This document shows positions 1 through 64,000 of a stretch of DNA of 64,000 bases, piece after piece. Under the pieces are notes generated by a model. It saw only the letters and a program-made list of their open reading frames with translations. It had not been told where the DNA came from and did no database searches. Each line of letters begins with the position of its first letter. The stretch's first letter is position 1. This stretch comes from Terriglobia bacterium. GTDB lineage: Bacteria; Acidobacteriota; Terriglobia; Bryobacterales; Bryobacteraceae. The stretch covers positions 1 through 64,000 of the forward strand of contig JAJPHN010000009.1 in the NCBI GenBank assembly GCA_021325235.1. Direction: 5' to 3'. A program made the position numbers and the translations under genes.

Positions 1-125
1 GTCGTGTGAAAGTCGACTGACATGAACGGCGAAGGAAAGCTACGAACGAGCTAATGAGATCCGGAATTCCTAGCTATGAATGGCACAGTCTTGGCGGGCA
101 GGTCAGCGGCATACATCCCGCCGCC

Positions 126-155
126 TTGACGCGTTCCCAATAAATTCGATAGACT
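126..155 (+). promoter_or_regulatory. Putative sigma70-type promoter of the TonB receptor gene
   Basis: TTGACG at 126-131 and TAGACT at 150-155 are separated by 18 bases, a fair match to -35 and -10 boxes. The start codon at 178 is preceded by a strong Shine-Dalgarno GAGGGG at 167-172 with a 5-base spacer. The remaining bases 1-125 contain stops in all three plus-strand frames close to the left edge, and I see no gene or structured RNA in them. Confidence 0.45.
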
Positions 156-177
156 ATGAAGACTTCGAGGGGATTCT

Positions 178-3100
178 ATGCTTCCAGCCTTTTCGCGGCT
201 CCTGGTCTTCGTGATTCTGCTTGCTTCGGCGGCTTTTGGACAGGCAGTTTTCGGCAATATCTCAGGCACGGTTCAGGACCCATCCGGAGCAGCGGTCCCG
301 AACGCGGCGATCACGATCACAGACCTGGATCGAGGCACGGTTTATAACGTGCAAAGTGCAGCTGATGGTAATTTCTCTCAAACTCACTTATTAGCCGGCA
401 GATATGAAATAAAAGTAAATGTACCGGGATTCGGCTCGTACACGGCTAATGCGACGGTCCAGGTCGATGCAACTACGCCTCTCGATATCAAACTCTCGCC
501 TGCAAATGTGCAAACGAGCGTCGAGGTTACCGATGCAACCCCTCTGCTTACCACCGATCGCGCAGAGATCGCAACTACTCTGACCGGCGCTCAAGTACAG
601 CAGCTGCCTGTTCTCGACCGGAACGTTACGAACCTCATTCTTACGGTCCCTGGAGCGCAGTTGAATAGCTGGCAACATTCAGCAGCAGAGAATCCACAGC
701 AAGGCATCCAGGTCAATGTCAATGGATTGTTTTTTACATCCAATGGTTTCCTTTTGGACGGAACGGAGAACAACAGTGCCATTCTTGGAATCGCCGTTGT
801 CAATCCGAACATCGATTCGTTGCAGGAATTCAAGGTTTCGACAAGTAACTATGATGCCGAGTTCGGATCGGCTTCGGCAGCCTTGATACAGGCAACGACT
901 AAGTCTGGCACGAATCAGCTGCACGGCTCTCTTTTCGAGTATCTCCGCAATAACTTCACGAATGCGACCGATCCCTTCACGCAATTGAATCCGCCACTGC
1001 GCTGGAATCAGTTCGGCGGATCCGTAGGCGGCCCGCTGATTAAAGACAAGCTCTTCGGGTTCTTCGATTATCAGGGAACCAGGCGGCGCACCGGTGGATC
1101 GATTTTGACCACTGTGCCCACTGCGGCGGAGCGAAATGGGGATTTGAGCGCGCTGCTTGGAAATTACATCTGCGCAGACGGAAGCGTGTCGCCTTCGCCC
1201 TGCGCCAATCCCAAGATGGTTCCGACAACTGAGGGGGGCACGATCGCCGCTCGCGATGGAATGGTTTTCGATCCGAATACCGGGGCTGCAAACGGTTCGG
1301 GGCGCGAAGCATACACGGTTCATGGGCAACCGAATATCATTCCGGTCGCGGCCCCGATGCAGAAGCTGCTTTCTCTCGTTCCACCGCCGAACAACGGCAC
1401 CAGTTACTACAACAATTACATTGTGGGTGAAGTGCAGCGATTCGATAGCGATCAATATGACGGCCGTGTTGACTATAACCTGAGCACGAAAACGCACCTG
1501 TTCGGGCGGTACACTCTCGCTAACTTCAATAATTATTCCCCGGCCGCGTTCGGCGATGCCGGAGGCGGCCCCAGCGCCTTCAATTTTTCAGGGGATTCAA
1601 TTGACCGTAACCAAAGCCTGGCTCTTGGACTGGATCATACCTTTACGCCAACTCTGGTCACTGACGCGCGTTTTGGCTTCTATCGCTATCGGATTCGCGT
1701 ACAGCCGAACGATTACGGAAGCACACCTGCTGCTGATGCGGGCTTGCCAGGGCTGAATACCGGTTCACCCACAACCAGCGGACTCCCTGCACTCTACATC
1801 AATGGGAATGGCGGCTTCAACTTCGGTTACGCATTGGGGGTCAATCAGTGTAACTGTCCACTGAAGGAGACCGAAAATCATTTCCAATGGGTAAATAACT
1901 GGACCAAGATTTCGGGTGACCATACAATCAAGTTTGGCGCCGATATCCGGCGTGCCCAGCAGCAGCGTATACCAAGCGATCTGCATCGCTCCGGTGAGAT
2001 TAACTTCAATGTGTCCGAAACAGGTGATTTTGACGTAGATCAACTCACTAACGGGTTGGCCTCGACCGGGTCCGGACTCGCCTCTTACTTACTGGGATTG
2101 CCAGCGACATTTGGCCGCTACTACACTGCCTATGACTACTATCCGGGACTGCGTGAAACGCGCCTGTTTTTCTTTGCGCAGGACTCCTGGCGTGTAACAC
2201 CCAAGCTCACGCTCAATTACGGAGTGCGATACGAGAATTATTTGCCACAGGTAGCGGCCAAACCAGGGGGCGCCGGCAGTTTCGATCCATCCACGGGAGA
2301 AGTGTTAGTGGCCGGCGTCGGAGACGTGCCGCGTAATCTCGGCGTGAAGCCGTATAATCTGGGTTTCCTGCCTCGGATCGGGATTGCGTATCAGGCGGCT
2401 GAGAAAACCGTTATTCGCGCGGGTTACGGAGCGAGCACGAATCCCGGTGGTCTGGGCTCTGTTTTCGGGCAAGGGGCTGATTATAATCCGCCGATCACAA
2501 ATCCGCAGAGTATCAACCAGTCGAACATCTATTTCGCGCCTTTCAACTTATTGAACGGGCCGCCCGCTCCGGCCAATCCCCCGGTCGGCAGTAATGGCCG
2601 CTACTTGCTACCGGACGGCATCGGAATCAACTACTTCACTGACCCGCTCGATTCATATCGCATTCCAACTGTTTATTTCTGGAACTTCACCGTCCAGCAG
2701 CAACTAACGTCCAGCATGGCGCTTGAGGTTGGATACGTCGGAAATGTCGGAAGGCATCTGTTTGAATCGCTCAACAGAAATCAGGCCGTTCCCGGTCCGG
2801 GCGATGTCGATCCGCGGCGTCCGTTCTACAATCTCTTCGGACTCGAACAAGGGATTTACCAGTACTGCAATTGCGACAACTCGAACTACAACTCGCTGCA
2901 GGTGAAGTTACAAAAGCAGTTTTCACGAGGGCTTGATTTCCTGCTGACTTACACCTGGGGCAAAGCGCTCGATTACCAAGGGGAAGGTGGCGGCGGATCG
3001 CCTTCAAACGTCTATAACGGCCGGAACGATTACGGCGTCGCGTCATGGGACCGCGAACATACGGTCACGCTGACGCACAACTTTGACATTCCGGTCGGCC

Positions 3101-3597
3101 GGGGAAGGCGCTGGAATCTGGGAAATAACGCGGTTGCCGATGCAGTGCTGGGCGGATGGCGTCTGAGCGGTGTGCATAGTTTCGCATCGGGATTGCCGTT
3201 TACACCTACAATCGCGAACGCTCCGCTGCTCAACGATCCTGATTTTTCGCAGGTTCGCGCGGATCTTGTAGGCAACCCAAACGTTGCCCATCCGAGCGCA
3301 AGCTTGTGGTTTAATCCGGCTGCGTACACAGCTCCCGAGCAGCCGTTTCGTCAGGGAACAGCGGGCCGCAACACACTCCGCGGGCCGGGCCTCTGGAATT
3401 CCGATCTCTCTCTTTCGAAAAACCTGATACCGAGCGAACGCTGGAAGCTCGAGTTACGGGCCGATGCATTCAACGTGTTCAACCGCGTAAACCTTGCCAA
3501 CCCGGCGAGCCAGATTGATGGCAGCGGTCCTGGGCAGATTACGGCGATTCAGGTCCCGATGCGGCAGATGCAATTCGGCATGCATCTGCAATTCTGA
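178..3597 (+). CDS. Oar-like TonB-dependent outer-membrane receptor
   Basis: This 1139-residue protein has a signal peptide (residues 1-21, cleaved after AAFG), a carboxypeptidase-regulatory-like beta-sandwich at about 25-105, a plug-like region at about 115-260 and a long beta-barrel ending in a terminal Phe (MHLQF), the usual outer-membrane C-terminus. The family imports or binds large ligands, often oligosaccharides or peptides, using TonB energy. It is common in many copies in Acidobacteriota. No TonB box could be assigned with confidence. Start choice rests on GAGGGG five bases upstream. Codon use is visibly more AT-rich than the downstream genes. It stands alone and converges on cysE, with 13 bases between the stops. 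The substrate cannot be told from sequence. Confidence 0.93.
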   Translation: MLPAFSRLLVFVILLASAAFGQAVFGNISGTVQDPSGAAVPNAAITITDLDRGTVYNVQSAADGNFSQTHLLAGRYEIKVNVPGFGSYTANATVQVDATTPLDIKLSPANVQTSVEVTDATPLLTTDRAEIATTLTGAQVQQLPVLDRNVTNLILTVPGAQLNSWQHSAAENPQQGIQVNVNGLFFTSNGFLLDGTENNSAILGIAVVNPNIDSLQEFKVSTSNYDAEFGSASAALIQATTKSGTNQLHGSLFEYLRNNFTNATDPFTQLNPPLRWNQFGGSVGGPLIKDKLFGFFDYQGTRRRTGGSILTTVPTAAERNGDLSALLGNYICADGSVSPSPCANPKMVPTTEGGTIAARDGMVFDPNTGAANGSGREAYTVHGQPNIIPVAAPMQKLLSLVPPPNNGTSYYNNYIVGEVQRFDSDQYDGRVDYNLSTKTHLFGRYTLANFNNYSPAAFGDAGGGPSAFNFSGDSIDRNQSLALGLDHTFTPTLVTDARFGFYRYRIRVQPNDYGSTPAADAGLPGLNTGSPTTSGLPALYINGNGGFNFGYALGVNQCNCPLKETENHFQWVNNWTKISGDHTIKFGADIRRAQQQRIPSDLHRSGEINFNVSETGDFDVDQLTNGLASTGSGLASYLLGLPATFGRYYTAYDYYPGLRETRLFFFAQDSWRVTPKLTLNYGVRYENYLPQVAAKPGGAGSFDPSTGEVLVAGVGDVPRNLGVKPYNLGFLPRIGIAYQAAEKTVIRAGYGASTNPGGLGSVFGQGADYNPPITNPQSINQSNIYFAPFNLLNGPPAPANPPVGSNGRYLLPDGIGINYFTDPLDSYRIPTVYFWNFTVQQQLTSSMALEVGYVGNVGRHLFESLNRNQAVPGPGDVDPRRPFYNLFGLEQGIYQYCNCDNSNYNSLQVKLQKQFSRGLDFLLTYTWGKALDYQGEGGGGSPSNVYNGRNDYGVASWDREHTVTLTHNFDIPVGRGRRWNLGNNAVADAVLGGWRLSGVHSFASGLPFTPTIANAPLLNDPDFSQVRADLVGNPNVAHPSASLWFNPAAYTAPEQPFRQGTAGRNTLRGPGLWNSDLSLSKNLIPSERWKLELRADAFNVFNRVNLANPASQIDGSGPGQITAIQVPMRQMQFGMHLQF

Positions 3598-3610
3598 GCG
3601 GCGGGTGAGT

Positions 3611-4270
3611 TTATCCGCGCGCTTGGCCCACTCGCTCGTCGAGCATCAGCCGGAGCAGGGCTTCCAGTTCGCGGATGCGATCCGTCAGTTGCTCGAGGTC
3701 GGCCGGCTCGGATTCAGCGGCTGCTGCCACCCGTCCGTGTTCGAGAGCGCCCAGATCAGTTCCGCGCGCCTTTACGACGCGCCCGGGAATGCCAACTACA
3801 GTCGCGCCGCTTGGGACGGCGTGCACGACTACGGAGCCGGCGCCGACTTTAACATCGTCCCCGAGCGTGATGCTACCAAGCACAGCCGCCCCGGTGCCGA
3901 CGACAACGCGGTTGCCGAGAGTTGGATGCCTTTTCCCGCGCTCGTTGCCCGTGCCGCCGAGCGTGACACCCTGGTACAGGATCACGTCGTCCCCAATTTC
4001 GGCCGTTTCGCCAATGACTACTCCGAAACCATGATCGATGAACAGCCGTTTGCCGATTACGGCCCCTGGATGGATCTCAATGCCGGTCAGAAAACGAGCC
4101 AGCTGCGAGATGATGCGGGCGATCAGGTACATTCGCCGGCGATAGAACCAGTGCGAGACACGGTGAAGCAGAACAGCGTGCAGGCCCGGGTAACAAAGCA
4201 GGACTTCCAGGGCATTCTTGGCGGCTGGATCTTCGCGCTGGATGGCGCGCACGTGGTCGCGTAGGGACAC
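3611..4270 (-). CDS. cysE: Serine O-acetyltransferase
   Basis: The enzyme transfers acetyl from acetyl-CoA to L-serine, the first step of cysteine synthesis in the cytoplasm. The left-handed beta-helix hexapeptide region begins at about residue 63. The family signature [11 protein letters not shown] carries the probable catalytic His80, and [12 protein letters not shown] follows in the acetyl-CoA-binding helix. I chose the GTG at 4270 (219 residues) because AAGAGAG lies nine bases upstream. An in-frame TTG at 4300 would add ten residues but has no ribosome site. The C-terminal tail of about 40 residues is predicted helical. It follows the permease gene by 57 bases, so cotranscription is possible but not shown. 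Confidence 0.93.
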
Positions 4271-4327
4271 TCGACTATTCTCTCTTACTACAGATGACAA
4301 GCGGTTATTTCAGGATGCCCGGATCTG

Positions 4328-5317
4328 CTAGTCAATGTAAGCCAAACCAAGAGCTACGCTTCCGCCAGCAAAGCAGATCGCACCTAAAATCAGCAAGATG
4401 CGAGTCCACGGCCGCGAGTTTCGGTACTCGCCCCAGCGAATCATGGCCAGCAACATCGAAACCGGTACGGGAAGCAGGGCTAGGCCAAACAGCAACGAAC
4501 TCGGCAGCGCCGCCGTTCCGCTTGCATTGAGCGCCGCTAGCAGCAGGATGAATCCGAGACTCCATAGGCCGCCGGCCCAGATGCCGGGGAGGTGGAAACG
4601 CCATCCGCCAAGCTTGTAATGGGCATAGCCGATCGGATTCCCTACTAATTTGATGTGCATGAAGAAGAAATCGTAGACCGGCGTTGCAAACAGCATCCCC
4701 CATGCGAAGAAAACGGCGGTAGCGTATGGTCCTGGACCGAATTCCGGGTCGGCGGTGTGCCGAAGCATCCATTGCACGAGAGCGAACGGAATACCTGCCC
4801 AAAGGGAAAGCCCAATGCCTTTGCCCCAGGATCTGGTGCGTGCGCCAGAACGCAAGCTTCGAGAAGCCGCGCCTGCGGCGATGAGCGCCACGCAAAGAAT
4901 GACGATACCGGATATCGCCCATTCAAAGCGCAGGAAGCGTAAATGCGTTATGCCGATCAGAATGGCGGCCGTGCCAAAGCTGATCGGAAACGCAGCCGCC
5001 ATTCCCAGCAGTGAGGAACTCACGAGCAGGAGGAGGATCCCGAAAGCAGCGATGGCGCCGGTTGCAAAAACCCATATTTCCGCGGAGCGTCCGGAGATGA
5101 GCAAACGGTCGTTAAACGACATTTCGGGGCCGAGCGTGCCGAATGTGTAGGCGGCCACAATCGCCACGAGCAGCGCGCCGATGCCGAAATCGATGGCGAA
5201 CAATTCAAACCGCCAGCGAGCTTCTGCAAATTTGTAGAAGCTCGGCCAGAGGCTGAAGCACAGCACGGCTCCGATCAGCGCTAACAGAGCGGAAACGTAC
5301 GTTGCGGGCAGCAGCAC
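4328..5317 (-). CDS. Multispanning permease, DMT/GRP (RhaT-like) type
   Basis: The 329-residue protein is nearly all hydrophobic, with about ten membrane segments in two similar halves, as in the drug/metabolite transporter superfamily. The arrangement and the Gly/Ala-rich helices resemble sugar-type GRP or rhamnose permeases more than EamA exporters, but no diagnostic substrate motif is visible. The start is GTG without a clear ribosome site. It lies 39 bases after the tyrosine autokinase gene on the same strand. A role in the uptake or export of a small sugar or metabolite is only an inference. Confidence is high for a membrane transporter and low for substrate. Confidence 0.7.
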   Translation of the reverse strand: MLLPATYVSALLALIGAVLCFSLWPSFYKFAEARWRFELFAIDFGIGALLVAIVAAYTFGTLGPEMSFNDRLLISGRSAEIWVFATGAIAAFGILLLLVSSSLLGMAAAFPISFGTAAILIGITHLRFLRFEWAISGIVILCVALIAAGAASRSLRSGARTRSWGKGIGLSLWAGIPFALVQWMLRHTADPEFGPGPYATAVFFAWGMLFATPVYDFFFMHIKLVGNPIGYAHYKLGGWRFHLPGIWAGGLWSLGFILLLAALNASGTAALPSSLLFGLALLPVPVSMLLAMIRWGEYRNSRPWTRILLILGAICFAGGSVALGLAYID

Positions 5318-5356
5318 GCGATCGTCCGAGTGCGAATCAGCGAAGGAGCGGCCAGA

Positions 5357-6388
5357 CTAGCGTTTGGCCGCCGGTTCCAGAGATTCCACCGTATTTCCCG
5401 GTGGAAGAGCGGGCTTCTCGTCGGAACTGTAGTAATAGCTGTGATAGTAGGAGTAGCGATTATACAGTTCGTTGTGATTCGCGCCATTGACGACCACGCC
5501 GAGCACATTGTTTTCGCAAAGCGATTGGACGGCGCGCGTGATCGAATCGTAGGTGGTATTGCCGATGCGGACCACCAGAATCGTGCCGTCCGCCATGGTG
5601 GACAGAAGATTGCCGTCCGCAGCGAATAAGAGCGGCGGGCTGTCGAGAATCACCCAGTCGAAATGATCGCGCAGGGCCTCCAGCAGCCGGTTACATTCAG
5701 GAAGATTCAGCAGTTCCAGCGGGTTCGTGACGATCTCACCGGCGGTTAAGACATAGAGATTCGAATCGGCGATGTGGTGGAGCATGTCGCCGATACGAGC
5801 CTTTCCGCGGAGATAATCGGTAAGGCCGGGCGCCGGACTGATTCCGAACAATTTGCTGATACTTGGGCGGCGGAAATCGAAATCGGCCAGAAGAATACGT
5901 TTTCCGGTGAGCTGAGCCTGCGAAATCGCCAGGTTGGCCGCGGTAAACGACTTGCCCTCCCCCGGTGAGGCGCTGCTGATCACGATCGTATGCAAATTCT
6001 GCGAACTCTGCAGATGGTTCAGCCGGGTCCGCAGGCTGCGGAACTCTTCCGAGGGCGCATCTTTCGGACGAGCCGGGTTCATCAGCAACGTATCGTGCCC
6101 CGGAGTAAACGGAACAGAGCGGCAGTTGACGATGAGCTCTTCGAGATTTTCGAGATCCCGGGTGGTTGAGGAACTCGCCTCGACGCCGTAATCGGTTGCC
6201 ACCGGAGCGTAATTCAGTGCAGCTGCAGGCGGATAGGTGACCGGAGCGGCGGCAGGGGCATCTTCTTCCGCACGCGGAGTCTCCGGCTGCACCTCGGCAT
6301 CCGGAACCGCCGGCGGAGTGGGCCGCTTCACCGGCGTCTCTGTCTTTTCAGTGGCTGCTTTGCGCAGCGCGTCGTGTACTCGGCTCAT
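5357..6388 (-). CDS. CpsD/CapB-type tyrosine autokinase (BY-kinase) for exopolysaccharide
   Basis: This cytoplasmic kinase of 343 residues controls exopolysaccharide polymerisation with its Wzz-like membrane partner. Visible motifs are Walker A SASPGEGKS (139-147), the second Walker-A-like motif LLADFDFRRPS (166-176), Walker B WVILDSPP (245-252) and a C-terminal tyrosine cluster (Tyr309, 312, 314, 315, 318-320), the usual autophosphorylation site. Residues 1-85 are Pro/Ala/Glu-rich and look disordered. The N-terminus MSRVHDALRKAA is typical of kinases accompanying exosortase-linked EPS loci. The gene follows the Wzz-like gene by four bases. The DFDF of the second motif differs from the commoner DADLRRP. 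Confidence 0.93.
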   Translation of the reverse strand: MSRVHDALRKAATEKTETPVKRPTPPAVPDAEVQPETPRAEEDAPAAAPVTYPPAAALNYAPVATDYGVEASSSTTRDLENLEELIVNCRSVPFTPGHDTLLMNPARPKDAPSEEFRSLRTRLNHLQSSQNLHTIVISSASPGEGKSFTAANLAISQAQLTGKRILLADFDFRRPSISKLFGISPAPGLTDYLRGKARIGDMLHHIADSNLYVLTAGEIVTNPLELLNLPECNRLLEALRDHFDWVILDSPPLLFAADGNLLSTMADGTILVVRIGNTTYDSITRAVQSLCENNVLGVVVNGANHNELYNRYSYYHSYYYSSDEKPALPPGNTVESLEPAAKR

Positions 6389-6392
6389 TTTT

Positions 6393-8021
6393 CTATGCCT
6401 TACCCATGTAGTAGTGAATAATCGAACCGGCCATGATTAACAAGCCGACTATGGTACCCGCTGCCCAGCTCACCCACATGACCTGCTTACGGCGCTGCAC
6501 AACGACATCGTTCTCCAGAAGCGGCACGCTGCCCAGGACAGGAAGCTGGCTGTACAGCCGCGCATCTTTCAAGGTCTTGAGCGAAGTGTCTTTCATCTCG
6601 CGGAAGCCCACAATCAAAAGCCCGAGCACCAGACCCACAACCGCTCCAATCGGAATGATCAGATACCGCTTCGGCTGGCTGGGCGAGCTCGGAAGAGAAG
6701 CAGAGTCGAGCAGTTCGATGGTTTCGCCCTGCTTGCGACGATTCAGCTCGATCTGAGCGAGCGAGTGCTGGCGTTGGATTTCCAGCTGGTCATAACGCTG
6801 CTTGAGGATGTCATGGTCCCGCTGCAGTTCGGCGTACTCTTTCTGCCCCGCAGGGAGACTTTCCAGACGGCTCTGGTAATTACCGAGCGCCGCATCCACC
6901 GTAGATTTTTTGTCGCGCAGGCGTTTGGCCGCCATCTCGTTGGCTTTGATCTGCATCTGCAGATTCTGCACGGCCGTTTCAGCTTCCCGCCGGTCGCGGT
7001 TGACGGCGAGTGTCATGCCGGTGTTATCGGAGGAGGAATCCGCGGGAGCCTCTTTGAACGCATCCTCTCGCTGCTGCTTAAGAACTTTCAGGCGATCGCG
7101 AGCTCTCTGCAGATCGGGATAGGAGTCCGTATACTGCTTCTCCATGTCGGCGATCGAGGTCTGGAGCGCGCTGATCTCGTGATCGAGCTCAACCACGCGC
7201 TGGCTCTGGGCCTGGGTCTGCGGGGTCTCCTTCTCGACTTCCTTCAGACGGTCTTTGGCCGTGGCCAGCTCCGATTCGAGCATCATGTGCTCGGTTGCAT
7301 TCTGCGCGATGGCATCGGACACGGATCCGCCACGCTGCTCGAGGGCCATCATCTCGGCCAGGTTGCTTTGAGCTTCATCCGGGAGGCGTCCGGCATTCTT
7401 GGCGCGAAACTCGGCCAGCTTCTGTTCGTTCTCATCCAGATCGTGCTTGGTCTGTTCCCAACTTGCCTGAATAAACGACGCCGCCTGCTGTTGCGCATCG
7501 AGCGCCTCGCGGGTGCTCGCATCCACAAAACGCGATACGATGTCGGCGCAGACCTTCTGGGCCAGATTCGGATCCCGATAAGCGAAGGAAATCTGCATGG
7601 CCGGCAGATTTTTGCCGGAGACGTTCGTCACACCTTCAACCGGCTTGATGTGAATGTCCTTTCTCATCTGCTCGATGATGTCTTCCATCGGAGCGCTCTT
7701 CTGCTCCTTGGGATAGAGACCGAAGGAGGTGATGATGGTCGAGAGCGTATTGTGGCTTTCGATGCTCTGGGCCATGCTGTTGACGCGGTCCTGCTCGTCC
7801 TGAGCCGTAATGTCCGGCACAACTTCGGTCGAAATCTGCTGGGGAACGAGGCGGATCAGCGCCGTCGAGACGTAGGTGTCGCGCCAGAGATAGGCGACTA
7901 CGGTCGAGAGCACCAATCCGGCAAACAATGGGCCCAATAACCACCGGAAATTGCGCCGAAGAATCGAGAGATAGTCCTCGAAGTCCAGCGGACGGCGAGG
8001 TACAGAAGCCTTATCAAGCAT
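6393..8021 (-). CDS. Wzz/GNVR polysaccharide chain-length determinant
   Basis: A 542-residue inner-membrane co-polymerase. There is one membrane segment at about 28-50, a large periplasmic region dominated by long coiled coils (about 165-420), a second membrane segment at about 455-480 after a Pro-rich SLPSSPSQPKR motif, and an additional hydrophobic segment at the extreme C-terminus (about 515-537). It should set sugar-chain length and stimulate the kinase encoded four bases downstream. The extra third segment is unlike enterobacterial Wzz and resembles EPS regulators of PEP-CTERM loci. The Wza-like gene lies 63 bases upstream on the same strand. Confidence 0.92.
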   Translation of the reverse strand: MLDKASVPRRPLDFEDYLSILRRNFRWLLGPLFAGLVLSTVVAYLWRDTYVSTALIRLVPQQISTEVVPDITAQDEQDRVNSMAQSIESHNTLSTIITSFGLYPKEQKSAPMEDIIEQMRKDIHIKPVEGVTNVSGKNLPAMQISFAYRDPNLAQKVCADIVSRFVDASTREALDAQQQAASFIQASWEQTKHDLDENEQKLAEFRAKNAGRLPDEAQSNLAEMMALEQRGGSVSDAIAQNATEHMMLESELATAKDRLKEVEKETPQTQAQSQRVVELDHEISALQTSIADMEKQYTDSYPDLQRARDRLKVLKQQREDAFKEAPADSSSDNTGMTLAVNRDRREAETAVQNLQMQIKANEMAAKRLRDKKSTVDAALGNYQSRLESLPAGQKEYAELQRDHDILKQRYDQLEIQRQHSLAQIELNRRKQGETIELLDSASLPSSPSQPKRYLIIPIGAVVGLVLGLLIVGFREMKDTSLKTLKDARLYSQLPVLGSVPLLENDVVVQRRKQVMWVSWAAGTIVGLLIMAGSIIHYYMGKA

Positions 8022-8084
8022 AGATTGAATCAGTAGAGTCCATTAAGTTAGAGAAACTGTTGCACACAGCGGTCCAAAGCCCGC

Positions 8085-8756
8085 CTAGTTGGGCACGATC
8101 ACGTGATCGCCCGGTTCGAGCAGAATATTCTGCTCCATATGCTTGCCCTTGATCACGTCCTTGTAATTGAACGGAATGCGTTTGGTTCCGCGGAGCACAT
8201 AGATTTTTTTTGCATTCGCGAACGGTTGTAGTCCGCCCGCTTCGCTGATCGCCTCGAGAATGGTAGTGGGAACCACCAGGGGATATTTCCCTGCCCGATT
8301 AATCCCACCGTCCATGTAATATTGTTTGCTGCCGACCTGGGCAACCGTCACAGTCACCAGCGGCTGCCGCACGTATTTGGCGAGTGCGTCGGTGATTTCC
8401 TTTTCGACCTCGTTGGGCGTCATTCCGCCGGCTTTCAACTGTCCGACCAGCGGCAAGGTGATCGTCCCGTTCTCCTGAACCGTGGCCGGACCTGAGAAAC
8501 GCGCTTCGCCCCAAACCTGGACATTCAGTACATCGGCGGCACCGATTTTGTAAGAACTGGAGTTAACCGGTTCGGCAGCCCCTGCCGGCCGGGCTGGGTT
8601 GGGATTGTTAACCGCCGGCTGCTGTGTATTGGGCTGGGTCTGCGGCATGGTCGGAGGCGCCACAGGCGTTTCCTGCGCCAAGGCGGCTGACGAGAGGCCC
8701 AAAAAGATACTGAGGCCCACCGGTAAAGAGAGTCGAGTAAGGTTCGATCGGATCAT
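8085..8756 (-). CDS. Short Wza-like polysaccharide export lipoprotein/periplasmic protein
   Basis: The 223-residue protein has a signal peptide (to ALAQ, residue 28), a Pro/Asn-rich linker, a Poly_export domain at about 70-145 (KIGAADVLNVQVWGE onward) and one SLBB domain at about 150-220. It is clearly shorter than classical Wza (about 380 residues), lacks the C-terminal amphipathic helix that forms the outer-membrane pore, and has no lipobox cysteine. It probably forms the periplasmic part of an export channel. It is the first gene of the wza-wzz-kinase set. The 74-base leader upstream is AT-rich (around 8775-8800) and may hold the promoter, but I could not fix the boxes. Confidence 0.9.
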   Translation of the reverse strand: MIRSNLTRLSLPVGLSIFLGLSSAALAQETPVAPPTMPQTQPNTQQPAVNNPNPARPAGAAEPVNSSSYKIGAADVLNVQVWGEARFSGPATVQENGTITLPLVGQLKAGGMTPNEVEKEITDALAKYVRQPLVTVTVAQVGSKQYYMDGGINRAGKYPLVVPTTILEAISEAGGLQPFANAKKIYVLRGTKRIPFNYKDVIKGKHMEQNILLEPGDHVIVPN

Positions 8757-8830
8757 GATTCGGGAGAACGAGGTTTATTTCTCAATATCCTTGATTTTAC
8801 AAAGTTTTCGCGCCACCGTGGGCGTCGCAG

Positions 8831-10897
8831 TCAGCGGCTGGGAGCCGACCGGAGAGCAGCCGAGGAGGCCGTCGCCGGCGGAGCTGCACTTTCCGCGCGC
8901 GTCAGCGAGACCGGAACCCAGACCTCCATCGGAGTCGGTTCCCGGTTCCCAATCGCGTAATACGGGATAAAGGTCAGCGTGATCGGCCGCTTTGCCCGGT
9001 TCAGCGTGTTTGACAGCGGTTGGTATAGCTCCTCACCCCCTAAAGACTTTTCGGCCACAAGCCCGGAAGTTTTTAGCAGGATTACGCCATTCAGTACATC
9101 TTTCTTGGTTTCACTAGTTATAGTACTGGTCGGGCGTACGAACAGATCTCCCAGGGCCGCCCCGTTCTGGTCAATCTGTTCCAGGGCGTAGACCAGGGGC
9201 CCGCGCTGGATGGCGATTCGTCCGTAATCGTCGGAAACGCGTGGGTTTGCGACCAGCGGAACGGCGGTCATCGGGAATTCGATCGTCACGGTATCACCGG
9301 GCTGCCACGTGCGGGACACAGGGATGAAAGCCGCGGGGTGATTTGCGGTCGTATCCCAGCTGATGCCATTAATGTTTACCGCCGCCGAGCTTGCCCATGA
9401 GGGCCAGCGCAGATAGACCGTGAATTCGGAAGGTTTAGCCGGCGCGACCCTCACATGTATGGTTCCGGACCAGGGATAGTCAGTTGTCTGGCTGATGCGT
9501 ACCGGGGCTCCATCTTCCAAGTGCCAGTCCAGTTGCGAGCTCTCATAAAGGTTTACGTAAATGCCGTCACGGCTGGTGGCATAAAGATAACCCGGAAGAG
9601 ATTCAAACAGGCGCTCGATGTTCGGCGGGCAGCAGGTTGTATCGTACCAGGGATTTCTGAGGCGCTCTCCCGTGGATGCCAGCGGATTGCGATAGCAATA
9701 TTGGGTTCCGCCGAGAGACATGCCAGCGTTCGCGGCGTTATATAAGGTGCGCTCGAGCAGATCCGCATAGCGCGCATCGCCGGTCATGGCGAGCAGCCGG
9801 AAATTCCACATGACATTGGCAATGGAGGCACACGTCTCAGCATAGGCTGATTCGCTCGGCAGCTCATAAGCGTCTCCAAAGCTTTCGCCGGCGGAGCGCG
9901 ATCCAACGCCACCGGTCAGATACATCTTGCGACGGGTCAGATCGGTCCAGAGCAGATCGAGAGTGCGGCGGAAGGCGGGGTCGCCCGATTCCATGTAGTA
10001 GTCCGTTGCTCCGGACGTGGCATAGAGCGCCCGAACGGCGTGACCTTCCAGCTCGGTCCGAGAGGTAAACGGCTTTCCGCTGAACAGATAGTGGACTTCG
10101 GTGTCTTTCAGCTTCAGGCGGTCGCGGTCGGCTCCGCTGAAGAGATAACGGGTGAACGCCAGGTATTTCGTGTCGCCGGTGGTCCGATAGAGCTCGACGA
10201 GCGCCATTTCAAGCTCCGGGTGCCCGGTGAAGAACGGCTTTTTGCCGGGGCCGAAGTTATCGACCACATAATCGGCGAAGCGGATTCCGGCGTCGAGCAG
10301 GCGGCGATTCCCGGTTGCGCGATAGTAGGCGATACCGGCCTGCAGAAGATGGCCGAGGCAGAAATCTTCGTACGAATGGGCCAGATCGGTAAATCGAAGA
10401 TGAGCCTTGTCGGCCACGAAATACGTGTTCAGATAGCCGGTCGAGTCCTGCGCGGCTACAATGTGCGAGACAAGCGAATCGATGTCGCCTCGGAGCTGTA
10501 GCTTTTGCGGATCCGGCGTTTCGTTGGAGGCAACGGCCCAGGCGGCGCCCTCGATCCATTTGTATAAATCGGCGTCGCTGGCCGGGCGGCCTTTCCGCGG
10601 TAGCTCGGAATGACCTTCGAGGCGCCGGAAGTTGTCGACAACACCGTGTTCTTCGAGCTCGAGCAGCAGAGTCGGGAGGCTGCGTTCGGTAGTCACGCGG
10701 CGCCGGCTGCTCCAGAACCCGTCCGTCATACGCACCGCCTGGACCGGAACCGTGTGCAGGCGCGAGTTAAGCGAGTGATCCAAATAGATTACGCCCTGTT
10801 CGCGCCAGTTCCGCGTCGATGGAGGCGGCGCATTTTGCATGGCTGCGACGGGCAGAGCCGTTAGGAGGAGACTCGAAGCCGAGAGCAACCGCTTCAT
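8831..10897 (-). CDS. GH127 beta-L-arabinofuranosidase (DUF1680), secreted
   Basis: This 688-residue enzyme should release terminal beta-L-arabinofuranose from plant hydroxyproline-rich glycoproteins or similar glycans. A signal peptide occupies residues 1-20. The family's zinc/cysteine active site is intact: Glu354 and Cys356 (ETC) and Cys422-Cys423 (TTCCPPN), with Cys422 matching the catalytic nucleophile. Glu338 lies 16 residues before Glu354 and matches the acid/base of the characterised Bifidobacterium enzyme. The N-terminal alpha/alpha barrel (about 40-440) is followed by beta domains. Its ATG overlaps the stop of maf in ATGA, so translation is probably coupled. That pairing has no obvious metabolic logic. 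Confidence 0.9.
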
Positions 10898-11445
10898 GCC
10901 GACAGAGCTTTCAGATGGCGATACACGAGAGCAACAGGCAAACCGACGACGTTCCCGTACGAACCCTCAATCCCGGAGACAAATTTCGACGCGAGTCCCT
11001 GGATGGCGTACGCTCCTGCTTTATCGGCAGGCTCCCCGCTCTGAGTGTACTGCGAAATCTCCTCTTCCGTCAGTCTCGCAAATGACACACGTGTAGTGGC
11101 GAGGTCGACGATAACGGTTCGATCGGTGAGGAGACAGATTCCGGTATGCACCAGGTGAGGCCGGCCGGAGAGCAGCCGCAGCATCCGTGCAGCATCATCG
11201 GAGTCACGCGGCTTACCCAGCACTTCCCGGTCGATACAAACGACAGTATCGGCCCCAAGTACGATCTCGCCCGGAACGCGAGTTGCCGCGCGCGCCTTCG
11301 CTTCGGCCAGGCGGCGCACGAAATTCTCGGCCGGCTCGTCCGGATTGCGAATTTCCGGGACGGAAGCCGGTCGGACAACGTGGTCAATTCCGGCTGCGGC
11401 GAGCAGTTCGCTCCGGCGCGGGGAAGCAGAGGCGAGAATCAGCAC
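10894..11445 (-). CDS. maf: Maf-like nucleoside triphosphate pyrophosphatase
   Basis: The protein hydrolyses non-canonical or free nucleoside triphosphates to monophosphates in the cytoplasm and is linked to septum control in some bacteria. Family motifs are [12 protein letters not shown] at 4-15, [16 protein letters not shown] around 64-79 with Asp66 as probable catalytic base, and [12 protein letters not shown] near 145. Its length of 183 residues is normal. The start is a GTG with AGGA almost abutting it, so the ribosome site is unusually close. The downstream GH127 gene overlaps by four bases. Confidence 0.93.
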
Positions 11446-11534
11446 TTCCTATGAGGATAAGCGTCGCCACGTCTGATCCTCAGGACTGACACTTTTCGCA
11501 GCCCGGTGCTGTCTACCCGGGTGAGGTGAACCCA

Positions 11535-11744
11535 ATGTTGCATATTCACGAAGGGCAGTGCGGGTTGTGCACTCATTTCGGGGAAGAACATCCCCAGGAT
11601 CAACGCTTAACGCACATTCGAACTTCGATGGAAGCAGACGAAGAGTTCGTTGATATCTGCGGCCACCCCCTCCTCGAACGTCTGCACCTCAAAGTAACGG
11701 CAACGAGCGGCTGCGACGGGTTTGAGCCCGCGGTTGTGCACTGA
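11535..11744 (+). CDS. Small conserved-looking cysteine protein, unknown function
   Basis: A 69-residue protein (from ATG 11535) with AGGTGA (11524-11529) five bases upstream. An in-frame GTG at 11526 would overlap that ribosome site and is rejected. The cysteines sit in a CGLC pair near the N-terminus, one in ICGHP and one in SGCDGFEP near the C-terminus, with several His between, so a single zinc site of CxxC...C(GH)...C type is plausible. Similar short proteins ending in GCDGFEPA are, from memory, found in Acidobacteriota, but I do not know a function. It stands alone between maf and the aspS operon. I do not recognise any characterised family. Confidence 0.7.
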   Translation: MLHIHEGQCGLCTHFGEEHPQDQRLTHIRTSMEADEEFVDICGHPLLERLHLKVTATSGCDGFEPAVVH

Positions 11745-11766
11745 ATTGTGCGATCTCAGACCCCAA

Positions 11767-11783
11767 TCTGCCTTATCGGCAGA
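11767..11783. terminator. Weak bidirectional terminator hairpin
   Basis: TCTGCC and GGCAGA form a perfect 6-bp stem with a TTATC loop between two convergent genes (stops at 11744 and 11787). There is no T-run on either side, so intrinsic termination would be weak. Confidence 0.35.
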
Positions 11784-11786
11784 GGG

Positions 11787-12209
11787 CTAGCGGGGCCCAA
11801 TGCGGCAGGTCACCAGCCCCGACCACAGACGTCCGCCGGGCGGTTCTGGAATCCCGCCCATGAAATCTCGTTGGAGTACGCGCCTGGAGATTTCGAGCGA
11901 TACGTCCAGGCTTAATCCCTGCCCAATCAGAGTCTTGAGCGTTATATTTTGGCCTTTGGCCATGTAAACGAGGCGCTTGACTGGGAACTCGAACTCGCGT
12001 ACCGCATGGGGCAACAGCACAGCCACTTCGGGGATGAGTAGTCCCCCGACGGGCGTCATCGCTTCAGGCCGGATGTCCCAGATCTTTAGGTGAACTCCGT
12101 CCCTGCCGCCGGCTACGAACGCGAAGCAATAGTTGATGCGCTGCCCCGACTTGACGGAATCGGGGCGGCATGTATGGCAGGACGGCGCTTGAGCGGCCGC
12201 CAGTTTCAT
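11787..12209 (-). CDS. Small gene translationally coupled to aspS, unknown function
   Basis: The ATG of this 140-residue frame overlaps the aspS stop in ATGA (12206-12209), which is the main reason for choosing this start. A longer open frame upstream would lie inside aspS. The codons have the normal GC-rich third-base pattern and no rare clusters. The protein starts with a CHTC pair and another Cys about 17 residues later, then a mostly beta-looking middle (HLKIWDIRPEAM, LLIPEVAVLLPH) and a Pro/Gly-rich tail. There is no signal peptide. I do not recognise the family. Coupling to aspS hints at a cytoplasmic role produced in step with the synthetase, which is inference only. Confidence 0.6.
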   Translation of the reverse strand: MKLAAAQAPSCHTCRPDSVKSGQRINYCFAFVAGGRDGVHLKIWDIRPEAMTPVGGLLIPEVAVLLPHAVREFEFPVKRLVYMAKGQNITLKTLIGQGLSLDVSLEISRRVLQRDFMGGIPEPPGGRLWSGLVTCRIGPR

Positions 12210-14005
12210 TTCCGATCGGATGACTGGTGTGGCACGTTCAGCCGGATGCCTAATTCCCGCAGTTGCCGTTCCGGAACCGTGGAAGGCGCCTCGCACATCA
12301 GATCCGTGCCCTTTGCGGTTTTCGGGAATGGAATCACTTCGCGGATCGACTGCTCTCCGGCCAGTATCATCACCAGCCGGTCCAGTCCAAGCGCGATTCC
12401 GCCATGCGGCGGGGCGCCGTACTCAAGCGCTTCCAGCAGGAATCCAAACCGCCGCCTGGCTTCTTCCTCGCTGAACCCAAGCGCCGCAAAGACTTTGGTC
12501 TGCACATCGCGCCGGTGAATACGGATCGAGCCCGATCCGAGTTCCACGCCATTCAGGACCAGGTCATACGATTTCGCGCGGCAATGCGCCGGATCGGTCT
12601 CGAGCTTTTCCAGATCCTCGTCATGCACCGATGTGAACGGGTGATGCGCTGCGTTCCAGCGCTTCTCCTCGTCATCCCACTCGAACATCGGAAAATCGAC
12701 TACCCAGAGAAACTTGAAAATCTCCGGATCGAGCAGTTCATGCCGGTCATTGTACTTCTGCGCAATGTGCAGACGAAGCTGACCGCAGGCCGCGAGCACC
12801 GTTTGATCCGGCAAGGCGCCCTTCGGTTCACCCGCCCAGGCGGCCAGCATGATGAGATCGTTTTCGCCCGGCTGTATCCGCTCCCGCATCTTCGCCACTC
12901 GCTCCGCGTGATCGCGCTCCAGTCGCTTGACGTCGTCGAATACGCGCAGCCCGCGCTCCTGCCCGGAGGCTTTGATTTCGTCGCGTTCGCGCCGGCTCAG
13001 CTGTCCTACATTCGGTACATGAATCGCGACCAGCGGCAGATCATCGGTGGTCAATCCCGCGCCCGCAAACAAATCCTCTACGCGATGAAACGGAGGCACC
13101 CGTAGATCCGGCTTATCGCTGCCGTACTGATTCATCGCTTCGGCGTACGTGATCCGCGGAATATGCTTGTCAACCTTCTTGCCAGCCGCCTCGCACACTG
13201 CCCAGATCAGCGGCTCAATGACGTCATAAATCTGTTCCTGCTGCGGAAACGACATCTCCAGATCGATCTGCGTGAACTCCGGCTGCCGGTCGGCGCGTAA
13301 ATCTTCGTCGCGGAAACAGCGCACAATCTGGAAATACCGCTCATACCCGCTCACCATCAGCAACTGCTTAAAAATTTGCGGCGATTGGGGCAGCGCGTAA
13401 AACTGTCCTGGCTGGACGCGGCTCGGCACCAGGTAATCGCGCGCGCCCTCGGGTGTCGAGCGCGTCATGAACGGCGTCTCGATTTCGAGAAAGTTCTGTT
13501 CGTTGAGCGCCTGCCGTACCGCAAACGCGATCTTCGAGCGCATAATAATGTTGCGCTGCATGTGCGGCCGGCGCAGATCCACGTAGCGATACTTCAGCCG
13601 CACTTCTTCCTTCACGTCCACGTCTTCTTCCAGCGGAAACGGCGGCGTGCGCGACGTGTTCAGAATCCACAGCTTCGAAACCGCAACTTCGACTTCGCCG
13701 GTCGCAATGTTCGGGTTCACCGTATCGGCGCTGCGCAGCGCCACGGTTCCCTCGATCGCCACCACAAACTCGCTGCCGAGCTCCTGCGCGCGCAGATGCG
13801 CTTCCCGGTTCTTACTTTCGTCGAAGACAAGCTGCGTGATGCCGTAGCGATCGCGCAGGTGAATGAAAATGACACCGCCCAGATCGCGCCGGCGATGCAC
13901 CCAGCCCATGAGCACAACGTTTACGCCCGCATCCGCAGTACGCAATTCGCCGCAGTTGTGCGTACGCCGCAGGTCTCCCAGGAAATCGAGTGTTACTTCA
14001 GCCAT
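12206..14005 (-). CDS. aspS: Aspartyl-tRNA synthetase
   Basis: A class II synthetase that charges tRNA-Asp. Its 599 residues match the bacterial type with an N-terminal OB-fold anticodon domain (about 20-105), the catalytic core, and the bacterial GAD insertion at about 290-420. Motif 2 (FRDEDLRADRQPEFTQID) and motif 3 (GIALGLDRLVMIL) are intact. Its start lies within the last 13 bases of hisS, so the two are coupled. Whether it is discriminating, or also charges tRNA-Asn, cannot be decided here because no gatCAB or asnS gene is in view. Confidence 0.98.
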   Translation of the reverse strand: MAEVTLDFLGDLRRTHNCGELRTADAGVNVVLMGWVHRRRDLGGVIFIHLRDRYGITQLVFDESKNREAHLRAQELGSEFVVAIEGTVALRSADTVNPNIATGEVEVAVSKLWILNTSRTPPFPLEEDVDVKEEVRLKYRYVDLRRPHMQRNIIMRSKIAFAVRQALNEQNFLEIETPFMTRSTPEGARDYLVPSRVQPGQFYALPQSPQIFKQLLMVSGYERYFQIVRCFRDEDLRADRQPEFTQIDLEMSFPQQEQIYDVIEPLIWAVCEAAGKKVDKHIPRITYAEAMNQYGSDKPDLRVPPFHRVEDLFAGAGLTTDDLPLVAIHVPNVGQLSRRERDEIKASGQERGLRVFDDVKRLERDHAERVAKMRERIQPGENDLIMLAAWAGEPKGALPDQTVLAACGQLRLHIAQKYNDRHELLDPEIFKFLWVVDFPMFEWDDEEKRWNAAHHPFTSVHDEDLEKLETDPAHCRAKSYDLVLNGVELGSGSIRIHRRDVQTKVFAALGFSEEEARRRFGFLLEALEYGAPPHGGIALGLDRLVMILAGEQSIREVIPFPKTAKGTDLMCEAPSTVPERQLRELGIRLNVPHQSSDRK

Positions 14006-15249
14006 TGTGTGTGTTCGAGCAGCTTTTGCCGCGTTGCCGAGGTCTGTTCGCCTGTCGCCATGTTCTTGAGCGTATAAGATTGCGACGCGATTTCGTTATC
14101 TCCAATGATCAGCGTGTAGCGCGCGCCGGTCTTATTGGCTATTTCGAGCATCCGCTTCAGTTTCCGGTCCGTCGACACCTCCACCGAAATACCTGTTTTG
14201 CGAATCTCGGTCGCGAGCACCAGCGCATGCCGCAGCGCCGCTTCGCCCATCGGCGCTACGTACAGATCGAGCACCGCCGGCGTCATCGCCTGCGCCTCTT
14301 CGGCCGTCATCACCAGCCGGTCTTCGCCGATCGAAAAACCGATTCCAGGCGCCGGCACCTTCGAGCCCAGAATTTCCGCCAGACCGTCATACCGGCCGCC
14401 GCCCAGAATTGCATTCTGCGCTCCCAGTGCACCGTGGGTGACTTCAAACGTCGTACGCGCGTAGTAGTCGAGACCGCGCACCAGCCGGGGGTTCACCGTA
14501 TACCGAATTCCCAGATCATCCAGAAATTCGCGCACGCGCCGAAAATGTTCGCGATCGCTTTCGTCGAGTGAATCGAGAATCGACGGAAGCTTCTCGATAA
14601 TCGGCTGATCTTCCGGCACCTTGCAGTCCAGCACGCGCAGCGGATTGGTCTCCGCGCGCCGCCGGCAATCGCCGCACATCTGCGGCGCAGCCTCGCGCAA
14701 GGCCTCGCGCAAAATCTCGTTGTACCGTGCACGCGATTCTTTCGAGCCCACCGAATTGATCAGCAGCTTGTAACCCGCAATCCCGACCTCGTCCAGTATC
14801 GCGAGCACCATCTGGATTACTTCCGCATCGATCGCCGGCGAATCCGATCCGATCGCTTCCGCGCCGATCTGATAAAATTGCCGGTATCTCCCCTTCTGCG
14901 GACGCTCGCGCCGGAACATCGGCCCGATGTAATACAGCTTGTGCACGCCCGGCTCCTGATCCAGCCGTTGCTGAATATAGGCGCGCAACACTGATGCCGT
15001 ATTCTCCGGCCGCAGCGTCAGCGATGTACCGTCCCGATCCTCGAACGTGTACATCTCTTTGCTGACAATGTCGGTTTCTTCCCCGACCCCGCGCGCAAAC
15101 AATGCTGTCTCTTCCAGAATCGGCGTGCGAATTTCGCGATAGTTAAAGCGCGCAAAGATCCTCCGCGCAGCCGCTTCCACCTGATTCCAGACTGCGCTCG
15201 AGGGCGGCAGGATATCCCGCATCCCCTTTACGCTGGTAAGCGGATTCAA
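13993..15249 (-). CDS. hisS: Histidyl-tRNA synthetase
   Basis: A class II synthetase of 418 residues for tRNA-His. Motif 2 is seen as MFRRERPQKGRYRQF, and the histidine-specific motifs are LVRGLDYYARTTFE and GGGRYDGL. The C-terminal anticodon domain starts near residue 325. The ATG overlaps the stop of the carbonic anhydrase gene by four bases (ATGA), and its 3' end overlaps aspS, so these genes form one operon. Confidence 0.98.
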   Translation of the reverse strand: MNPLTSVKGMRDILPPSSAVWNQVEAAARRIFARFNYREIRTPILEETALFARGVGEETDIVSKEMYTFEDRDGTSLTLRPENTASVLRAYIQQRLDQEPGVHKLYYIGPMFRRERPQKGRYRQFYQIGAEAIGSDSPAIDAEVIQMVLAILDEVGIAGYKLLINSVGSKESRARYNEILREALREAAPQMCGDCRRRAETNPLRVLDCKVPEDQPIIEKLPSILDSLDESDREHFRRVREFLDDLGIRYTVNPRLVRGLDYYARTTFEVTHGALGAQNAILGGGRYDGLAEILGSKVPAPGIGFSIGEDRLVMTAEEAQAMTPAVLDLYVAPMGEAALRHALVLATEIRKTGISVEVSTDRKLKRMLEIANKTGARYTLIIGDNEIASQSYTLKNMATGEQTSATRQKLLEHTQWLK

Positions 15250-15761
15250 CGCTGCTCTTCCTTGTAAATCGCCGTAATCCGGACGTAGTTGTCGCAGTTC
15301 TTGCGAAAGCGCGCTTTCTCTTCTTCCGAAACTGCGCGCTTCACCTTCGCCGGGGTGCCCATCACAAGCGTCTCCGCCGGTACTTCCATTCCTTCCGCCA
15401 CCAGCGCGCCAGCCGCCACTATCGCGCCTCGTCCCACACGCGCACCGTTCAGCACAATCGCGCCGATTCCGATCAAAGCCTCGTCCTCAACAACGCACCC
15501 GTGCAGCGTGACGCTATGGCCTACGGTTACGCGATTGCCCACCAGGCACGGATACGTCTCGTGATCCACATGCAGCACGCTGTTGTCCTGAATGCTGGTC
15601 TCGTCGCCGATGCGGATGTGATTCACATCGCCGCGAATCGCGACATTCAGCCATACGCTCGAGCGCTCACCGATTACCACGTCGCCGATCACCTGTGCAC
15701 TCGTATCGATGTAGGCGGATTCCGCGATGCGGGGCATCGTTCCGCGATAAGGTCGAATCAT
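15246..15761 (-). CDS. Gamma-class carbonic anhydrase family protein
   Basis: A left-handed beta-helix trimer protein of 171 residues in the YrdA/PaaY/CaiE group. The three metal-binding histidines expected for gamma carbonic anhydrases are present: His64 (SVLH), His82 (VGH) and His87 (TLHG). Arg43, Asp45, Gln58 and Asp59 are also conserved. It lacks the acidic loop of the Cam enzyme, so activity may be low or redox-controlled. It is translationally coupled to hisS, an arrangement with no evident pathway logic. A cytoplasmic location is expected because there is no signal peptide. Confidence 0.9.
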   Translation of the reverse strand: MIRPYRGTMPRIAESAYIDTSAQVIGDVVIGERSSVWLNVAIRGDVNHIRIGDETSIQDNSVLHVDHETYPCLVGNRVTVGHSVTLHGCVVEDEALIGIGAIVLNGARVGRGAIVAAGALVAEGMEVPAETLVMGTPAKVKRAVSEEEKARFRKNCDNYVRITAIYKEEQR

Positions 15762-15821
15762 TCCAATCGTTTTGAAACTGCTCCCGAATGGAGCAAAGAA
15801 ACCGCTGTTATATAGGTCATC

Positions 15822-16802
15822 CTAGCAAGCGCTTTGTTTCCGCTGTTGCTTGGCTTCGGCGATACGCTTCCGCAGCGGCTCGGGCACAGTGTGCAGCTCG
15901 AGCGCTGCCACAGCGCGCTCTGCCTCGCGGTGCGTGCCCTGGCGGATGATGCGCAGGAGAAACTCCATCGCATTCTCCTGCCCGCACACACCCATGGCGC
16001 GCAGGATCGTCTCGCGAAGATTCCATCGCTCGGCGGTCTCCCACGCCGATTCGAGTGCCGCCGCTGCTTTCGCCAGATGACTCGCTCCTAGCGCCAGCAC
16101 AGCCTCTTCCTGCACGGTCTCATCCGGCCATTTCAGAAAGTCTTCCACAAACGGAATCGCCCCCTGCCCTTCCATCCGCAGCAGCGAATCGAAGACTTGC
16201 CCCGTCACGCTCGGATCCGGATCGCCTGCGCGAGCCTTTACACGCAGCATCGGACCCGGTTCTTCTCCGCCCATTGATTCAATCGCTCGAACCGCATCCC
16301 GCCGCACCGGCGCCGCTTCCTCGCGCTCTCGTTGCTCGACTGCCTCGAAGCTGTCCGTCAGCGCATAGCTCAACTGTTCGAGAATCTCCCGCCGCGGCAG
16401 ATCGCGAACTGTTGCCAGGGCCAGCGCGCACGTTCCGCGCAGCGTAAACGCCGTATCCACCGAGCGGCCCCACACCGGCTCCATCTGCACGTGCCGCAAT
16501 CCACGAATGAAAACTGACGACTCGTCGTGTCCTAAATCCGCCAGCGCCTTCGCGATCCCATTCTTGGCCCAGCACTGCGGATCGCGCTCAGCCGCTTTTT
16601 CGAGCATCCGCTCGAATGCCGCGCACAGATCCGGAATCAGGGCGCGCAGTTGAAGAGCGCCGGCCATCGTCGCCGCTCTCGCCACGATCAGGTTCACCCG
16701 GTCGCGCAGCGCCTTACGCAGTGCACGTTCCTGTTCCTCTGGACCGGTCTTGTCCAGAGTTTTCAGAGCCGCAAGCTCTTTTTCGATGTCGCGCCGCGCC
16801 AT
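15822..16802 (-). CDS. HEAT-repeat protein
   Basis: A 326-residue alpha-helical protein with no signal peptide or membrane segment, made of repeated helical pairs (for example LPRREILEQLSYALTDSF, VQEEAVLALGASHLAKAA, LRETILRAMG), a HEAT-like solenoid. Such proteins are scaffolds, and a specific partner cannot be read from sequence. It begins nine bases after the TPR-protein gene ends and is followed after 60 bases by the carbonic anhydrase-hisS-aspS genes. A second HEAT protein closes the ribosomal-protein operon at 53147-54547. Confidence 0.8.
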   Translation of the reverse strand: MARRDIEKELAALKTLDKTGPEEQERALRKALRDRVNLIVARAATMAGALQLRALIPDLCAAFERMLEKAAERDPQCWAKNGIAKALADLGHDESSVFIRGLRHVQMEPVWGRSVDTAFTLRGTCALALATVRDLPRREILEQLSYALTDSFEAVEQREREEAAPVRRDAVRAIESMGGEEPGPMLRVKARAGDPDPSVTGQVFDSLLRMEGQGAIPFVEDFLKWPDETVQEEAVLALGASHLAKAAAALESAWETAERWNLRETILRAMGVCGQENAMEFLLRIIRQGTHREAERAVAALELHTVPEPLRKRIAEAKQQRKQSAC

Positions 16803-16811
16803 GCCCGGGCC

Positions 16812-19151
16812 TTAGCGCGCGCGCCCCGTGACATCTGCGGTTGTAACCGGCGAAACGGTTCTCCACCACATCTCCGCACCCGCCGGCACACGCGCATTCG
16901 TATCCGCAAAATGCAGCTTGACCACTCCCGGAACTTCCGTCTCCGGCAGCTCGGCCATTGGATCGAACCCGCTCGTCAGCTCCTTCGCACGCTCCTCATC
17001 GGCCGTTACCATCTGCACGCCGGCCGGCAAATCCATCCGGATCGGCTCCGCGTAAAACGGGGTCCAGCCGTTCAGGCTTTGCACCCGGTCCAGTTCCAAC
17101 ACAATTGCACCGCTCCCCAGCTTGCGCCCCACATGCGCTTCCACTCGTGCTCCCGTCTCGATCAATCTGCGCCTCCGATGCATGACCGGCTGTAGCACGC
17201 GCCCCACTACCGCGTCGCTGTCTGCCATCACATTGAGCGCACCATCAAGCGCCACCCGAATCTCGAGCCCCGCAGGCAACCGATACACCTCACCCGCCTT
17301 CTTCGTTGAAGGTACGCTGCTGGTTTCCGCAAACTCTACGACCGACTCCGCCATAAACGCGCGCCAGTGATGAAACGAAGCGAAGCTGGTATGCCGCACA
17401 CCCGATTCCTCTATCGCATCGATTCTCGCGGCGCTCGGCAGCAGCGCCCGCCGTCCCGCGATCGTCTCGGGCACATAATCCACCATCGCCCGCACGCTGA
17501 TCAGCTTCAGTTGTTTCGGAATATCCAGCGCCGTAACGAATACGCGCCGCAGCAAACCGCTCTTGCTGTCGGTCAGAAACCAGCCCTGTTCAGCAGCTGT
17601 TCCGGCCTCGCCGTTATAGTGAATGTCCCATCCGCCCGTCCCCTGCAACGAATGAAAATCGAAGCGATCCAGCGTTTCGCTTCCAAAGCGCAGCGCGCCC
17701 TTGGCTTCAATCGCCAGTTGGTCGCCCGTTATCAACGTTCGTGCGATCGAGCCGAATATTCCCGTAGTCCGGAAGCTGCTCTGCGCAGCGGTCGCCGCAT
17801 CCTCTGAGAAGCCCTTGCCGCCAACGGCTCCATACATCTCTCGTCCATCCGACAGCGCAACTTCCACTCGCACTGGCGGCAGCATCGTCGCTTCGTGCAG
17901 CGGCTCCTGTTTCCAGGTACTAATGCTCTCCAGGCACGTCAGCGCCGAAAGATGTTCGAGCAGCGGACGGTTGTGCGCTCGCACATCCTCCACCGCCGTT
18001 GTGTCCTGTTCGCTATGCGAGCCCGGACCTGCTGCCTCGCTGCTGGCCTCGAGCTTGAGCCCTTCTGTCACGCGCTCGGCTTCCCGGGTTTGCGCCAGCT
18101 TTTTTCCTGCTTCCGTAACATTCAACCCGCTCGGCGCCTGCTCGAGATAGTTCTTCAGGTGCGCCTCGGCCCGCGCTCGGTCGCCCGCGCTATAAAACGC
18201 CATACCAGCCATGTACTCGAGCTCCGGATACTCATGATCCGCATCCAGAGCAATCCCGGCCTCCGCACTCCCCGCGGAAGCCCGCATGTCGCCGAGCGTC
18301 ATCTCCGCCCGCGCCACGATCAGATACGCCTCTGGAAACGCCTCCCGGTTCCGTTCGATTGCCTTTTGCGCATCCTCTCGCGCACCCGCCGCATTGGCTC
18401 CCAAAATCTCCAGTTCAGCAACTCGAATCAAAGGCAAGGCAAATTGCGGATCCGCCCGCATCGCCGCGCGGTACGATTTCTCCGCTGTCCGCGGCAGCCG
18501 TTCCATTTCCTGCGCTCTTCCGAGTGCCAGCCACGCCGAACTGTAACCCGCATTCCTCGACACAAGCTCTGTCAGCAAACGAATCGCGCCCTGGTAGTCC
18601 TGCCCGGCGGCTTTATCCAGCGCTTTTTCATACATCCGCCGCTCGGCCGCTGTTGCACGCCGGTCCGCCGCGCTCACCAGCCCACTGTCGCTGTTCGCAA
18701 TCTGCCGCAGAACAATCGTTCCGAAGTTCGTATTCGAATTGCGCATCAGATCCGCAAAGCTTTTCCCCTCCGACCGGTATCCCGGCAACCGCGCCCGCAA
18801 GACGCATCCATTGGCCGCCAGCTCATTGTCCGATTGCCGGTTCTGATCGAAGCGAAAACGAAAATTTCCGTGCGAATCTGTAGTTGCCATCAACCGGCTG
18901 AATGCTGCACACGCCGCCTCGAGTTCCACTGCCTGCTCCGGAACCGAACCGTCTACCAGCCGCACCGCGCCCCGCAGCTGCAGTTTTCCGTTCAAAACGG
19001 AATCTCTCTGCCGCTTCACATGCTGACTCAACTCCGGATCGGAGACGTCCGGAACGCGCCGGTGTGTATCCTGCCCGAAGAGAATTGCGCACGAAAGAAA
19101 CGACAAGCCCGCAACCGTTCCACTGCGACTCACCGCAAAGCCCATTCGCAT
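16812..19151 (-). CDS. Exported TPR protein with carboxypeptidase-like N-domain
   Basis: A 779-residue protein. I place the start at ATG 19151 (an alternative is 19145) because the frame then opens with a signal peptide ending near FGQ and leaves about 50 bases to the divergent S9 gene. An upstream ATG at 19202 would overlap that gene. Residues about 50-155 resemble a carboxypeptidase-regulatory beta-sandwich, and about 170-345 form tetratricopeptide repeats. The C-terminal half (about 390-779) is beta-rich and unassigned. Its large size and location outside the membrane suggest an envelope scaffold. It is first in the operon with the HEAT protein. Confidence 0.8.
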   Translation of the reverse strand: MRMGFAVSRSGTVAGLSFLSCAILFGQDTHRRVPDVSDPELSQHVKRQRDSVLNGKLQLRGAVRLVDGSVPEQAVELEAACAAFSRLMATTDSHGNFRFRFDQNRQSDNELAANGCVLRARLPGYRSEGKSFADLMRNSNTNFGTIVLRQIANSDSGLVSAADRRATAAERRMYEKALDKAAGQDYQGAIRLLTELVSRNAGYSSAWLALGRAQEMERLPRTAEKSYRAAMRADPQFALPLIRVAELEILGANAAGAREDAQKAIERNREAFPEAYLIVARAEMTLGDMRASAGSAEAGIALDADHEYPELEYMAGMAFYSAGDRARAEAHLKNYLEQAPSGLNVTEAGKKLAQTREAERVTEGLKLEASSEAAGPGSHSEQDTTAVEDVRAHNRPLLEHLSALTCLESISTWKQEPLHEATMLPPVRVEVALSDGREMYGAVGGKGFSEDAATAAQSSFRTTGIFGSIARTLITGDQLAIEAKGALRFGSETLDRFDFHSLQGTGGWDIHYNGEAGTAAEQGWFLTDSKSGLLRRVFVTALDIPKQLKLISVRAMVDYVPETIAGRRALLPSAARIDAIEESGVRHTSFASFHHWRAFMAESVVEFAETSSVPSTKKAGEVYRLPAGLEIRVALDGALNVMADSDAVVGRVLQPVMHRRRRLIETGARVEAHVGRKLGSGAIVLELDRVQSLNGWTPFYAEPIRMDLPAGVQMVTADEERAKELTSGFDPMAELPETEVPGVVKLHFADTNARVPAGAEMWWRTVSPVTTADVTGRAR

Positions 19152-19187
19152 TGCCAGCTTATCGCCATCAACCTCGAACTCGCCAAC

Positions 19188-19201
19188 TAAAATAGCGGTC
19201 A
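19188..19201 (+). promoter_or_regulatory. -10 box placed for a leaderless S9 peptidase transcript
   Basis: TAAAAT at 19188-19193 lies seven bases before the ATG at 19201. No Shine-Dalgarno is present. Transcription from this box would begin at or next to the ATG. The -35 region is weak. Confidence 0.35.
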
Positions 19202-21282
19202 TGCGTCCGGCCGTCTCCTGCGCTCTCTTCATCACCCTCCTCGGCGCCTCGGCGCTGGCGGCCAAAGAGCCCTTCACCTTCGACGCCATGATGCGCCTGG
19301 TGCGCATCAGCGATCCGCAGCTCTCGCCTGATGGCAAACTCGTGGCCTTTACAGCGCAAACGGTCGATATGGCGGCAAACACCAAACCGAGCCAGATTTA
19401 TACCGTCGCCGTGGATGGCGGCACGCCCCAGCTCCTCACGCACGATGGCTCCAACAGCCGGCCGCGCTGGTCCCCCGACAGCAAACGCATCTTCTTCGTC
19501 TCCGATCGCGCCAACGGCTCGCAGATCTGGTCCATGGACGCCAGCGGCGCCGATCCCAAAGCCGTCACCAACATCCCCACCGAAGCTGCCGGTGTCACGC
19601 TCTCGCCCGATGGCCATCTCATTCTCTTCACCAGCGACGTTTATCCCGACTGCGCCCCGGCCGATGCCAAACCCGGCGCCGCTTACGACACCGCCTGCAA
19701 CAAAAGCAAGCTCGATGCCGAGGCCGTCAGCAAGATGAAAGCGCGCGTCTACGATTCACTGCTCTATCGCCACTGGACCACGTATCGCGGCGCGCGCCGT
19801 CAGCACATCCTTATTCAAAATGCCGATGGCTCCGGCCCGGCGCGCGATCTCACCCCCGGCAATCTCATCGTTCCGCCTTTTTCGCTCGAAGGGCCCGAAG
19901 CCTACGTCTTCTCGCCCGACAGCACCCAGGTCACCTACGTCTCCAATACCGACGCCGATCTCGCCACCAGCACCAACTCCGATCTCTTCACAGTTCCCGC
20001 TGCCGGCGGCGAAGCCAAACGTCTGACCACCAATCCCGGCGCCGATCAGGGTCCGCTCTATTCGCCCGACGGCAAGTATCTCGCCTATCGCACCCAGACC
20101 CGCGCCGGTTACGAAAGCGATCAGTGGCGTCTGGCCGTGATGGACCTGCAAAGCGGCCGGATGAATACTCTCGCCGATTCGCTCGACCGCTGGGTAGAGT
20201 CCTACACATGGTCGCCCGATTCCACCCGTCTCTTCTTCACCATCGATGACCACGGCACCAACCCCCTGCTCATGATCCCCGTCGAAGGCGGCGCCATCCG
20301 CACCATCGCGCAGGGCCCTACCTCGGTCAGCGATGTTCAGTTCTCGAAAGACGGCAAGACCATGATCTATGTCGATCAGAGCGGCTCCCATCCCGCCGAA
20401 ATTAATAAGGCCACCTCCAAAGGCGGGGCAGGCGTTGCGCTCACACGTCTGAACGAAGGCGTTCTCAATACCTATGAGCTGCCCGCGCTCGAGCGCATCT
20501 CGGTCGATGGTGCCGAAGGCGCAAAAATCGAGAGCTTCGTCGTGAAGCCGCCGGGCTTCAACCCATCGAACAAATATCCCGTTGTGTTCCTCATCCATGG
20601 CGGCCCGGAAGGCGATTGGGGCGAATCCTGGAGCTATCGCTGGAATGCGCAGGTCTTCGCCGGCGCCGGTTACGTTGTCATCGAGCCGAATCCGCACGGC
20701 TCCATTGGCTATGGCCAGGCTTTCACCGACGCCGTTAACGGCGATTGGGGCGGCCGCGCCTACGAGGACATTATGGCCACTGCCGATTACGTCTCTAATC
20801 TGCCCTACGTCGATAAGGACCGTATCGTGGCCGCGGGCGCTTCCTACGGCGGCTACATGATCGACTGGATCCTCGGCCATACTGATCGCTTCCGCGCCCT
20901 GGTCTCTCATGCGGGCGTCTATGACCTAAGAAGCGAAGCCGGTACCACCGAAGAACTCTGGTTCACGAAATGGGAGTTCCAGGGCTTCCCGTGGGAAAAT
21001 CCGGAGCTCTACGAAAAATGGTCGCCGAGCAGCTATGTCAAGAATTTCAAAACACCGACCCTGGTCACCCACGGCGAAATCGATTACCGCGTCCCCATCG
21101 GCCAGGGCCAGCAGCTCTTCACCGCTCTTCAGGAAATGAAAATTCCCTCGAAGCTGGTCCAGTTTCCCGACGAAGGCCACTGGATCCTGAAACCGCAGAA
21201 CAGCCAGTTCTGGTATAAAACCGTCCTTGACTGGCTCGCACAGTACACACAAGCGCCCGCTTCCTCTCCTTCCGTTCAATAG
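19201..21282 (+). CDS. S9 family serine peptidase (acylaminoacyl/dipeptidyl peptidase type)
   Basis: An exported oligopeptidase of 693 residues with a signal peptide at 1-20 (ASALA). Residues about 25-430 form a WD40-like beta-propeller with repeated SPDG/SPDS motifs, and about 440-685 an alpha/beta-hydrolase domain. The catalytic triad is Ser548 (GASYGGY), Asp628 (HGEIDYRVP) and His660 (EGHW). The propeller has a Cys-containing insertion (CAPAD to TACNK, 151-166) that could form a disulphide in the periplasm. It probably cleaves short peptides. It is divergent from the TPR gene. I see no ribosome site (see the -10 box entry). Confidence 0.94.
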   Translation: MRPAVSCALFITLLGASALAAKEPFTFDAMMRLVRISDPQLSPDGKLVAFTAQTVDMAANTKPSQIYTVAVDGGTPQLLTHDGSNSRPRWSPDSKRIFFVSDRANGSQIWSMDASGADPKAVTNIPTEAAGVTLSPDGHLILFTSDVYPDCAPADAKPGAAYDTACNKSKLDAEAVSKMKARVYDSLLYRHWTTYRGARRQHILIQNADGSGPARDLTPGNLIVPPFSLEGPEAYVFSPDSTQVTYVSNTDADLATSTNSDLFTVPAAGGEAKRLTTNPGADQGPLYSPDGKYLAYRTQTRAGYESDQWRLAVMDLQSGRMNTLADSLDRWVESYTWSPDSTRLFFTIDDHGTNPLLMIPVEGGAIRTIAQGPTSVSDVQFSKDGKTMIYVDQSGSHPAEINKATSKGGAGVALTRLNEGVLNTYELPALERISVDGAEGAKIESFVVKPPGFNPSNKYPVVFLIHGGPEGDWGESWSYRWNAQVFAGAGYVVIEPNPHGSIGYGQAFTDAVNGDWGGRAYEDIMATADYVSNLPYVDKDRIVAAGASYGGYMIDWILGHTDRFRALVSHAGVYDLRSEAGTTEELWFTKWEFQGFPWENPELYEKWSPSSYVKNFKTPTLVTHGEIDYRVPIGQGQQLFTALQEMKIPSKLVQFPDEGHWILKPQNSQFWYKTVLDWLAQYTQAPASSPSVQ

Positions 21283-21364
21283 CCCGCGGCATAACGATGA
21301 TCCCGTGCCTTGTTCGAATCGTCGAGTCGCACGCAGCCCTCTGGCATCCTGAGCAAGGGGAGTT

Positions 21365-22669
21365 TTGACGGCCAAAGACATCACCGACGCGCACGTGGTA
21401 CTGCAGCTGTTTCCCGGTTACCAGGATTCCGACCTCGCGCTGTTCCAGCAGTTCGCCAACACAGATGTAAAGCCCGAACCCGGCTTCATTGTCGATTTCA
21501 TGGGTTCTCGCATGCGAACGGCCTGGCTGTGGAAAGAAGCGCAAGCTTTCGATGGGCAGCGCCTTGGAATACCGGTACCGGAGGATTTTCACGCCGAGAC
21601 CATCGAGTGGATCGGATTGCTTAAAGCAGTAGCCAGCGCGGGCGATCAGTACGTCGCCATGGAATTGGGTGCTGGATTCGGACCATGGACCGTCGCCGGA
21701 GCCGTGGCCGCCAGGCGCCTCGGGATCAAAGACATTCGATTGTGCGCCGTCGAAGGTGACTCACGGCACTTCCAGTGGTTGCGCCAAAACCTCGTCGATA
21801 ACGGTTTCGACCCGCAGCAGCAAACGCTGTTTGAAGCCGCCGTCGGCGTTCGCGCTGGACAGACCCAATGGCCGGTCGACGAAAGCACCTCCTGTGACTT
21901 CGGGCGCCGTCCCGTTCCGAATGGGGTCGATTATCGCGGGCGCGAGTTCCAGAACACGCGAACTGTCGAGGTGATTCCGATACTCGACCTGATCGTGGCT
22001 CAGCCCCGCTGGGATCTGGTCCACATCGACGTACAGGGCGATGAAGTGAACCTTTGCCGCTCCTGCCTGGACGAGCTGAGCAACCGGGTCCGGCGAATGA
22101 TCGTCGGTACGCACTCTCGCAAAATCGATGGGGATCTTATCGATTTGATGTTCGCCGCCGGCTGGCTCCTTGAGCATGAAAAGCCAACGCGGTTTTATTT
22201 CGTTCCGGGTGCCCCGTCACTCGAAGCCATGACTGCCGGCGACGGCACCCAGGTATGGCTCAATCCCCGCTTCTTCCGTCCCGGCGATCCGTTGACTTCG
22301 TTTTCACAGCGGATCTCCTCTTCCGTGCGAAATCTGAACGTCAAACCGAGAGAAGTGATTCATCTTCCGCTGAACGTTAAGAACACCGGAACACAACCCT
22401 GGTTCACAGGCGTCCGGATCGCTCCCGTGAATGTTAGTTATCGTTGGCTCGACTCCAGCGGCGGTGAGCTCCCGATAGAGGGTCATCGAGCCCAGCTCAC
22501 TCGAAATCCTGTGCAGCCCGGCCAAGAGGACCAGCTGCTTCTGCCGGTGGAGGCCCCACCCGACCCCGGCTCTTATACCCTGGCTGTTTCCATGGTGCAG
22601 GAAAGCGTCGCCTGGTTCTATGCGCGCGGTGCCGAACCGCTCCGTTTGCCCGTTATCGTCACCGATTGA
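21365..22669 (+). CDS. FkbM-type methyltransferase with C-terminal Ig-like domain
   Basis: A 434-residue protein starting at TTG 21365, the only start between an in-frame stop (21350) and the conserved core. AAGGGG lies four bases upstream. SAM-binding motif I is ELGAGFGPW at 100-108, and HIDVQGDE is the acidic FkbM motif further on. Residues about 310-434 form an all-beta Ig-like domain (IHLPLNVKNTGTQPW, PDPGSYTLAVSMVQE). FkbM enzymes O-methylate sugars or polyketides, and the Ig-like tail resembles those on acidobacterial glycan enzymes. No signal peptide is seen. It has no glycosyltransferase neighbour, so the acceptor is unknown. Confidence 0.85.
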   Translation: MTAKDITDAHVVLQLFPGYQDSDLALFQQFANTDVKPEPGFIVDFMGSRMRTAWLWKEAQAFDGQRLGIPVPEDFHAETIEWIGLLKAVASAGDQYVAMELGAGFGPWTVAGAVAARRLGIKDIRLCAVEGDSRHFQWLRQNLVDNGFDPQQQTLFEAAVGVRAGQTQWPVDESTSCDFGRRPVPNGVDYRGREFQNTRTVEVIPILDLIVAQPRWDLVHIDVQGDEVNLCRSCLDELSNRVRRMIVGTHSRKIDGDLIDLMFAAGWLLEHEKPTRFYFVPGAPSLEAMTAGDGTQVWLNPRFFRPGDPLTSFSQRISSSVRNLNVKPREVIHLPLNVKNTGTQPWFTGVRIAPVNVSYRWLDSSGGELPIEGHRAQLTRNPVQPGQEDQLLLPVEAPPDPGSYTLAVSMVQESVAWFYARGAEPLRLPVIVTD

Positions 22670-22750
22670 ATTCTCAAACCTCTGAAATGGTCCTCAGCAT
22701 TTTTTCGCGGTCTTCACAATCCTCAAAGATCCGTAGTCAACAATAGAAGA

Positions 22751-24028
22751 TTGATTCAAACTGCCGCTCGCAGGAGACCCCAGCTTGCCCTGATCAGCAC
22801 GCGCATAGTCGCGCTGCTCGCCATTCTCGGACCGGGCTTCATCACCGCCAACGTCGACAACGACCCCGGCGGTATCCTCACCTATTCCAACGCCGGCGCG
22901 CAATATGGGTACACGCTGCTCTGGACCCTGATCCCAACCACCATCGCGCTCATCGTGATTCAGGAGATGGCCGCGCGCATGGGCGCCGTCACGGGCAAAG
23001 GCCTTTCCGATCTCATACGCGAAGAGTTCGGCCTGCGCGCCACGTTCTTCACCATGCTCGTGCTCGGCTGCGCCGATTTCGGTAACATTGTCGCCGAGTT
23101 TGCCGGCCTCGCATCCGGCATGGGCATCTTCGGCGTTAGCAAATTCATCGTCGTCCCGGCCGGAGCGCTGCTGGTCTGGGGTCTGATCGTGCGCGGCCGC
23201 TACAAGCCCGTCGAAAAAATCCTGATCGTCGCCTCGCTCATCTACTTCGCGTATCCGATCTCAGCTTTTCTCGCCAAACCGGACTGGCATCTCGCGATCA
23301 AAAGTACCTTTGTCCCGACACTCAGCAGCCAGCCCGGCTATCTCGCCGTCATCGTCGGACTCATCGGCACAACCATCACGCCCTGGATGCAGTTCTATCT
23401 GCAGGCCGCCGTTGTGGAGCGCGGCGTCGATGCCCGCCACTACCCGCTCTGCCGTCTCGATGTCATCCTCGGCTGCATCGTGACCGACGTCATCGCGTTC
23501 TTTATCGTGGTTGCCTGCGCCGCCAAGATCTACCACCCTGGCCATCCCGAATTGAAAGACGTCGCCGAAGCAGCCGTGGCACTTGCGCCCGTCGCGGGCA
23601 AATTCGCGGCTCTGCTGTTCGCGATCGGCCTGATCAACGCCTCGCTTCTCTCGGCCGCCATTCTTCCTTTGGCGACCAGCTACAACATCTGCGAAGGTCT
23701 CGGGTTCGAATCGGGCATCGACAAGCGGTTCTCCGAAGCTCCGATTTTTTACTGGCTCTACACGCTGCTCATCGGTGGCGGCGCGCTTTGCGTTCTTCTG
23801 ATTCCGAGCGGTTTCCTGCTCCGCTTTATTCTCTATTCGCAGATGGCTAACGGCATCCTGCTTCCCTTCGTGCTCGTGTACATGCTGCTGCTCGTCAATA
23901 GGCCGCGGCTCATGGGCGCCTTCAAGAACAGGCGCTGGCAGAACGTGATCGCCTGGACCACCGCGGTCACCATGATCGTGCTCGCGCTGGCCTGGCTCTA
24001 CACCGGCCTGACGGGCTCGGCCAGCTGA
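22751..24028 (+). CDS. Nramp-related divalent cation transporter
   Basis: The 425-residue protein has about eleven membrane segments and the LeuT-fold Nramp pattern. In segment 1 the canonical DPGN is DPGG (Asp38-Gly41). In segment 6 the canonical A/MPH methionine motif is replaced by TITPWMQF (209-215 region). These changes remove the Asn and Met metal ligands of Mn/Fe transporters and resemble the Nramp-related magnesium transporter clade, so magnesium or manganese transport is possible. The start is TTG 22751 after AGAAGA. No other upstream start exists in frame. No riboswitch or Fur/MntR box is recognisable in the 81-base upstream gap. Confidence 0.88.
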   Translation: MIQTAARRRPQLALISTRIVALLAILGPGFITANVDNDPGGILTYSNAGAQYGYTLLWTLIPTTIALIVIQEMAARMGAVTGKGLSDLIREEFGLRATFFTMLVLGCADFGNIVAEFAGLASGMGIFGVSKFIVVPAGALLVWGLIVRGRYKPVEKILIVASLIYFAYPISAFLAKPDWHLAIKSTFVPTLSSQPGYLAVIVGLIGTTITPWMQFYLQAAVVERGVDARHYPLCRLDVILGCIVTDVIAFFIVVACAAKIYHPGHPELKDVAEAAVALAPVAGKFAALLFAIGLINASLLSAAILPLATSYNICEGLGFESGIDKRFSEAPIFYWLYTLLIGGGALCVLLIPSGFLLRFILYSQMANGILLPFVLVYMLLLVNRPRLMGAFKNRRWQNVIAWTTAVTMIVLALAWLYTGLTGSAS

Positions 24029-24040
24029 TGCTGAGCGCGG

Positions 24041-25426
24041 CTAGCGTGCCGGCGGAGCCAGCGGCGCAAGCGGTATCTGGCTGCCCACCAGCACTTCATA
24101 GGCACTCAGGTCCATCGACACTCGTCCTGAGTAGAGCGGAAAATGCTTTTTTCCTCCCGCCAGAAGATCTTCGACCGACGAGTACTCCATGACGGGCAAA
24201 TCGATCGTCACGTGCGTCTTGCGGTTCGATAGATTGATCGCCACCAGAATTTGCTCCGAATCGCTGCTGCGCAGATAGCTCACAACCTTATCCGGCTCCG
24301 TGTTATTGATCCACGTAAGCCGCCCGGATCGTAAGGCTTCATGCTCGTTGCGGATCGCGAACAGCCGCTTGAACCGAGCCAGAGTTTCTTCCGGGACTTT
24401 TCTGTCGTTGCGATCTTCCCGATGGGGCCAATCGATGGGAGCGCTGCTCAGCCAGTGCGTTGGTGTGCAGTCGCCAATTTCCTGGCCGTTGTACAGGAAT
24501 GGAATGCCGTCGAGCGTGAAGTTCAAAGTGGCGGCCGCGTATGCAGCGTGATCGCCGAACTCGATCACTGCGCGGCGCCAGTCATGATTGTCATCGAAGC
24601 GAAGCAGCCGCGCGCCTTCGGGATACTCCTTCCTGTCCGCTTCCCATTGTTTTCGTATGTCGATCGCCGGCGCTCCATCGCGAATGACCGAACGAAGTGT
24701 CAAGAACCCCTGGAAGTTGTAACTGATATCGAAGGCGTGCAGCTGGTCGTCGGGCCGGTCGGATTCCGAGAGTAGAATGACGTCGCGATTGACCTTATCC
24801 AACGCCTTCCTGGCCTCTTCCCAGAAGGCTACCGGAACGCCGCCGCCCACGTCGCAGCGAAAGCCGTCGACTCCGAAGTCCCTCACCCAGCGCACCATGC
24901 TGTTAATCAGATACTCGCGAACCTGAGCATTTGAGAATTGCGGAAGCGGTTGGGGCCAGAAGCCGCGCGCGATCTGGTTATCGTTGGTATGCACCAGCCA
25001 CTCCGGGTGTTGCATCATCACGCCGTCGGGAGCCGTGTGGTAATACACCAGATCGAGCATTACTTTCAATCCGAGCCTGTGTCCTTGCAGAACAAACTCC
25101 CGCAAGTCGCTCTCGGTCCCGTACTGCGGGTCCACTGTGTTGTAATCCGCAATGTTGTAGGGCGAGGCGTGCGGCGTCTGCGAACGCTTTGCGATGGGAC
25201 CGAGGTAGACAACCGACGCACCCAGCTCGGCTACATGCTTCAAACCTGGAATCGCACCCTTCAGCGTTCCTTCTTTACTGAAAGCGTTCAGCCAGATCTC
25301 ATAAATCGTCACTCGGTTCATCCCGGCGGGCTCGCTGCGCGCCGGGAGCGAGCCGAATGAAAGCCCCTGAGGAAGACAGCTGGGGCTAAGCAGGAGTGCG
25401 AAGAGAAGAACAGCCAGGGTACGCAT
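24041..25426 (-). CDS. Secreted GH13 alpha-amylase family enzyme
   Basis: A 461-residue glycosidase of the alpha-amylase clan. The start at ATG 25426 gives a good signal peptide (residues 1-20). Conserved regions are DLVYYH (125-130), GFRCD with nucleophile Asp192, LLSES with acid/base Glu221, and NHD with Asp282. A short beta domain closes the C-terminus (about 380-461). Secretion implies action on external or periplasmic alpha-glucans. An upstream in-frame ATG exists (about 25510) but would add an unlikely Cys/Arg-rich leader. It is divergent from the PLP-enzyme gene. Confidence 0.88.
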   Translation of the reverse strand: MRTLAVLLFALLLSPSCLPQGLSFGSLPARSEPAGMNRVTIYEIWLNAFSKEGTLKGAIPGLKHVAELGASVVYLGPIAKRSQTPHASPYNIADYNTVDPQYGTESDLREFVLQGHRLGLKVMLDLVYYHTAPDGVMMQHPEWLVHTNDNQIARGFWPQPLPQFSNAQVREYLINSMVRWVRDFGVDGFRCDVGGGVPVAFWEEARKALDKVNRDVILLSESDRPDDQLHAFDISYNFQGFLTLRSVIRDGAPAIDIRKQWEADRKEYPEGARLLRFDDNHDWRRAVIEFGDHAAYAAATLNFTLDGIPFLYNGQEIGDCTPTHWLSSAPIDWPHREDRNDRKVPEETLARFKRLFAIRNEHEALRSGRLTWINNTEPDKVVSYLRSSDSEQILVAINLSNRKTHVTIDLPVMEYSSVEDLLAGGKKHFPLYSGRVSMDLSAYEVLVGSQIPLAPLAPPAR

Positions 25427-25484
25427 CTCTTCAAAGTACGCGAACCGGGGGTCGCAGGGACCATCGTCGGCTGCAGAAAACAGA

Positions 25485-25497
25485 TATAGTCTGGAGG
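25485..25497 (+). promoter_or_regulatory. -10 box and ribosome site of the SelA-like gene
   Basis: TATAGT at 25485-25490 is followed by GGAGG at 25493-25497. The ribosome site is 11 bases from ATG 25509, a little long. The -35 region is not recognisable. Confidence 0.3.
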
Positions 25498-25508
25498 AAA
25501 CCGATACC

Positions 25509-27158
25509 ATGCTCTTCTTCGGGCGAAAGAGATCACCGGCGCCCCGCCTCGGTACCAGCCGCCGCGCCCTGTTGCGGAATGGCGGCCTTCTGTCGATCGT
25601 CGGAGCAGCGCCAGCCTTCCCACACAACACTACGGAACAGTCAGCGCGACATACAAAAACCGGCGAGATTTACGAAGCCGTCGGCGTTCATCCGCTGATC
25701 AATGCCCGCGGCACCTTCACGATCATTACCGGATCGCAGACTCTGCCGGAAGTGAAGCGGGCCATGGATGAGGCGTCCCGAAGTTACGTCCAGATGGACG
25801 AGCTGATGCGAGGCGTCGGCACGAGACTCGCAGAGTTGACCGAAAGCGAGTGGGGCATCGTTACGGCAGGTTGTTGCGCAGCCCTGACCCACTGCACCGC
25901 TGCATGTGTTGCGGGCACCAATCCGGAACGTATGCAGCGCCTTCCGGATCTCACCGGACTAAAGAGCGAAGTGATCATACCCGAGTATTCGCGGAATGTC
26001 TATGATCACGCCATTCGTATGGTCGGCGTGAAAATTGTCGAGGTCCGCAATCCATCCGAACTGGCGAGCGCATTCACGGAGCAGACAGGAATGGTTTACA
26101 TTCTCGCCGGACCTGGAGATGAAGGCCCGCTCGGCACCAAGGCCGTATCGGAGGTCGCCAGGCGTCACGGTGTTCCGGTCATCGTCGATGCTGCGGCAGA
26201 AATTCTCACCATCCCGAACGTTCATCTGCAGCGCGGCGCGTCCGCCGTCGCGTACAGCGGCGGCAAGTGCATACGCGGTCCACAAGCGGCGGGCCTCCTG
26301 CTCGGCGAAAAAAGCTTGCTCCAGGCCGCCTGGGCGAACAGCGCTCCACATCATGCGTTTGGACGTTCGCTCAAAGTCGGCAAAGAAGAGATCATGGGCA
26401 TGCTTGCCGCTGTAGAGATGTGGACGAAGCGCGATCATGCGGCCGAGTGGCGGCGGTGGCAGGAATGGCTCGAGGAGATCTCAGCCGGCGTTCGCCGCGT
26501 GGCTGGCGTTTCCGCACGAATGGACGAAGGCGAACAGGGCCTCTCGAACCGTTCGCCGAGGCTCAGCATCACCTGGGATGCCGCTCAACTCGGCATCACC
26601 GGCCAGGAGCTGAGCAAAATTCTTCTGGATACTGAGCCACGCATTGTGCTCGGCTCGGCCCAGGGCTCGCGGCCGGAGGAGATGGCCAGCGCCATCTCGA
26701 TCACGCCCTACATGATGATGCCGGGTGAGGCGAAGATCGTGGCGGAGCGCATCTATGCTCTGCTCTCGAAACCGCCGCGGATACCGGCGCCCGAACAGCT
26801 TCCCGTTGGTGAGCCGGCTGCGATTGCCGGCCAATGGAACGTCCGTATCGATTTCGAGCGCGGATCGGCCAAGCATGTTCTGATTTTGGAGCAGAACGGA
26901 ACCGCGCTCGAAGGCACACACCAGGGCGAGTTTGTCTCAGGCGATCTGCGTGGCGCAGTCGCCGCGAACTTCGTACGATTTCGCTCGTCACAAAAGATAC
27001 AAGGCACGCGCCTGAGCTACGATTTCAGCGGAACTGTGGAAGGCGACCGGATGTCCGGCACGGTCGATCTGGGCGAGTACGGCGCAGCCCGCTGGTCGGC
27101 CGAGCGGCATCGCTATGAAATGCCCAACGGCGTCATTCGACCGGTCAAACCAGCCTAA
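25509..27158 (+). CDS. Tat-exported SelA-like PLP-dependent enzyme with C-terminal beta domain
   Basis: A 549-residue protein. The N-terminus carries a twin-arginine signal (SRRALL at 17-22, then a hydrophobic stretch to about 36). Residues about 55-425 are a PLP fold-type I enzyme of the SelA/D-glucosaminate-6-phosphate ammonia-lyase group. Lys253 (YSGGKCIRG) is the expected Schiff-base lysine and Asp227 (VDAAAE) the pyridine-binding acid. Residues about 440-549 are a beta-rich domain (GQWNVRIDFERG to the end), like the small sandwich domains attached to acidobacterial exported enzymes. Folded export with cofactor fits Tat. The reaction is unknown. The real SelA role is excluded by export. 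Confidence 0.82.
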   Translation: MLFFGRKRSPAPRLGTSRRALLRNGGLLSIVGAAPAFPHNTTEQSARHTKTGEIYEAVGVHPLINARGTFTIITGSQTLPEVKRAMDEASRSYVQMDELMRGVGTRLAELTESEWGIVTAGCCAALTHCTAACVAGTNPERMQRLPDLTGLKSEVIIPEYSRNVYDHAIRMVGVKIVEVRNPSELASAFTEQTGMVYILAGPGDEGPLGTKAVSEVARRHGVPVIVDAAAEILTIPNVHLQRGASAVAYSGGKCIRGPQAAGLLLGEKSLLQAAWANSAPHHAFGRSLKVGKEEIMGMLAAVEMWTKRDHAAEWRRWQEWLEEISAGVRRVAGVSARMDEGEQGLSNRSPRLSITWDAAQLGITGQELSKILLDTEPRIVLGSAQGSRPEEMASAISITPYMMMPGEAKIVAERIYALLSKPPRIPAPEQLPVGEPAAIAGQWNVRIDFERGSAKHVLILEQNGTALEGTHQGEFVSGDLRGAVAANFVRFRSSQKIQGTRLSYDFSGTVEGDRMSGTVDLGEYGAARWSAERHRYEMPNGVIRPVKPA

Positions 27159-27197
27159 GTCGAGCGACCGCGCCGAAAGCACACCGTCATCAACGGA

Positions 27198-27223
27198 AGC
27201 AGAGCGATCCCGCTTCGGCTGCT
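27198..27223. terminator. Possible terminator between convergent genes
   Basis: AGCAG/CTGCT and AGCG/CGCT form a nested stem with a four-base bulge between the SelA-like gene and the RND gene, and it overlaps the RND stop region. No T-run follows. Confidence 0.25.
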
Positions 27224-30200
27224 ATTCTTCAAATCCGGGCTCAGGAGCTGGCAGCACATCGCGTTCCCGCGCGATCCACACATACAACGTCGGCAGGACA
27301 AAGATGCTCATCACCAGTGTCGCGCTCAGTCCGCCGACGATGACGATCGCGAATGGGCGCTGCGAGTCGGAGCCTATACCGTGCGAAAGAGCCGCCGGCA
27401 GCAGGCCGAGCGTGGCCACCAGCATGGTCATCATGATGGGGCGAAGCCGCAGAACGGCGCCCTCAACCGCGGAATCTTCGATAGAGTGCCCGCGCGCGCG
27501 CAACTGATTGATGTATTCGATCATGATGACGCCGGTTTGCACGGAAACGCCGAACAGTGCGAGCATACCGATGCCGGAGGATACGCTGAAATGCGTGCCG
27601 GAAAAGTAAAGCGCGAGCAGACCGCCGATGGGCGCGAGCAACACCGTTACCATCACCAGGCCTGCCCATTTGAACGAGCTGAACATGGAGTAGAGCAGCA
27701 TGTAGATCACCGCCACCGTGATCGGAACGATCAGCATCAGCCGCTTGTTAGCGCGTTGTTCACTGGCGTATTCGCCGGCCCAGTCAATCGAGTAGCCCTT
27801 CGGTAATTTCACGTTGCGATTGACTTTGTCGATTGCTTCCTGTACGGTACTCCCAAGGTCGCGGCCGCGAACGCTGTATTTGATGGCAATGTAGCGGGAG
27901 TTGGCCTCGCGATAAATCTCGGACGCTCCGTCCTCCTGCCGAACATCGCAGAGTTGTTCGAGCGAGACCCGCTCGCCCGATGGCGCCAGCAGACGAATGT
28001 TGCGAATCGCATCGGGAGTGTCGCGGTACTGCGGAAGATAACGCGGAACGAGATCGTAGACCTGCTCGCCCTGCAGCACCTGGCTTACGGCATTTCCTCC
28101 CACGGCGGTCTGGATCGCATCCTGGACATCGGCAACATTAATCTTGTAGCGAGCCGCCTTTTCCAGATTCACCGCGAAATTCAGATTCGGCTGGCCGAGC
28201 ACCCGAAAGATTCCGAGATCCTCCACGCCTTTGATTTTGCTCATCACACTGACGATCTGATCGCCCATATCTTCGAGCGTGCGGAGGTCGGAACCGGAGA
28301 CCTTGACCGCCAACTCTCCTTTCACGCCGCTGACAGCTTCTTCCACGTTGTCGGAAATGGGTTGCGAAAAATTCCAGATTACGCCGGGGAATTTCTCGAC
28401 TTCACGGTCCATGGCCGCAATCAACTGATCTTTCTCTTCGTGGAAAACGGAACGCCATTGTTCTTTGGGCTTCAGATCCACGAAATATTCGGTGTTGAAG
28501 AAACCAGTTGTATCGGTGCCGTCATCGGGGCGTCCGACCTGCGAGACAACCTTGGTTACTTCGGGGAAAGAAGCAAAAACAAGGCGAGCGCGGCGCATGA
28601 GATCGGCGCCTTCATCAGGGCCGGTGCTGGGCGCGAGGGTGCCGCGGGCCCAGATGGCTCCCTCATCCAAATGCGGCAGAAACTCCGAACCGATGTGCCC
28701 GCCGATGAAAAGCCAAAGAGCAAACGCCAGCAGCGCAGCCACCGGAACGAAAACAACAGTGCGCAAATGAATCGCACGATGAAGAGCGCGCCGGTAGTTA
28801 CGAATCAAAAACTCCATCACGGGATTGTGCCATTCGCGGGCGTTCGTGCGGAACAGGAAGCTGGCAAGAACCGGAGCAATCAGGATAGAAAAAAGCAGTG
28901 CTCCAAGCAGCGCGAAAGCGACGGTCAAAGCCATCGGGCGGAATAGACGCCCTTCAACCGCCTGCAAGGTGAAGATCGGCAGATAAGCCGTAATGATGAT
29001 CGCGATCGCATAAAACACGGGCCGCTGCACTTCGTGCGCCGCTTCGCGAATGAGTTCAAGCGGCGTTTTATCCCGGCTTTCCCGCCGCCCCATGTGGCGC
29101 ACAATATTTTCGACCATGACCACCGCACCATCCACCACCATGCCGAAATCGAGAGCGCCTAGCGAGAGCAGATTCGCCGGTACCTTGTCGAGATCCAGGC
29201 AAATAGAAGCGAACAGCAGAGAAAACGGAATGGTCAACGCGACAATCAGCGCGCCGCGCACGTTGCCAAGAAACAGGAAGAGGATGATCGACACAAGCAG
29301 AATGCCTTCCACCAGATTGTGAAGAACCGTGTGCGTCGTGTAATGCAGCAGATCACTGCGATCAAGGAACGGAACCAGCTTTACGCCGGGCGGCAAGATA
29401 TGATCGTTCAGCTCGGCGACCTTTTTGTGGATGCCATCGAGAGTGCTCTCGGATTGGGCGCCTTTGCGCATCAGAACAATGCCTTCCACCACATCCGGCG
29501 AATCCAGAATTTTTCCATCTGCCAGATGAATGGACTTGCCGATCTGTCCCAGGCGGATCTTCGGGCCTTGCTCCACCACCGCAATGTCCTTCATACGGAT
29601 GGGGGTGCCGTTCTGTGTGGTGAGAACGACCTGTTCGATGTCCTGCACGCTCCGCACCAGGCCAATCTGGCGGATGTTGATGGCCTGCGCGCCTTCTTGA
29701 ATGAAGCTGCCGCCCGAATTGACGTTATTGCCGCTCAACTGCTGCTCAATCTGGCTGATGCTTAGCCCGTATTCAATGAGCTTGTCGGGATTGATGCGCA
29801 CCTGGTATTCACGCGTTGGGCCGCCGAAGCTGGAAACGTCCACTACGTCGGGAACAGATTTCAGCTGTTTCTCGATCACCCAATCCTCGAGCGATTTGAG
29901 CTCCATCGTGTCGTACTGCGGATTGGTGCTGTGCAAGGTATACCAGTAGATCTGGCCTACAGGACTCCAGTCGGTTCCCATCTGCGGCGAGAGTCCGGCG
30001 GGAAGCGAAACGCTGGCGAGCCGCTCGAGCACTTTGGCGCGATTCCAGTCGTTCACCGAATCGTCGTCGAAGATCATTGTGATGCTCGAAAGTCCGAAGA
30101 GAGAAAACGAGCGGAGATGCTCGAGATGCGGAATGCCGTTGAGCTGAATCTCTATCGGTATCGTGACCTGCTGCTCAACCTCTTCGGCAGCACGACCCGG

Positions 30201-30359
30201 CCATTGCGTAATGACCTGTACATAATTGTTCGCGACATCCGGATAAGCCTCAATCGGAAGATTATGAAACGAGATGGCGCCCCAGACAATGAGGACGACG
30301 GCAACGGCCAGCATGAGCAGCCGTGCCCGCAGAGCGAAATCAACTAATGCGCGAATCAT
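27222..30359 (-). CDS. CzcA-type heavy-metal RND efflux pump
   Basis: An inner-membrane proton-driven trimeric pump of 1045 residues with 12 membrane helices and two large periplasmic loops. Helix 4 carries DFGMVVDGAVVMVEN (Asp404, Asp410, Glu417), the DFG...DGA...VEN pattern of zinc/cobalt/cadmium-type HME-RND pumps. Copper/silver CusA-type pumps lack this pattern. The adaptor gene is nine bases upstream. Together with the lipoprotein adaptor and TolC-family protein it forms a tripartite exporter. No metal-responsive regulator (MerR, ArsR, CzcR) is adjacent. Confidence 0.95.
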   Translation of the reverse strand: MIRALVDFALRARLLMLAVAVVLIVWGAISFHNLPIEAYPDVANNYVQVITQWPGRAAEEVEQQVTIPIEIQLNGIPHLEHLRSFSLFGLSSITMIFDDDSVNDWNRAKVLERLASVSLPAGLSPQMGTDWSPVGQIYWYTLHSTNPQYDTMELKSLEDWVIEKQLKSVPDVVDVSSFGGPTREYQVRINPDKLIEYGLSISQIEQQLSGNNVNSGGSFIQEGAQAINIRQIGLVRSVQDIEQVVLTTQNGTPIRMKDIAVVEQGPKIRLGQIGKSIHLADGKILDSPDVVEGIVLMRKGAQSESTLDGIHKKVAELNDHILPPGVKLVPFLDRSDLLHYTTHTVLHNLVEGILLVSIILFLFLGNVRGALIVALTIPFSLLFASICLDLDKVPANLLSLGALDFGMVVDGAVVMVENIVRHMGRRESRDKTPLELIREAAHEVQRPVFYAIAIIITAYLPIFTLQAVEGRLFRPMALTVAFALLGALLFSILIAPVLASFLFRTNAREWHNPVMEFLIRNYRRALHRAIHLRTVVFVPVAALLAFALWLFIGGHIGSEFLPHLDEGAIWARGTLAPSTGPDEGADLMRRARLVFASFPEVTKVVSQVGRPDDGTDTTGFFNTEYFVDLKPKEQWRSVFHEEKDQLIAAMDREVEKFPGVIWNFSQPISDNVEEAVSGVKGELAVKVSGSDLRTLEDMGDQIVSVMSKIKGVEDLGIFRVLGQPNLNFAVNLEKAARYKINVADVQDAIQTAVGGNAVSQVLQGEQVYDLVPRYLPQYRDTPDAIRNIRLLAPSGERVSLEQLCDVRQEDGASEIYREANSRYIAIKYSVRGRDLGSTVQEAIDKVNRNVKLPKGYSIDWAGEYASEQRANKRLMLIVPITVAVIYMLLYSMFSSFKWAGLVMVTVLLAPIGGLLALYFSGTHFSVSSGIGMLALFGVSVQTGVIMIEYINQLRARGHSIEDSAVEGAVLRLRPIMMTMLVATLGLLPAALSHGIGSDSQRPFAIVIVGGLSATLVMSIFVLPTLYVWIARERDVLPAPEPGFEE

Positions 30360-30368
30360 AGCGTTCGA

Positions 30369-31547
30369 TCACTGCGAAGATTCGGCCGAGAGCGCCAGCG
30401 CGTCTCTGACCACCTGCTGACCCGGGGCGATTCCAGTCAAAACATCCTCATTTCCATTCACCAGCTTTCCGGTTTTGACTTCGGTACGCCGAAATTCCTG
30501 CTGTGGAGCAGGCACAAAAACCCAGTCGCGATCGTGCAGATGCAGGATCGCCGAGGCTGGAACGCTCGCGAGCGTACGGCCATGTTTTCCGAACAGAGTC
30601 GCGCTGGCGAACATTCCCGAGCGCATGATGCCCGGGTTCTGCAAGACGATACGCACAGGCGCAGTTCGAATGTTCGGATCCAGAACTTTGCCGATATTGG
30701 TGACCCGCCCATTGAAAACCCGGTCGCCATAGGCATTCAAACGCACCCGGGCCGGATCGCCGAGCGCTACATCCGGCAGATCGTTCTCGTAGACGTTGCA
30801 GACCATCCAGACAGTTGAGAGATCGGCGATGGTAAACAGATTGGGCTGATTGTCGGGAGTATGAATGATACTGGTGCCCACCACGTTCTGCTCCACAATG
30901 GTGCCGCTGATCGGGGCGCGAACCTCGATCACGGCATCGAGATGATTGATATCGGCGCCGAGCGTGCGCAGCGCTTGCTCAGCGACTTCCAGCGCGACCC
31001 GGGCTTTCTCTTCTGTGTCTTCCGCTACCTGCAAATCATTCAGCGAAATCGCGCCGTGCTGATAGAGCAGTTGCGCGCGATCGAGCTGCTTTTTCGCGAG
31101 TTGTTCATCGGCCTTTGCCTGCCGATAACTCTGAATACCATTGGCGATGTCGTTGCTCAGGACCTTCAGCAGCAGCTGGCCTTTGTGCACGTCGTCGCCA
31201 AGCTTGGCATAAATGCCGGCAACCCTGCCAGAGGCGAGCGAAATAACGGGCACCGACTTGTCGATATCCGGGTTGATCACTCCGGTTACATTGATCTCCG
31301 GCAGTTCCTGACGGCTTCCTACCGTCACCAGAGAGAACCGCTCGGGCCTGTCGACTTTGACGACATTCAGGTCCGGTTCCTGCACGACATCTGCATGTGG
31401 GGGTGCGGCCGCCGCAACATCGGTCTTCTCCTTTGAACCGCATCCGGCCAACATCACAATCGTCGCCAGCGCCACAGCAATGCGCGCACTCTGCAACAAA
31501 AGCAGCTGTTTATCTATTACCCGCCCGGTATGCGCGCGCGCGTTCAT
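30369..31547 (-). CDS. RND efflux periplasmic adaptor lipoprotein (CzcB type)
   Basis: The 392-residue membrane-fusion protein has a lipobox LAGC with Cys36 as lipidation site. It shows a lipoyl-like half motif (VISLASGRVAGIYAKLGDDV), a helical hairpin at about 130-195 (QAKADEQLAKKQLDRAQLL), and beta-barrel domains behind it. It bridges the pump to TolC. Its start overlaps the tolC-like stop by four bases (ATGA). The CzcB-type His-rich N-terminal metal-binding region is absent. Confidence 0.92.
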   Translation of the reverse strand: MNARAHTGRVIDKQLLLLQSARIAVALATIVMLAGCGSKEKTDVAAAAPPHADVVQEPDLNVVKVDRPERFSLVTVGSRQELPEINVTGVINPDIDKSVPVISLASGRVAGIYAKLGDDVHKGQLLLKVLSNDIANGIQSYRQAKADEQLAKKQLDRAQLLYQHGAISLNDLQVAEDTEEKARVALEVAEQALRTLGADINHLDAVIEVRAPISGTIVEQNVVGTSIIHTPDNQPNLFTIADLSTVWMVCNVYENDLPDVALGDPARVRLNAYGDRVFNGRVTNIGKVLDPNIRTAPVRIVLQNPGIMRSGMFASATLFGKHGRTLASVPASAILHLHDRDWVFVPAPQQEFRRTEVKTGKLVNGNEDVLTGIAPGQQVVRDALALSAESSQ

Positions 31548-32824
31548 CGAATCACCTCTTGTCCTACGGCAAAATTCACCTGGTTCGCGGCAGAAAAATA
31601 CGACCCGACCAGGTTGATGTAATTCAGTTGTGTATCGCGATACTCCTTCTGGGCATCGAGGAAGTCCAGTAAAGACGCCGCACCGTGCTGATAGGAGTAG
31701 GAGATCGTATCTCGAATTTCTTCCGCTTCTTTCAAATACTTCGATTTGTAAGGCCGAAGAAGTGTGATGGTGCTTTCAAGCGTGGCATAAGCGGAGTCCA
31801 CATCGTGAAGCGCAGTCACCTGTGCCTGGTCAAGCAATTTCTGGTTGCGTCCGATATCAAGCTGGGTATGTAGTTTTTCGCCCTGGTTACGGTCAAAAAT
31901 GCGCAACGGTATGCTGACGCTGGCGCCCAGCGTATTAGTCGCGAGCGGATTGTTGAACGAACCGTTACGCGTGTACCAGACTCCGAAGGTGGGATCAGTC
32001 GAGCCGTTTGCAACTGCCAGTTTGTGATCGGTGCGCGCCTTCTCCAAAGACTGCTCGGCTTCTTTCAGATCAGGGCGTGTGGCGAGCGCGAGCTGACGCA
32101 GCTCTTCGCGGTTCGTCGTCGGCTCAGTGAACTCAAATTGTTCGCTGACGTCGAATTCATCCACCGGAGTGTTGTCGCGCAAAAGAGCGAGCAGGTCAAT
32201 TTTCGCCGTACGAAGATTCACCATGGCGTTCTCGAGATCGGATTCAAACTGAACTCGTTGAAGCTCGACGCGCTGAAAGTCCACCCGCGCCATGGCACCG
32301 GCCCGAAAGCGCTCGCGATTGACCTCGATTTCCTTGTCGTAGTAATCGATGTTCGCTTTCGCTACGCCCAGAACGGCTTTGGCCAGCATCACGCGCACAA
32401 AGGCATCGCGCAGGCTGAAGAGGAGGTTGCGTTCCAGATCGCGCTGCGTCGAAATCGCAATCGCGGTCGCCGCCTGTGCGCTCTCAAGACGAAGTTCGCG
32501 CTTGTGCCGCCGTTCATGTAGATAGCTGATATTGGGCGAGTAGAATGTACCCGCGAATGGCCGCCAGGATCCCTGGACCGGGGCTATCTGCGTACCGTCC
32601 ACGGTAAACGCGAAATCGGGATTGGGCCGCAGATACGCGGTGATCTCGTCGGCGCGCGACTCGTCGATCGTGACCTGCCCGGCCAGCAACTGCGGATTAT
32701 TCGCTTTGAACTTCGCCTGAGTTTCCTGCCAGGTGAGAGCATGGGGTGGATTGGCGGACTGGGCCAGCAAACCCGTGGCAACAGACAGGAGACCGAGGCA
32801 GAAACGCCTGATGGGGCGCTCCAT
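31544..32824 (-). CDS. TolC-family outer-membrane efflux protein (CzcC type)
   Basis: This 426-residue protein has a signal peptide (to about residue 21, LLAQ) and two OEP repeats rich in long coiled-coil helices (for example ELRQLALATRPDLKEAEQSLEKARTD, split here at about 235-260). Such proteins trimerise into an outer-membrane and periplasmic tunnel. It follows the small membrane-protein gene by 25 bases and is coupled to the adaptor gene. Confidence 0.92.
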   Translation of the reverse strand: MERPIRRFCLGLLSVATGLLAQSANPPHALTWQETQAKFKANNPQLLAGQVTIDESRADEITAYLRPNPDFAFTVDGTQIAPVQGSWRPFAGTFYSPNISYLHERRHKRELRLESAQAATAIAISTQRDLERNLLFSLRDAFVRVMLAKAVLGVAKANIDYYDKEIEVNRERFRAGAMARVDFQRVELQRVQFESDLENAMVNLRTAKIDLLALLRDNTPVDEFDVSEQFEFTEPTTNREELRQLALATRPDLKEAEQSLEKARTDHKLAVANGSTDPTFGVWYTRNGSFNNPLATNTLGASVSIPLRIFDRNQGEKLHTQLDIGRNQKLLDQAQVTALHDVDSAYATLESTITLLRPYKSKYLKEAEEIRDTISYSYQHGAASLLDFLDAQKEYRDTQLNYINLVGSYFSAANQVNFAVGQEVIR

Positions 32825-32849
32825 CTTTCCTCCTCAAAACTGCATGAAT

Positions 32850-33308
32850 CTATGCGGTATGGATCGGACGGAGCGGCAGCGGTGGCGATCGTCCGCCGCG
32901 AAACGTGATGTAGCGGCTGACAGCCTGTAACGCCGGGGTAACCACCAGCGCCACAAATGTGAAGGAGAAATTAACGCTCTGGACTGTGCCAATAACGGGC
33001 GCATCCATGATCTCGTAGAGACGGATCAGCGTGTCCGGTGCTTTGTCCTGACCATTCTCGTGAGACCCGGGCTTATGTGCCTGCGACGAAGTTTTGCCCG
33101 ATTCGAGCTGCAGATGCTGGATTCGCAGCACGTCGTCAGTAGCCGAGACATACGGAAATAACGCAGCGATGATCAGCGCCACACCGCAGACGTGCAGCCA
33201 GGCCGGTCCGTGCGCGCCAGTAGACGTACGGCGGGCCCGTAGTGTGCTGCAGAATGCAAACACACCAAGAGCAAGCCAGACGAAGTTCAGCGCGGTCTCG
33301 AACGCCAC
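32850..33308 (-). CDS. Small membrane protein at the head of the RND operon
   Basis: A 152-residue protein with membrane segments at about 5-22, 36-55 and 112-130. Between the second and third lies a hydrophilic loop with His and Glu/Asp residues (HLQLESGKTSSQAHKPG). The start is GTG 33308, and an in-frame TAA lies just upstream. It resembles small proteins found beside heavy-metal efflux operons and could be a metal-sensing or assembly partner, but I do not recognise a named family. Confidence 0.65.
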   Translation of the reverse strand: MAFETALNFVWLALGVFAFCSTLRARRTSTGAHGPAWLHVCGVALIIAALFPYVSATDDVLRIQHLQLESGKTSSQAHKPGSHENGQDKAPDTLIRLYEIMDAPVIGTVQSVNFSFTFVALVVTPALQAVSRYITFRGGRSPPLPLRPIHTA

Positions 33309-33419
33309 TCTTTTTTACGCTAGCATGCTCCGGGCTGATCGCGAAGCGGGTCCATGGGTCGCTACATCGCTCAAAGCAGAGGGCCGTCTGCAAATCTTTG
33401 AATTGGAGTGGCCCGTGGC

Positions 33420-35336
33420 ATGCATCTAAGAAAACGGATGCGATTTCTGACGGCGGCGCTGCTTGTTCCTTTTCTGATAACCGCAGCCTATTCCGCTGAA
33501 CCCGCGATTGCGTCCCGGGTTTCGCACGCCGGATACGTCTGGAGGACAAGCCCCGTCGGATCAAGCGCCGAACTGGTTACGCTGTTTTGCCAGGGGTGCG
33601 AGCAGGCCGGCGCGGCCGGAAGCGACGTGCCCCTGATTGCTTTACTGCGTGACACCCTGGGCGATACGAAGCCCGAATCGTCGCGCATCACGGATCTCTG
33701 GCTTTTGAGCTATGCGCGCCCCAACATCGGCAAACGCATGCTCTCCGCGGTTCCTTTTTTTTACTGGCGGGTGGGAGGAAGCCGCGGCAATCACGGAGTG
33801 AAGACGCTCGCGCCGTTGCTCGACATGAACGCGTTGCAGCATCCGGCGGCGAACACGCTGACGCAGAACCTGCTGCAATGGACGGTGCTTGATCCCCTCT
33901 CGACTCCCGTGCGAGCCTCGACGCGCGCTTATCGCGGAAATGCTGCTGATGACGAGCGGCTGCACTTGCAGGAGGCAATCAGCTACCTGCAGCAGGCACC
34001 TGTCAGTACACCGGATTCTCCGTTAAACCAGCTGCAAGTGCAGACCTTGATCGCGCGGCTCGAGTTGCGCAAAAGCCTGCTCGGCGGGTTTGTGAGTGCA
34101 GATGGCGCCGCCAAATACGGGGTGTCCGCCCAGATTCGCGATCTGGAAATACGCTCGCGTGATTGGGAATTGCTGCGGGAATGGGCCGACAAGACGGGCT
34201 TGTACTTCGAACCGCTGGATCTCGCGGGCACTCGAAATGAATACGCAGCACTTTGGATTCCGCTTACCGGTTCGCACCCTGCCAGCGCAACCAGCGTGGC
34301 ACCGATCTGGAAACTTTTAAATCTCAAGCCGCCGAGTCCAAGAGATCTGCAACAGATCCCTGCTGGGGCGGTTTTTGAGCGTGCTCTGGATGAGAACGGC
34401 AACCTGCTGCCAGCCGGCAGTTCGGGCGCTCGGCAGATAAAGCTCGTTCCGCTCGGAATCTACAGTCTCGATTACCCGAAAATGCCGCTGCTGGTGGCGG
34501 ATTTCCGCAACCATCATCACCTCCGGTGGCGCGCGATGGAACAGCGCTCGATCAATGAAGTGACCGCCGGGGTGATTGGCATCTCGCATTTCACGAACTG
34601 GTACTACTATGTCGCGGCCGATCTGTATGACTTTGTCGCCTCGCGGCATGGCTCGCCCATGAACCAGGCGGCCCGGCTCGATTGCTATTCTCAGTTCCGC
34701 GCCCGGCTCGCGCTGGATCGAGAGCTTGATCCCACGCTGCGAGCCGAAGCAATGCAACGAATTGACTCGCTGGCTATGAATCCGCTCGAGGCGGCGCCCA
34801 ACGCCGAGATGCAAGCAGCCAGTGCGAACTTCAAAGCTCTGGAGGATCGCGCGCAAACGGGTCAGCTGCTCGCCCTGGTAAAAAAGAACCGCCGCGAGGA
34901 ATTAGCCGCCTGGGATCGCACCAAACTTGGCGCGATCCGACACGAGCTGTTCCGGGTTCTCACGTTCGGAGCCTACACGCCCGAGGCGAAATCGAGCGAA
35001 GACATCGTGGCGCAACTCGCAGTTCAGCGAAGGGCGCAGTATCAACTCGATTTTCTCGAACAGCTCGCGCGCGCCGGCACTCCGCCGGAAGTTCAGGTTG
35101 ACAGTAATCGGATTGCCGCATCCGTGGCAGAACTCGAGAGTCTGCTCCCGGCCGTGAACTCCGACCGCTTCCATCTGGAGGCGCGCAACACGATCGCACG
35201 GCTGCGGAGTAATTCAGAAGACAGCGATCTACAGGCACGCTGCGAGCGGGCGTTAGTAGCGCTTTATAGCATTGATGAAGCCAGACGTACCGTAGCGTTG
35301 AAGCCAACCTCCGTGCGCCTGCCCTCCGCGGAATGA
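33420..35336 (+). CDS. Exported protein of unknown function, paired with phosphatase-fold gene
   Basis: A 638-residue protein from ATG 33420 (GGAG 11 bases upstream; a GTG at 33408 is an alternative). The N-terminus is a signal peptide (HLRKRMRFLTAALL to AYSAEP), with no lipobox. The body is mixed. There is a CQGC pair near residue 60. The second half is rich in Ala/Arg/Glu helices, for example LLALVKKNRREELAAW and QRRAQYQLDFLEQLARAG. No catalytic motif is recognised. Its stop overlaps the start of the alkaline-phosphatase-fold gene in ATGA, implying equal production and a joint role in the periplasm or on the surface. Confidence 0.75.
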   Translation: MHLRKRMRFLTAALLVPFLITAAYSAEPAIASRVSHAGYVWRTSPVGSSAELVTLFCQGCEQAGAAGSDVPLIALLRDTLGDTKPESSRITDLWLLSYARPNIGKRMLSAVPFFYWRVGGSRGNHGVKTLAPLLDMNALQHPAANTLTQNLLQWTVLDPLSTPVRASTRAYRGNAADDERLHLQEAISYLQQAPVSTPDSPLNQLQVQTLIARLELRKSLLGGFVSADGAAKYGVSAQIRDLEIRSRDWELLREWADKTGLYFEPLDLAGTRNEYAALWIPLTGSHPASATSVAPIWKLLNLKPPSPRDLQQIPAGAVFERALDENGNLLPAGSSGARQIKLVPLGIYSLDYPKMPLLVADFRNHHHLRWRAMEQRSINEVTAGVIGISHFTNWYYYVAADLYDFVASRHGSPMNQAARLDCYSQFRARLALDRELDPTLRAEAMQRIDSLAMNPLEAAPNAEMQAASANFKALEDRAQTGQLLALVKKNRREELAAWDRTKLGAIRHELFRVLTFGAYTPEAKSSEDIVAQLAVQRRAQYQLDFLEQLARAGTPPEVQVDSNRIAASVAELESLLPAVNSDRFHLEARNTIARLRSNSEDSDLQARCERALVALYSIDEARRTVALKPTSVRLPSAE

Positions 35337-37675
35337 ACCGCCTTGGCCTCGCGTTCGCAGCAGCTCTCCTCGTCCTCGCAGGCGCGAGTGCTGCAACCGC
35401 GCAGCCTGCATTCCGGCGCGTGGTGATCGTCAAAGTCGACGGGCTCAACGCCGATCTGCTCAACGACACCATCCACAAGCGCGACCCGGCAACCGGCAGA
35501 TCCGTACTGCCCTGGATCTCTCGCGTTTTCGACCAGGATGGCGTGGTCTTCGACAATTTCTACGTGCGCGGCATCAGCCTCTCGGCGCCTTCCTGGTCCT
35601 TACTCGATACGGGCAGGCATACGATTATCCGCGGCAATGCAGAATTCGATCGCTATACAGGCCAGGTTTACGACTATCTGAACGTTTTCCCGTTCTATCT
35701 CGGGTATGCACGAAATCGCGCCGTCGATATGCCGGGAGTGGAGGTGCTCGATAGCGCCGGAATACCGCTCCTGATCGATCGCTTTGCCTACGCTCAAGTT
35801 TTTCAAAGTTTCCAACTCTTCCAGCGCGGGGTCAGTTGGACAACGCTCAAGGATGCGCTGTTCCGAAGCTTTTCCGGACAGGCGCTGCGATCGGTTCTGG
35901 AATCGGCTGCACCGATTTCCCTGAGTTCGTCCCTTTCCCGCCAGTTGGAAACAGAGCTTGAGGCAGGTTTGCGCCGGGAGCAGTTTCTATATCTTGATTT
36001 CTTCACCGGCGATGCCGATCACGTTGGACACGCGACGAGTGACCCGCAAGCGTTATTGCAGGTGATGCGCGAAATCGACGCGCTCGTCGGGCGCATCGCC
36101 ACGACTATTCGACAGAGCCCTTTGGCGCGCGAAACGCTGCTGGTGATGGTTTCCGACCACGGCATGAACAACACGCCGGGCGTGATCAGCCAAACTTTTA
36201 ACCTGCCTGATCTCTTCGGAAGAAGCGAAGGCGGCGGACACCACGTCGTCACCAATCGGGAGCAACTCAGCGATTACAAGCTCAAAGGCATTAACCCGCT
36301 CGTGCATCGAGTTATCACTCCGAGTGCCCAGTCCATTTATCTGGCTGGCGAGGCTTCGCATTATCCGACAGCCTGGATAGATATCGATGGGAATGAGCGC
36401 GCCGCGGTTCACTTGCGTAACAGCGATCTGAACAAAATTCATATCCTGCTGCTCGAACTCTCGAAATCGGAATTGACGCCAGAGGTTCGGCGCGCCGCTG
36501 CGGACTCACTCCAGGCAGCCATCGACAAGCATCGCGCTGCATGGAACGCAGAAGCCGACGGATTGCGTGCAGAACTGGACGAGCTCGCTCGCGCTATCGA
36601 GACGAGAAAAAGCGTCGTGAAGAATTTACCCAAAAGCGATACACAGCAGCATGAGTCGGGAGAAGACAAAGCAAACCGGCGGCTGCGCCTCGAACTGGAG
36701 CATTGGGAGCGCGAACATTCCGCGTATCGCTCGTATCTCAGTCATCTGGATCGTCTACTCGCTTTTCATCCGGACAGCGCGAAGCCGTTCAAAGGAACAA
36801 TCAGCAATCTGATTCCGGAACTGACCCTCGGCGACAACAATTCCGTCGGCGATCTCGAGCGCTATATCGTCGGGCCTTCAGCTGGTGGTTTGGTGCTTAC
36901 GGCGGATGGGCATCTCGACGAGGAAAAGTCGTTCCGGCGTATCGATTATTTCGCCCTTTTGGCCAGTCAGCGCGCGCGCAATAATCCGCAGACCAATTTA
37001 TCTCAAAGGCCGATTGATTTTGTCGCCATGGCGCTTCCACACCCCCAACGCGGCTACTGGCTTTACCGCGATGCCGATCACCAACTGATTATTCTCGAAG
37101 ACACAAGCGGACGATTGCGTGTGCAGCCGGTGCGCGATCTCACCGAGGACTCCCATGGAGTCGTGCACTGGCAAGAAACAAGCTGGTGCGCCGGTCTGCC
37201 GCTCGAATTGTATGAAGACGAGCATCTGCAGGTCGCCTCAGAACAGCGTGCGAGCTGGTTATCCCAGTGGCATACCGAGCAGGAGTGGATGCGCGCGACC
37301 TACGCCTGCCACTATTCGAATGCCGTCATCGGCATACCCGAAGAGCTTTCGCCCGTTGCGCCGAATGTTCCCGGACGGCCGGGTATCAGCCCCTTGCTGT
37401 TGCGCTATGAGCGGCGCAGACGCGAATTGGTGCAGGCCGATTTTCACGTGTTCGCCGCCGATCATTGGAATTTCAATGCTCGCTTTCCAAACCCTGGGGG
37501 CAATCACGGCAGCTTCCTGCGTATCTCGACGCATTCGGTTTGGATGATGGCCGGCGGTGATCTCGGCGCGCGTCATATTGAGGAGCCGTACGACAGTCTC
37601 AACTTCGCCTCCACCGTCCTGAACCTGCTCGGCAAGGAGCCGCCCATGCCCGATCGCGTCGTAACGCTGCGTTGA
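35333..37675 (+). CDS. Alkaline-phosphatase superfamily (NPP-like) exported phosphoesterase with coiled-coil insert
   Basis: The 780-residue protein has a signal peptide (to about residue 23, ATAQ). Metal-site motifs of the superfamily are seen: Asp36 (VKVDGLN), a nucleophile region SAPSWS where Ser84 aligns with the Thr of nucleotide pyrophosphatases, GDADHVGH, VSDHGMN, and GNHGS near the C-terminus. An insertion at about 375-480 is strongly coiled-coil (repeated Ala/Glu/Leu with Asp/Lys). It is translationally coupled to the upstream unknown gene. The substrate could be a phosphodiester or sulphate ester. The coiled coil may bind the upstream partner, which is inference. Confidence 0.85.
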   Translation: MNRLGLAFAAALLVLAGASAATAQPAFRRVVIVKVDGLNADLLNDTIHKRDPATGRSVLPWISRVFDQDGVVFDNFYVRGISLSAPSWSLLDTGRHTIIRGNAEFDRYTGQVYDYLNVFPFYLGYARNRAVDMPGVEVLDSAGIPLLIDRFAYAQVFQSFQLFQRGVSWTTLKDALFRSFSGQALRSVLESAAPISLSSSLSRQLETELEAGLRREQFLYLDFFTGDADHVGHATSDPQALLQVMREIDALVGRIATTIRQSPLARETLLVMVSDHGMNNTPGVISQTFNLPDLFGRSEGGGHHVVTNREQLSDYKLKGINPLVHRVITPSAQSIYLAGEASHYPTAWIDIDGNERAAVHLRNSDLNKIHILLLELSKSELTPEVRRAAADSLQAAIDKHRAAWNAEADGLRAELDELARAIETRKSVVKNLPKSDTQQHESGEDKANRRLRLELEHWEREHSAYRSYLSHLDRLLAFHPDSAKPFKGTISNLIPELTLGDNNSVGDLERYIVGPSAGGLVLTADGHLDEEKSFRRIDYFALLASQRARNNPQTNLSQRPIDFVAMALPHPQRGYWLYRDADHQLIILEDTSGRLRVQPVRDLTEDSHGVVHWQETSWCAGLPLELYEDEHLQVASEQRASWLSQWHTEQEWMRATYACHYSNAVIGIPEELSPVAPNVPGRPGISPLLLRYERRRRELVQADFHVFAADHWNFNARFPNPGGNHGSFLRISTHSVWMMAGGDLGARHIEEPYDSLNFASTVLNLLGKEPPMPDRVVTLR

Positions 37676-37687
37676 TACACTTCCAAT

Positions 37688-39451
37688 TTGAAGTATCGTA
37701 GTCTCTCGCGCCGTGCTCTGCTGGGAACTCTGGCTATTCCGGCCATAAACGCCTGGGGCCAGGGTGTCTCGACGCGCGCCGTGAAAGCGCAGCCGCGCGG
37801 CAAGCCATCCGGGCTGCCCTTCTATGCGTGTTTCAACGATGTTGCCGCTCAGGCCGGCCTGCACGCCCCGCTGATCTACGGCCCGGAAGATCACAAGACG
37901 TACATCCTCGAGACCACAGGCTGCGGTTGCGCCTTCATCGATTACGACAACGATGGCTGGCTCGACATTCTGACCCTCAGCGGTACTCGCATGGACGGCG
38001 CGCCTCCGGGCGCCACCAATCGGCTATACAAAAACAATCGCGATGGCACCTTCACCGACGTAACCGAAAAAGCCGGCCTGTCGCGCACCGGCTGGGCTTC
38101 GGCCGTGGCGGTCGGCGATTACAACAACGACGGTTTCGACGATCTCTTCATTACCTACTACGGGCAGAATGTGCTCTATCGCAATAACGGCGACGGCACT
38201 TTTACCGACGTCACCGAGAAAGCCGGCCTGTTGCATGACGGGACCTTATGGGGCTCCGGATGCAGTTTCGTCGACTACGACCGCAACGGTTTGCTCGATC
38301 TCGTGGTCGCCAATTATCTGCAGTTCGATCCGAATAAAGTTCCGAAGCCGGGCGAAAGCTCGTTCTGCAACTGGAAAGGCATTCCCGTGAACTGCGGTCC
38401 TCGTGGCTTACCACCGGGCAGCGTGATGCTGTTCCACAACAATGGCGACGGCACGTTCACCGATGTAAGCGTGAAATCAGGTGTTGCCAAAGCCAAGGGC
38501 AGCTATTGTATGACGACGGTTGCGGCCGATTTCGATAACGATGGCTGGCCGGACATCTACATCGCCTGCGATTCGACACCCAGTTTCCTGCTCAAAAATA
38601 ATCACGACGGAACTTTCACCGACATCGGCCTTGAGTCCGGGGTCGCGCTCAACGAAGACGGCATGGAGCAGGCCGGAATGGGGCTCGGTATCGGTGACTA
38701 CAATCTCGACGGCAGCCTCGACATCCTCAAAACGCACTTTGCCGACGATACCGCTGTCCTCTACCGCAACGACGGCAAAGGGAATTTTGAGGATGTTACC
38801 AACGCCGCCGGCCTCGGTGTTGAAACGCGCTTCATCAGCTGGGGCGCGGGCATGTTTGATCTGGATAACGACGGCTACCCGGATCTGTTCTGGGTCACGG
38901 GCAGCGTCTATCCCGAGATCGAAAAGCAGCTGCCGAATTATCCCTTCAAGAGCCCGCGCATTGTTTTCCGGAACCTGCACAATGGCAAGTTCGAAGAGCT
39001 GCTCGACCAGGCCGGACCGGGCGTAGCCGCGCCGCATGCCAGCCGTGGTTGCGCCTTCGGTGATTTCGACAACGACGGCGACATCGATGTTCTGATCATG
39101 AATCTCAACGAGCCGCCTTCCCTGCTGCGCAACGACATCAAGGGCGAGAATCGCTGGCTGAAAGTGAAGCTGATCGGCACAAAATCCAATCGCAGCGCGA
39201 TCGGCGCCCGCGTCACGGCCCACTACGGCGGCAAAGTTCAGGCACAGGAAGTGTTGAGCCAGGCGAGCTACTACTCAGTAAACGATCTGCGGCTTCATTT
39301 CGGCCTTGGCGCAAGCGAGAAAGTTGATCTGGATGTTCGCTGGCCCAATGGCGCGGTTGAAAAAGTTCCCGGCATTCCGGCCGATCGGTTCGTCACCATC
39401 CGCGAAGGAGCGGGCATTGTGAAGACCGAAACTTTCAAGAAGAACAGCTGA
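37688..39451 (+). CDS. CRTAC1/UnbV-type exported calcium-binding beta-propeller protein
   Basis: A 587-residue protein with a twin-arginine signal (LSRRALLG) at the N-terminus. Seven FG-GAP/VCBS repeats show DxDxDG calcium motifs, for example DYDNDGWLDIL, DYNNDGFDDLF, DFDNDGWPDIY and DFDNDGDIDVL. The C-terminal 75 residues match the ASPIC/UnbV domain (about 485-570). The start is TTG 37688, twelve bases after the preceding stop. The family is frequent in Acidobacteriota and Planctomycetes and is usually of unknown substrate. Tat export implies a folded or cofactor-bound precursor. Confidence 0.88.
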   Translation: MKYRSLSRRALLGTLAIPAINAWGQGVSTRAVKAQPRGKPSGLPFYACFNDVAAQAGLHAPLIYGPEDHKTYILETTGCGCAFIDYDNDGWLDILTLSGTRMDGAPPGATNRLYKNNRDGTFTDVTEKAGLSRTGWASAVAVGDYNNDGFDDLFITYYGQNVLYRNNGDGTFTDVTEKAGLLHDGTLWGSGCSFVDYDRNGLLDLVVANYLQFDPNKVPKPGESSFCNWKGIPVNCGPRGLPPGSVMLFHNNGDGTFTDVSVKSGVAKAKGSYCMTTVAADFDNDGWPDIYIACDSTPSFLLKNNHDGTFTDIGLESGVALNEDGMEQAGMGLGIGDYNLDGSLDILKTHFADDTAVLYRNDGKGNFEDVTNAAGLGVETRFISWGAGMFDLDNDGYPDLFWVTGSVYPEIEKQLPNYPFKSPRIVFRNLHNGKFEELLDQAGPGVAAPHASRGCAFGDFDNDGDIDVLIMNLNEPPSLLRNDIKGENRWLKVKLIGTKSNRSAIGARVTAHYGGKVQAQEVLSQASYYSVNDLRLHFGLGASEKVDLDVRWPNGAVEKVPGIPADRFVTIREGAGIVKTETFKKNS

Positions 39452-39513
39452 CGACCGCCCGGCTGCTCACAGCCGCGTTTAGCCGATGAGCTGTGAAACA
39501 ATAAAGAAGCTGG

Positions 39514-40281
39514 GTGCCCGTGCGTATGCGATTCTTCTGGCTCGCGCTTTCCTTGAGTTCAGCGGCGGCGTACGGTTTCTGCCCGCAGAACTTACCCGTG
39601 GATGCAGCCGCCATGCAGCCCTTTGAGGCTCATGCCATGACGGTCACCGGTCAGGTCTCGCGAACGCGCGACGCGCGGCCCTGGGCCGTGAGCACCGGCG
39701 AACAGATACCCGTGCGGCAGGTCATCTCGACCGGCGACGACGGAATGGCGCATTTCACTGTCGCCGGAGGATCCTACTTCGATATCTTCGGCAACTCGCG
39801 AATTATCTTCCGCCAGAACACAGCGAGCGCAGGCGATCTCCTCGATCTGCTCGCCGGGCGCGTCAAGGTGCATCTGCAGCCCAGCGCCAGCCAGCCCCAG
39901 CAGCGCGTCTTTACGCCCACTGCAATCATCTCGGCCGAGGAGCCGGCCACATTTGCGCTGGCTCTGGATCAGGACGATACGCTCCGAATCGATGTGCTCG
40001 AAGGCGATGTGCGCGTGCAACACACCAGGCTGCCGAAAGCAGATCCCACACTGGTACACGCTGTCGATGCGATTCTGGTTCGCCCCGACGAGGCAATCTC
40101 GCGCAAAGTCGATCGGGGATCGCTGTATCGCTATACCATCAAGCCTTTGAAAGATATCTGGCTCGCGGTAACACCCGGGCATTCCGGATCGCATAACGGC
40201 GACGTGATCGAAGGAGAAAAGGTGCTCGCCGAAGCGGTACCCTCTCGTTTACTTCCGAATGGCAGTAGTGTCTCTTTTTAG
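39514..40281 (+). CDS. FecR-domain exported protein
   Basis: A 255-residue protein with a signal peptide whose core is MRFFWLALSLSS. GTG 39514 is supported by AAAGAAG four bases upstream. An ATG at 39526 is the alternative start. A FecR-like beta-sandwich covers about 55-190 (GEQIPVRQVISTGDDGMAHF, LAGRVKVH, LEGDVRVQH). FecR proteins commonly sense outer-membrane signals and regulate sigma factors, but here no anti-sigma region or sigma-factor gene is adjacent. Two further genes follow closely, the next one overlapping by 23 bases. Confidence 0.75.
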   Translation: MPVRMRFFWLALSLSSAAAYGFCPQNLPVDAAAMQPFEAHAMTVTGQVSRTRDARPWAVSTGEQIPVRQVISTGDDGMAHFTVAGGSYFDIFGNSRIIFRQNTASAGDLLDLLAGRVKVHLQPSASQPQQRVFTPTAIISAEEPATFALALDQDDTLRIDVLEGDVRVQHTRLPKADPTLVHAVDAILVRPDEAISRKVDRGSLYRYTIKPLKDIWLAVTPGHSGSHNGDVIEGEKVLAEAVPSRLLPNGSSVSF

Positions 40282-40834
40282 AGCAGCAGTGCTCGGCGCG
40301 TTTGCGCTTGCCTGCGCCGCTCAACAGCAGCAGACCGCGGGACTCGAGACGCCCTGGGATGTGCGTACCACGCTGGCCAATCTCACCAAAAACGCCAGCG
40401 ATCTCAAGCCGGTGCTCGATTCGCTGACTCCCCAGCAGTGGTACGAGAAAAAAGGAGCGGCCAGCACCTATATCCTGCAGTTGCAGACCGCTCAGCAGCA
40501 ATTGCGCGACGTGGCGGCGGCGAATGCGCAACTCTCTCAGCAGACCGAAAATCTGCCGCTGGCGCTCGATGACTACTTCCGCATGGAAGCGCTCGAATTT
40601 ACGGCTCGTTCGCTCGAAGAGGGGGCGCGCAAGTACGCCGATCGTGCCACTGCCGATAAACTCGCCGAGCTGATCGCGCGAAATTTCAGCAATCGCGAGC
40701 ACTTCCGCGAGTACATTCGCGACCTCGCCACCAGCACCGAGCAGAACTTCAAGATCGCCGATCAGGAGGCGCAGCGCTGCCGCGGTATGATCAGCAAGGA
40801 ACCACCTGCTCGCACCAGGAACTCCCATAAGTAG
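40259..40834 (+). CDS. Exported helical protein, unknown function
   Basis: A 191-residue protein that begins within the FecR-domain gene. The N-terminus is a short signal-like stretch (FRAAVLGAFALACAAQQQQ), where the Cys could be a weak lipobox. The rest is mostly amphipathic helix, with long Gln/Ala/Leu stretches (LQLQTAQQQLRDVAAANAQL and ALDDYFRMEALEFTARSL). No family is recognised. It may form a periplasmic complex with its FecR neighbour, judged only from overlap. Confidence 0.65.
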   Translation: MAVVSLFRAAVLGAFALACAAQQQQTAGLETPWDVRTTLANLTKNASDLKPVLDSLTPQQWYEKKGAASTYILQLQTAQQQLRDVAAANAQLSQQTENLPLALDDYFRMEALEFTARSLEEGARKYADRATADKLAELIARNFSNREHFREYIRDLATSTEQNFKIADQEAQRCRGMISKEPPARTRNSHK

Positions 40835-40843
40835 CAGCTCCTG

Positions 40844-41047
40844 ATGGAAACACTTACGTTTACCTGTTCAATCTGCGGCGATGCCTCGCGCGAGATCTGC
40901 GTGTACTGCACCAAAGACGCCTGCAGCAATCATCTGTGTGAACGGTGCCGGCGTTGCAGCGATTGCTGCAACTGCGAAGTGCGCGTGCTGCAGCAATCGA
41001 ATGGCAACAAGGCCTTCACGGTTCAGCCGCTCGAATCTCAGAGTTAA
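40844..41047 (+). CDS. Cysteine-rich mini-protein, probable zinc-binding treble clef/RING-like
   Basis: A 67-residue protein with eleven cysteines between residues 8 and 44: C8-x2-C11, C19-x2-C22, C27 with His30, C32-x2-C35, C38-x2-C41, C42 and C44. This spacing suggests two cross-braced zinc sites, as in RING/B-box domains. It has no signal peptide. Nothing resembling a characterised bacterial protein comes to mind. It lies nine bases after the helical-protein gene and its stop shares TTAA with the convergent YCII gene. Confidence 0.7.
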   Translation: METLTFTCSICGDASREICVYCTKDACSNHLCERCRRCSDCCNCEVRVLQQSNGNKAFTVQPLESQS

Positions 41048-41406
41048 GTCGCTGGCCCCGGCAGACCGGAAATTTCCAGCACCGGCCGCACTTCCACCGT
41101 GCCGAATTTCGCTCCCGGAATCCCAGCCGCTATCGCCAGCGCTTCATCGAGATTGGCCGCATCCACCAGAAAATATCCGCCCAGTTGCTCGCGCGTCTCG
41201 GCAAAAGGTCCGTCAAGCACCATGCGTTTCCCTTCCCGCACTCGCACGCTCGTGGCAGTAGCGGTCGGATACAGCGGCCCGGCACCCAGGTAATTGCCGT
41301 TCCTGGCAAGTTCATGTGCGTATTGGGTGGATTCCTTGTAGCAGGCCTCGAGCACCGCCTCCGGCTGCGCGCCTTCCTCGAGATAAATCAGCAGCATGTA
41401 TTTCAT
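41044..41406 (-). CDS. YCII/DGPF-domain protein
   Basis: A 120-residue cytoplasmic protein of the YCII superfamily. It contains the group signature LDGPFAETREQLGGYFLVD (64-82) and the conserved start MKYMLLIYLEEG. DGPF proteins are the usual partners of ECF42 sigma factors, and one such sigma gene is nearby. Some are proposed small-molecule enzymes or binding proteins, but the substrate is unknown. It follows the GyrI-like gene by seven bases on the same strand and should be co-transcribed with it from the divergent promoter. Confidence 0.9.
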   Translation of the reverse strand: MKYMLLIYLEEGAQPEAVLEACYKESTQYAHELARNGNYLGAGPLYPTATATSVRVREGKRMVLDGPFAETREQLGGYFLVDAANLDEALAIAAGIPGAKFGTVEVRPVLEISGLPGPAT

Positions 41407-41413
41407 GTCGTAG

Positions 41414-41893
41414 TTATTCGACCGGAACCCAGATTTCCATGTCGCCGCGGCCCGTGAGCGGGTCGAAACCTTCCCCGTAGCGCTCGAAAAACGACACACC
41501 TCCCGGAAGGGGTTGACGATAGCGATATCCCGCAGCCGCAAGATCCGTACTCCAGATCTTCGAGATTGTTTCGAACAGTTGTGAAACGTGTTCCTCGTGC
41601 GCGAACACGGCGTATCGCTGCGCTGGAATTTCGACCGCCTGAAACCCGTCGGGAAGCGAACCGCCCTCGCGAACTTCGACTCCCGAAATGTAGTCGAACC
41701 CGGGGCTGGTCGCGAGACAGACACCGTAAGCCACGCGTCCCACTTGCCCCGGGATCGAGCCCAAATGCGGCGCCAAGCGTTGCCACTGAGCGGGGATACC
41801 CGTGGGGTCAGATGACGAAAAATGGCCGCGCAGCCCCGCAATGAGCAGCGCGGGCTGATTGACAAGACGAGCTTTGGATGTGCTTGCAGTCAT
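41414..41893 (-). CDS. GyrI-like small-molecule-binding protein
   Basis: A 159-residue protein with the beta/alpha pattern of GyrI-like/AraC effector-binding domains ([43 protein letters not shown]). No DNA-binding domain is attached. The ATG has AGAGGA five bases upstream (41899-41904). It could bind a toxic or signalling ligand, a job of this fold elsewhere. It is transcribed divergently from the ECF42 gene with a shared promoter region and is followed by the DGPF gene. Confidence 0.85.
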
Positions 41894-41911
41894 ATGTTTC
41901 CTCTGTTCCGA

Positions 41912-41939
41912 TGTCGAACGGCATGCCTCCCAATCGACA
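41912..41939. promoter_or_regulatory. Bidirectional ECF42-type promoter with reverse-complement arms
   Basis: TGTCGA (41912-41917) and TCGACA (41934-41939) are exact reverse complements separated by 16 bases. ECF42 sigma factors of Streptomyces are reported to use TGTCGA at -35 and CGA at -10. Read on plus, TGTCGA precedes CGA (41935-41937) by 17 bases, pointing to the sigma gene at 41963. Read on minus, the same geometry points to the GyrI-like gene at 41893. Predicted transcript starts leave leaders of about 15-20 bases. Confidence 0.6.
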
Positions 41940-41962
41940 GTAGCGCAAAATTATGTAAGACG

Positions 41963-43198
41963 ATGCTGCAGCAGGCGGACAGGGCAGTCGAGGAAGTCTA
42001 TCAAGCCGATTGGGGGCGGATTTTGGCCGCCCTGATCGCCCACTTCAAGGATTTCGAGCTCGCCGAAGAAGCGGTTCAGGAGGCGTTTGCAGCAGCCCTG
42101 GATCAATGGCGCGTGGAGGGAATACCCGATTCGCCGCGTGCCTGGATCATACAGACGGCGCGTCACAAAGCGATCGACAAAATACGCCGGCGCGTCCGTC
42201 ACACCCAGGCGGTCGAGTCGATCGCAGCAACCAGTCAGGCCTTCAGCGAACCCGATTACGACTGGAACGAGATACCCGACGATCGTTTACGCCTTATCTT
42301 CACCTGCTGCCATCCGGCGCTCGCTCCCCAGACACAAGTTGCGCTGACGCTTCGAACACTGGGCGGCCTCGAAACCGATGAGATCGCGCGCGCGTTCCTG
42401 GTTCCGCCCGCGACCATGGCCCAACGGCTGGTACGCGCGAAACGCAAAATCCGCGACGCCGGTATCCCCTACCAGGTGCCCGCGATTCAGGACATGCCCG
42501 ACCGGCTCCATGCGGTGCTGGCCGTGATCTATCTCATATTCAACGAAGGCTACGCCGCCACCCGAGGCACGCTGGTGAAGACGGATTTGTGCCTGGAGGC
42601 GATCCGGCTCGGTCGTCTGGTCTACGGAGTGATGAAACCAGCCCCCGCCGAAGTCGCCGGCCTGCTCGCCCTGATGCTCCTCCACGATGCCAGACGCGAG
42701 GCGCGGCTGAGCGCTGAAGGCGACTTGGTACTGCTCGATGAGCAGGATCGCGGCCGCTGGAACAGCGGTCAAATCGCCGAAGCCATTCCGCTGGTCGAAG
42801 AAGGACTGCGCTCTCCCGGACCCTACGCTCTTCAGGCCGCGATCGCCGCGCTGCATTGCCAGGCAGAGCGCCCGGAAGAGACCGATTGGGCGCAGATCCT
42901 CGAACTCTATAACCTGCTCGAGCAATTGCAGCCCACGCCTGTCGTTGCCTTAAATCGCGCGGTGGCAGTCGCGCAGGTGCACGGTCCTGCGGCCGCGCTC
43001 GGCGTCATCGATTCGCTCGCAGCAGCTGGCGATCTCGACGGCTACCATCTGCTGCATGCCACTCGCGCAGAGTTACTCCGCCGCATGGGCCGCAACCAGG
43101 AAGCGGCCGAGAGCTACCGGCGCACGCTGGAACTGGCAACCAACGAAACCGAGCGGCGCTTTTTGGAAAAGCGGCTCCAGCAGGTCCATCCCGGATGA
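41963..43198 (+). CDS. ECF42-type RNA polymerase sigma factor with C-terminal TPR extension
   Basis: A 411-residue sigma factor. Sigma-2 (about 10-80) shows [16 protein letters not shown] and [11 protein letters not shown], and sigma-4 (about 110-160) shows [20 protein letters not shown]. The 200-residue C-terminal extension ([23 protein letters not shown]-like helices to the end) is the ECF42 hallmark and may replace an anti-sigma factor. The start is ATG 41963. An open frame extends upstream, but starting there would engulf the promoter region. It is auto-regulated in inference (see promoter entry), and its stop overlaps the GNAT start in ATGA. Confidence 0.93.
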
Positions 43199-43635
43199 AT
43201 GCCGGCGAATCGGAGTCCGATTTCCATATCGAAAAGCGAGTGGATCCGAGCCCGCAAGAGCTGGACCGCCTTCGCAGCGCGCTCTCGACGTTCAATCGCA
43301 GCAAAATACCGGATCGTGGATATCTGCCCGTTCATTTCGAGCTGCTGGACGAGGGGAACGAATTTGCCGGCGGAGTGAGCGGTTACGTCTCGTACGGCTG
43401 GTTATTTATTGACACGCTCTGGGTATCCGAACCCGCGCGCATAAAAGGATGGGGTCGCAGGCTGATGCTCGCCGCCGAGGACGAAGCGCGCCAGAACGGG
43501 TGCCGTCGCGCCTGGCTCGACACCTTCAGTTTCCAGGCCCGTGCATTCTACGAAAAGATCGGCTATCGCGTCTTTGCCGAATTGGAAGAGTTTCCGTCAG
43601 GTCACTCCCGCTATTTTCTGCGTAAGGAGCTATAG
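43195..43635 (+). CDS. GNAT-family N-acetyltransferase
   Basis: A 146-residue cytoplasmic acetyltransferase. Acetyl-CoA loop motif A is [10 protein letters not shown] and the later FYEKIGY motif B is intact. Its ATG overlaps the sigma-factor stop (ATGA), so the sigma factor and enzyme are made together. This suggests it belongs to the ECF42 regulon, acting perhaps on an antibiotic or protein. Its stop is nested with the convergent PEP-CTERM gene (six-base overlap). Confidence 0.9.
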
Positions 43636-44424
43636 CCGGCGGCTGCGTGTAACGAATTTTCTTCTGTAAATTAAACCGGCAAGAGCTACGCCACACACTA
43701 TGGCGAGATCCGGTTCCGGCGCTGGGTCCATTGCACCGAGGTCGAAACTCTCGATGAGATTGCCGTTCAGATCGTAAACTTGTAGCGGCCCTAACTCAGC
43801 AGTTCCTTGGAAAGTCGCCGATTCTCCTACACCCTGTACGAGCACGCTCCCGACCAGACTGTTGTTGACCGCAATCTCCGAACCTGCTCCGATCAAAACT
43901 TTACCCGTAGAACAGGTCTGGGCCGATTGGTTTGGAGCCAGGAACACGTGGCAGGTGCTTCCAATCTCCGTACCCTGCATATCGGCAAAATCAACCGATT
44001 CCCATCCGGTACTCGAGCTTGTTCGGCCGACAACACTGGCTGTCCAATTGACAGTCGCCGTTTCGCTCAGGTACACGGCTTGATTGATCTTCAGAATTGC
44101 ACCTGCAAACGAATTGGTGGAAGCATATCGGAGCGCCTGCACTCCGAAACCGGTCCAGGCGTTGCTGACTTGAACGCCGACCGTCGTCAACGTGCCGGAG
44201 GTCTGTTCGGAAGCCGTATACGTCGCAATGGGATCTCCTGGTTCATAAACTTCTGAATAGTGATACGAGCTGCTGCCGGAAGATGTGTACGATACCGAGT
44301 AACCTGGTCCAGGGATCAGGTAGGAGCCCACGTAGCCGGTCACAAACGAGATCGGATCGGCAAAACCGAAGCTCGCACCCAGGAGCATCGAAAACAACAC
44401 TTTGGATAGACGAAATAGAGTCAA
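43630..44424 (-). CDS. PEP-CTERM sorted extracellular protein
   Basis: A 264-residue secreted protein with low-complexity Ser/Thr/Gly content. The C-terminus has PAPEPDLAIVCG, a hydrophobic helix and an Arg/Lys-rich tail (YRRKFVTRSRR), the tripartite PEP-CTERM exosortase signal. I chose TTG 44424 because AGGA lies eight bases upstream and a good signal peptide follows (VLFSMLLGASFGFA). A longer open frame starting at 44538 has an unlikely Arg-rich leader. GC is lower than its neighbours. No exosortase gene is in the window, so the sorter must be elsewhere. Confidence 0.75.
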   Translation of the reverse strand: MTLFRLSKVLFSMLLGASFGFADPISFVTGYVGSYLIPGPGYSVSYTSSGSSSYHYSEVYEPGDPIATYTASEQTSGTLTTVGVQVSNAWTGFGVQALRYASTNSFAGAILKINQAVYLSETATVNWTASVVGRTSSSTGWESVDFADMQGTEIGSTCHVFLAPNQSAQTCSTGKVLIGAGSEIAVNNSLVGSVLVQGVGESATFQGTAELGPLQVYDLNGNLIESFDLGAMDPAPEPDLAIVCGVALAGLIYRRKFVTRSRRL

Positions 44425-44512
44425 TGAATGTGTCCTGATTCGAAATGGAGAGAAACTCCGGATTAGGATACAGGAGCCAACGCGTTTCGACAATCGTTGC
44501 TGGTACTGATTC

Positions 44513-45271
44513 ATGCTCCAGCCACTAGTCCGCCGCATCTCGAACGGGATGGAATCCCAGGCGTACGCATTTCGCAGCCGCGGTGACGAGTACGTTCTGC
44601 GGTTGAACCGAGAGGTACGTGGTTTTCGAAAGGACGCCTTGGCTTACCGGAAGTTCGGACGCGAGGATCTGCCGGTTCCAGAGGTGGTTGAGATCGGTGA
44701 AACCGCCGAGGGGCTTTTCTACTGCGTTTCGCGAAAACTCCGCGGCCGAACACTGCAGGATCTGCGCCCTTCGCAAATTCCGGCAACACTCGAAGCAACC
44801 GTTCGCGTTATGCAGGCGATTGCGGATTCTTCAATCGAATCGATCCGGGGGTTCGGGCCGTTCGATCACTCCGGCCACGCAGGCTTCGCCAGCTGGCGCG
44901 ACTTCCTGCTGAGTCAAACCCTCATGAATCACGCCGATTCCGAGCTTGCTGCGATCGTCCATCGCCTGGCCGACTTCTGCCCCGAGACACGCTGCCTGGT
45001 CCACGGGGATTTCGGCTCCAACAACGTGCTCACAGATGGCAGAACGATTACCGGAGTCCTGGACTGGTCGGAAGCCATGATCGGCGATCCGCTCTGGGAT
45101 GTTGCCAATGTCTTCTTCTGGCGCGGCTGGCTGGACTGCATGGCGCAGCTCGCCAATTACCTCTCAAAACACTTGCACCCGCTGCCGCACTGGCGGGAGC
45201 GGGTGCTTTGTTATCAGGCTTGTATCGCTCTTCGCGAGCTGGCGCAGATTACTGCGGATTCGACGGCGTAG
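44513..45271 (+). CDS. APH/choline-kinase-like phosphotransferase
   Basis: A 252-residue kinase with the protein-kinase-like fold. Catalytic Asp166 is in LVHGDFGSNN with Asn171, and Asp184 sits in LDWSEAMIGDP, the DFG-equivalent metal site. Size and motifs match aminoglycoside phosphotransferases and related small-molecule kinases. Substrate specificity is not visible, and resistance is only one option. The last 23 bases overlap the convergent M48 gene. Confidence 0.85.
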   Translation: MLQPLVRRISNGMESQAYAFRSRGDEYVLRLNREVRGFRKDALAYRKFGREDLPVPEVVEIGETAEGLFYCVSRKLRGRTLQDLRPSQIPATLEATVRVMQAIADSSIESIRGFGPFDHSGHAGFASWRDFLLSQTLMNHADSELAAIVHRLADFCPETRCLVHGDFGSNNVLTDGRTITGVLDWSEAMIGDPLWDVANVFFWRGWLDCMAQLANYLSKHLHPLPHWRERVLCYQACIALRELAQITADSTA

Positions 45272-46340
45272 TCGTGCTGGGATTCGGGTCCGATGTCGTC
45301 GAGCTCGGATCGCTGTCGCCCGTGTCCGCCGGACGCCGTTTCAGCTTCGGACGGTCGTCCTCGTCGCCCTTGGACTTCTTCGAGGGATCCGTCTCGTCTT
45401 CGATCGGCGTGTTCGAGTTCGGATTGCGCCGCAGCGTCGGCTTGTTCGGGTCTTCCGCAGCTTTATCCGGACGGCGCTGGTTCTCGAGCATCGCAAGCCG
45501 CAGCTTCACGTCCTGGAATTCTGAGGTTGTCACGACATACTCGGGCCGAGGCTTCAGCCCGGCAATCTCTTCCTGCGACTTTTTGATACGGTCATCGGTC
45601 GGCGGATGTGTCGAAAACAGCTTCGACATCGTGCCCGGACGCCGTTTCTCCATCGTCTGCACCTTTTCAAAGAAGTCGACGAAAGCAGTCGGATCGTAGC
45701 CGGCTTTGTACATGTACTGCACGCCGAGATAATCGGCCTCCGCTTCGAAATTGCGCGAGAACTTCAGAAACGACACCGGAATGATCAGCCCCGAGGCCTC
45801 GTAAATCCCGTAGGCGGCCGCCCCTCCCATAAAAATCAGCGGAATGGTCGCAAGCTGGGCGATTTCGCCCCGCGTGGCCTGCCGCGTACCGTGCCGCGCC
45901 GCAACGTGGGCAATTTCATGCGCCATCACTCCCGCCAGTTCCGCTTCTGTGTCGGCCTTCAGGATCAATCCGGACTGCACGAAGAAGAAGCCGCCCGGCA
46001 GCGCAAACGCATTCACGGTCGGATCCTCGATCACCTTGATCGTGAACGGAACTTTCGCGTCCGAGTTCCGGACCAGATTCTGCCCGATTCGGTTCACGTA
46101 CTCCGAGACGATCGGGTCATTGATCACCTTCGACTGGCGTTCCACCTGCTGCGCCATCGCCTTGCCGAGAGCGATCTCCTTCTCGAGGGAATAAAAATTG
46201 ACCTTGCCGGAGACGTTGCGGTCGCCAATGGCGTCCGGATCTTTCTCGTCTTTATTGGCCGCGAAGGAGGTAACGGGGATGGTCAGCAGCAGCGATAGCG
46301 TCAGGCTGACGGCGGATTTAAACAGGACGGGCTGGCGCAC
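45249..46340 (-). CDS. M48-family exported metalloprotease
   Basis: A 363-residue peptidase from GTG 46340, supported by AAAAAAGGAG five bases upstream. An upstream ATG at 46427 would add a hydrophilic leader and is rejected. A signal peptide is present (to about SFAAN). The zinc motif is HEIAH (141-145), and the third ligand is in NFEAEADYLG (probably Glu201). Two later membrane-like segments (about 165-195) are seen. Residues about 300-363 are Asp/Ser/Thr/Pro-rich and likely disordered. It resembles Oma1/BepA-type quality-control proteases of the envelope. Confidence 0.93.
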   Translation of the reverse strand: MRQPVLFKSAVSLTLSLLLTIPVTSFAANKDEKDPDAIGDRNVSGKVNFYSLEKEIALGKAMAQQVERQSKVINDPIVSEYVNRIGQNLVRNSDAKVPFTIKVIEDPTVNAFALPGGFFFVQSGLILKADTEAELAGVMAHEIAHVAARHGTRQATRGEIAQLATIPLIFMGGAAAYGIYEASGLIIPVSFLKFSRNFEAEADYLGVQYMYKAGYDPTAFVDFFEKVQTMEKRRPGTMSKLFSTHPPTDDRIKKSQEEIAGLKPRPEYVVTTSEFQDVKLRLAMLENQRRPDKAAEDPNKPTLRRNPNSNTPIEDETDPSKKSKGDEDDRPKLKRRPADTGDSDPSSTTSDPNPSTTTPSNPQ

Positions 46341-46395
46341 GGGAACTCCTTTTTTGACGACGTTTCCACAGCAAGCGGGGACGGAGTCTCTTTTC

Positions 46396-46401
46396 AGTAT
46401 A
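46396..46401 (-). promoter_or_regulatory. -10 box of the M48 protease gene
   Basis: AGTATA on plus (TATACT on minus) lies about 55 bases before the GTG start. A weak -35 near 46424 could not be fixed. Confidence 0.3.
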
Positions 46402-46438
46402 GAGCGAAATTCGTCTTTCAAACTCAACCATGAGATGT

Positions 46439-46476
46439 GCCCGGCAGCTCGAAACAGCTGATTTCTACTGCCGGGC
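46439..46476. repeat. 9-bp perfect inverted repeat, possible operator or hairpin
   Basis: GCCCGGCAG (46439-46447) and CTGCCGGGC (46468-46476) are perfect reverse complements with a 20-base loop that contains CAGCTG. It lies in the divergent region between the M48 gene and the class V aminotransferase gene. Confidence 0.5.
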
Positions 46477-46502
46477 GGCAGGAGATTCTATCCCCTTAAC
46501 GT

Positions 46503-47687
46503 ATGCTCGGAAAGATGGGTTTCGAAAATGTTGCGGAGCCGCCGGTTTCCGGTGCCGCTGGACAACAACTCACACTTCACCAACGCTATAAAGATCAGTT
46601 CCCCGTCACCGAACACCTGATTTACCTGAACCATGCCGCCGTCGCCCCGCTTTGCCGGCGAGCTTCGGAAGCTATGAAGCGGCTGGCGGACGACGCCTGT
46701 GCGTACGGCTCGCTCCACTATGCGGATTGGCTGGCGGCCTACGATGGTTTGCGTGATTCAGCGGCTCGGCTGATCGGGGCGCACCCGGCCGAAATCGCGA
46801 TTGTAAAGAATACCTCCGAGGGCATCGCGACAGTCGCGGGCGGCCTCGGCTGGCGGAATGGCGACCGGGTTGTCGCCTTCCGCGAGGAATTTCCGGCCAA
46901 CTACTATCCCTGGCTGCGGCTCGAAGCACGCGGCGTCCAACTCACCTGGCTTTCGATCTACGATGATCTGGAAACAATCGAGCGCGCGGTGAAAGGCGCC
47001 CGGCTGCTGGCCATCAGCTTCGTCAATTACCTGAGCGGATACCGCGTCGATCTCAAAAGTATTGGCGAGATCTGCCGCCGCCACGAATGCTTCTTTTTCG
47101 TGGATGCCATCCAGGGCCTGGGCGTCCTACCGCTCGATGTCGAAGAATGCAGGATCGATGCACTGGCGGCCGACGGCCACAAATGGATGGTCGGTCCGGA
47201 AGGCAATGGAATTCTCTACGTGCGCCGCGCACGATGGGACGAAATTGAGCCTGTCGAATTCGGCTGGACGAATTCCGCCAGTTTCAACGATTACAGCTCC
47301 CGCGATATGACGCTGCGCGATAACGCAGGCCGCTATGAATGCGGCACGCTGAACACCATCGGCTGCTTCGGGCAGCACGCCGCCCTCGAGCTGCTGCTCG
47401 AAATCGGCATCGACCAGATCGCCAGTGCCGTGCTCGCACTCACCGATCAGATTGCGCAGGGGCTTCGCCAACGTGGCTATGAACTGATGCGCGCCCCAAC
47501 CCCGGAGACCGCTTCGGGCATCGTTACCTTCCGCCATCCGCGTCTCGATGCCGGCGAGATCGTGGCCGGCTTACGGCAAAAGCACATTACGGCCGCTCCC
47601 CGGCAGGGCTGGATTCGCGTTTCGCCGCACTTCTATATCACCCCCGAAAGCGTCGATGAGTTTCTGCACGCTTTGCCAAAGGCGTAG
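46503..47687 (+). CDS. Class V aminotransferase / cysteine-desulfurase-like PLP enzyme
   Basis: A 394-residue cytoplasmic PLP enzyme. Lys227 (DGHKWMVGPEG) is the Schiff-base residue and Asp201 (VDAIQG) the cofactor acid. The N-terminus LNHAAVAPL matches the class V group. Isopenicillin-N-epimerase-like and desulfurase-like members share this pattern, so the exact reaction is open. The ATG at 46503 has a ribosome-like GCAGGAG but 18 bases away. ATG 46515 is a possible alternative. The GH78 gene starts two bases after its stop. Confidence 0.88.
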   Translation: MLGKMGFENVAEPPVSGAAGQQLTLHQRYKDQFPVTEHLIYLNHAAVAPLCRRASEAMKRLADDACAYGSLHYADWLAAYDGLRDSAARLIGAHPAEIAIVKNTSEGIATVAGGLGWRNGDRVVAFREEFPANYYPWLRLEARGVQLTWLSIYDDLETIERAVKGARLLAISFVNYLSGYRVDLKSIGEICRRHECFFFVDAIQGLGVLPLDVEECRIDALAADGHKWMVGPEGNGILYVRRARWDEIEPVEFGWTNSASFNDYSSRDMTLRDNAGRYECGTLNTIGCFGQHAALELLLEIGIDQIASAVLALTDQIAQGLRQRGYELMRAPTPETASGIVTFRHPRLDAGEIVAGLRQKHITAAPRQGWIRVSPHFYITPESVDEFLHALPKA

Positions 47688-47689
47688 AA

Positions 47690-50095
47690 ATGAGACGCAT
47701 TCTCGGCGGATTTCTGCTGCTGGCCGCCACCGTATTGGGCGCGGCAAACGAAGAAGCGCTCACCCAGGTCTGGCGCGCCTATTGGATCGACGCGCCGGGC
47801 ATCTCGGGACAGGAGTACGGCGTCTACCATTTCCGCCGCGCTTTCGAGCTGAGCAGCGTGCCGGAACATCTGTCGGTCTATGTATCGGGCGATAACCGGT
47901 TTCAATTGTTCGTGAATGGAGTGCGTGCCGCGGCCGGTCCCGCCCGCGGTGATTTGACGCACTGGCGCTATCAGGCAATCGACCTCGCGCCTTACCTCAG
48001 ACCCGGGCAGAACGTGCTCGCTGCGGTCGTCTGGAACGATGGCGATTTTCGCGCTGTTGCGCAGATCAGCAACCGGACAGCGTTTCTGTTACAAGCCGCC
48101 GATCCCGCATACAACGTCGTCAACACCAATTCCTCCTGGAAATGCATTCTCGACAAAGCCTACACTCCCCAGCCGCTTCCGCGCGATCAGCAGACTGGCT
48201 ATTACGCCCTCGCCGCCAATGAGCACCTCGATTCGGCCCTTTATCCTTGGGGTTGGGAGCGGCCGGCCTTCGACGATTCCAGCTGGTCGGCTGCACGAGA
48301 GATCACTCACGCCGCTCCGCGCGACGCACGCGACGCTCCGAACCGGTGGATGTTAGTGCAAAGTCAGATCCCGCCAGAAGAGCAGAAAGCCGAACGGCTC
48401 GCGAGCATACGCGAAGTTGAAAATGTTGTGGCAGCTTCCGGTTTCCTGACCGGACGTGAGCCTGTCACTATCCCCGCTCACACGCACGCGCGCCTGCTGC
48501 TCGATCAGTCGTACCTCACCACCGCTTACCCCGAGCTCGAGATCAGCGCTGGACGCGGCGCCTCGATCCGGCTGCACTACGCGGAAGCACTTTATTCTCG
48601 CGACAGTTCCGGAAAGCACTGGATCAAGACGAACCGCAACGATGTAGTCGGCAAGACGCTCCTCGGCCCCTTCGATACATTCGTGAGCGATGGCGGAGCG
48701 CATCGCGTTTATAGCCCTCTGTTCTGGCGTACTTATCGCTATCTCCAACTCGAAATCGAGACCGCCGATGAACCTCTGAAACTGGAAGATTTGCGGTCCA
48801 GATTTACCGCCTATCCGTTTGCGCGCACCGCGAATTTCGCGGCGATACACGACCAAACCAATGGCGAACTTCAGCGCATACTCGATACCGGCTGGCGAAC
48901 TGCACGCCTCTGCGCGCACGAGACCTACATGGACTGTCCTTTCTATGAGCAACTGCAGTACGCCGGCGACGCCCGTATCCAGATGCTCGTCTCCCTGTAC
49001 ATGACCGGCGATGCGCGCCTGATGAAAAATGGCATCGCTCTGCTCAATTCGTCCCGCACGGCCGAGGGTGCGACGTACAGCCGAGCGCCCTCCAATCTGC
49101 AGCAGTACATTCCGCCGTTTTCGCTTTGGTGGATCGGCATGGTGCACGACTACTGGATGTATGTCGACGATCCGCAGTTCGTCAAGCAGATGCTGCCCGG
49201 CGTACGCGCCGTGCTCGCATTCTTTGCCGCTCATCAAAAACAGAATGGTTCTCTCGGCCGGCTGCCCTGGTGGAACTTCGTCGACTGGGTGAAGCGGTGG
49301 GCCAACGGCGAGCCACCTTCCGATCCCGACGGAACTTCCGCCGCTGCGCTCGATCTGCAATTGCTGCTGGCATACGGCTGGGCCGCGGATCTGGAGCATG
49401 AGTTCGGCAGTGCGGCGCTGGGATCCGAGTATGCCCAGGCTGCCGAGCGTCTCCGAGCCAGCATTCGAGCCCTCGATTGGGATGAGTCGATAGGGCTATT
49501 CGCAGATCAACCGTCACACCAAACGTATTCGCAGCAGGTGAATACGCTCGCCATTCTGGCCCATGCCGTTCCAACGGGTCGTGAACGCGATGTCATGCAA
49601 CGGATCCTCTCCGACACACACCTGGCGCAGTCCTCGATCTACTTCCGCGCCTACACGAACGCGGCCTTGCGCGAAACCGGACTCGGAGACCGCTATCTGG
49701 AGCAGCTCGATCCATGGCGTGCCATGTTGCGCGACGGTTTGACAACCTGGTCCGAATGGAACGGACCCGATACGCGCTCGGATTGCCACGCCTGGGGCGC
49801 CAGTCCGAATTTCGAACTCCTGCGCACCGTGGCAGGAATCGAACCCGCCGCGCCGGGCTTTCGGAAAGTGCGGGTTGCACCCAATCTCGGCTCGCTCCAA
49901 AGTATTTCGGCCAGCATGCCGCACCCTTACGGCGTTATCCGAGTCGAGTTCACGCGCGAGCCCGACAGATTGCGCGGCGCGATCGAATTGCCGCCCGGCA
50001 CCAGCGGTGAATTCGATTGGGGCGGAAAACGAGTACCGATTCGCGCAGGTGTAAATCGCGTCTTCTCCATGAATCCGCCCGCCTCGTCCCATTAG
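47690..50095 (+). CDS. GH78 alpha-L-rhamnosidase, secreted
   Basis: An 801-residue exported glycosidase with a signal peptide (to about residue 18, VLGA). N-terminal beta-sandwich and concanavalin-like domains span about 25-375, and the (alpha/alpha)6 catalytic barrel about 380-715. The acid Glu420 lies in MDCPFYEQLQYAGDA and Asp427 follows. It should release alpha-L-rhamnose from plant or microbial glycans. It starts two bases after the aminotransferase stop. The pairing is probably polar in expression, but a functional link is not evident. Confidence 0.9.
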   Translation: MRRILGGFLLLAATVLGAANEEALTQVWRAYWIDAPGISGQEYGVYHFRRAFELSSVPEHLSVYVSGDNRFQLFVNGVRAAAGPARGDLTHWRYQAIDLAPYLRPGQNVLAAVVWNDGDFRAVAQISNRTAFLLQAADPAYNVVNTNSSWKCILDKAYTPQPLPRDQQTGYYALAANEHLDSALYPWGWERPAFDDSSWSAAREITHAAPRDARDAPNRWMLVQSQIPPEEQKAERLASIREVENVVAASGFLTGREPVTIPAHTHARLLLDQSYLTTAYPELEISAGRGASIRLHYAEALYSRDSSGKHWIKTNRNDVVGKTLLGPFDTFVSDGGAHRVYSPLFWRTYRYLQLEIETADEPLKLEDLRSRFTAYPFARTANFAAIHDQTNGELQRILDTGWRTARLCAHETYMDCPFYEQLQYAGDARIQMLVSLYMTGDARLMKNGIALLNSSRTAEGATYSRAPSNLQQYIPPFSLWWIGMVHDYWMYVDDPQFVKQMLPGVRAVLAFFAAHQKQNGSLGRLPWWNFVDWVKRWANGEPPSDPDGTSAAALDLQLLLAYGWAADLEHEFGSAALGSEYAQAAERLRASIRALDWDESIGLFADQPSHQTYSQQVNTLAILAHAVPTGRERDVMQRILSDTHLAQSSIYFRAYTNAALRETGLGDRYLEQLDPWRAMLRDGLTTWSEWNGPDTRSDCHAWGASPNFELLRTVAGIEPAAPGFRKVRVAPNLGSLQSISASMPHPYGVIRVEFTREPDRLRGAIELPPGTSGEFDWGGKRVPIRAGVNRVFSMNPPASSH

Positions 50096-50098
50096 CAT

Positions 50099-50134
50099 TT
50101 GCCTTCTCCCAGACATCTGGGTATAATCGCCGCA
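50099..50134 (+). promoter_or_regulatory. Promoter and probable autoregulatory operator of padR
   Basis: TTGCCT (50099-50104), a 17-base spacer and TATAAT (50122-50127). The spacer is nearly filled by the perfect palindrome CCCAGA-CA-TCTGGG (50108-50121). The -10 is six bases before ATG 50134, so the transcript is probably leaderless. PadR proteins typically bind palindromes in their own promoter. Confidence 0.6.
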
Positions 50135-50457
50135 TGCCCCGCGAAACACTGCAAGGCACGCTCGACCTGCTCATCCTCAAAACTCTGGCGCGCGGCACCG
50201 CCCACGGATACGGAATTACGTGCGCCATTTTGAATGCCTCGCAGAACCAGTTGCGAGTGGAAGAAGGCTCGCTGTATCCGGCGCTGCGGCGTCTGGAATC
50301 CGCGGGTCTGATCAAAGCCGAATGGAAGGCTTCCGAAAGCAATCGCCGCGCTCGCTATTACGAGCTCACCCGCGCAGGGCGCAAGCAGCTGGCGCAAATC
50401 GAAAAGGAATGGCGCACGCATACCGCTGTTATCGAAGATTTTCTCGCCTTTGAGTAA
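50134..50457 (+). CDS. PadR-family transcriptional regulator
   Basis: A 107-residue winged-helix repressor. PadR signature elements are TLDLLILKTLARGTAHGY (N-terminal helix), EEGSLYPALRRLESAGL (recognition helix/wing) and YYELTRAGRKQL. It is the acidobacterial PadR type that accompanies ADOP permeases. The open frame extends upstream to 50017, but that would swallow the promoter palindrome. The permease starts six bases after the stop, so the two form an operon, presumably repressed until an envelope or drug ligand appears. Confidence 0.95.
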   Translation: MPRETLQGTLDLLILKTLARGTAHGYGITCAILNASQNQLRVEEGSLYPALRRLESAGLIKAEWKASESNRRARYYELTRAGRKQLAQIEKEWRTHTAVIEDFLAFE

Positions 50458-50463
50458 ACAGCC

Positions 50464-53100
50464 ATGTGGCGCAAACTGCTGAACTTCTTCCGTCCCGCGA
50501 AACTCGAAGCAGAAATTCGCGAGGAGATCGAATTTCATCGAGCGCAAACAGCAGGATTCTTCGGCAACACCGGCTTGATTGCCGACCATATGCGCGACGC
50601 CAGTACGATCGCATGGCTCGAGATCTGCGCGCAGGATATTCGCTACGGTTTCCGGCAACTGTCAAAGTCCCCGGTGCTGCTGGCCGTCGCCGTGCTTTCG
50701 CTGGCACTTGGCATAGGCGCTAACACTGCCATCTTTACCCTGATCCACGCCATCATGCTGCAGATGTTGCCCGTGCGCGATCCAGGCAGTCTTTTGCTGC
50801 TCTATAGCGGCGTTTCCGATGGTGTCACCAGCGGCGATCTGATCGGCGACGCGATCTCGTATCCGTTCTATCAGTATTTGCAAGCGCACAATAGCGCCCT
50901 TTCCGAGCTGTGCGCGTTCCGGCAGGGTAATGACGACGTCACCATGCACGTGGCCGGCGAATCGGATACCCGAGTTGAATACGCGTCGGTGCATCTGGTT
51001 TCGGCCAATTACTTCGATGTGCTGGGCGTCGGTGCGGCGGCGGGCCGGGTCTTGCGCAATACCGACGATACTCGTTCCTCGCCGCCCGTCGCGGTGATGA
51101 GCTATCGCTTCTGGGATAACCGCTTCCATCGCGATCCGGCAATTCCCGGCAAGACGATCGTGCTCAATGGCACGCCCTTCACCGTGGCTGGTATTGCCGC
51201 CGCTGAGTTCTTCGGCGAACGCATCCGAACGGCTCCGGACTTCTGGGTTCCGCTCTCGTCCGAGCCGCAGATGCTTAAGCGCGAACCGCTGCTGGATGAC
51301 GCAAACGCCTTCTGGCTTAATTTCCTGGCCCGTCTCAAGCCTGGAATCACGCGCAGAGCAGCAGAAGCGGAGCTGACCGCTGAGCTTCACGGGTTTTATC
51401 TCGCCCAAGCCGGTCCGCATCCTTCGGCGGACGCCATTCACAAAATCGAGCGCGTGCAAATCACGCTCCAGCCCGGCGGCGGCGGCATTTCCGGCCTTCG
51501 TTATCTCTATTCCAAGCCGCTGCGTGTACTTATGGCCGTCGTTGCGCTCGTCTTGCTGATCGCATGCGCCAATATCGCTACCCTTCTGCTCGCGCGCGCT
51601 TCGGCTCGCCGTCCGGAGTTTCTCTGCAGACTCGCACTCGGAGCACCGCGAATCCGCCTGCTCCGGCAAGTGCTCACCGAAAGTATTCTGCTTTCTCTAC
51701 TCGGCGGTTTTGCCGGAGCGCTCTTCGCCTGGTGCTGCGTAAAGACGCTGATTCTCCTGCTGCATTTCGATCCGGTCGTGAGAGTACGGCCCGATCCTGC
51801 GGTGCTGGCGTTTACCCTCCTGCTTTCGATCCTTACCGGCATCGTCTTCGGCATCATCCCTGCCTGGAAGTTCAGCCGCCTCGATTTACGCCCCTCAAAC
51901 GTAGGCGGAAACACCTGGCGCCGCCGTTTCGGCAGCACTCAAATGCTCATCACGTTCCAGATTGCACTCTCGCTTTGCCTGGTCGTGAGCGCGGCGTTGC
52001 TCGGGCGCAGTTTACTCGAGCTCGAACGCCAGAACATCGGATTTGAGCGCAACCGCATTCTCCTGGTACGCACGGATGCGGAACTGGCGGGCTATCAACA
52101 GCCGCAACTTGCCGACCTCTATCGCAATCTGAGCGATCGCCTCATTCAATTGCCGGGAGTGCAGTCCGCCGCTCTGGCGCGTTTCTCGCCGGTGAGCGGC
52201 TATAGTAGTTCCGGCTCGATCGCAATTGAGGGTAATCTTCCGCCCCCGGGCAAAATCCTCAATGGCTGGTTCTTGCAGGTGGGACCGCGTTTCTTTGCGA
52301 CCCTCAGGATTCCTTTGCTCGCGGGCCGCCCCATCGATGCGCGTGATACAGCCGCTTCCACACCTGTCGCCCTCGTCAATCAGACCTTTGTCAACCAGTA
52401 CCTCCAGCATCTCAATCCCCTCGGTCAGCACATCTATCACGGATCGTCTGCGCGAGGCACCGGCGCCGAGATTGTCGGTGTCGTGGCCGACTCTAAGTTT
52501 TATGACTTGCGCGAGCACGCCGAGCCCATGGTGTTCTATCCGATGTCGCAGCAGCCGGTAAGCGGTTTCGAGCTGATTCTGCGAACTGCCGCCGACCCGA
52601 ACGGAATAGCAGCAGAGGTGCGGAGCGCGCTTCACCAGATGAATGCCCGGCTCCCAATGCTCGAGCAGCAAACGCTGAATCAACAGCTCGAACACTCTCT
52701 GCGGCAGGACAAAATGATCACCACTCTCTCGAGCATCTTTGGCCTCTTGGCGCTTCTGCTCGCATCCATCGGAATTTACGGAACACTGGCGTATTCCGCC
52801 GCCGGGCGCACGTCCGAGATCGGCATCCGCATGGCAGTCGGTGCACAGCGCGCCGATGTGGTCTTGCTCGTTCTGCGCGATCTCGTCCTGGTGCTCGTGG
52901 CCGGACTTACCCTCGGGCTCCTGGTTGCCGCCGTCGGAACAACCTGGCTCAGAAGCTTTCTCTTCGGCGTCAAACCGCTTGACTCGTTAGCACTCGCAGC
53001 GTCCGTTTTGCTGATTGCCGCTGTGGCCCTGACCGCAGGCTATTTGCCCGCGCAGCGCGCCGCGCGGATCGATCCGATGCGAGCGCTGCGTCACGATTAA
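50464..53100 (+). CDS. ADOP permease (MacB/FtsX-like duplicated, acidobacterial)
   Basis: An 878-residue inner-membrane protein. Residues 1-70 are hydrophilic helices (EIREEIEFHRAQ), followed by two MacB_PCD/FtsX units. Four membrane segments per unit are expected near 75-95, 345-370, 395-420, 435-460 and again near 485-505, 760-785, 805-835 and 845-865, with large periplasmic domains between. No ATP-binding domain is encoded with it, as is usual for ADOP proteins. It probably works with an ATPase encoded elsewhere, or as a mechanotransmission component. Substrate unknown. Confidence 0.93.
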   Translation: MWRKLLNFFRPAKLEAEIREEIEFHRAQTAGFFGNTGLIADHMRDASTIAWLEICAQDIRYGFRQLSKSPVLLAVAVLSLALGIGANTAIFTLIHAIMLQMLPVRDPGSLLLLYSGVSDGVTSGDLIGDAISYPFYQYLQAHNSALSELCAFRQGNDDVTMHVAGESDTRVEYASVHLVSANYFDVLGVGAAAGRVLRNTDDTRSSPPVAVMSYRFWDNRFHRDPAIPGKTIVLNGTPFTVAGIAAAEFFGERIRTAPDFWVPLSSEPQMLKREPLLDDANAFWLNFLARLKPGITRRAAEAELTAELHGFYLAQAGPHPSADAIHKIERVQITLQPGGGGISGLRYLYSKPLRVLMAVVALVLLIACANIATLLLARASARRPEFLCRLALGAPRIRLLRQVLTESILLSLLGGFAGALFAWCCVKTLILLLHFDPVVRVRPDPAVLAFTLLLSILTGIVFGIIPAWKFSRLDLRPSNVGGNTWRRRFGSTQMLITFQIALSLCLVVSAALLGRSLLELERQNIGFERNRILLVRTDAELAGYQQPQLADLYRNLSDRLIQLPGVQSAALARFSPVSGYSSSGSIAIEGNLPPPGKILNGWFLQVGPRFFATLRIPLLAGRPIDARDTAASTPVALVNQTFVNQYLQHLNPLGQHIYHGSSARGTGAEIVGVVADSKFYDLREHAEPMVFYPMSQQPVSGFELILRTAADPNGIAAEVRSALHQMNARLPMLEQQTLNQQLEHSLRQDKMITTLSSIFGLLALLLASIGIYGTLAYSAAGRTSEIGIRMAVGAQRADVVLLVLRDLVLVLVAGLTLGLLVAAVGTTWLRSFLFGVKPLDSLALAASVLLIAAVALTAGYLPAQRAARIDPMRALRHD

Positions 53101-53109
53101 ACTTCGTTG

Positions 53110-53124
53110 CCTGATCACATCAGG
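53110..53124. terminator. Hairpin between convergent ADOP and HEAT genes
   Basis: CCTGAT, a three-base loop and ATCAGG form a perfect 6-bp stem in the 46-base gap between convergent stops. No T-run follows. Confidence 0.4.
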
Positions 53125-53146
53125 ACCGGCCCCAAACGTCTCGGCC

Positions 53147-54547
53147 TCAGTCTTCTTCGCCGCGAAAGACTGGTTCTTTGCCGGCGAGAAGTAGACGTTC
53201 GTCAAGTGCGGCGCGCACCAGCTCCTCTTCCATTTCCGACAGCCCCTTGGCATCTTTCTCGATGCGGCTGAGCAGACCCTTAATGCGGGCTCGCGAGGTA
53301 TCGCCGGGCAAAGTCAGCGCGTAAGCGAAGAGCGCGTCGGAGCGCAGTTCCTCGTTATCGAAAAGCTCGCGCAGTTTCGATAGCTCGCTGCGCACACCGT
53401 AATATCCCACACCCCAGATCGCACCCCGGCGTGTCTCGAGGTCCGCGTCGTCCAGGTGCTTGGCGAAATGATCGCGGAAACCCGGATGCATGGAGCGCCA
53501 CATCGCTTCGAGCGCCTTGGCGCGCGCCTGTGGCTCCTGATACAGCGCCAGAATCGCGTCACGAACCTCGTTGCGATCGGCTTCCGGCGCGAGTCCAATG
53601 AGCAATCCAGCGCGTTCCGTCAGCGGGGTTTCCGGATTGCGAAGCGCGTTGAGCATGGCATCGAGCACCGGCTCGTTTTCCGTGGAATTGATGAGCGATT
53701 GCCAGGCTCGCCCGCGCACCTCGACGTCGGGATCGTGCTGGGCCATGTTCAGGATTCTGCGCTCTTGCTCGCGGCTCAGCTCTTGGTTGAAAAATGAATG
53801 CACAGCAGAGGCGCGCACCGCCGCAACTGGATGACTCAGCAGTTCAACCCGCTCGTCTTCATCGAGCAGATCGACAGGAAGGTCTTCCTTTTCGGGCAGC
53901 AGACGCCAGATGTCGAACGTGTCCGCTTCTTCGGTTGTGCTTGGCGGCCTCGGAGTTTCGAGCGATGCGATCACGGCCTCGATCTCTTTGCGCAGATCGC
54001 CGTCTTCGGAGCCGAGCTCGGCGAGTGCGCTGCGGAGTGCGGGAATAGCCGCAGCATCGCCGTAGTTTTCCAGCAGCAGCGCCGTGTCCGGCAGATCGAA
54101 CGCCAGCCGATCAGTGAGTATTTTCAGAATGCGCTCATCGCGTACACCAAGATTGGCCAGGATGAACGCGACTTCGCCAGAATGGCTCTCGTCCAGTTCG
54201 TTGTAAAGCGCGAGCAAACGTTCGAGCGCCTCTCCGCCGAACGCCACGAGCGTTTCCACAACTTCGTCGGGCAGTTCCGTCGGATCTTCTTTGATGTAGT
54301 CGATCAGGAATGGAATCGAGGTCGGCGTGCGCCAGTGGCGGAAGAGCGCGATCAGCTCGGGCGTGATATCGACCACATCATGGCTGCGATCGCCTTTCGA
54401 GAACGCGAGCGCGGCTGCCTGGGCGTCTTCCGGCCGATCGAGCAGCGCGCGCAAAAAACGGTGGTCCAGGCCGAGATGCCCGTGCGCCGCAGCGTCGAGA
54501 ATCTCGGCCGGAGTGTGTTCGTTCAGTCTTTCGGGATCGAGGAACAA
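53147..54547 (-). CDS. HEAT-repeat protein of the ribosomal operon
   Basis: A 466-residue solenoid with no signal peptide or membrane segment. Repeated helical pairs fill about 60-430 (LPDEVVETLVAFGGEALERLL, AAIPALRSALAELG, VRASAVHSFFNQELSREQER). The C-terminus is acidic (MEEELVRAALDERLL, FRGEED). It is encoded three bases after rplI and is therefore probably translated in the same operon. The role is unknown. A ribosome- or translation-linked scaffold is an inference from place only. Confidence 0.8.
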   Translation of the reverse strand: MFLDPERLNEHTPAEILDAAAHGHLGLDHRFLRALLDRPEDAQAAALAFSKGDRSHDVVDITPELIALFRHWRTPTSIPFLIDYIKEDPTELPDEVVETLVAFGGEALERLLALYNELDESHSGEVAFILANLGVRDERILKILTDRLAFDLPDTALLLENYGDAAAIPALRSALAELGSEDGDLRKEIEAVIASLETPRPPSTTEEADTFDIWRLLPEKEDLPVDLLDEDERVELLSHPVAAVRASAVHSFFNQELSREQERRILNMAQHDPDVEVRGRAWQSLINSTENEPVLDAMLNALRNPETPLTERAGLLIGLAPEADRNEVRDAILALYQEPQARAKALEAMWRSMHPGFRDHFAKHLDDADLETRRGAIWGVGYYGVRSELSKLRELFDNEELRSDALFAYALTLPGDTSRARIKGLLSRIEKDAKGLSEMEEELVRAALDERLLLAGKEPVFRGEED

Positions 54548-54550
54548 GTT

Positions 54551-54997
54551 CTATTGTTCCGGTTCGACGTTTACGGTGATTTCGACCGTCACGTCGCGAT
54601 GCAGCCGAACCGGAACTTTGTGCTCGCCCACCGTGCGAATCGGCTCATCGAGCTGAATCTTGCGTCGCTCAATGTGGAACTTCTGCGCTTCGAGCGCGTC
54701 GGCGATGTCCTTCGCCGTCACCGACCCGAACAGATGATTGTTCTCGCCGACACGATGACGCAGCGTCACCGTGACGTTCTGCATGAGCTGCGCCAGGCTT
54801 TCGGCGTCGCCCTTGACCTTGGCCTCGCGCCGAACATAGGCTTCGCGCTCCTGCTCGACGATTTTCTTGTTCGCTTCGGTTGCAGGAACCGCCAGCCGTT
54901 TGGGCAGTAGGTAGTTGCGCGCATAACCGTCGGCGACTTTCACCACCGAGCCGCGCGTGCCGACCTTTTCGACGTCTTCTCTGAGAATGATTTCCAT
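54551..54997 (-). CDS. rplI: 50S ribosomal protein L9
   Basis: A 148-residue protein with the normal L9 layout: N-terminal rRNA-binding domain (KVADGYARNYLLPKRLAVPA) and a long helix to the C-domain (FGSVTAKDIADALE). GAGGAAATCGCC precedes the ATG. It lies 15 bases after rpsR in the conserved rpsF-rpsR-rplI order. Confidence 0.98.
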   Translation of the reverse strand: MEIILREDVEKVGTRGSVVKVADGYARNYLLPKRLAVPATEANKKIVEQEREAYVRREAKVKGDAESLAQLMQNVTVTLRHRVGENNHLFGSVTAKDIADALEAQKFHIERRKIQLDEPIRTVGEHKVPVRLHRDVTVEITVNVEPEQ

Positions 54998-55012
54998 GGC
55001 GATTTCCTCGAC

Positions 55013-55315
55013 TTACATGCGCGATGCAAACGGCAGCAACGCGATGTTGCGCGCCTGCTTGATTGCTTCGCTCAGCCGCTTTTGGTGCGGTGTGCAGACA
55101 CCGGAGATGCGCCGCGGCGTGATTTTGCCGCGCTCGGAAATAAACGATGAGAGCAGCCGCGTGTCTTTGTAGTTGATGTCGTCGATCTTGTCGACGCAGA
55201 ACCGGCACACTTTCTTGCGCCGGAAGTATTGTTTCTTGCCGGTGGCAATGGCTTTATCGCCGCCCGTGGGGCGCTGCGATGCCGCGATCGGACGTCCGCC
55301 TCGTTGTTCTGGCAT
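55013..55315 (-). CDS. rpsR: 30S ribosomal protein S18
   Basis: A 100-residue protein with the S18 core FRRKKVCRFC (about 31-40), including a CxxC that, with Cys71, suggests the zinc-binding (C+) form. Length is slightly above the usual 75-80 because of an N-terminal extension. It is between rpsF and rplI. Confidence 0.97.
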   Translation of the reverse strand: MPEQRGGRPIAASQRPTGGDKAIATGKKQYFRRKKVCRFCVDKIDDINYKDTRLLSSFISERGKITPRRISGVCTPHQKRLSEAIKQARNIALLPFASRM

Positions 55316-55324
55316 AGATTCTCC

Positions 55325-55825
55325 TTATTCGGCTCCCTTCGTTTCCGGCGCCGGAGCACCGGGCGCGGCCGTTGCCGGAGCAGCGGGTCCAGCATTGCCG
55401 GCCGGAGCACCCGGAACCGGGGCAGGGGCTTCCTGCGGCAGTAACGGCGAAGCAGCCACTGCGGGACTCGGCGGCGCTGGCGGTTTCCGCGCGGCCCGCT
55501 TCTCTCTTGCCTTGCGGCGCTTCTCGATGCGTTTCAGCTTCTCATCGATGCGCACCGTCAAAAATTTCAGCACCAGATCCGATACGCGCAGCCGGCGCTC
55601 GATCTCTTTCACCACATCGGCGCCCGCTTTGAACTCGAGCAGGATGTACTGCCCTTCCTCGTTCTTCGCGACGCGGTAGGCGAGCTTGCGCACGCCCCAT
55701 TTTTCCGTCTTATCGAGCGAGCCACCAGACTTGGTGATCACACCCTTCAACTGTTCGACCAGCGGATCCACTTCTTCATCGGTGGCATCCGGCCGAACGA
55801 TAAACAACTCTTCGTAAATTCTCAT
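55325..55825 (-). CDS. rpsF: 30S ribosomal protein S6 with long Pro/Ala tail
   Basis: A 166-residue S6. Residues 1-100 form the ferredoxin-like core. From about residue 105 the protein continues as a basic region ([14 protein letters not shown]) and then a low-complexity Pro/Ala tail to residue 166, about 60 residues longer than typical S6. The ATG overlaps the pth stop by four bases. The tail could be disordered or, as in E. coli, subject to modification, but no such evidence is in the sequence. Confidence 0.96.
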
Positions 55826-56430
55826 TCGTCCTCGTTTTGTAAGCCTCGAGCGCGGCGATTGAACTTCGCCATGGCCTTCTCGGCGCCTTCAGCAAGGATG
55901 GATTCCACCGCGTCGGCGGTATACGACACGAGCTCCTCCACCTCATCTCTCCATTCTCGCGCCCAGGGCGCCAGAACATATTCAGCCGCATCGATTTCGC
56001 GATTCGGATGTATACCGACCCGAACCCGCGTAAAGACGTCCGTCTTCAATGCGCCCATAATCGACTTGACACCGTTGTGTCCAGCCGCCGAGCCGTTCTT
56101 CTTGATCCGCACTGCGGAGAGCGGAAGATCGAGCTCGTCATAAACCACGATCAGATCGCGGTTCGTCAGGTTACGATAGGCCAGCAATGGCCCGATCGCG
56201 TTGCCTGACAGATTCATAAACGTCTGCGGTTTGGCGAGCACGACCGGCCTAGAGCCGATCCGCCCGCTGCCCGTCAGAGCGGAGAACTCTCTGCGAGTGA
56301 CTGCTATCGAGTGGCGCTTTGCAAGCTCATCGACCACCAGAAACCCGACATTGTGAGGCGTACCCGTATAGCGCTCGCCCGGATTGCCCAGACCGGCGAT
56401 ACAGCAGGCGCGCCCCGATATTTCCTCCAC
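55822..56430 (-). CDS. pth: Peptidyl-tRNA hydrolase
   Basis: This 202-residue esterase recycles peptidyl-tRNA by cleaving the ester link between peptide and tRNA. The motifs are GLGNPGERY with catalytic His26 (PHNVGF), FMNLSG and DELDLP, all conserved. It is coupled to rpsF and preceded by rplY, with 15 bases between. Confidence 0.97.
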
Positions 56431-56445
56431 CGAGCGAGCGCAGCC

Positions 56446-57120
56446 TTACTTCTTCTTGGCGGGCTCGGCGCCTTCTTCTTCCTTCTTGCCCTTCTTGATC
56501 ACTTCGGGCTCGGAAGCGGGCGTAGCGGCTCCAGTTTCTGCGGCTGCGGGCGTCTCTTCGGCCTTGATCGAAACCACGTGCGTGATCACCGCGTCGGGCA
56601 CGGTCACCAGCTTCATCGAACCCTGCATCGGAATATCAGCGGCGCGGATGCTCTGCCCGATCATCAATTCCGAAACATTGACCACGAACTGTTCCGGAAT
56701 ATCGTCGGGCAGGCATTCGATTTCCAGTTCGCGCGTTACCACGTCCTGAATGCCGCCCTGCAGCTTGACACCCTTCGGATCGCCCTGGGTGACGATCGGC
56801 ACCTTGACCGTGATGCGCTTGGTCAGATCGATGCGCTTCAGATCGACATGCAGCAGCGTGTCCTTGATCGGATCGTACTGCCAGTCGATGATCATGACCG
56901 GCGTCGTGCTTCCGTTGCTGCCCAGGTTGAAAATCGTGTTGTGACCCGTTTTGCTGCTCAGGATTTTCGTGAGCTGCTTCGGATCGACCGCCACCGGAGT
57001 TGCGCCGTCCGCGCCTCCATAAACCACTGCGGGCAAAGAGCCCTTCGCGCGCAGCCGCCGTGCTTCATTCTTTCCGCGCGAATCTCTCGGCTCCGCGGTA
57101 ACCGTTATATCTCTTCTCAT
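56446..57120 (-). CDS. rplY: 50S ribosomal protein L25/CTC
   Basis: A 224-residue general-stress-type L25 with the two-domain CTC layout: 5S-RNA-binding beta-barrel (about 1-90) and a C-terminal beta domain (about 95-180). The last 40 residues are low-complexity Ala/Glu/Lys (AAAETGAATPASEPE and KKEEEGAEPAKKK). It lies 93 bases after prs. Confidence 0.96.
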   Translation of the reverse strand: MRRDITVTAEPRDSRGKNEARRLRAKGSLPAVVYGGADGATPVAVDPKQLTKILSSKTGHNTIFNLGSNGSTTPVMIIDWQYDPIKDTLLHVDLKRIDLTKRITVKVPIVTQGDPKGVKLQGGIQDVVTRELEIECLPDDIPEQFVVNVSELMIGQSIRAADIPMQGSMKLVTVPDAVITHVVSIKAEETPAAAETGAATPASEPEVIKKGKKEEEGAEPAKKK

Positions 57121-57213
57121 CCTCTTCCCTTCTCTGCCGGACGGCGGCGCTCATGAATTTGCGCTCCGGACCCGGCTTGAAGAACCCGCTCGTCAGACCG
57201 GGCTGTTCACTTG

Positions 57214-58182
57214 CTATATAAACAACGTACTGACCGATCCACCTTCATGGATCGACTGGATCGCTCTTGCCAACAACGAACCTACCGACAGCACCTTAAT
57301 CTTCGTGCATGCCGCCCCTTGCTCACTCAACGGAATCGAGTTGGTCACAACCAGCTCCTGCAATTCCGAATTCGTAATTCTCTCCACCGCCGGCCCCGAT
57401 AGCACCGCGTGTGTCGCACAGGCCGTCACGCTTTTGGCACCCTGTGCGAGCAGCGCTTCCACACCTTTCACCAGCGTCCCTGCGGTATCCACCAGATCGT
57501 CTACCATCAGGCAATGCTTCCCGCGCACCTCGCCGATGATATTCATCACTTCCGCAACGTTCGCATCCGTCCTGCGCTTATCGATAATCGCCAGCGGCGC
57601 TCGCAGGTTCTTGGCAAACGATCGCGCGCGCTCCACACCGCCCGCATCTGGCGAAACAATGATCAGATCGCTGTCGAACCGTTCGCGGAAGTACTCGACC
57701 ATCACCGGCGCAGAAAACAGATGATCCACCGGGATATCGAAAAAGCCCTGAATCTGAGCGGCGTGCAGATCCAGCGCCAGCACCCGGCTCGCTCCGGCCC
57801 GCTCAATCAGGCTTGCCACCAGCTTCGCCGAGATCGGCATGCGCGGACGGTCCTTACGATCCTGCCGCGCGTATCCATAGTAGGGTAGCACCGGCGTGAT
57901 GCGTTCCGCGCTCGCCCGCTTCAAGGCGTCGATGATCAGCAGCAGCTCCATTAAGTGGTGATCCACCGGCGTACAGGTCGGCTGCACCACGAAGACATCG
58001 GCACCCCGCACGTTCTCCTGAATCTGCAGATGCGTTTCGCCATCGGCAAAGCGCTTGATCATGATGTTGCCCACCGGGCAATCCAGCGCTTCGCAGATCT
58101 CCGCAGTCAGCGCCGGATTCGCCGTCCCGCTGAACACTTTGAAGTCCGTGAAAAGAGCGCGCGCGGGTTTAGGAGCCGACAT
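57214..58182 (-). CDS. prs: Ribose-phosphate pyrophosphokinase
   Basis: This 322-residue enzyme makes PRPP from ribose-5-phosphate and ATP, feeding purine, pyrimidine, His, Trp and NAD synthesis. The PRPP loop is MVDDLVDTAGTL (243-254 region). Typical ATP-site residues lie in YYGYARQDRKDRPR and in LDLHAAQIQGFF. The N-terminal ten residues are extra. It supplies PRPP also to the apt product encoded two genes upstream in the same operon. Confidence 0.98.
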   Translation of the reverse strand: MSAPKPARALFTDFKVFSGTANPALTAEICEALDCPVGNIMIKRFADGETHLQIQENVRGADVFVVQPTCTPVDHHLMELLLIIDALKRASAERITPVLPYYGYARQDRKDRPRMPISAKLVASLIERAGASRVLALDLHAAQIQGFFDIPVDHLFSAPVMVEYFRERFDSDLIIVSPDAGGVERARSFAKNLRAPLAIIDKRRTDANVAEVMNIIGEVRGKHCLMVDDLVDTAGTLVKGVEALLAQGAKSVTACATHAVLSGPAVERITNSELQELVVTNSIPLSEQGAACTKIKVLSVGSLLARAIQSIHEGGSVSTLFI

Positions 58183-58223
58183 TCTCTCTCTGCTGTTTCA
58201 ATCCAATCGCCATACTCAAAGAT

Positions 58224-59156
58224 CTACGCAAAGCAGCTCGCGGCCGCCGCTGATCCCAGCGCGCGACGCCAGCGGTTGCGGTACTGCCGCCGGCTCACAA
58301 ATTTGACCGCATGCACCGTATTCTGCGGAAACGAAGCTAGCGCCCGAGTGCGCGCCGCGTCGTCCGCAAAATTCGCCCAAATGGCCGATCCGCTGCCGGT
58401 CATGAGCGCCGGTTTCGCTCCCGCTTTGTTTAACTTACGCACGACTTTCTCAAGCTCCGGATGAACCCGGAAAACCGGTCCTTCGAAATCGTTTTTCAGC
58501 GGAATTTGCGCCAGCGCGGACCCGGATAAATTCCAGATTACACGTTGAAACTCTCTCAGCATAGGAGACTCAGCTTCCGAAGTCAATGGACCTGCCGTTT
58601 CGCGCGCTAACAACCGGTACGCTTCCCCCGTAGAGACGTGCACACCGGACGCGACTACCAGTACGGAGCCGGCCTTCGCATCGGGCAGCGGATACAACTC
58701 CGTGCCCCGGCCAAAGCCGAGCGCGGTACCACCATACAGAAAGAAAGGAACGTCGGAGCCGAGCATTTCGCCCATCGCAACCAGTTCCTCGATCGGCAAG
58801 CGGCGCCCGGCGAGCGCAGGCAGCGCGATCAGCACCGAGGCGGCATTGCTCGATCCGCCACCCAGGCCTGCGCCCATGGGAATGCGCTTTTCGAGTGCGA
58901 AACGAACTCGCGCTTTGAACTTCAGCCGGTCCAGCACAAGCCGCGCGGCACGGACCACCAGATTGTCCGCGATCTCAACTGAACTTGCGAGCTCAATTTC
59001 CGTGCGGCGCGCGGGCTCGAGCTCAATGCTCAGTTTGTCGCTCAGGCTGATCGTTTGAAAAATCGTGCGCAGCTCATGAAAGCCGTCCGCGCGCTTATGC
59101 AAAACGCGCAGATCGAGATTGAGCTTCGCAAGCGACGGTACGCCGACTCTGGTCAC
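58224..59156 (-). CDS. ispE: 4-diphosphocytidyl-2-C-methyl-D-erythritol kinase
   Basis: A GHMP kinase of the MEP isoprenoid pathway with 310 residues. The Gly-rich ATP motif is PMGAGLGGGSSNAAS, the N-terminal AKLNLDLRV fits the substrate side, and the C-terminal motif is PALMTGSGSAIWA. It follows apt by three bases. Its presence shows the non-mevalonate route is used. The last 25 residues are Arg/Ala-rich and unlike typical IspE. Confidence 0.97.
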   Translation of the reverse strand: MTRVGVPSLAKLNLDLRVLHKRADGFHELRTIFQTISLSDKLSIELEPARRTEIELASSVEIADNLVVRAARLVLDRLKFKARVRFALEKRIPMGAGLGGGSSNAASVLIALPALAGRRLPIEELVAMGEMLGSDVPFFLYGGTALGFGRGTELYPLPDAKAGSVLVVASGVHVSTGEAYRLLARETAGPLTSEAESPMLREFQRVIWNLSGSALAQIPLKNDFEGPVFRVHPELEKVVRKLNKAGAKPALMTGSGSAIWANFADDAARTRALASFPQNTVHAVKFVSRRQYRNRWRRALGSAAAASCFA

Positions 59157-59159
59157 CCG

Positions 59160-59708
59160 CTAGTACTGGAGCAGCGAAAACACGTCGTAGCGCGCCAGCT
59201 TCTCGCGGCCTTTCAGAAACCCAAGCTCGATAACAAAGCCGAGGCCCACCACTCTGCCTTCGAGCATTTCCACCAGCCCCGCCACCGCCGAAGATGTGCC
59301 GCCCGTGGCGAGTACGTCGTCGATGATGAGCACATTCTGGCCGCGCGCAATCGCGTCCGCATGAATCTCGAGCTGATCGGTGCCGTACTCAAGCTGGTAT
59401 TCGATACTGCGAACAGTATGCGGCAGCTTCTTTGGTTTTCTTACCGGAACGAAGCCGGCCCCCAGCGCCAGCGCCATCGCAGGAGCGAAGAAATAGCCAC
59501 GCGCTTCGATGCCTATGACAACATCGACCGGCGTCTTGCGATAGTGCTCGCTCAGCGCGTCCACGGTTTCACGAAAGCCATTGCGGTCCTTGAGCAGTGT
59601 CGTGATGTCGTAGAAGTTGATGCCCGGTTTGGGGAAATCCGGAACTTCGCGGATCAGTGCTTTCAGGCTCTCCTGCGTGGGAGCGGGCGTCGTTGCATTT
59701 ACGGGCAC
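59160..59708 (-). CDS. apt: Adenine phosphoribosyltransferase
   Basis: A 182-residue purine salvage enzyme making AMP from adenine and PRPP. The PRPP-binding loop is [13 protein letters not shown], and the early motif is [16 protein letters not shown]. The GTG at 59708 fits the family N-terminus. The upstream open frame would run into the recQ start region. No Shine-Dalgarno is present. GTAACG, 17 bases and TAAAAT lie upstream with the -10 seven bases before the GTG, a leaderless layout. It is divergent from recQ. Confidence 0.95.
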
Positions 59709-59763
59709 GAACTGAATTTTAACAAGACTGCGCCGCTTCGTTACTCTGGAGTGCAGAAGCCCC

Positions 59764-61812
59764 GTGCCCTCCTCCCTTCCCGCCGAAGCTCTCACCCGCA
59801 TCCTGAGCGAAACTTTTGGCTTCGCGGAATTTCGCGCTGGCCAGGATGCCGTTTGCAGCGCCGTCTGCACCGGGCGCGACGCTCTGGTTGTGATGCCAAC
59901 CGGCTCCGGCAAGTCGCTTTGCTACCAGCTGCCCGCCATCGCTCTTGGCGGGACCGCGCTTGTGATCAGCCCCCTGATCGCGCTCATGGAAGATCAGGTG
60001 GCGAAACTGCGCGAGCGTGGCTTGCATGCCGAGCGTATCCATTCAGGGCGGCCTCGGGAAGCTTCGCGCGCCGCGGCCATGGACTATCGCGACGGAAAGT
60101 TACAGTTTCTGTTCCTCGCGCCCGAGCGATTCTCGGTGCCGGGCGTAACGGCCTTTCTCGCGCGCCGCAAACCCTGCCTCGTCGCCATCGATGAGGCCCA
60201 CTGCATATCGCAATGGGGCCACGATTTCCGGCCTGACTACCGCATGCTAAGTCAGCATCTGCCCGCGTTTCGCCCCGCACCCGTGATCGCCTTGACCGCA
60301 ACCGCGACGCGTGTCGTCCAAAGCGATATCGTCCAACAGCTGGCGCTCGAAAATCCGCTGCGCTCCATCCAGGGCTTCCGCCGCAAGAACATTGCCATTG
60401 AAGTGGTCGAAATTCCGCCGGCCGCCCGCCGCGATTCGGTGCTCGAAATTCTGCGCAGTGCAGACCGTCGGCCCGCAATCATCTACGTGCCCACCCGCAA
60501 TGATGCCGAAGAACTCGCCGTCGATCTGAACCGGCACTTTCGCGCCGATGCCTACCACGCCGGATTGAACGCCGACCATCGCCAGCGCGTCCAGCGCGAG
60601 TTCCTGTCGGGCGAGCGCGAGGTGATCGTGGCAACGATTGCCTTTGGCATGGGCATCGACAAGCCCGATGTGCGCACCGTGATCCATACCGCGCTGCCGG
60701 GCAGCACCGAAGCGTACTATCAGGAGATCGGACGCGCCGGCCGCGATGGACTCCCGAGCCGCGCCATCCTGATGCACTCCTACGCCGATCGCCACCGGCA
60801 CGATTTCTTCTTCGACCGCGATTACCCCGAGCCCGACGTGGTCGCCGAAATCTTTAACGCACTCCGGCGAGATCGCGCCATTTCCAAAGAGCAGTTACAG
60901 AAGCAGTCGCGGCTCGATCCGGCCATCTTCGATACCGCTCTCGAAAAACTCTGGATCCATGGCGGCGCGATCATTGATCCCGAAGAGAATGTCCAGCGCG
61001 GCACGGCCGAATGGCGCGATTCCTACATCGGACAGAGCCGCCAGCGCGCCGTACAACTCGAGCAGATGCTGCGTTATGCTGCGGCCGATCAGTGCCGCAT
61101 GTCTGCGCTGGTGCGCTATTTCGGCGACCATACGGATGCCCAGACGCACTGCGGCAACTGCGATTTCTGCGCACCCCAAACCTGCGTCGCGCAACAGTTC
61201 CGCGCCGCCAGCATTCGCGAAGAGAAGACCGCGCATCGAGTCTTGAAGGCTCTCCAGGGCGGCCTGGCGCGATCTTCCGGTAAGTTGCACGCTGAACTTT
61301 GTCCGCACGGCGAACTCGATCGTGATCCGTTCGAAGAGCTGCTGGGAGCCATGGCGCGCGCCGGTTTGATCTTCCTGCGCGAGGCGGTTTTCGAAAAGGA
61401 CGGCAAGCAGATTCCGTATCGCACAGCGCAATTGACGCGCGAAGGCGAAATACTCGAACCCGATGAACCGCTCGCGCTTGAATTGCGGGAGAAACCGGAG
61501 CGCCACGCCGGGAAGAAACGGGCATATGCGCCGCGTGCCGAGACAAAGCCGAACGAGATCGACGCCGCCGATCAGCCGTTGTTCGACGCACTGCGCGCCT
61601 GGCGATTAGCGGAGGCGAAGGCCAAAAACCTACCCGCATTTCGAATCGCAAGCGATGCCTTGCTGCGCAGCCTGACGGAGGATCGACCGTTGAGTGAAGA
61701 CGATCTGCTTATGATCCGGGGCGCCGGCCCCGGGTTTGTGAAGCACTACGGAAACGCGATTTTGAAGGTCATCGCCTCCTACGAAACGGCTCGAGTTTCT
61801 GAAAATCCCTAA
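59764..61812 (+). CDS. recQ: ATP-dependent DNA helicase RecQ
   Basis: A 682-residue 3'-5' helicase. Walker A is MPTGSGKS (44-51) and the DEAH box is seen as [13 protein letters not shown]. The RecQ zinc cysteines lie at [12 protein letters not shown] to CGNCDFC, then comes the winged helix, and at about 590-670 an HRDC domain ([17 protein letters not shown]). The start is a GTG with GGAG 12 bases upstream, a weak site. Its stop overlaps the convergent exported gene by four bases. Confidence 0.98.
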
Positions 61813-62702
61813 CGCCTCGCTTTGATCGGATGACCCGGTTCGGGTACGAAATACGAAGTAACCGGAGCAACCGGTTCGATCCCATTCATATCTGGATTGT
61901 TCGCGGCAGGATGAACGCTCGATCCATCGAATACAAAGCGAAACACAAGCGCTTTGGTTGCAATCACTGGTTTGAAATCCTCAGAATCCGGTTTCGAATT
62001 CAGATTGCAATCCTCTTCCAGGACCTTCTGCGGAAGTACCGCTTTCCCGGCCCGAACGTTCACGCCAATCTCGACCCTCGCCGGCTGCGATTTCGTCGAG
62101 AAACTCACGCGCTCGATGTAGCCAGTGCTCGCGTAACCGTCCGTCATCACGGCGCAACTGTCCAGGCTGTCGGGCACGCTAAAGAATATCTGAGCAGCCC
62201 GTAGCGTTGACGCGTCAGGACCGTTCAAATCGAGTAAATACAGAAACTGGTCTTCGATCCCCTGGTGCCCGTCGCTCGATTCGCAAATCAACATATCGCG
62301 GCCATCCGTCGCCTTCAACTTTTTGCAATCTGTTGCGATGTAACCGGGCCGATACCAAACCTGCTGATAGCCATTCCCTTCATCGCGCAACAGAAATGCC
62401 CCGCCAGATCCGGCCGCATGCGGCTCGCATCCGACCGTACTGAGCAGCACTTCATTTTCTTTGGGAGCGGTAAAATGCCCCATCGTGACCGCGGCGAGGC
62501 GCCATCCTCTGCGATCATCTGGAAAACCCGAGTCAGACGGACAAGCAGCGCATGTTTGCGCGTCCTTCACAGGACCAGGACACGCGATCTGCATCAATCG
62601 GGCTAATTCGCGAATAGAGAGCTTCGCCGCATCGGACGGAACGGATTGCGCGCATGCCGGAACAGCACCGAGCAGCAGCAGCAATTTCGCCCGGCTTAAC
62701 AC
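61809..62702 (-). CDS. Exported Cys-containing protein, unknown function
   Basis: A 297-residue protein from GTG 62702, which gives a signal peptide (LLLLLGAVPACAQ). Paired Cys residues (ACPGP, CAAC, GCEP, DCKK, ICES, SCAV) suggest disulphides in the periplasm. The overall pattern is beta-rich with a conserved-looking YLLDLNG segment, but I do not recognise the family. No strong ribosome site. It lies 16 bases after a small gene, so cotranslation is likely. Confidence 0.7.
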   Translation of the reverse strand: MLSRAKLLLLLGAVPACAQSVPSDAAKLSIRELARLMQIACPGPVKDAQTCAACPSDSGFPDDRRGWRLAAVTMGHFTAPKENEVLLSTVGCEPHAAGSGGAFLLRDEGNGYQQVWYRPGYIATDCKKLKATDGRDMLICESSDGHQGIEDQFLYLLDLNGPDASTLRAAQIFFSVPDSLDSCAVMTDGYASTGYIERVSFSTKSQPARVEIGVNVRAGKAVLPQKVLEEDCNLNSKPDSEDFKPVIATKALVFRFVFDGSSVHPAANNPDMNGIEPVAPVTSYFVPEPGHPIKARR

Positions 62703-62718
62703 CGCTGCCCGGTGCAAT

Positions 62719-62901
62719 TCACTTTGACTCCGCTTCCGGCCTCGCGTTCTTCTTCCGATGCCGGAAAAACTGCAAGGCAAACGGCACTTCATCCGGATAC
62801 ATGGCGCACCACGCCACGATCCGCTCCAGCTTCGCAATATCGTCCTGAATCGTGCTGATCTCCATCAACTCGGCTTCGACTACCTGTTCATCTCGCTGCA
62901 T
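62719..62901 (-). CDS. Small hydrophilic protein, unknown function
   Basis: A 60-residue protein with AAGGTG ten bases before ATG 62901. It is mostly one helix (VEAELMEISTIQDDIAKLER) with an aromatic turn (CAMYPDEVPFALQFF) and a basic tail. It overlaps the preceding D-aminoacylase end by 14 bases. The unbiased composition and intact site make it likely real, but it could be a chance frame. Confidence 0.5.
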   Translation of the reverse strand: MQRDEQVVEAELMEISTIQDDIAKLERIVAWCAMYPDEVPFALQFFRHRKKNARPEAESK

Positions 62902-64000
62902 TGCTGCGCAACACCTTTCCCGGAAGCTCGTTTGTCATCTTGCCATCCGCAATCACAGGCACTCCGTTCACCAGCACCCAGCGCATCCCGACCGACAACT
63001 GGTTCGGCTTTTCGAATGTCGCCTGATCGCGAATCGACTCCGAATCGAACACGACGACATCAGCCCACATGCCCTGCTTCAGCACGCCGCGATCGGTCAA
63101 CCGCATCCGCTGCGCCGGTAAAGCGCTGAACTTGCGAATCGCATCTTGCAGCGTCAGCAGCTTTTCTTCACGCACATACTTGCGAAGAATGCGCGGAAAT
63201 GTCCCGTATGCCCGCGGATGCGGATGCTCGCTCGCCAGAATGCCTTCGGGCGATGTCCCCTGCGAATCGTTGTCGATCGATACCCAGGGCTGCCTGAGCG
63301 CCAGTTCCACATCCGGCTCCGACATGCCCGAGACCGCCACCGACATACTCGGGTCTTCAATCAGCAAATCGAAAATCGTATCGATCGCATCTTTGTTCTG
63401 CTCTTTCGCAATCTGCGCAATCGTTTTGCCCTGCAACGCCAGCAGCTTCGGATTCGTCACCACGCTCACCAGAATCGCTTCGGGCCCCGGGATCTCCTGC
63501 CACTCGTTATCCCATCCCTCGCTGTCCTCGATCATCTGTTTGCGGATACGCGCACGCACGGTCGGATCTTTCAAACGCGCCACCATCTTCGCATCGCCGC
63601 CGTCGTGCACCCACAGCGGCACAAACGCCGAAAACGAGTTGAACCACGCTGTGTAGGCATAGGTATCGGCTTCTACATCCACACCAGACTTCCTCGCTGC
63701 TTCGATCCGCGCCACGATCTCCGGCATGCGGCCCCAGTTCTTTCTCCCCGCAGCTTTCAAATGCCAGATCTCCACCGGAATATTCGCCTCGCGGCCGATG
63801 CGAAATGTTTCCTCGAGCGCCTGATCGATGGCATCGCCTTCGCTGCGCATGTGCGTCGCGTAAATGCCTCCGTACGCGGCTGCTTCCTTCGCCAATGCAA
63901 TCAACTCATCGGTTTTCGCATACGGAGCAGGCGCATATTGCAGCGCGGTTGATAATCCGACGGCCCCTTGCTGCATCGCTTCCCGCACCAGCGTTCTCAT
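62888..64000 (-). CDS. N-acyl-D-amino-acid deacylase (amidohydrolase), partial
   Basis: At least 370 residues. The N-terminus lies beyond the right edge of the window, so length and any signal peptide are unknown. Amidohydrolase elements seen are THMRSEGD, EIWHLKAAG, and the C-terminal region YVREEKLLTLQDAIRKFSALP to GVPVIADGKMTNELPG, typical of D-aminoacylases. The enzyme releases D-amino acids from N-acyl forms, a peptidoglycan or racemic-peptide salvage role. It is followed by the small protein with 14 bases overlap. Confidence 0.88.
   Translation of the reverse strand: MRTLVREAMQQGAVGLSTALQYAPAPYAKTDELIALAKEAAAYGGIYATHMRSEGDAIDQALEETFRIGREANIPVEIWHLKAAGRKNWGRMPEIVARIEAARKSGVDVEADTYAYTAWFNSFSAFVPLWVHDGGDAKMVARLKDPTVRARIRKQMIEDSEGWDNEWQEIPGPEAILVSVVTNPKLLALQGKTIAQIAKEQNKDAIDTIFDLLIEDPSMSVAVSGMSEPDVELALRQPWVSIDNDSQGTSPEGILASEHPHPRAYGTFPRILRKYVREEKLLTLQDAIRKFSALPAQRMRLTDRGVLKQGMWADVVVFDSESIRDQATFEKPNQLSVGMRWVLVNGVPVIADGKMTNELPGKVLRSNAAR

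Follow-up and report, generated by a model that had tools for sequence, protein, structure and literature searches.

ECF42 sigma factors are widespread, and the promoter motif known for Streptomyces venezuelae ECF42 combines TGTCGA with CG(A/T)C. The three S. meliloti ECF42 (RpoE10) promoters read TGTCGG-N17-CGTC, with the spacer counted here from the printed table (PMC6180224). Control of ECF42 activity has so far only been proposed, according to the portion of the literature we consulted (PMC8999054). Outside this family, bidirectional promoters of E. coli are described as pseudo-symmetric DNA that RNA polymerase (RNAP) can bind in two mutually exclusive orientations, with a shared −10 and start sites commonly 10, 18 or 23 bp apart (Warman et al., PMC12825309). 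In Pseudomonas syringae, the ECF gene hrpL is divergent from the ECF-dependent gene hrpJ, and RNAP-HrpL bound at the hrpJ promoter covers the hrpL control region and represses hrpL (PMC5263251). In leaderless bacterial genes, a TANNNT motif is reported about 12 bp ahead of the start codon (PMC3160421). The ECF42 promoter, the bidirectional promoter and self-occlusion by an ECF sigma factor are already known separately. Outside the main ECF42 papers, the titles and abstract openings listed by our literature search showed no self-complementary or bidirectional ECF42 promoter and no hexamer shared between ECF42 and a housekeeping sigma factor, and the parts of PMC10880074 and PMC9205884 that it covered contain nothing on the motif.

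The window analyzed here is the whole 64,000-nucleotide stretch of a Terriglobia bacterium contig (JAJPHN010000009.1), from a genome of 5.03 Mb in 60 contigs with four DUF6596 loci. Its + strand encodes a 411-aa protein (41963–43198) with Pfam matches to DUF6596 (2e-32), Sigma70_r4_2 (3e-10) and Sigma70_r2 (2.9e-8); two TPR models scored below their cut-offs. The combination of sigma regions 2 and 4, a C-terminal extension of the DUF6596/TPR type and a YCII-domain gene in the neighborhood identifies an ECF42-like sigma factor, in agreement with the preliminary description of the locus. A structure search with the sigma sequence returned distant ECF sigma factors and one designed repeat protein, and nothing else. 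Divergent from the sigma gene, on the − strand, is an operon whose first gene (41414–41893) codes for a GyrI-like small-molecule-binding protein and whose second gene (41044–41406) codes for a YCII-domain protein (Pfam YCII, 1.6e-20). Downstream of the sigma gene, the ORF of a GNAT acetyltransferase (43195–43635, + strand) overlaps the sigma stop codon and is therefore probably co-transcribed with it.

The intergenic region that separates the sigma gene from the GyrI-YCII operon contains the element TGTCGAACGGCATGCCTCCCAATCGACA (41912–41939). Its two arms, TGTCGA (41912–41917) and TCGACA (41934–41939), are exact reverse complements, as initially described, with 16 bases between them. The equal 17-base spacing claimed for both directions holds when the −10 is taken as CGAC and the spacer is counted from TGTCGA to CGAC, for TGTCGA-N17-CGAC is then present on both strands; it does not describe the gap between the hexamers, which is one base shorter. 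On the − strand, TGTCGA at 41934–41939 (TCGACA on the + strand) is the −35 of the ECF42 promoter towards GyrI-YCII, and CGAC at 41913–41916 (in full, TTCGACA) is its −10, 17 bases away. On the + strand, TGTCGA at 41912–41917 is a candidate sigma-facing −35, which is not conserved, and CGAC at 41935–41938 is the candidate −10 by geometry and matrix score. At the level of sequence, the symmetric core elements expected of a bidirectional promoter are therefore present on both strands.

Such a palindrome is seldom expected by chance in the window: TGTCGA-N14..19-TCGACA occurs once, and 100 dinucleotide shuffles yielded a mean of 0.03 occurrences, with three of the 100 containing one. No second copy of the element was recognized in the window at up to three mismatches (23 matches, the site itself included, for 32.5 expected). 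Across the 5.03-Mb genome, N14–18 palindromes occupy six places (three for a reversed control pattern), and 41912–41939 is the only one of the six with N16 spacing. The palindrome by itself is only mildly unusual at genome scale. We call the site a promoter because of its location, with an ECF42 gene on one side and the genes that usually accompany ECF42 on the other, and because it matches a matrix derived from other loci. From the comparisons with those loci, we consider it likely that three things hold jointly: an ECF42 output promoter faces GyrI-YCII, the sigma-facing reading of the same DNA is unselected, and the sigma gene of the relatives is driven by a housekeeping promoter.

The comparisons draw on a phylum survey of DUF6596 loci in 297 genomes, 87 of which had a match. 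After three matches below the family cut-off were left out, the survey comprised 139 loci (including the window), each with a sigma ORF. A YCII gene was upstream and co-directional in 78 of these loci, downstream and co-directional in 38, upstream and divergent in 7 and downstream on the opposite strand in 3; 12 loci had no YCII gene within the set limits and 1 was too short. An order-wide protein search found some match in at least 246 of 257 genomes, many of them weak (other sigma factors, paralogs), and, among the matches listed, a separate group of close relatives with about 61–73% identity. We took this group as orthologs and examined 37 regions, the window included, leaving out a partial match without the N-terminus (G480:C246). 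The best 80 of 590 loci from a scan of named genomes were added, for a total of 267 ECF42 loci, designated here by L numbers. An entry titled as a Bordetella parapertussis metagenome bin (L201) carries an ECF42 locus, and its title looks mislabelled.

Of the 300 YCII upstream regions taken from these 267 loci, 111 had the pattern TGTCGA-N17-CG[AT]C directed at the YCII gene and 3 had it directed away, relatives being counted unmerged. A 16-base spacer gave 11 and 0, respectively, and other spacers 0–5 and 0–1; a 15-base spacer class was dropped, with none in the 300 regions. The window site has the same composition as the promoters of the ECF42 group (RpoE10, S. venezuelae), namely a TGTCG −35 and a CG[AT]C −10 separated by a 17-base spacer before a YCII-type gene or operon. 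It differs from the RpoE10 promoters, which are asymmetric and have CGTC in the printed table (PMC6180224), in carrying CGAC plus an A, so that both strands match.

A matrix built from 90 co-directional sites ranked the two readings of the element first and second in the window, with 24.8 bits towards GyrI-YCII and 20.5 bits towards the sigma gene. The next best place scored 12.8 bits and the maximum in one shuffled window was 15.1 bits. Both readings fall inside the 5–95% range of the training sites (16.5–31.4 bits; mean of 25.0). Across 44 divergent sites the mean was 25.2 bits for the operon-facing direction versus 7.9 bits for the sigma-facing one, and the window ranked second among the latter, after L176 (21.0) and before L265 (19.4), L181 (18.3) and L185 (16.2). 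The −10 is 19 bases from the GyrI ATG, for a median distance to YCII of 20 in 33 other divergent loci. Furthermore, the AT profile rises 10–19 bases upstream of TGTCGA in co-directional and divergent sites alike, reaching 0.5–0.77 upstream of the co-directional −35 versus about 0.2–0.5 elsewhere. This suggests a conserved UP-like element for the ECF42 group, represented in the window by an AT-rich tract (41947–41958) just upstream of the operon-facing −35. Because co-directional sites have the tract too, AT-richness near the −35 is partly an UP-like ECF42 feature.

By motif, spacing and score, the operon-facing promoter at 41912–41939 is a canonical ECF42 output promoter that is kept in relatives. 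Signal-activated ECF42-RNAP would transcribe GyrI-YCII leftward from about 41904, a predicted start placed 9 bases past the −10 on the assumption that the sequences printed for two S. meliloti promoters end at the start site. The operon mRNA would then have an 11-base leader containing AGAGGA.

The sigma gene appears to be served differently in the divergent relatives. A site counted as divergent when it lay within 200 bases of the sigma gene, was directed away from it and had no co-directional YCII gene just upstream. TANNAT is present 16–19 bases after TCGACA in 34 of 43 divergent versus 2 of 90 co-directional sites (p = 5e-21, a value that ignores kinship and overstates independence), with modes at 18 and 17 bases; shuffles of the local bases gave a mean of 3.6 and a maximum of 9 of 43. 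The divergent set leaves out L183, whose spacer is one base longer, and the 43-row sets also leave out L242 (TGTCGC), which is part of the matrix scoring (44 sites) and of the count of A after CGAC discussed below. TCGACA is found upstream of the sigma gene in 35 of the 37 orthologous regions; L172 and L178 are without it, the copy in L175 lies outside this element, and L171 (same place as L136) is counted in the 35 and absent from later analyses. In 22 of the 35 regions, TANNAT ends 5–6 bases before the sigma start codon, a likeness to the TANNNT of leaderless genes (PMC3160421). TCGACA-N17/18-TANNAT resembles a housekeeping promoter with a −35 one mismatch from TTGACA, and the same arrangement is present in L202 (titled Polyangiaceae) and L200 (titled Candidatus Sulfotelmatobacter). 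Hence, the usual sigma promoter in the divergent relatives looks like a leaderless housekeeping promoter with TCGACA as its −35, through which, with the TANNAT close before the start codon, the housekeeping holoenzyme would read the sigma gene. The flanks are equally tight on both sides of the element (medians of 29 bases for the sigma side and 20 for the operon side in 33 loci), so their length gives no extra support for a shared −35. The idea that the sigma side is the more tightly spaced was dropped for the same reason.

Occupation of the shared hexamer by ECF42-RNAP for operon transcription would cover the sigma start, and a block of the sigma gene (negative feedback) is therefore predicted for these relatives. 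The geometry would fit negative autogenous control of the HrpL type, in that an ECF gene and a target gene of the ECF factor are divergently arranged. However, transcription of hrpL depends on sigma-54, with the activator site 15 nt from the hrp-box (PMC5263251), whereas the predicted overlap here is the −35 hexamer itself. The same occlusion may operate in the window, with TATGTA as the −10 of a leaderless housekeeping promoter for the sigma gene that ECF42-RNAP represses; we place this reading somewhat below an even chance. The frequency and position of TANNAT in the relatives and the HrpL precedent argue for it, as does a set of sister loci. Indeed, the window groups with L151, L152, L155 and L159 (support of 93, below the tool's mark of 95), and all five loci have TATNTA 5–6 bases before an ATG, which in L155 and L159 is downstream of two in-frame ATGs. 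The motif is TATTTA or TATATA at 5 bases in L152, L155 and L159 and TATTTA at 6 bases in L151. TANNAT at 16–19 bases is absent from all five.

The details of the window speak against such a housekeeping promoter. Its TATGTA (41952–41957, + strand), 5 bases before the ATG, is a weak −10 candidate that does not conform to the TANNNT described about 12 bp before leaderless start codons (PMC3160421), and the 12 bases that separate it from TCGACA are fewer than a normal −35/−10 pair requires. The corresponding distances from TCGACA to TATNTA are 17 in L151, 13 in L152, 16 in L155 and 14 in L159, and those from TCGACA to the ATG are 23 in the window, 29 in L151, 24 in L152, 27 in L155 and 25 in L159. 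TCGACA is itself one base off TTGACA, and the consensus pattern TTGACA-N16..19-TANNNT-N4..7-ATG is not enriched in the host genome (3 matches versus 2 for the control). In the subclade, the sigma −10 would have become TATNTA-type, with spacing of 12 to 17, and the window unites a good sigma-facing ECF42 score and the least favorable spacing of a housekeeping −10. A basal supply of its sigma mRNA would be expected, with a leaderless start probably at 41963 or close to it. The divergent gene has been swapped within this subclade, being GyrI in the window and L159, DinB-like in L151, YCII in L152 and DUF899 in L155, and the operon-facing promoter stays.

Returning to the favored reading, in which the sigma-facing direction is unselected, the symmetry itself can be traced to the sequence of the −10. 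The complement of TTCGAC is GTCGAA, so a single base is all that an ECF42 promoter of this kind lacks for a full −35 on the opposite strand; where CGAC is preceded by T, symmetry requires only an A after CGAC. With the window excluded, this A is present in 4 of 57 co-directional versus 6 of 24 divergent sites (p = 0.057, again overstating independence in a divergent set that is mostly one clade). All CGAC sites were counted, whatever the preceding base, and identical sites were merged, unlike in the YCII count. The idea that A is avoided in this position to prevent symmetry was dropped, given its presence in the divergent sites. The sigma-facing arm of the 35 orthologous regions begins with A in 24, T in 7, G in 3 and C in 1, and its second base is G in 24, A in 10 and T in 1. 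These substitutions keep a recognizable operon-facing −10 (TTCGAC or TTCGAT, mostly followed by T) and break the predicted sigma-facing −35, and the base counts are what retention of TTCGA(C/T)T as the operon −10 would give.

A search for the same arm spacing in other ECF42 loci, suggested in the preliminary description, showed TGTCG at N16 in 6 of the 35 regions (the window, L151, L157, L176, L181 and L182), which makes 5 of the 34 other TCGACA regions; in L183 the arm is spaced one base wider. On a tree of 49 proteins (quick method, single support value) with 43 labelled rows, the 7 symmetric rows required 7 changes. By both counts, symmetry is not a conserved trait of the ECF42 clade. In L176, one of the symmetric loci, the first gene after the ECF42 promoter codes for a Phd/YefM-type antitoxin and separates the promoter from YCII. 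The perfect mirror symmetry looks like a chance feature of the host genome and a few others, in which a chance A after CGAC would have given the other strand a full TGTCGA-N17-CGAC. Judged by its sequence, the resulting sigma-facing promoter is competent and under no visible selection. What stands of the proposed 28-bp bidirectional element is its position between the sigma gene and GyrI-YCII and its score on both strands; a selected, positively autoregulating switch is unsupported, given the scarcity of the N16 arm, the low mean of the sigma-facing scores and the prevalence of TANNAT.

A true bidirectional ECF42 promoter, to which RNAP would bind in either orientation so that ECF42 activates its own gene along with the operon, is in our estimate improbable. 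ECF42-RNAP would, in that case, also start near 41947 on the + strand and generate positive feedback, the two orientations being mutually exclusive as is possible at the pseudo-symmetric E. coli promoters. Unlike in E. coli, where the −10 is shared (PMC12825309), each −35 here overlaps the opposing −10, and the predicted starts are about 43 bp apart. The promoter-grade scores on both strands, the absence of a housekeeping-like TANNAT from the window and the somewhat greater frequency of symmetry in divergent CGAC sites are consistent with this reading. So is the coincidence of symmetry with the absence of TANNAT, which is missing from 4 of 7 symmetric versus 5 of 36 asymmetric sites (p = 0.026, kinship ignored). 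However, symmetry is not maintained among the orthologs and its seven occurrences are scattered over the tree. The sister loci L152, L155 and L159 are without the full sigma-facing arm; in L155 and L159 the arm is ATCGA and their sigma genes therefore cannot rely on an ECF42 −35 there. The sister locus L151 is symmetric and lacks TANNAT, has TATTTA at 17 bases, and scores 15.3 bits in the sigma-facing direction. An AT-rich stretch (7 of 10 bases) is also present upstream of the sigma-facing arm in the window, but it is unspecial, as the same side has 7 of 10 in the symmetric L151 and 8 of 10 in the asymmetric L079. Furthermore, the predicted + strand leader (41947–41962) has no Shine-Dalgarno-like sequence, unlike the operon side.

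Other ECF42 systems point both ways. The locus L265 (on a contig titled uncultured Planctomycetaceae) likewise carries an N16 self-complementary promoter (around 2341–2369) between an ECF42 gene and a divergent gene for a YCII-SnoaL fusion, and its symmetry is independent of that in the window. Its sigma-facing side has 8 of 10 AT and no TANNAT at that spacing, but another TA-rich −10-like sequence adjoins its own sigma start. Most ECF operons are described as positively autoregulated and about 55% of ECFs are predicted to be autoregulated, in the part of the literature covered (PMC8103513), yet RpoE10 of S. meliloti seems not to activate the operon that encodes it, as far as the sections consulted indicate (PMC6180224). 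ECF42 self-activation in the host genome is possible but unproven, a live option rather than a conserved trait, because the window is without TANNAT and has the second highest sigma-facing score of 44. The sequence alone accommodates either sign of feedback. A more general scheme, in which a single hexamer at divergent loci is read by ECF42 (as TGTCGA) and by the housekeeping sigma factor (as TCGACA) and the decayed housekeeping side of the window lineage plus one base would flip the feedback from negative to positive, is speculative and, we believe, unlikely. The perfect 6+6 inverted repeat would also suit an operator for a dimeric repressor or activator rather than a promoter, but this has hardly any likelihood, for the same −35/−10 pair is found unidirectionally and without symmetry before YCII genes in many genomes and a Pfam scan of five neighboring ORFs gave no such regulator.

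If divergent loci share a −35 between two sigma factors, a few bases would set the sign of the feedback, and nature already offers the variants for testing this, since loci differ in symmetry and in the presence of TANNAT. An incidental symmetry would still illustrate that an ECF promoter with reverse-complement −35 and −10 cores can become two-way by one chance base, which is a caution against calling such palindromes regulatory.
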